A stretch of 18,536 nucleotides of DNA, taken from assembly GCA_017549385.1 (NCBI GenBank), contig JAFYUX010000013.1, forward strand, positions 1 through 18,536, in the 5' to 3' direction. The notes under the pieces are model-generated. The model did no database searches and was not told the DNA's origin. It saw nothing but the letters and a program-made list of their open reading frames with translations. Both the position numbers and the translations under genes were made by a program. Source of the DNA: Bacillota bacterium (GTDB taxonomy: Bacteria; Bacillota; Clostridia; Peptostreptococcales; Anaerovoracaceae). Position 1 is the stretch's first letter; the number at the start of each line of letters is the position of its first letter. This document shows positions 1 through 18,536 of the stretch, in pieces.

Positions 1-378
1 GTTGCATGGGTAGACAGAGAACTCTGTCTCGGCTGTGGTTCATGCGTAAAGGCTTGTCCAAACAGCCTCATCAAGATCGTTCCAAAGAAAAACACTACTT
101 ACGTAAAGTGTAGTTCAACTGACAAGGGTGGTGTTACTAGAAAGGCTTGTTCTGCTGGTTGTATCGGCTGTAAGAAGTGCGAAAAGGCTTGTAAGTTTGA
201 AGCTATCACAGTTGAAAACAACAAGGCTACAATCGACCCAGACAAGTGCAAAAACTGCGGTCTCTGCTTAAAGGAATGTCCTACAAATGCAATCCTTAAG
301 CTTCCAAAGAAAAAGAAGCCTGTAGTGGCAAAGCCAAAGGCTGAAAAGCCAGCTGCTGAAGCACCAAAGGCTGAATAA
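1..378 (+). CDS. rnfB: RnfB C-terminal part, Rnf electron transport complex (5' end outside window)
   Basis: This is the last 125 codons of an open frame that enters from the left edge and ends at TAA 376-378. It holds three 4Fe-4S ferredoxin-type motifs: [12 protein letters not shown] at window residues 9-20, [11 protein letters not shown] in the middle, and [12 protein letters not shown] towards the end. An extra pair of cysteines ([13 protein letters not shown]) sits between the first two, the spacing typical of the RnfB C-terminal half. RnfB passes electrons from ferredoxin into the membrane Rnf complex, which reduces NAD+ while pumping Na+ or H+. The protein ends in a Lys/Pro/Ala/Glu-rich tail of about 26 residues, which looks like a flexible extension. 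A terminator follows directly, so rnfB is the last gene of its operon. Other polyferredoxins are possible, but the inter-cluster cysteines favour RnfB. The N-terminal membrane anchor is not visible here. Confidence 0.85.
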
Positions 379-393
379 AGAATAAAACAAATC

Positions 394-425
394 AGAGCTG
401 TTACAATATGTAGCAGCTCTTTTTT
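394..425 (+). terminator. Rho-independent terminator of rnfB
   Basis: AGAGCTG (394-400) pairs with CAGCTCT (414-420). The stem is extended inwards by a wobble and TAC/GTA, leaving a short AATAT loop, and is followed by a T run to 425. It lies 15 nt after the rnfB stop codon. Confidence 0.85.
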
Positions 426-430
426 GCAAT

Positions 431-497
431 TAAAAATAAAAGGTGAATGTATAAAACCATACGCTCTGTCGCATTCAGCTTTATACATTCACCTTTT
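431..497 (-). terminator. Long perfect inverted repeat, probable terminator of the whiA/flavoprotein operon
   Basis: The arm AAAAGGTGAATGTATAAA at 438-455 is perfectly complementary to 480-497 (18 bp), with a 24-nt spacer. Read on the minus strand, the stem is followed by a T-rich run (complement of 431-437), as expected for an intrinsic terminator 15 nt after the stop codon at 512. The arms are unusually long and AT-rich and the loop is large, so a palindromic repeat element is the alternative. Confidence 0.6.
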
Positions 498-511
498 CTA
501 TATTCTTAAAC

Positions 512-2227
512 TTAAATAAGAGTTTTCAGCCTTTCGATAACAGCTTCTGCGATTTTGATACCGTCTACTGCTGCTGACATGATACCGCCTGCATAGCCTG
601 CGCCTTCGCCAGCCGGATAGATACCTGCTGCGCTTACGCTCTGAAGGTCTTTGCCACGGTTGATACGCACAGGACACGAACTGCGAGTTTCTACGCCTGT
701 GATAACTGCATCTGCCATATCAAAGCCTTTAATCTTTCTACCCATATAAGGCAGCGCTTCTTTCATAGCATCTGTTATGAAATCCGGAAGACACTCTGTC
801 ATGTCTACCCATGTTACACCCGGTTTGTAAGTCGGTGTAACTACAGCGCTGTTTGCTTCTGCAGGCTTTCCAAGGAAATCTCCAAGTCTCTGAGCCGGAG
901 CAAAATATCCTCCACCGCCCAGCTTGTACGCCTCTGACTCTAAGAGTTCCTGGAACTCAATGCCTGCTAGTACATTATCAGGATCATTAAAGTCGTTGTG
1001 ATCAATACCTACGAGAAGAGCACTGTTTGCATTTTCTCCGTCACGGGCAAAGTAGCTCATACCGTTTGTAACAACGCGGTTTTCTTCTGATGCAGCACCT
1101 ACTACAACACCACCAGGACACATGCAGAAAGTATATACGCCTCTGCCGTTTTCACAGTGATGAGAAAGTTTATAAGCTGCAGCACCGAGACGACCTTCTG
1201 AGTCATTTGCTCCTACACCATACTGAGATTCGTTAATCATAATCTGAGGATGTTCAATACGAACACCTACAGAAAACGGCTTTGGTGTCATAGAAATGCC
1301 TGCTTCGTTGAGCAGTCTGAAAGTATCTCTTGCGCTGTTGCCAAGAGCAAAAACTGCAATGCGACACTCAATAGTATCTGTACCGTTTACCACTACAGCC
1401 TTAAGTTGTTTTGTTCGGTCCGGATAAGCTATATTACCCTCATCATCCGGCACAATTGTACCTGGAAGGTTCGCTTCTGCAGGATTTATTTCGTCTAAAA
1501 CAAGGCCTGTCACCTGAGAAGAGAAACGGATTTCGCCACCGAGACTTATAATCTGTTCTCTGATATTTTTAACCACCACACGCAGGACGTCAGTACCGAT
1601 ATGAGGCATCTGTCTGTAGCCGATAGAAGGATCAGCACCTGCAGCGATAAATTCTTCGTTTACTTTTCTGATACGGGGATCTTTTATACCTGTAGTAAGC
1701 TTGCCGTCAGAGAATGTACCTGCACCTCCTTCGCCAAACTGAACATTAGAAGAAGTATCCAGTTCCCCAGTAGCCCAGAAATGCTCAACGTCACGAGTAC
1801 GTTCCTCTACTTTACGACCTCTCTCGAGGACAATAGGTCTTAGACCAGCCTGGGCCAGCATAAGCCCCGCAAACATACCGCATGGACCGAAACCTACGAT
1901 AACAGGACGCATCTCCTCATCTCTGCCTACCATATCAACAAGCTCTGCAGGAACCTGTGGCAGGCTGTAAGTCTCGTCTTTTACCATAGATATACTGATT
2001 CCTTTTATGCGAGAAACCTTCTGAAAAAGCTTATCTTCGTTTTCTACAGTAAAATCTACCGTGTATATGAAACTGATATCCGGCTTGTGTCTGGCATCTG
2101 TTGATTCCTTTACGATACGCCAGGAAACAGGCTGAAAGTTTTTGATTTTTAACGCCTTTCCTATCTTTTCTGGAATCAGAGAAACCGGTTCACCCGCTCT
2201 GAGTTTTATCTGATTTATTCTTAACAT
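512..2227 (-). CDS. FAD-dependent dehydrogenase of the COG2509 family
   Basis: The 571-residue protein has a small N-terminal domain of about 100 residues. A Rossmann FAD-binding fold follows, with VGFGPCGMFAG at about 111-121 and the ribose-binding glutamate in VLERG about 20 residues later. Further family marks are GEGGAGTFSDGKL near 165 and a C-terminal FAD-contact segment, GEGAGYAGGIMSAAVDG. This matches the uncharacterised FAD-dependent dehydrogenases of Firmicutes (COG2509); substrate and partner are unknown, and no membrane segment or signal peptide is seen. The ATG at 2227 is preceded by AGGAG six bases upstream. A small GCTGC/GCAGC hairpin (2239-2252) lies directly in front of that Shine-Dalgarno. 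The gene is 49 nt downstream of the next flavoprotein gene and probably shares its transcript with whiA. Family assignment is firm, function is not. Confidence 0.85.
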   Translation of the reverse strand: MLRINQIKLRAGEPVSLIPEKIGKALKIKNFQPVSWRIVKESTDARHKPDISFIYTVDFTVENEDKLFQKVSRIKGISISMVKDETYSLPQVPAELVDMVGRDEEMRPVIVGFGPCGMFAGLMLAQAGLRPIVLERGRKVEERTRDVEHFWATGELDTSSNVQFGEGGAGTFSDGKLTTGIKDPRIRKVNEEFIAAGADPSIGYRQMPHIGTDVLRVVVKNIREQIISLGGEIRFSSQVTGLVLDEINPAEANLPGTIVPDDEGNIAYPDRTKQLKAVVVNGTDTIECRIAVFALGNSARDTFRLLNEAGISMTPKPFSVGVRIEHPQIMINESQYGVGANDSEGRLGAAAYKLSHHCENGRGVYTFCMCPGGVVVGAASEENRVVTNGMSYFARDGENANSALLVGIDHNDFNDPDNVLAGIEFQELLESEAYKLGGGGYFAPAQRLGDFLGKPAEANSAVVTPTYKPGVTWVDMTECLPDFITDAMKEALPYMGRKIKGFDMADAVITGVETRSSCPVRINRGKDLQSVSAAGIYPAGEGAGYAGGIMSAAVDGIKIAEAVIERLKTLI

Positions 2228-2276
2228 TTCATACTCCTGCTGCCTCTGCAGCTTTCGTGCTTAAAGTATGACGCCG

Positions 2277-3656
2277 CTATTTTGCCACGTTTGTGCCTGC
2301 CGCATAACCTGATGCCCAGGCCCACTGGAGATTGTAGCCACCGCATCTGCCGTCAACATCAAGAACCTCACCGCAAAGATAAATACCCTTTGCCAGCTTT
2401 GATTCCATAGTCACACTGTCAACTTCGTCACATCTCACACCGCCGCTAGTAGTCTGGGCATCATCCCAGCCCTTTGTAGATGCCACAGAAACCTTAAGTC
2501 CCTTGAGCATCATTACAGAACGACCTATGAGCTTGTTTACCTCTGTAAACTTTTCTCCAGTGACTTCATCTTCTACTGCAAGAGCCGCAATAACTCCCGC
2601 AAGCTTTCTATTTACGATACCTGCAATCATATGCTCCAGATCTGCTCCGGAAATCTCACCATAAACATGCCCCTTTTCATCCGTGCTGCAATACTTTACA
2701 GCCCAGCCTCTCAGGAGTTTCATGAGACCCTTTACATCCATCTCCGGCACAAGATCAATAACTACCGTATATTTCTTTTCAGGTACTTCAGGAACATCTG
2801 ATTTTTTGCCTGACTTTTTCTTTTTCTTTGGACGAGGTGCATCCATAAATCTTGAAAGATCAAATACACAAATGCCTGAAACACCGGTACCTGTAAACTG
2901 AACCTCACCCTTGTCTTCTGCGATGACTCCGTCATCAAGTCTGAGACGCACCACTGCCGACGCTCTCACACCCTTGAGATCAGACATAAACCAGTCTTCT
3001 GACTCAGCCGCCACAAGAGCAGGCTTTGGCGGCACAAGACTGTGACCAAACTTCTTAGCAAAACCATAACCGTCGCCAGTGCTGCCAAACTTTAACCCAG
3101 CTCGGCCGCCGCAAGCGATTACAACCCTGTCGCAGAGGATGTTTCTGCCGGACTCGCAAACCACCGCAAACCCGCCATCTTTAGCCAGGCCGCAGCCCAC
3201 AGCCGCGCCACCACCAGCAACATCCACAGCTCTATCCCCCAGCACAAACTCAACGCCAGCCGCCTCGCATCCCGAAGTCAGTGCCTCTACAATAGCCTGA
3301 GCCTGTCCAGAATACGGATAGCATCTGCCTTCACTTTCCTCTCTTACAAGGACACCCTGCTCCTTAAAAAAAGCTATGCAGTCATCAGCAGTAAAACTGC
3401 TCATTGTATCCATTGCAAACTCTGCAGCGCTCTCATTGAAATGAGCGCGCAGGGCGTCGGCGGAGCCGTCGCACTTGCGGTTTGTAAAGTTGCATCGACC
3501 GTTGCCTGTGGCATATATCTTTTTGCCGGCTTTTTCGTTGCCGTCTATGATGATGACTCTTGCGCCTGCCTTAGCCGCCTGAAGTGCCGCCATAAGGCCC
3601 GATGCACCTGCACCGATAACCGCAACAGTCTTTTTCTCTGCATTATTCTTTGGCAT
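2277..3656 (-). CDS. NAD(P)/FAD-dependent oxidoreductase, HI0933/YhiN/BaiN family
   Basis: The 459-residue flavoprotein begins with a dinucleotide-binding motif (VIGAGASGLMAAL, about 13-25). DGNEKAGKKIYATGNGRCNF follows, the signature of the HI0933 family (TIGR00275, COG2081). It closes with GEVLDVDGRCGGYNLQWA, the matching C-terminal FAD segment. Members such as BaiN reduce steroid-like or other substrates, but most have no known reaction. A Lys/Pro-rich stretch at about 272-294 (PRPKKKKKSGKKSD and on) makes this copy longer than the usual roughly 410 residues. The ATG at 3656 lies inside the end of whiA (14-nt overlap), with AGGAAGG eight bases upstream inside whiA, so translation is probably coupled. 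The substrate cannot be read from the sequence, so I give no gene symbol. Confidence 0.85.
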   Translation of the reverse strand: MPKNNAEKKTVAVIGAGASGLMAALQAAKAGARVIIIDGNEKAGKKIYATGNGRCNFTNRKCDGSADALRAHFNESAAEFAMDTMSSFTADDCIAFFKEQGVLVREESEGRCYPYSGQAQAIVEALTSGCEAAGVEFVLGDRAVDVAGGGAAVGCGLAKDGGFAVVCESGRNILCDRVVIACGGRAGLKFGSTGDGYGFAKKFGHSLVPPKPALVAAESEDWFMSDLKGVRASAVVRLRLDDGVIAEDKGEVQFTGTGVSGICVFDLSRFMDAPRPKKKKKSGKKSDVPEVPEKKYTVVIDLVPEMDVKGLMKLLRGWAVKYCSTDEKGHVYGEISGADLEHMIAGIVNRKLAGVIAALAVEDEVTGEKFTEVNKLIGRSVMMLKGLKVSVASTKGWDDAQTTSGGVRCDEVDSVTMESKLAKGIYLCGEVLDVDGRCGGYNLQWAWASGYAAGTNVAK

Positions 3657-4611
3657 ATACTATACCTTCCTGTCGGATTTTTTCTGCCAGTTCACTGAGT
3701 TTTTTGAGTCTGTGGTTTACACCGCTTTTGCTTACAGGTGGATCTGTGAGCTCTGCCAAATCTTTTAATGGCAGATCCGGATTTTCAAGACGGAGCTCTG
3801 CAACAACTCTAAGCTTTTCCTGGAGATTGCCAAGACCCATGCGTTCTTCGATGAGTCTGATGTCCTCCACCTGTTTTGCCGCCGCGTTTACCGCCTTGTC
3901 GATGTTTGCGTTTTCGCAGTTGTTGATGCGGTTTGTAGTGTTACGAAGACTCTTTACGATACGAACGTCCTCAAATGTCAGAAGCTGCTGATGAGCTCCT
4001 GCTATATTCATAAAGTCTACGATTTTTTCGCTTTCTTTTACGTATACTACATATGTGTTTTTGCGCTCAGAAATCTTTGCATTGAGATCAAATGAGTTCA
4101 TGAGCTTTCTAAGATCTGCACCGATATACTGGTTTTTGCAGACGATTTCCATGTGGTAACCCTTTTCCGGGTGGTTGATGGAACCGCTGGCAAGGAACAT
4201 ACCTCTGAGATACGCACGCTTGCAGCATTTTTTTCTGATAATTTCTGAAGGGATACCTTCTACGAGAACGTTGCTGCCTTCCTGTACAGTCATGAGGCCG
4301 ACTTCTCGCAGCATCTGTTCACCAACGATACTGTCATCAAATGTAATACGATATTTTTTGCCTTTTGTGAAGGCAGCACCCTGGTATATATCAAGGCTGG
4401 TGCTTGTGTCAAAATACGCCTGAAGAAGCTTTTTGAAGTGTCTTGCAGTTGCCGGATCTTCTGATGTGAGGGATACACTCATTCGGCCGCCACCAATGAG
4501 ACGTATGGAACCGTTCATACGGGCAAAGCCGGCAATCTCAGCAAGCATGCAGCACTTTTTATCAGGCGCCACCTGTGCCAGTTCTTTTTTAGTTTCTGAA
4601 GAAAATGACAT
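3643..4611 (-). CDS. whiA: WhiA, DNA-binding protein with LAGLIDADG-like and HTH domains
   Basis: I place the start at the ATG at 4611, giving 322 residues beginning MSFSSETKKEL, the usual WhiA N-terminus. An in-frame ATG at 4623 exists, but the GGAGG that serves 4611 lies inside those four codons, which argues against it. The N-terminal two thirds match the homing-endonuclease-like fold. The C-terminal part (DLPLKDLAELTDPPVSKSGV, then NHRLKKL) is a helix-turn-helix. WhiA is a conserved Gram-positive regulator linked to sporulation in Streptomyces and to division and chromosome organisation in Bacillus. Here it follows murB-PHP-rapZ-yvcK, as in many Firmicutes, but is separated from yvcK by a small gene on the other strand. 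It overlaps the next flavoprotein gene by 14 nt. I find no convincing promoter directly in front of it. Confidence 0.93.
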   Translation of the reverse strand: MSFSSETKKELAQVAPDKKCCMLAEIAGFARMNGSIRLIGGGRMSVSLTSEDPATARHFKKLLQAYFDTSTSLDIYQGAAFTKGKKYRITFDDSIVGEQMLREVGLMTVQEGSNVLVEGIPSEIIRKKCCKRAYLRGMFLASGSINHPEKGYHMEIVCKNQYIGADLRKLMNSFDLNAKISERKNTYVVYVKESEKIVDFMNIAGAHQQLLTFEDVRIVKSLRNTTNRINNCENANIDKAVNAAAKQVEDIRLIEERMGLGNLQEKLRVVAELRLENPDLPLKDLAELTDPPVSKSGVNHRLKKLSELAEKIRQEGIVYAKE

Positions 4612-4682
4612 GTCATCCTCCATTTCCGTTGTGATGCCGGTGCATAAATTTTCTTTCTCTGATAATCATATATACGGACCGG

Positions 4683-4712
4683 TTGAGCATGGCAGACTCG
4701 CCGTCGTAAAAT
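4683..4712 (+). promoter_or_regulatory. Candidate promoter of the DUF1540 gene
   Basis: TTGAGC (4683-4688) and TAAAAT (4707-4712) are separated by 18 bp, placing the transcription start about 25 nt before the ATG at 4743. Recognised by eye only. Confidence 0.45.
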
Positions 4713-4742
4713 CTATCTGCCACGAAAGGTAAAGGTGAATAT

Positions 4743-4910
4743 ATGAATAAAACATCTACTACTGTAAAATGCAAAGTCGATGAATGTGTTTACAACTCAA
4801 AAGACTACTGCACAGCAGACTCTATCAAAGTGGAAAGTCAGGCTGGCGCTCTTTGTGCCTGTACCTGTTCTGCCGAAACAGAATGTGCTACATTCAAAAA
4901 GAGATCCTAG
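4743..4910 (+). CDS. Small Cys-rich DUF1540 protein
   Basis: This 55-residue protein starts at an ATG with AAAGGTGA about five bases upstream. It contains VKCKVDECVYN at 8-18, a Cys at 23, then C38, C40, C42 and C48 in the order C-x4-C-x7-C ... C-x-C-x-C-x5-C, ending CATFKKRS. This is the pattern of the DUF1540 family (PF07561), short clostridial and bacillar proteins of unknown function; the seven cysteines suggest metal binding, which is inference. It has no signal peptide or membrane segment. It lies between yvcK and whiA on the opposite strand, with its own promoter-like sequence and a strong terminator, so it is a separate transcription unit inside an otherwise co-directional cluster. 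A minus-strand transcript running from yvcK to whiA would be antisense to it. Confidence 0.85.
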   Translation: MNKTSTTVKCKVDECVYNSKDYCTADSIKVESQAGALCACTCSAETECATFKKRS

Positions 4911-4937
4911 TCACCGTATAGCCGTTTAAGACAATTA

Positions 4938-4985
4938 TGGGGATACTCTGGCGAGCCGTCGCTCCCGGGTATCCCCAGATTTTTT
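4938..4985 (+). terminator. Rho-independent terminator of the DUF1540 gene
   Basis: TGGGGATAC (4938-4946) pairs perfectly with GTATCCCCA (4969-4977). A smaller GAGC/GCTC stem sits inside, and a T run (4980-4985) follows. On the minus strand no T run follows, so it should stop plus-strand but not minus-strand transcription efficiently. Confidence 0.85.
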
Positions 4986-4989
4986 CTAC

Positions 4990-6000
4990 TTATGCCTGAT
5001 GAAAAATGGTCATAAGAATATTGCTGATGCGTTCAGCATCGTGTCTAATATATCCGTCGCCTGAACGAATCATTGAATTTTCTATTACTGTAATACCCAT
5101 CTCGGCAAGTTCTTTGCGATCCTCTTTTGTAGCGCACATCTGTCTTGTACCCTGTTCAAAATATGGACGGAGTTCTTCTGCTGTACAGATCTGATTGTTT
5201 ACCAGTATGTACTCGATAACATTTTTGCCAAGATATTTTTCTACTGCCTTTGCAAACTCTGCAACAGAATAGTCGTCTGTTTCGCCTATCTGTGTCATTA
5301 CGTTACATACCAGCACTTTCATGCCTCCAGCTTTACGGATGGCATCTGCGATGCCTCCCACCAGTAGATTTGGAATAATACTGCTGTATAAGCTGCCCGG
5401 GCCTAAAACTATGATATCTGCTGCCTTTATAGCCTCAATAGCTCTTGGCAGTGCAGTTACATCTGAAGGCTCCAGAAAAACGTCTTCTATAGGGCTGTTT
5501 GCCTCTCTTACGGCATCTGGAATCCTGGATTCACCCTTTACTATAGTGTGATTTTTTAGTCTTGCGCACAGTTTTACGTCAGAATCTGTCACTGGTATAA
5601 CATGACCTTTAATACGCAGGATATCATGAAGCTTTTCTACTGCAAGCTCAAAGTCACCTACGATATCTGTGAGGGCAGCAATCATGATATTGCCGAAGTT
5701 CTGGCCGCTGAGTCTGCCTTCTGAAAATCTGTACTGAAAAAGTTTGTTCATGGTTTCTTCCTGATCAGCCAGAGCCATGATGCAGTTACGCACATCCCCT
5801 GGCGGAAGCATACCAAGTTAGTCACGAATCATCCCTGATCCGCCACCATCATAAGCCACAGTAACAATTGCCGATATGTTTGTGCTGACTTTTTTCAGTC
5901 CTCTCAGGATTACTGAAAGTCCTGTTCCTCCTCCGATTACGACTATACGAGGACCAAATCCTCTTCTGCCATAAACGGGATTATTACTATTTACACTCAT
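4990..6000 (-). pseudogene. yvcK: YvcK/CofD-like protein gene interrupted by an in-frame TAA
   Basis: The frame from ATG 6000 encodes [20 protein letters not shown] and the glycine loop [10 protein letters not shown] (about 21-30). It stops at TAA 5820-5818 as codon 61. The same frame continues without shift to 4990 with LGMLPPGDVRNC, GPGSLYSSIIPNLLVGGI and the rest of a YvcK protein (336 codons in all, the expected length). The stop replaces the acidic residue normally found in the conserved RDE/RED-L-GM-LPPGD segment; GAA to TAA would be one change. Eleven codons earlier the usual DDGG reads YDGG (Y50), again a possible GAT to TAT change. YvcK is needed for growth and cell shape on gluconeogenic carbon sources in Bacillus and binds UDP-sugars. 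The gene is 36 nt after rapZ. Outcomes range from sequencing error to a nonsense allele to a split protein, since an ATG at 5811 lies three codons after the stop but lacks a good ribosome site. Confidence 0.85.
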
Positions 6001-6036
6001 TTCTTATTTTCCGTTTTATTATTATTTTTGCTCGTA

Positions 6037-6894
6037 TTATCGTTTCACTATATCACGATGGACAGTCTTTACATTTCTGCCCTTTTCTCTATACATTTCT
6101 GAAAGTTCGTTTGCCATAGAAACAGATCTGTGCTGACCGCCTGTGCAACCAAAGGCTACCACGAGGTGTTGCTTTCCCTGCTTCATGTAATATGGTATGA
6201 GATATTGAATCATATCATCTACTTTTTTTACAAACTCTTTTGTTTCCGCAAATTTCATAACGTATTCGCGTACCTTTTTGTTGTTGCCAGTCAGATCCTT
6301 AAGACTCTTGATGTAGTATGGATTTGGAATAAATCTCACATCAAAAACAATGTCTGCATCAGCTAACATACCGTGCTTATATCCAAAGGACTGGAATGTA
6401 AGGCCAAAAATCTCGTCCTTTTTTTCCGGTGCCAGCACTTCTCTGATCTTATTCTGAAGATCCATAGGTCTGAGGCTGGTCGTATCTATAATGTAATCCG
6501 CATTTTTACGTACCTTGCCCATGAGTTTGCGTTCTTTTGCAATACCTTCACTGGCAGTGCCGTTTTCACTAAGCGGATGTACTCTGCGCGTTTCCTTATA
6601 TCTGCGAAGCAGTGTCTCATCAGAAGCTTCGAGGAAAAGCAGTTTTGAGTCATCATCTAAAGCTTTTAATTCTTTGAGAACATTTTCAAAATCCTGCACA
6701 AAGCCTTTGCTTCGGGTATCCATAACAAAAGCCGCTTTTTCCAAATCAAGTCTGTTCTGCTGCTGAAGATTTAAAAACGATTGAATAAGAGCCGGCGGCA
6801 TATTATCGATGCAGTAATAACCCATATCCTCGAGATATCTCATGGCATTACTCTTGCCTGCTCCTGAAAGTCCTGTAACTATAAGCACCTGCAT
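6037..6894 (-). CDS. rapZ: RapZ/YvcJ nucleotide-binding protein
   Basis: The 285-residue protein starts MQVLIVTGLSGAGKSNAMRY with a Walker A motif (G8 to S15). CIDNMPPALI near 28-37 and a C-terminal GCTGGQHRSV, typical of the RapZ/YvcJ family (ATP_bind_2), follow. In E. coli RapZ is an RNA-binding adaptor that senses glucosamine-6-phosphate and directs decay of GlmZ. In Bacillus YvcJ binds and hydrolyses nucleotides, and its exact role is less clear. AAGGAGGTG eight bases before the ATG overlaps the stop codon of the upstream PHP gene (14-nt gap), so the two are probably translationally linked. The order PHP, rapZ, yvcK is the usual Firmicute arrangement. All motifs are intact. Confidence 0.94.
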   Translation of the reverse strand: MQVLIVTGLSGAGKSNAMRYLEDMGYYCIDNMPPALIQSFLNLQQQNRLDLEKAAFVMDTRSKGFVQDFENVLKELKALDDDSKLLFLEASDETLLRRYKETRRVHPLSENGTASEGIAKERKLMGKVRKNADYIIDTTSLRPMDLQNKIREVLAPEKKDEIFGLTFQSFGYKHGMLADADIVFDVRFIPNPYYIKSLKDLTGNNKKVREYVMKFAETKEFVKKVDDMIQYLIPYYMKQGKQHLVVAFGCTGGQHRSVSMANELSEMYREKGRNVKTVHRDIVKR

Positions 6895-6908
6895 AAAATC
6901 GCACCTCC

Positions 6909-7643
6909 TTATGCAAGGTTAACCACCCTCGCCGGATCAAGTCCTGCCGCTCTGATCTTTTCCAGAGCTCTCTGGCACGAACCTACCATTGCTGAACGGT
7001 GTGCATCGCTGCCGGCAATAAACATTACGTCATATTTTGCAGCGAGCTTTATCTCTTCTGTCGTAAGCTGTCTGTGACGGTCACTGATCTCCAGATAAGT
7101 GCCTGTCTTTTCGCATGTCTTAAACACCTCGTCCAGATCAACTTTGCCTTTGTCTCCAGGATGAGTCAGCGTTACGATTTTGTTGTTTTTTAAAGAATTT
7201 ACAACGATTTCTGTGTTTGTCTGTATAAGCTTGTCCGAATATCTTCCGAGACGTGATCCCGCAAGATTTCTGGCATGCAGCGAAAGTGACGCCGGCATAT
7301 TTTCTCCGATAGTCCCGAAGTGATAACCTGCAATGATAAAATCGTAAAGCTCTATCTCCTCTGGTCTCACATCAAGCATACCTGATGGATTTATAATATT
7401 TGCTTCTACTGACATGTAGATCTTTATATCGTCATATTTTTCGTTGAGCCTGTCTATCTCAGCTCTCATTTTTGAAATATCGGAACGTCTGAAGCCGTAT
7501 CCGAAATGCCCCGGACCATGGTCTGTAATCGCTATAGACTCAAGACCGCGAGCTCTGGCTGTCTCCACATTTTCCTCAATAGTCCCTTTGCCGTGAGAAT
7601 ACACAGTGTGAGTATGCCAGTCAAATTTCAGTCTGTCATACAT
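6909..7643 (-). CDS. PHP-domain metal-dependent hydrolase
   Basis: The 244-residue protein carries the PHP metal ligands in order: DWHTHT at 8-13 with a further His in VYSHG, AITDHG near 40, an acidic ligand in SVEANI, GYHFG near 107, LTHPGD in the second half, and GSDAH near the C-terminus. The fold is a distorted TIM barrel binding up to three metals. Relatives include YcdX-type phosphatases and histidinol phosphatase, and the substrate of this branch is not known. It lies 14 nt after murB and 14 nt before rapZ in the minus-strand operon, a position seen for such a gene in many Clostridia, so a role linked to cell-wall or sugar-phosphate metabolism is plausible but inferred. No signal peptide; cytoplasmic. 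Confidence 0.88.
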   Translation of the reverse strand: MYDRLKFDWHTHTVYSHGKGTIEENVETARARGLESIAITDHGPGHFGYGFRRSDISKMRAEIDRLNEKYDDIKIYMSVEANIINPSGMLDVRPEEIELYDFIIAGYHFGTIGENMPASLSLHARNLAGSRLGRYSDKLIQTNTEIVVNSLKNNKIVTLTHPGDKGKVDLDEVFKTCEKTGTYLEISDRHRQLTTEEIKLAAKYDVMFIAGSDAHRSAMVGSCQRALEKIRAAGLDPARVVNLA

Positions 7644-7657
7644 AGTTTTCTCCTAAA

Positions 7658-8578
7658 TTATTCCCCTATAATCCTTACTTCTGTTTCCATATCTACCCCA
7701 AACTCGTCCTTTACTCTCATCTGCACCAGCTTGATGAGGTTGAGAATATCCTTTGCAGTAGCACCACCATTATTTACGATGAATCCCGCATGCTTTGGAG
7801 ACACAAGGGCTCCGCCCACACTGAGACCCTTACAACCGGAATCCTCGATTAGCTTTCCTGCAAAATGCCCCTCAGGTCTCTTAAATGTGCTGCCTGCGCT
7901 TGGGAAGCTCAGGGGCTGCTTTTCCACCCTGCGACGAGTAAGTTCTTTTGTATATGCGTAAATTTCTTCTGAAACGCCAGGTTTCAGTTCTACTTCAACT
8001 TCTACGATAACAGCTCCATTGTCACAGAATACACTATGTCTGTAGCCAAAATCAAAGCCTTCATCCTTAGTAAAGCGCTTTACGCTGCCGTCCGGCAGCA
8101 CTGCAGTAACAGCTGTAACAACCTGTGACATTTCACCGCCGTAAGCACCTGCGTTCATAAAAACTGCGCCACCGATGCTGCCAGGAATCCCGGATGCAAA
8201 TTCCATTCCTGTAAGCGAAGCTTTCGCAGCCTCAGATGAAACTGCAGAAAGAATAGTGCCTGCGCCGGCTGTAATCTTTTTGTCCTCACGGTTTACGTAA
8301 GACATAGCGTTGCCGATCTGAATAACGGCACCTCTGTAGCCGGCGTCTGATACGAGAACATTTGAGCCGTTACCAAGGATGATATATTTTATGTTTTCCG
8401 TCTGGAAGAGATCTATGAGTTTTATAATCTCTTCTTTTGTGGCTGGCATAACCATGAGATCAGCCGGTCCACCAACACGGAAAGTTGTATGAGCACTGAG
8501 AGGCTCGCCTGTTTTTATACGGTTTTCATCTCCTAAAATAGAGAGAACTTTTTTATATATAGATGTAGAGTTATTCAC
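7658..8578 (-). CDS. murB: UDP-N-acetylenolpyruvoylglucosamine reductase MurB
   Basis: This 306-residue flavoenzyme reduces UDP-GlcNAc-enolpyruvate to UDP-MurNAc with NADPH, the second committed step of peptidoglycan synthesis. Visible marks are TTFRVGGPADL (about 31-41), LGNGSNVLVSDAG for FAD binding, ASGIPGSIGGAVFMNAGAYG, the YRHSVF segment, PSAGSTFKRPEG with the catalytic serine of short-form (type II) MurB, and the closing METEVRIIGE with the catalytic glutamate. The start is a GTG at 8578, supported by GGAGG six bases upstream. It is the first gene of the murB-PHP-rapZ-yvcK operon and has a near-consensus promoter at 8610-8638. Confidence 0.96.
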   Translation of the reverse strand: MNNSTSIYKKVLSILGDENRIKTGEPLSAHTTFRVGGPADLMVMPATKEEIIKLIDLFQTENIKYIILGNGSNVLVSDAGYRGAVIQIGNAMSYVNREDKKITAGAGTILSAVSSEAAKASLTGMEFASGIPGSIGGAVFMNAGAYGGEMSQVVTAVTAVLPDGSVKRFTKDEGFDFGYRHSVFCDNGAVIVEVEVELKPGVSEEIYAYTKELTRRRVEKQPLSFPSAGSTFKRPEGHFAGKLIEDSGCKGLSVGGALVSPKHAGFIVNNGGATAKDILNLIKLVQMRVKDEFGVDMETEVRIIGE

Positions 8579-8609
8579 TGTACTCCTCCGTTTTCTAGTT
8601 ATCTAATAT

Positions 8610-8638
8610 ATTATATAAGTTTTAAATATCAATGTAAA
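8610..8638 (-). promoter_or_regulatory. Promoter of the murB operon
   Basis: On the minus strand TTTACA (8638-8633) and TATAAT (8615-8610) are separated by exactly 17 bp. The expected transcription start is near 8603, about 25 nt before the murB GTG. It is a close sigma-A match in an AT-rich stretch. Confidence 0.75.
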
Positions 8639-8664
8639 TGCTGCGTTTCCCCACCTTTCATCAT

Positions 8665-8691
8665 GCGGGTTTGCGGGTTTGCGGGTTTTTT
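8665..8691 (+). repeat. Three tandem copies of GCGGGTTT
   Basis: GCGGGTTT occurs three times without spacer (8665-8688) and runs into a T stretch. It lies between the murB promoter and the ArgR-like array. I see no hairpin that would make it a terminator; its role is unknown. Confidence 0.7.
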
Positions 8692-8700
8692 ACCATATTC

Positions 8701-8758
8701 TGCATAAGTGGTGCATAAACACTGTATTTGTGCATAATTATGAATTTTTATGCATAAA
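8701..8758 (+). promoter_or_regulatory. ArgR-like operator array upstream of argG
   Basis: TGCATAA occurs four times in the same orientation at 8701, 8712, 8731 and 8751 (spacing 11, 19 and 20, close to whole helical turns). Two inverted partners are also present: TTATGAA at 8738, and the perfect palindrome TTTATGCATAAA at 8747-8758. The 18-mer TATGAATTTTTATGCATA resembles the ARG box, paired TGAAT/ATTCA-type half sites bound by ArgR/AhrC. The array ends 15 bp before the argG -35, which is consistent with arginine-dependent control of argGH. Site identity is inferred from resemblance and context. Confidence 0.6.
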
Positions 8759-8772
8759 TATAAACGTTTCTG

Positions 8773-8801
8773 TTGAATGTTACACTTGTGTATGATATAC
8801 T
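8773..8801 (+). promoter_or_regulatory. Promoter of argGH
   Basis: TTGAAT (8773-8778) and TATACT (8796-8801) are 17 bp apart, with an extended -10 TG at 8793-8794. The expected start near 8808 leaves a leader of about 89 nt before the argG ATG. Confidence 0.75.
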
Positions 8802-8821
8802 ATTTCTGTTATTTTGCTTAT

Positions 8822-8858
8822 ACCGGTTTCAGACGATTTTTAATCGGTTCAGACCGAT
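8822..8858 (+). promoter_or_regulatory. Repeat with alternative hairpins in the argG leader
   Basis: CGGTTTCAGACGAT (8824-8837) is repeated imperfectly as CGGTTCAGACCGAT (8845-8858). The second copy folds as ATCGGT-TCAG-ACCGAT (8843-8858). Two competing pairings are possible: CGATT/AATCG (8834-8846) and ACCG/CGGT (8822-8825 with 8845-8848). This could be a regulatory leader or chance; no T run follows any stem. Confidence 0.35.
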
Positions 8859-8896
8859 ATGACTATATTTATGTTATTACACGGAGGAAAAGACAA

Positions 8897-10123
8897 ATGG
8901 CAAAAGAAAAAGCAGTACTCGCTTATTCAGGCGGTCTCGACACATCAGTAATTCTCACATGGCTCAAAGAACACCATGATTACGAAGTAATCGCAGTTTG
9001 CGTAAACGTTGGTCAGGAAGAAGATTTCGACGCTATCGAAAAGAAGGCTTATGCTACTGGCGCAGAAAAGGCTTACATCATCGACGTTACAGAAGAACTC
9101 GTTACAGATTATATCTGGCCTACACTCAAGGCTGGCGCTATTTATGAAAATGACTATCTCTTAGGTACATCTTTCGCTCGTCCTCTCATCGCAAAGGAAC
9201 TCGTAAAGATCGCTAAGGCAGAAGGCGCTGTTGCTATCGCTCACGGTTGCACTGGTAAGGGTAACGACCAGGTTCGTTTCGAATCAAGCATCCACGCTAT
9301 GGCTCCAGAACTCAAGATCATCGCTCCATGGAGAGAATGGGATCTCAAGTCAAGAGAAGACTGCATCGCTTACGCAGAAGCTCACAACATTCCAATTTCT
9401 CAGACTCTTAAGAAGATTTACAGCCGTGACCAGAACATCTGGCATATCTCACACGAAGGCGGCAACTTAGAAGAGCCATGGAACGAACACATGGATGACA
9501 TCCACGTTATGAGCGTAACTCCAGAAAACGCTCCTGACGCTCCTACATTTGTAGAAATCACATTCGACAAGGGTTGCCCTGTTGCTTTAGACGGCAAGGA
9601 CATGAACCCTGTTGAACTCCTCACTGTACTCAACAAGATGGGTGGCGACAACGGTGTTGGTACTATCGACATCATCGAAAACCGTCTCGTAGGTATGAAG
9701 TCTAGAGGCGTTTACGAAACACCTGGTGGTACAATCCTCTTCAAGGCTCACCAGACTCTCGAAAAGCTCGTTCTCGACAGAGACACTATGAACTTCAAAA
9801 ATCAGGTTGCTCTCAAGTATGCGCAGTTAGTATACGACGGTCTCTGGTTCACACCATTAAAGGACGCTCTCGATGCATTCGTTGACTCTACTCAGGACGT
9901 TGTTACTGGCGTAGTTCGTATGAAGCTCTACAAGGGCAGCGCTACTCCTGTTGCATCAAAGTCTAAGTACTCTCTCTTCAACGAAAACTTTGCTACATTC
10001 GGCGAAGACGACGTTTACAACCAGGCAGACGCAGAAGGCTTCATCAACCTCTTCTCTCTCCCAATGAAGATCAGAGCTATCAACTGCAAGGAAAACAACA
10101 TTCCTTCAAAGTACACTGAATAG
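8897..10123 (+). CDS. argG: Argininosuccinate synthase ArgG
   Basis: The 408-residue enzyme joins citrulline and aspartate with ATP to give argininosuccinate, the penultimate step of arginine synthesis. The N-type ATP pyrophosphatase loop AYSGGLDTS is at 9-17, and [14 protein letters not shown], the citrulline/ATP-binding region, follows near 118-131. I chose ATG 8897 because GGAGG (8883-8887) lies nine bases upstream and the protein then begins [13 protein letters not shown], as in the family. The open frame reaches further upstream, but that part covers the leader RNA and promoter. argH follows after 10 nt. Codon use is strongly biased (GCT, CTC, GTT, AAG), suggesting high expression. Confidence 0.97.
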
Positions 10124-10133
10124 GAGATTATTC

Positions 10134-11519
10134 ATGTCTAAAAAATTATGGGGCGGACGTTTCACAAAGAGTGAAAGCAAATCCGCTACAGAATTCAACG
10201 CATCTATAGATTTCGACCAGAAGATGTACAGACAGGATATCGCGGGTAGCAGAGCCCACGCAGCTATGTTAGCAAAGCAGGGCATCATCTCACAGGATGA
10301 TGCCGCTGCTATCGATGCAGGACTTGCAGAGATTCTTGCTGACATCGAAGCGGGCAAAATCGAGTTCACTATCGAAAACGAAGATATCCACATGAACATC
10401 GAAAGCATCCTCACAGAACGTATCGGCGAACCAGGCAAGAGACTTCACACTGCCCGCAGCCGTAACGACCAGGTTGCTGTAGACTTCAGACTCTGGACAA
10501 AAGAAGCTGCTATCTCTGTATTAGATGACCTCAAGAGACTTCTCAACTCTATCTACGAGATCGCTGACAAGCACAAAGATTCAATCATGCCAGGCTACAC
10601 TCACCTTCAGAGAGCACAGCCTGTAACACCTGCATACCACTTCATGGCATATTTCCATATGTTCAAGAGAGACTACAGCCGTTTCTGTGACTGTATCGAC
10701 CGTATGGACTATCTCCCATTAGGTTCTGGTGCCCTTGCAGGTACAACATACAACACAGACCGTAGATTCCTCGCTGAACAGCTCGGTTTCGCCGGCATCG
10801 TAGAAAACGCTATGGACGCTGTATCAGACAGAGACTTTGCTCTCGAGTTCCTCAGCAACGCATCTATCTGTATGATGCACCTCAGCAGATTCTGCGAAGA
10901 GCTCATCATCTGGAGCAGCACTGAGTTTAAGTTCATCGAAATCGATGACGCTTACAGCACAGGCTCAAGCATCATGCCACAGAAGAAAAACCCTGATATG
11001 GCAGAGCTCATCAGAGGCAAGACTGGTCGTGTATATGGCGATATGATCACTCTCTTCACACTGATGAAGGGTCTCCCTCTCGCCTACAACAAGGACATGC
11101 AGGAAGACAAACCACCTGTATTCGACGCAGCAGAAACACTCCGTGCCTGCATCAACATCTTTGCAGACATGCTTGACACTATGACTCTCAATACTGATAT
11201 CATGGAACAGGCAGCAAAGAGCGGCTTTATGAACGCTACTGACGCAGCTGACTACCTGGTATCAAAGGGCGTTCCTTTCAGAGAATGCCACGAAATCATC
11301 GGTCAGATTGTTCTCTACTGTATCAACCACGGCAAGGCTATTGAAGAGCTTTCACTTCAGCAGCTTCAGGACTTCTCACCAAAGTTTGGTCCTGACATCT
11401 ACGAAAACATCGACCTCCGCGCTTGCGTAAAGGCAAAGAAGTCAGAAGGTTCTACTTCATTCGAAAGCGTAAACAAAATGCTTTCTGACGCTAAGGCTTA
11501 CCTCATCGAAATCGAATAA
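10134..11519 (+). CDS. argH: Argininosuccinate lyase ArgH
   Basis: The 461-residue enzyme cleaves argininosuccinate to arginine and fumarate, the last step of the pathway. It begins MSKKLWGGRF, has HTARSRNDQVA in the substrate region and PGYTHLQRAQPV with a catalytic histidine. The fumarase/aspartase-superfamily signature GSSIMPQKKNPD is at 277-288, and its serine loop supplies the catalytic base. Length is normal. Its ribosome site GGAG overlaps the argG stop codon, with a 10-nt gap, so the two genes form one operon. A strong terminator follows 14 nt after the stop. Confidence 0.97.
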   Translation: MSKKLWGGRFTKSESKSATEFNASIDFDQKMYRQDIAGSRAHAAMLAKQGIISQDDAAAIDAGLAEILADIEAGKIEFTIENEDIHMNIESILTERIGEPGKRLHTARSRNDQVAVDFRLWTKEAAISVLDDLKRLLNSIYEIADKHKDSIMPGYTHLQRAQPVTPAYHFMAYFHMFKRDYSRFCDCIDRMDYLPLGSGALAGTTYNTDRRFLAEQLGFAGIVENAMDAVSDRDFALEFLSNASICMMHLSRFCEELIIWSSTEFKFIEIDDAYSTGSSIMPQKKNPDMAELIRGKTGRVYGDMITLFTLMKGLPLAYNKDMQEDKPPVFDAAETLRACINIFADMLDTMTLNTDIMEQAAKSGFMNATDAADYLVSKGVPFRECHEIIGQIVLYCINHGKAIEELSLQQLQDFSPKFGPDIYENIDLRACVKAKKSEGSTSFESVNKMLSDAKAYLIEIE

Positions 11520-11533
11520 AACAAAAAACAACA

Positions 11534-11570
11534 AAGGCTGTTGCACTATATGCAACAGCCTTATTTTATT
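11534..11570. terminator. Bidirectional terminator between argH and the 11566-12060 gene
   Basis: AAGGCTGTTGCA (11534-11545) pairs perfectly with TGCAACAGCCTT (11551-11562) around a 5-nt loop. T-rich sequence follows on the plus strand (TATTTTATT), and a T-rich tract on the minus strand corresponds to the A run at 11520-11535. It serves the two converging genes. Confidence 0.85.
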
Positions 11571-12060
11571 CTTCGTCATCTACAACGCGTCCATCACTTT
11601 CGATAACTCCGTTATCACCATTTGATGAACCACCTCTTTTTGATCTGATAAAAGTACTGATAAATCTTTCACCGACACCCACTAATGCCAGCACCAGAAC
11701 AATCGCTACAAGTTCTGATGATAAAAAGCTGCCATTAAGTTTAGTCAGTGTGTTGGACTTAAAGTGAAGTGTGTAATCTTCTTTTGCCACCTGTGTACCC
11801 GCAACAGTCTCTGTGTGTACTGCAATGTCTTTGTCCAGTTCTGGAACAGAAATCTTAAATGTAGGGCTTCCGTTATCCTTTACAGGAGTGTACTCAACAT
11901 CATTTACGATCATTGTATCAATATCAGAATCTTTCCAGATAACTGTAGCAGTCATCTCACCATCTTTTATCTCACAAGATGTAGGATTCTGAATCTGTAC
12001 AGAATCATCCCCACCTGATACATTAACACCTATATTATATACGCCATCCTTATATTCCAC
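11566..12060 (-). CDS. Unrecognised protein: beta-rich domain, one C-terminal membrane segment, acidic tail
   Basis: I place the start at GTG 12060 because GGAG lies eight bases upstream. The in-frame ATG at 12102 has no ribosome site and adds only 14 residues. The 164-residue product begins with a domain of about 95 residues, YKDGVYNIGVNVSGGDDSV then EIKDGEMTATVIWKDSDI and VNDVEYTPV. This resembles repeat domains of clostridial surface or ligand-binding proteins that alternate strands with DG turns. A hydrophobic helix SSELVAIVLVLALVGVGERF follows, then KRGG and a tail rich in Gly, Asn and Asp. The membrane topology suggests an anchored extracellular domain, but neither start gives a signal peptide, and I found none in the other frames just upstream. 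It may be a truncated remnant of a longer surface protein. It converges on argH across a shared terminator. Confidence 0.6.
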   Translation of the reverse strand: MEYKDGVYNIGVNVSGGDDSVQIQNPTSCEIKDGEMTATVIWKDSDIDTMIVNDVEYTPVKDNGSPTFKISVPELDKDIAVHTETVAGTQVAKEDYTLHFKSNTLTKLNGSFLSSELVAIVLVLALVGVGERFISTFIRSKRGGSSNGDNGVIESDGRVVDDEE

Positions 12061-12190
12061 GTCTCTATCTCCTTTTGTTTTCAGATTTAATACATTCAGC
12101 ATAACACATCAGATACAGACTATACAACCTTTTAAAACCACTGACTTACCGATTCTGATAATCAATGACTCAAAATATTTTTACATAATA

Positions 12191-12222
12191 TAAAAAAGTC
12201 ACCTTGAAAAACCAAGGTGACT
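12191..12222 (-). terminator. Second terminator downstream of adhE
   Basis: AGTCACCTTG (12197-12206) pairs perfectly with CAAGGTGACT (12213-12222) around a 6-nt loop. On the minus strand TTTTTT follows directly (complement of 12192-12197). It would stop transcripts that pass the first adhE hairpin. Confidence 0.75.
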
Positions 12223-12269
12223 CTCATTTGTTTGTTTGTGTGTTTGGTTAATATCAAAAAGATATTAAA

Positions 12270-12300
12270 CGAGCCGGTACCGGAGTACCGGCTCGATTTT
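12270..12300 (-). terminator. First terminator downstream of adhE
   Basis: CGAGCCGGTAC (12270-12280) pairs perfectly with GTACCGGCTCG (12285-12295) around CGGA. T-rich sequence flanks it on both strands. It lies about 55 nt after the adhE stop. A smaller 8-bp hairpin TTAATATC/GATATTAA (12248-12268) follows it on the minus strand. Confidence 0.7.
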
Positions 12301-12350
12301 ATTTATTTTCAGTTATCCACTGACTATGATGTTTAAGTTATGAAGCTAAA

Positions 12351-14987
12351 TTACTTCTTAACCTTTGCATCATATTCTTCGCCCCAGTAAGCTCTGAGGT
12401 AGATTTCCTTGATTTCAGAGAAGAGTGGATATACAGGGTTACCGCCTGTGCACTGGTCGTTGAATGCGTTTTCAACCATTTCGTCGAGAGTAGCCATGAA
12501 GTCAGCTTCTGCGATACCGTATTCCTTGATGCTCATTGGAACGTCGATAGCTCTCTTGAGGTCGTTAGCAGCCTTGATGAAGTTGTCGAATGTTTCTTCA
12601 TCAGTCTTACCCTTGAAGCCACAGAATTCACCGATTTCAACATATCTTTCGAATGCCTGTGGATACTTGTACTGAGAGAATGTACCCATCTTAGTAGGAA
12701 CTCTCTGAGCGTTGTACTTACAGATTTCTGTGTAGAGTACAGCGTTTGCAGTACCGTGTGGTAAGTGGTGGTAACCACCGAGCTTGTGAGCGAGTGAGTG
12801 GTTGATACCGAGGAATGCGTTAGCGAATGCGATACCAGCTAAGCAAGAAGCGTCAGCCATCTTGATTCTAGCTTCTTCGTCTTCTGCACCGTTCTTGTAA
12901 GCTCTTGGGAGGTAATCGAATACCATCTTGATAGCTGTAAGAGCCATACCGTTAGTGTAGTCAGAAGCTAAGAGTGAAACGTAGGCTTCAGTAGCGTGAG
13001 TTAATACGTCATAACCAGAAGCTCTTGTTACTGATGGTGGCATGTTCATCATGTAGTCAGCGTCTACGATAGCCATTTCTGGGAGGATTTCGTAGTCAGC
13101 GATAGGCCACTTGTAACCAGTTTCAGCGTCAGAGATGATTGTGAATGGAGTTACTTCAGAACCTGTACCAGCTGTTGTTGGGATACATACGAGCTTAGCC
13201 TTCTTACCGAGCTTAGGGAAGAAACCTACTCTCTTTCTGATATCGATAAATACAGTAGCGAGGTCTAACCATCTTGTTCTGTATTCTGGAGCTTCGTAGA
13301 GTAACCACATCATCTTTGCTGTATCGATAGCAGAACCACCACCGATAGCTAAGATTACGTCTGGCTGGAATGCATCCATATCAGGGAGACCCTTCATGCA
13401 GTCCTGAATCTTAGGGTCAACTTCGATACCGTAGAAGTAAGATACCTGGATGCCCATTTCTTCTAACTGTCTAGCAGCTGGTTCGTGGATACCGAGCTTG
13501 AAGAGGTTAGCGTCAGTTACGATGAAGCACTTCTTGAAGTTATATTCATCCTTGAATTCCTTGAGGGCAACTGGAGTACAGCCCTTCTTGAAGTATACTT
13601 TAGGTGGTACTCTTAACCAGAGCATATTTTCTCTCCTTTCAGCTACAATCTTGATGTTGAGGAGGTGTTCGAAGTTAACCTGACCTGTTACAGAAGAACC
13701 ACCCCAAGAACCAGGTCCGAGTGTGAGTGATGGAGCGATGTCGAAGTTGTAGAGGTCACCGATACCACCGTGAGCTGTAGGAGTATTAATGATAAGACGA
13801 CCAGCCTTTACAGTGCTGTAGAACTTTTCGATCTTTTCAGTTTCCTTAGGGTTAACATACATCGCACCAGTGTGACCAGGACCACCTTCGTATACGAGCT
13901 TGTCGCAGATAGCGAGAGCTTCGTCGAAGTTCTTAGCCTTGAACATACCGAGAACTGGGCAAAGCTTTTCGTTAGCCCAAGCGTTGTCGTGGCTTGTGTC
14001 AGCTGTTTCAGCTACGAGAACCTTAGTGCCTTCTGGAACCTTAACGCCAGCCATTTCAGCGAGAACCATAGCAGACTTACCAACAGCCTGAGCCTTTACG
14101 CCGTGTGTAGCAGCATTGAAGAATACATCAGCAACCTTCTTAGCTTCAGCTGGAGATAAGAAGTAGCATCTGCTTTCCTGCATAAGCTTCTTAACATCCT
14201 TGTAGATGCTTTCAACAACTGTGATGTGCTGTTCAGAAGCACAGATAACACCGTTATCGAATGTCTTAGAGTGGATGATAGATGCGATAGCTGTCTTGAT
14301 GTCAGCTGTTTCGTCGATGATTACGTTACAGTTACCAGGACCTACGCCGAGTGATGGAGTACCAGAAGAGTAAGCAGCTCTTACCATAGCTTCACCACCA
14401 GTAGCGATTACGAGGTCAACAGCCTTCATGAATACTGCAGAGAGTTCGAGTGAAGGTTCGTCGATCCAAGCGATAACGCCTTCTGGCATACCTGCCTTGA
14501 TAGCAGCTTCGTTCATGATCTTAGCAGCTTCTACAGAAGAGTTCTTAGCACCTGGGTGTGGAGAAACGATGATAGCGTTTCTTGTCTTTAAGCAGATGAG
14601 GATCTTAAAGATAGTTGTAGAAGTTGGGTTTGTTGTTGGAGTGATAGCACCTACAACACCTACAGGTTCTGCGATTCTCTTTGTACCAGCAGCCTTGTTT
14701 TCTTCGATTACACCGCAAGTCTTAGCGTGTCTGAAGTAGTTGTGTACGTGTTCAGCAGCGTAGTTGTTCTTGATAACCTTATCTTCTACGATACCCATAC
14801 CAGTTTCAGCGTTAGCCATCTTTGCGAGTGGGATTCTTGCCTGGTTTGCAGCGTTTGCAGCAGCGAAGCAGATTGCGTCAACCTGTTCCTGAGTAAACTT
14901 TGCGTAAATTTCCTGAGCCTTGCGAACTTCAGCTAATTTAGCTTCGAATGATTCGATTGAGTTCACCTTATCAAATTTTTTTGCCAT
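12351..14987 (-). CDS. adhE: Bifunctional acetaldehyde-CoA/alcohol dehydrogenase AdhE
   Basis: The 878-residue fusion reduces acetyl-CoA to acetaldehyde and then to ethanol, using two NADH, and regenerates NAD+ in fermentation. The N-terminal aldehyde dehydrogenase domain (about 1-440) has the catalytic Cys249 in NGVICASEQ and GVGPGN near 214. The C-terminal iron alcohol dehydrogenase domain (about 455-878) has GGGSAIDTAK at 549-558 and IPTTAGTGSE near 602. Its iron ligands are D660, H664, H730 and H744, spaced exactly as in E. coli AdhE. No key residue is missing. AGGAGGA lies four bases before the ATG. The gene stands alone, with a strong promoter about 250 bp upstream, a structured leader and several hairpins behind. 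Codon use is highly biased, fitting an abundant enzyme; AdhE usually forms spirosome filaments. Confidence 0.97.
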   Translation of the reverse strand: MAKKFDKVNSIESFEAKLAEVRKAQEIYAKFTQEQVDAICFAAANAANQARIPLAKMANAETGMGIVEDKVIKNNYAAEHVHNYFRHAKTCGVIEENKAAGTKRIAEPVGVVGAITPTTNPTSTTIFKILICLKTRNAIIVSPHPGAKNSSVEAAKIMNEAAIKAGMPEGVIAWIDEPSLELSAVFMKAVDLVIATGGEAMVRAAYSSGTPSLGVGPGNCNVIIDETADIKTAIASIIHSKTFDNGVICASEQHITVVESIYKDVKKLMQESRCYFLSPAEAKKVADVFFNAATHGVKAQAVGKSAMVLAEMAGVKVPEGTKVLVAETADTSHDNAWANEKLCPVLGMFKAKNFDEALAICDKLVYEGGPGHTGAMYVNPKETEKIEKFYSTVKAGRLIINTPTAHGGIGDLYNFDIAPSLTLGPGSWGGSSVTGQVNFEHLLNIKIVAERRENMLWLRVPPKVYFKKGCTPVALKEFKDEYNFKKCFIVTDANLFKLGIHEPAARQLEEMGIQVSYFYGIEVDPKIQDCMKGLPDMDAFQPDVILAIGGGSAIDTAKMMWLLYEAPEYRTRWLDLATVFIDIRKRVGFFPKLGKKAKLVCIPTTAGTGSEVTPFTIISDAETGYKWPIADYEILPEMAIVDADYMMNMPPSVTRASGYDVLTHATEAYVSLLASDYTNGMALTAIKMVFDYLPRAYKNGAEDEEARIKMADASCLAGIAFANAFLGINHSLAHKLGGYHHLPHGTANAVLYTEICKYNAQRVPTKMGTFSQYKYPQAFERYVEIGEFCGFKGKTDEETFDNFIKAANDLKRAIDVPMSIKEYGIAEADFMATLDEMVENAFNDQCTGGNPVYPLFSEIKEIYLRAYWGEEYDAKVKK

Positions 14988-15035
14988 ATTTTCCTCCTGA
15001 AAATAAATGCTAGAAAAAACTAAAAACTAATTATC

Positions 15036-15232
15036 TCAAAGTCACTATCCACACGACCTTGATTTTAAGTTAGTGGTCCATGTGAGAATTGTTGTTCGCC
15101 GGGATCTTCCAGAAGTGTCTCCTGATTTCCGTATGATCCATTGTAGTTCCTTGTTATATATGTACGGTAGTAAAACTACCCGCACTGCTGGAGGAACCTT
15201 TTTCTTGGAACAAGCGCATTCCCTCACTTACC
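15036..15232 (-). ncRNA. Structured leader RNA of adhE (candidate cis-regulatory RNA or small RNA)
   Basis: The predicted transcript start near 15232 coincides with the 5' strand of a closing stem. Minus-strand GGT plus GTGAG..AAT (15232-15218) pairs with ATTCTCAC..ACC (15089-15075), with a 2-nt bulge and a small internal loop. Inside are a hairpin GGTAGT/ACTACC (15166-15180) enclosed by GTTCCT/AGGAAC (15192-15197 with 15146-15151), and a hairpin CAGGAG-ACA-CTTCTG (15110-15124) with an outer CGGA/TCCG stem. After the domain comes TCAAGGTC/GACTTTGA (15036-15062, 11-nt loop), then T-rich sequence before the adhE ribosome site. Two stems contain G.U pairs that work only in the minus-strand RNA, supporting orientation. 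I do not recognise a known riboswitch, T-box or 6S signature. Confidence 0.45.
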
Positions 15233-15238
15233 GATGAT

Positions 15239-15268
15239 AGAATATCACAAATACTTGCCACCTGTCAA
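15239..15268 (-). promoter_or_regulatory. Promoter of adhE
   Basis: On the minus strand the consensus TTGACA (15268-15263) is followed after 18 bp by TATTCT (15244-15239), with an extended -10 TG immediately upstream. The expected start is near 15232, leaving a leader of about 245 nt before the adhE ATG. Confidence 0.7.
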
Positions 15269-15269
15269 A

Positions 15270-15780
15270 TTTTCAGACTTAAACAATTATTTAACAATCA
15301 TCTTCAAACCCATTAAAATCAACGTTTTGAATCGTATACAATCATCCAAAAAAGCACTTTGCAACCATATTTTATTTGCAAATATTGCTAATTGACACAA
15401 TGGCTACAAACGTTCAAATCACAGCATTTTTGCCATTTTCAAAAAAATTGTTTTACAAACGATACAGCTTTTTCCATTGGTGTTAACAACTAGTTTTGTC
15501 GGTTTTTACAACACATTTTTTTACTTTGAAAGTCAAAACAAGTCGCTATTTCACGTTTATTTGCGGTTATACCCCTTGTCAAAGGTTCAGCAATCTAGTT
15601 AAAAACACTACAAAATCACCATGATTTTAGAAATTTTTCTCATTTTCTTCCAAAATTTTTATCAAGTATTATGTATACATGAAAAAATACCTAAAAAACC
15701 TGCTTTTTACCCACCGTTTATATATTATGATATATATGAAACAGCTAATAATTGATACTAAATACGTCTAACGGAGTTTT
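15270..15780. other. AT-rich non-coding stretch between the adhE promoter and the Fic-like gene
   Basis: No open frame with a ribosome site was found in this roughly 510-bp stretch. It is clearly more AT-rich than the flanking genes. It contains a 10-bp palindrome ATGTATACAT (15671-15680) and a possible weak promoter for the next gene: TTTACC at 15706-15711 with GATATA at 15729-15734, or the extended TG-A-TATATA at 15728-15736. A few Rex- or CodY-like fragments are present but none is complete. It probably holds the regulatory regions of both divergent genes. Confidence 0.5.
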
Positions 15781-15785
15781 TAACA

Positions 15786-16496
15786 ATGAAACACCTTCTT
15801 CAAGACCTTGAAAATCAGATGACAAAACTTAAAAATATGCCTTCCGACATAGCGGCAGCTATGCAGACATCCAATATTGATAGATGGATGACTTCTGTTA
15901 TTCGTTTATATGGATGTCCTCTTTCTTCCGACAGGATTTTAGCTATGATAGAAGGTCAGAATATCCGCGAAGCCACAGTCAGCGACTATCAGCTCACGGA
16001 AATATGCCGCAGCCTCTACTCCGAGTTTGAGTACATGGCCGGTTTTGACACAAATCTGGATATAAAGACTATCGGTAGACTGCACCAGATTATCATGGAT
16101 GCTTCTACGCCGGTTCCATATAGAGACAGAGTTCATTTTGTAGACGAGATGGTTTATCCTGCGCCGGGTCCTGCTCGTATACCTCAGCTGCTGAGAGCAT
16201 GCGAACTGGAGATTTCATCTGATGATCATCAGGCCGACAAAATAGAAGGTGCCATCCGTACCCACGATATGATTATGGCTATCTGGCCTTATTCACAACA
16301 CAGCGACACACTTGCTTATGTCTGTATGAGCTACGAGCTTTTCAAAGCCGGTTATCCATTACCTACTCTGGACTTGAATCCCGTTCAGCATCTGCAGATA
16401 TCTGCCGAGTTTACAAACAAAGGCTCATCAAAAGCCCTTACTGAAATAGTGCTGACAAACCTCCTTCAGGAAGTCAATCTCGAGCCTCGCTGGTAA
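15786..16496 (+). CDS. Fic-like fold protein with degenerate active-site motif
   Basis: The 236-residue protein has the order of segments seen in Fic-domain proteins. These are IEG at 55-57 (the position of the inhibitory-helix E-G), a helix with LHQIIMDAS at 99-107, PYRDRVHFVDEMVYPAPGPA at 111-130 (the flap-like region), and a helix with THDMIMAIWPYSQHSDTLAY. In active Fic enzymes the last region reads HPFxxGNGR-like and its histidine is catalytic. Here W167, P168 and Y169 replace His-Pro-Phe, and SDTL replaces the glycine-rich anion loop, so AMP transfer by the usual mechanism is not expected. The ATG at 15786 has GGAG nine bases upstream. It is cytoplasmic, co-directional with yfcE, and separated from it by 73 nt. 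The Fic link is inferred from pattern only; a wholly different helical family is the alternative. Confidence 0.5.
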   Translation: MKHLLQDLENQMTKLKNMPSDIAAAMQTSNIDRWMTSVIRLYGCPLSSDRILAMIEGQNIREATVSDYQLTEICRSLYSEFEYMAGFDTNLDIKTIGRLHQIIMDASTPVPYRDRVHFVDEMVYPAPGPARIPQLLRACELEISSDDHQADKIEGAIRTHDMIMAIWPYSQHSDTLAYVCMSYELFKAGYPLPTLDLNPVQHLQISAEFTNKGSSKALTEIVLTNLLQEVNLEPRW

Positions 16497-16524
16497 CGTA
16501 CGCCACAACGCAAATTTTTACATA

Positions 16525-16530
16525 TATAAT
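16525..16530 (+). promoter_or_regulatory. Possible -10 element before the phosphodiesterase gene
   Basis: A perfect TATAAT lies about 40 nt before the ATG at 16570. I see no good -35 at 17 bp upstream, so this is weak evidence for a separate promoter. Confidence 0.25.
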
Positions 16531-16569
16531 AGAAAGAATATTTAACATAGAAAGCATGAGGTAATAAAA

Positions 16570-17124
16570 ATGAAGATAATGATCGCTTCAGATATCCACG
16601 GCTCCGCCGAGTTCTGCGAAGCATTTTTAGAAGCATATAAAAATGAAGTTCCAGATAAGATTCTGCTGCTCGGGGATATTCTCTACCACGGTCCTAGAAA
16701 CAATCTCCCAAACGATTACGATACAAAACGTACTATGGAGATTCTCAATGACCTCAAGGACGAAATTTCTGCAGTAAGAGGCAACTGCGATTCAGAAGTA
16801 GATCAGATGGTACTCAACTTCCCTCTCATGAACACTTATGAGATCGTAGAAGCAGATGGTATTAAACTCTTTGCCACACACGGTCATCATTATAGCCCTG
16901 ATAATCCGCCTCCATTTGTTGAGTTTGATGTTCTTCTCAACGGTCACACTCACATTTCAATGCTGGCTGACTGCGGTGATTACTATTATGCCAACCCTGG
17001 TTCCGTATCTATTCCAAAGGGTGGCACTACACATTCATATATGATCTGCGAAGACCGTATGCTTACTATTAAAAATCTCCTCACTATGGACGAGATTGAC
17101 AAGATGTACATTAAAAAGAAATAG
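16570..17124 (+). CDS. yfcE: YfcE-type metallophosphodiesterase
   Basis: The 184-residue protein has the same length as E. coli YfcE and shares its characteristic segments: MKIMIASDIHG with D8 and H10, LLLGDILYHGPRN, AVRGNCDSEVDQM, ATHGHHYSP, LLNGHTH and ANPGSVSIPKGG. These supply the dinuclear metal ligands of the calcineurin-like phosphoesterase fold. YfcE hydrolyses phosphodiester model substrates in a Mn-dependent way, and its physiological substrate is not known. The ATG has GAGG eight bases upstream. It is followed closely by a thioesterase gene and probably shares its transcript. Cytoplasmic; nothing unusual. Confidence 0.92.
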   Translation: MKIMIASDIHGSAEFCEAFLEAYKNEVPDKILLLGDILYHGPRNNLPNDYDTKRTMEILNDLKDEISAVRGNCDSEVDQMVLNFPLMNTYEIVEADGIKLFATHGHHYSPDNPPPFVEFDVLLNGHTHISMLADCGDYYYANPGSVSIPKGGTTHSYMICEDRMLTIKNLLTMDEIDKMYIKKK

Positions 17125-17160
17125 TCTGAAAAAGTATATATAATGAAAGGTTTCACACAT

Positions 17161-17622
17161 ATGACAAATGCTGATGTAAGAAAAATGATCATTGAAATAT
17201 TAAACTCACCTATAGAAGAGCTTAAACAGACACACCCTACTGTAGCTGATCACGGCACACGCTTTATCGAATACACAGAAAAAGGCGATCTTACTCTGGA
17301 ATTCACTATCAAGCCAGAGTACAGAAACGGCGGCCACATACTCCAGGGCGGTGTTTTGGCTTCATTTATAGATGATACTTTCGGACTTTTCAGCTTTGTT
17401 GCTACAGGTGGCACAGCTCCGCTCTCCACAACAAATCTTTCAGTAAACTACCACAAAGCTGTGCCGGAAGGCGTTGATAAAATCATCGTTACTTCCCATA
17501 TCATCACAGCAGGTAAAAACGTCCTCTCCATGAGCGCTGAGGCTAAAAACGAAGCTGGCCAGCTCATCGCAACGGCGCAGACAAACATGATCAATTTAAA
17601 TCATGTGAGGATTTATATTTAA
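17161..17622 (+). CDS. PaaI-family hotdog thioesterase
   Basis: I choose ATG 17161, giving 153 residues beginning MTNADVRKMI, because AAAGG lies about ten bases upstream. The in-frame ATG at 17143 has no ribosome site and adds six residues. The hotdog-fold active-site helix is clear: RNGGHILQGGVLASFIDD, with the HxxxGG element and the acidic residue expected of PaaI/YdiI-type acyl-CoA thioesterases. It is followed by TTNLSVNYHKAV and a core strand TAQTNMINL. Members hydrolyse aryl- or acyl-CoA esters in the cytoplasm, and the substrate here is unknown. It lies 36 nt after yfcE, so the two are probably co-transcribed, and it converges on argC across a shared terminator. Confidence 0.85.
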   Translation: MTNADVRKMIIEILNSPIEELKQTHPTVADHGTRFIEYTEKGDLTLEFTIKPEYRNGGHILQGGVLASFIDDTFGLFSFVATGGTAPLSTTNLSVNYHKAVPEGVDKIIVTSHIITAGKNVLSMSAEAKNEAGQLIATAQTNMINLNHVRIYI

Positions 17623-17626
17623 AAAT

Positions 17627-17661
17627 AAAACGACCCAGGATTACCTGAGTCGTTTCTTTAT
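17627..17661. terminator. Bidirectional terminator between the thioesterase gene and argC
   Basis: AAACGAC (17628-17634) pairs with GTCGTTT (17649-17655) and, after one mismatch, CAGG pairs with CCTG around ATTA. T-rich sequence follows on both strands, stronger on the minus strand (TTTTATTTTT). Confidence 0.8.
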
Positions 17662-17686
17662 TATCTGCATAATTTCTTTTCGTGAT

Positions 17687-18536
17687 TTACGGTGCGATGA
17701 TGTGGAGGTTCTTGAGACCAACAGTTTCTGGGAGTCCGAAAGCAACATTCATGTTCTGGAGAGCCTGACCTGCAGCACCCTTTACTGTGTTATCGATGCA
17801 TGATGTGATGATAGCACGCTTTGTTCTCTTGTCTACCTTTACACTAATATCGCAGAAGTTTGTGCCTACTACGAATCTAGTTTCGCAGAGACCTCGACGG
17901 ATACGAACGAAAGGTTCGCTGCCGTAGCACTTGTCATAAATTGCATAGAGATCGTCTTCTGTTACGTCCTTGAGGAGATCTACATAGATAGTAGCCATGA
18001 TACCACGCTTCATAGGGATGAGGTGCGGTGTGAACTGAAGCATGATTTCTCTGCCAGCAACTTTTGAAAGTTCCTGTTCGATTTCTGGGGTATGTCTGTG
18101 ATGAGCGATACCGTAAGCCTTCATGGATTCCCCAGCTTCTGTGTAGAGGTATGGGTAATCTTTTTTACGACCGGCACCTGTGATACCTGACTTTGCGTCG
18201 ATGATGATGCGATCAGGATCGATAAGACCTTCTTCTCTCAGGAGAGCTGAAATAGCGAGGATACTTGCTGTTGTGTAACAACCTGGATTTGCGATGAGAT
18301 CAGTTTCCTTGATCTTGTCTCTCCAGAGTTCTGGAAGACCGTAAACCTGCTGAGGAATGAGATCCTTTGCAGTGTGTTCTGTCTTGTACCATTCTTCGTA
18401 TACGTCAGCATCATCAAGTCTGAAGTCTGCGCTGAAGTCGATAATCTTAACGCCCTTTTCAAGTGCGATCTGTGCAAGTTCGAAAACGAGACCGTTTGGA
18501 AGAGCTGTAAATACTACGTCTACTGTACCCATAGCA
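17687..18536 (-). CDS. argC: N-acetyl-gamma-glutamyl-phosphate reductase ArgC (5' end outside window)
   Basis: The open frame runs into the right edge. The methionine at 18532 is internal (Ala precedes it), so the N-terminal NADP-binding part is missing here. Visible are VDVVFTALPNG, IIDFSADFRL, YGLPELWR, and the active-site cysteine in IANPGCYTTA. SGITGAGRK, the histidine segment GIAHHRHTPEI and LIPMKRGI follow. ArgC makes N-acetylglutamate semialdehyde with NADPH, the third step of arginine synthesis, which complements ArgG and ArgH encoded about 6 kb away on the other strand. Genes for the remaining steps may lie upstream of argC, beyond the window. All motifs are normal. Confidence 0.95.
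   Translation of the reverse strand, partial: AMGTVDVVFTALPNGLVFELAQIALEKGVKIIDFSADFRLDDADVYEEWYKTEHTAKDLIPQQVYGLPELWRDKIKETDLIANPGCYTTASILAISALLREEGLIDPDRIIIDAKSGITGAGRKKDYPYLYTEAGESMKAYGIAHHRHTPEIEQELSKVAGREIMLQFTPHLIPMKRGIMATIYVDLLKDVTEDDLYAIYDKCYGSEPFVRIRRGLCETRFVVGTNFCDISVKVDKRTKRAIITSCIDNTVKGAAGQALQNMNVAFGLPETVGLKNLHIIAP

Follow-up and report, generated by a model that had tools for sequence, protein, structure and literature searches.

Clostridial adhE promoters are controlled by Rex via a Rex box. Leader stems of the ompA and aprE type act as 5'-stabilizing elements. For Escherichia coli, RNase III-dependent translation of the adhE leader was reportedly described by Aristarkhov et al. 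in 1996. According to PMC5371410, the ribosome-binding site of E. coli adhE is occluded until cleavage by RNase III, and in PMC9032294, adhE is named among the genes helped by this enzyme. In the literature on adhE and riboswitches, no adhE leader element appears among the matches listed, which are noisy as the term also catches adhesion. Nothing was found that combines adhE leader attenuation and Rex.

The window, i.e., the whole stretch of 18,536 nucleotides analyzed here, is one whole contig (C112) of genome G000, which is 57% complete. It encodes a full-length AdhE on the minus strand (NF010378, 1227.6 bits versus a cut-off of 951). The next long ORF upstream of adhE is divergent and lies at 15786, leaving an intergenic region of about 800 bp. 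This divergent neighbor (15786-16496, plus strand) has a weak Fic/DOC match (24.6 bits versus a cut-off of 24), and the protein encoded downstream of adhE (11566-12102, minus strand) matches NEAT (iron transport) below the threshold (22.6 bits versus a cut-off of 32.8). Between adhE and that next gene, two strong inverted repeats (12197-12222 and 12267-12298) occur in a region with a folding z of -7.08, the former with TTTTTT after it on the minus strand; both are probably adhE terminators. For the region in front of adhE, our preferred reading, to which we give a probability of roughly 45%, is an ordinary, lineage-specific long 5' UTR of the adhE mRNA, of which the 5' end may be base-paired and the role, if any, would be passive. 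The features concerned are the following:

12351..14987, minus strand: adhE, bifunctional acetaldehyde-CoA/alcohol dehydrogenase of 878 aa
14988..15232, minus strand: predicted adhE 5' leader of about 245 nt, with its start taken from the promoter
14991..14997, minus strand: GGAGGAA, Shine-Dalgarno sequence of adhE
15036..15062, minus strand: hairpin of 9 bp (-7.3 kcal/mol), not terminator-like
15070..15141, minus strand: possible 23-codon upstream ORF, preceded by AAGGA
15075..15232, minus strand: predicted folded domain with closing stem 15232-15218/15089-15075, inner stem 15213-15208/15097-15092 and hairpins 15198-15145 and ~15139-15102
15190..15196, minus strand: TTCCTCC, perfect complement of GGAGGAA, overlapping GTTCC copy 2
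15193..15197, minus strand: GTTCC copy 2
15207..15211, minus strand: GTTCC copy 1
15239..15244, minus strand: -10 element TATTCT, 18 nt from the -35 element, predicted +1 at about 15232
15263..15268, minus strand: -35 element TTGACA

The TTGACA-18-TATTCT promoter (15268-15239), proposed for adhE by an earlier sequence-only reading, is present with 10 of 12 consensus matches. In a scan of 14900-15800, eight promoter-like sites were found versus 3.6 (sd 1.9) expected; the same promoter is also ranked first by a second scoring. This sigma-A-type promoter is predicted to start the adhE transcript at about 15232, which agrees with the earlier proposal that the transcript begins at the 5' strand of a stem, as the predicted +1 is the first stem base. 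The locus shares its gene and a similar promoter with the Rex-controlled clostridial adhE promoters. While a Rex-like site with at least 12 of 14 matches occurs in 40 of 98 adhE upstream segments (some genomes counted twice) compared to 6 of 98 shuffled ones, the best site on the minus strand of 14988-15437 reaches only 10 of 14, and no good Rex-like box is present there. A search of the genome for a Rex N-terminal domain was negative, which says little because only 57% of it is covered.

The closing stem, described earlier as a long-range stem, can indeed pair at 12 of its 15 positions. For starts from 15232 to 15236 and RNAs ending at 15075, 14988 or 14958, its best pair has a probability (P) of 0.99-1.00, and the mean P over the 15 positions is 0.78-0.79. 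For a start at 15232, the best pair retains a P of 0.97-1.00 when 0-88 nt of adhE are folded along, but only 0.06 with 118 nt. Folding the leader to 14988 gives a P of 0.42 for a start at 15231 and 0.06 for a start at 15230; for these two starts, P varies from 0.95 to 0.00 with the 3' end. In the folding model, the closing stem is marginal and fragile, hinging on the start site and on the length of adhE that is folded. Moreover, a partner of 12/15 or better for the 15 terminal bases is found in 1100 of 2000 shuffles. The inner stem is predicted with a P of 0.90-0.98 (+1 at 15232, leader to 14988). Over 15090-15249, folding is more favorable for the minus than for the plus strand (z -2.0 versus 0.0), in line with the earlier assignment of the fold to the adhE-sense RNA.

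The far-downstream pairing of the first 14 nt of the leader exceeds that in 98 of 100 shuffles (2/100 reach the same). Among nine adhE leaders with a predicted start, this is seen only in the window and in G574 (0/100), the latter with a similar arrangement in unrelated sequence (GAGAATCAGG...CCTGATTCTC). The level is reached by 37/100 shuffles for G076, 14/100 for G143, 40/100 for G116, 100/100 for G618, 95/100 for G559, 76/100 for G605 and 64/100 for L051. The idea that adhE leaders generally carry a stem at +1 was rejected, as seven of the nine do not exceed shuffles, and a function of the stem as a 5' cap is a weak reading because the far-paired 5' end recurs only in those two. The adhE leader would resemble the ompA/aprE type of stabilizing stems if its predicted 5' end lies within a stem, but here the stem would belong to a long-range 158-nt domain of marginal predicted stability.

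The fold of the adhE leader is ordinary for this genome and its structure is near background. The whole leader has a z of -1.22, with 26 of 200 shuffles equally stable (second run: z -1.26; 9/100), and the domain with chosen borders has a z of -2.22, with 5 of 200 shuffles as stable. As the genome's own background, 61 gene-upstream regions were taken from 40 other G000 contigs and the window (228,596 bases; genes defined as ORFs of at least 100 aa), and each was represented by its lowest-energy 157-nt segment in 25-nt steps, with 30 shuffles per region. In this rough comparison, as some upstream regions include probable terminators of adjoining genes, 16 of the 60 other regions are at or below the adhE leader in best energy, and 35 of 60 are so in z. 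When the adhE leader is searched at every base, its best 157-nt segment has -39.9 kcal/mol, a value that 13 of the 60 others equal or undercut at the coarse step. The GC content of the leader is higher than in 54 of the 60 regions (equal or higher in six). Selection on the fold is unsupported because its stability is barely above that of shuffles (z -1.2) and ordinary for the genome.

The sequence-only reading also described an apparent RNA switch in which two GTTCC copies compete for a single GGAAC. Both copies and the one GGAAC (15150-15146) are there, but each copy has its own partner: copy 2 pairs with GGAAC (P 0.99), and copy 1 pairs with GAACAA at 15092-15097 (P about 0.97) instead. The competing pair of copy 1 and GGAAC has a P of 0.00-0.01 across every fold tried, and forcing it costs 4.1 kcal/mol, unlike the mutually exclusive pairings of similar energy that would be expected of a riboswitch. 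When the 3' end is extended stepwise, the hairpin of copy 2 and GGAAC is present once GGAAC is transcribed. Before 15075 is transcribed, the optimum includes a local 5'-end hairpin using the copy 1 region at 3' ends 15146 and 15099 (shorter at 15130), which is replaced by the closing stem when the 3' end reaches 15075. In these simulated steps, the transient hairpin behaves as an ordinary folding intermediate, yet it is the closest thing to a rearrangement observed. The folding models do not support the proposed pairing switch.

With 15-118 nt of adhE folded along and a start at 15232, the Shine-Dalgarno core, GGAG, is unpaired with a probability of 0.85-1.00. When folding stops at 14988, pairing of this core with an upstream U-rich stretch predominates (unpaired 0.24-0.48). 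The GAA after the core is predicted to be paired in both cases. We chose the longer RNA, which includes the adhE start, as the more realistic one; the core would then probably be open by default.

Downstream of the domain, the hairpin 15036-15062 forms with a P of up to 0.97 (+1 at 15232, leader to 14988), and the 38-nt stretch around it alone has a z of -2.30. It had been described as lying before a T-rich stretch and as a possible regulated terminator. The hairpin itself is real in the predicted folds, but the terminator signature is absent and the T-rich stretch does not adjoin the 9-bp stem, which is directly followed by GATAATTA, without a T run. A weakly extended form (-10.4 kcal/mol) runs into TTTTTAGTTTTTT, and the wider stretch has a z of -0.32. 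A terminator scan of 14900-15800 gave no terminator-like site, and the probable terminators of this genome, the strong hairpins after adhE, are unlike 15036-15062. A UGUGG loop common to this hairpin and the G076 and G143 leaders was dropped as likely due to chance by our own estimate. An upstream ORF such as that at 15141-15070 occurs in 3.0% of shuffles, and none comparable exists in the 12 other adhE leaders that were properly scanned, a count that excludes L051, the leader of which was cut too short in the scan to show one. The ORF known from L051 (635-988) begins upstream of the predicted L051 +1 and extends into adhE in another frame. A likeness between the peptides encoded upstream of adhE in the window and in L051 (local score reached in 2.0% of 2000 shuffles) was dropped since the L051 ORF starts before the predicted +1 and since, in L051, the eight matched residues overlap the ribosome site and the start of adhE in a different frame.

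Rfam 15 gives no match at gathering score for the window, and at a lax threshold only three chance-level matches (E 2.2-6.7) for 14950-15320. The 6S RNA, which had been mentioned as a possibility, is absent from the matches at either threshold. Relatives for comparison are few: bifunctional AdhE is rare in the family (match at E <= 1e-90 in 16 of 349 genomes, the window's genome included), and the window's genus is represented by G000 alone among the genomes compared. The nearest AdhE proteins found are those of L051 (genome G534), with 76% over the best segment, and of G574, G552 and G618; over the first 296 residues, these three and G534 have 71-74% identity. In a blastn search of 61 genomes with the leader, the window itself is the sole match at E <= 0.001, the next having an E of 0.00104. 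Short matches at query positions 68-87 in several genomes were rejected as chance because they lie in apparent ileS coding sequence; for the segment concerned, 15193-15174 (CTCCAGCAGTGCGGGTAGTT), several relatives have such ileS matches of 90-95%. No AdhE relative was found in viral contigs and no leader match in plasmids and phages.

A covariance model of the domain (R1), built from the single sequence, finds itself alone in 349 family genomes, in 15 sources and in a set of 99 made up of the window plus 98 loci, mostly adhE-bearing or adhE-upstream, although searches of more than 40 genomes apply stricter filters by which weak matches are lost. It gives nothing at E <= 10 in G534 and, in 149 genomes around G534, one 17.8-bit fragment (E 0.78, in G643), which was taken for noise. 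As a control, a model made likewise from the single G076 sequence (R2) finds the same-genus G143 at an E of 1.8e-17. Because of this recovery, the covariance method is known to work at same-genus distance, a calibration that does not extend to the relatives at hand. Pairwise alignment of 14 adhE leaders (60 shuffles per pair) shows clear homology for G076/G143, which belong to one genus (z 58), and for G559/G605 (z 14). Another four pairs fall within z 5.2-5.7: for G574/G618, the alignment covers a stretch upstream of and into the promoter, and for G559/G612 the 3' part of the leader, while G618/G351 and G116/G103 align weakly. The best score of the window's leader is a z of 2.8, with L143. 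Against the L051 leader, 395-706 of 1000 shuffles score as well in five local scorings and 86 of 300 in one global scoring; a GATCCC...TCACATG pattern common to both was dropped, as shuffles score equally. Conservation in relatives, on which the earlier proposal had been made to depend, is thus largely absent by blastn, leader pairs and R1, at an identity of about 71-76% for the nearest AdhE compared and with G000 as the only member of its genus. This absence of sequence and structure homologues fits a fast-evolving UTR.

Some of the other leaders have features of their own. The adhE leaders of genus g72, L139:1247-1482 (G076) and L138:1250-1482 (G143), are structured well beyond chance, with z-values of -3.5 and -4.0 and 0/100 shuffles each as stable, and 4 of the 38 pairs in their two-sequence consensus fold are changed on both sides. 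Judged from these models, they are better candidates than the window for RNA control of adhE. A terminator-like hairpin lies inside the adhE leader, one on the adhE strand each, in L165 (minus strand, ~2703-2380; G559), L166:1198-1480 (G605) and L167:1371-1390 (G612), where the scan alone is weak, with 0.2-0.5 such hairpins expected per region on both strands. For G559 and G605, a promoter is seen by scan and the leaders are homologous; for G612, no promoter was seen on the adhE strand. In all three, a purine-rich AAAGGAG follows the hairpin, by eye lacking a start codon at the usual distance. These hairpins are possible attenuators.

Control at the ribosome-binding site would bring the locus closest to E. 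coli adhE. TTCCTCC would pair with GGAGGAA and stop translation unless the GGAAC at 15150-15146 holds it, with the balance shifted by processing or a ligand. Both systems have a leader before the same gene, and in both a segment is complementary to the ribosome-binding site. The perfect 7-nt anti-Shine-Dalgarno, which the earlier reading does not mention, and the E. coli precedent of occlusion (PMC5371410), with adhE named as helped by RNase III (PMC9032294), speak for such control. The g72 consensus points the same way, as its 5' TTGTC..TCC segment pairs with the Shine-Dalgarno sequence GGAGGACAA, but this pairing is missing from the single-sequence folds. Of the shuffled leaders, 1.1% have a 7-mer complementary to a stretch that covers GGAGG, which is no clean probability as TTCCTCC, the sole trace of a possible switch, was found post hoc. 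A match of 7 nt anywhere in the 20-nt ribosome-binding region is present in 69 of 400 shuffles, and 25 of 200 reach an equal or better duplex energy. Unlike in E. coli, the GGAG core in the window is predicted to be open once the adhE start is folded along, and the blocked fold (-54.7 kcal/mol) is 8 kcal/mol worse than the optimum (-62.7), with a P of 0.00 for TTCCTCC on the Shine-Dalgarno sequence. Blocking together with the pair of copy 1 and GGAAC has no nested fold and requires a pseudoknot, and conservation is missing. We consider control at this site unlikely. Its bolder form, a lineage-specific translational switch in which TTCCTCC is held by GGAAC or freed to block the adhE Shine-Dalgarno sequence, with copy 1 displacing copy 2 via a pseudoknot beyond nested folding, is highly improbable. 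Attenuation, in which the 23-codon ORF or the hairpin 15036-15062 would govern read-through into adhE, appears very unlikely as well. The AAGGA ahead of the ORF, the 3.0% of shuffles with such an ORF and the position of its stop codon at the foot of the extended hairpin, which reaches TTTTTAGTTTTTT, are compatible with it. They are opposed by the empty terminator scan and by a hairpin of -7.3 kcal/mol (-10.4 when extended) with no T after its 9-bp stem, unlike those after adhE. Leader-peptide attenuation would further imply a conserved ORF with a ribosome-binding site, whereas the ORF is seen in the window and in none of the 12 other leaders properly scanned.

A metabolite riboswitch of a class of its own or an independent small RNA is scarcely probable. 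The multi-branched predicted fold is the sole argument in its favor, and no Rfam match, no terminator for a small RNA and no homologue in 349 family genomes or 98 loci were found (one weak fragment in 149 more genomes), while the control was recovered at an E of 1.8e-17. A conserved aptamer core with covariation, typical of riboswitches, was not seen, with R1 finding only itself in the 349 genomes and 99 sources and the genus being represented by G000 alone, and the pairing switch is disfavored by energy. Of the overall picture drawn earlier, the long adhE leader able to fold from its 5' end is upheld by promoter and folding, but a switch with a regulated terminator or small RNA end is not. 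The alternative to be taken most seriously is a neutral leader, in which promoter and gene simply lie far apart and the fold is a chance product of a 157-nt stretch with 44-45% GC, i.e., structure without function. This is quite possible, and the neutral fold is nearly as good an explanation as passive protection. It accounts for the whole-leader z of -1.2 with 26 of 200 shuffles as stable, the 16 of 60 upstream regions that are as stable or better and the 35 of 60 with an equal or lower z, the terminal complementarity in 1100 of 2000 shuffles, the loss of the closing stem with 118 nt of adhE and the conservation that was not found. It fits less well with the z of -2.22 for the chosen domain, a 5' end with pairing above that of 98 of 100 shuffles and a GC content above that of 54 of the 60 other regions.

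In the preferred reading, that of an ordinary long leader, transcription would start at about 15232 from the sigma-A-type promoter, the first 158 nt could close on themselves with the 5' end within a stem, and the GGAG core would be open once the adhE start is in the RNA, so that the default state permits translation. If the fold acts at all, the paired 5' end may slow 5'-end-dependent mRNA decay, in addition to providing spacing; such passive 5'-end protection would be the most likely and the simplest role. For this reading speak the predicted +1 at the first stem base, the stem P of 0.97-1.00 with 0-88 nt of adhE, the far-downstream pairing of the first 14 nt, the similar arrangement in G574 and the open GGAG (0.85-1.00); against it stand the z of -1.2, a stability ordinary for this genome, the stem P of 0.06 with 118 nt and its drop for starts at 15231 or 15230, the seven of nine leaders that do not exceed shuffles, the mostly paired Shine-Dalgarno sequence in the fold ending at 14988 and a start that is a prediction. 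As it stands, the adhE leader is of little importance, given its ordinary stability and the lack of relatives found. Its value is rather that of a warning, since a 245-nt leader readily yields terminal complementarity, short repeats and an attractive fold. Were the anti-Shine-Dalgarno reading correct, the locus would be an example, outside E. coli, of adhE translation controlled at the RNA level, at a promoter where no good Rex box was seen.
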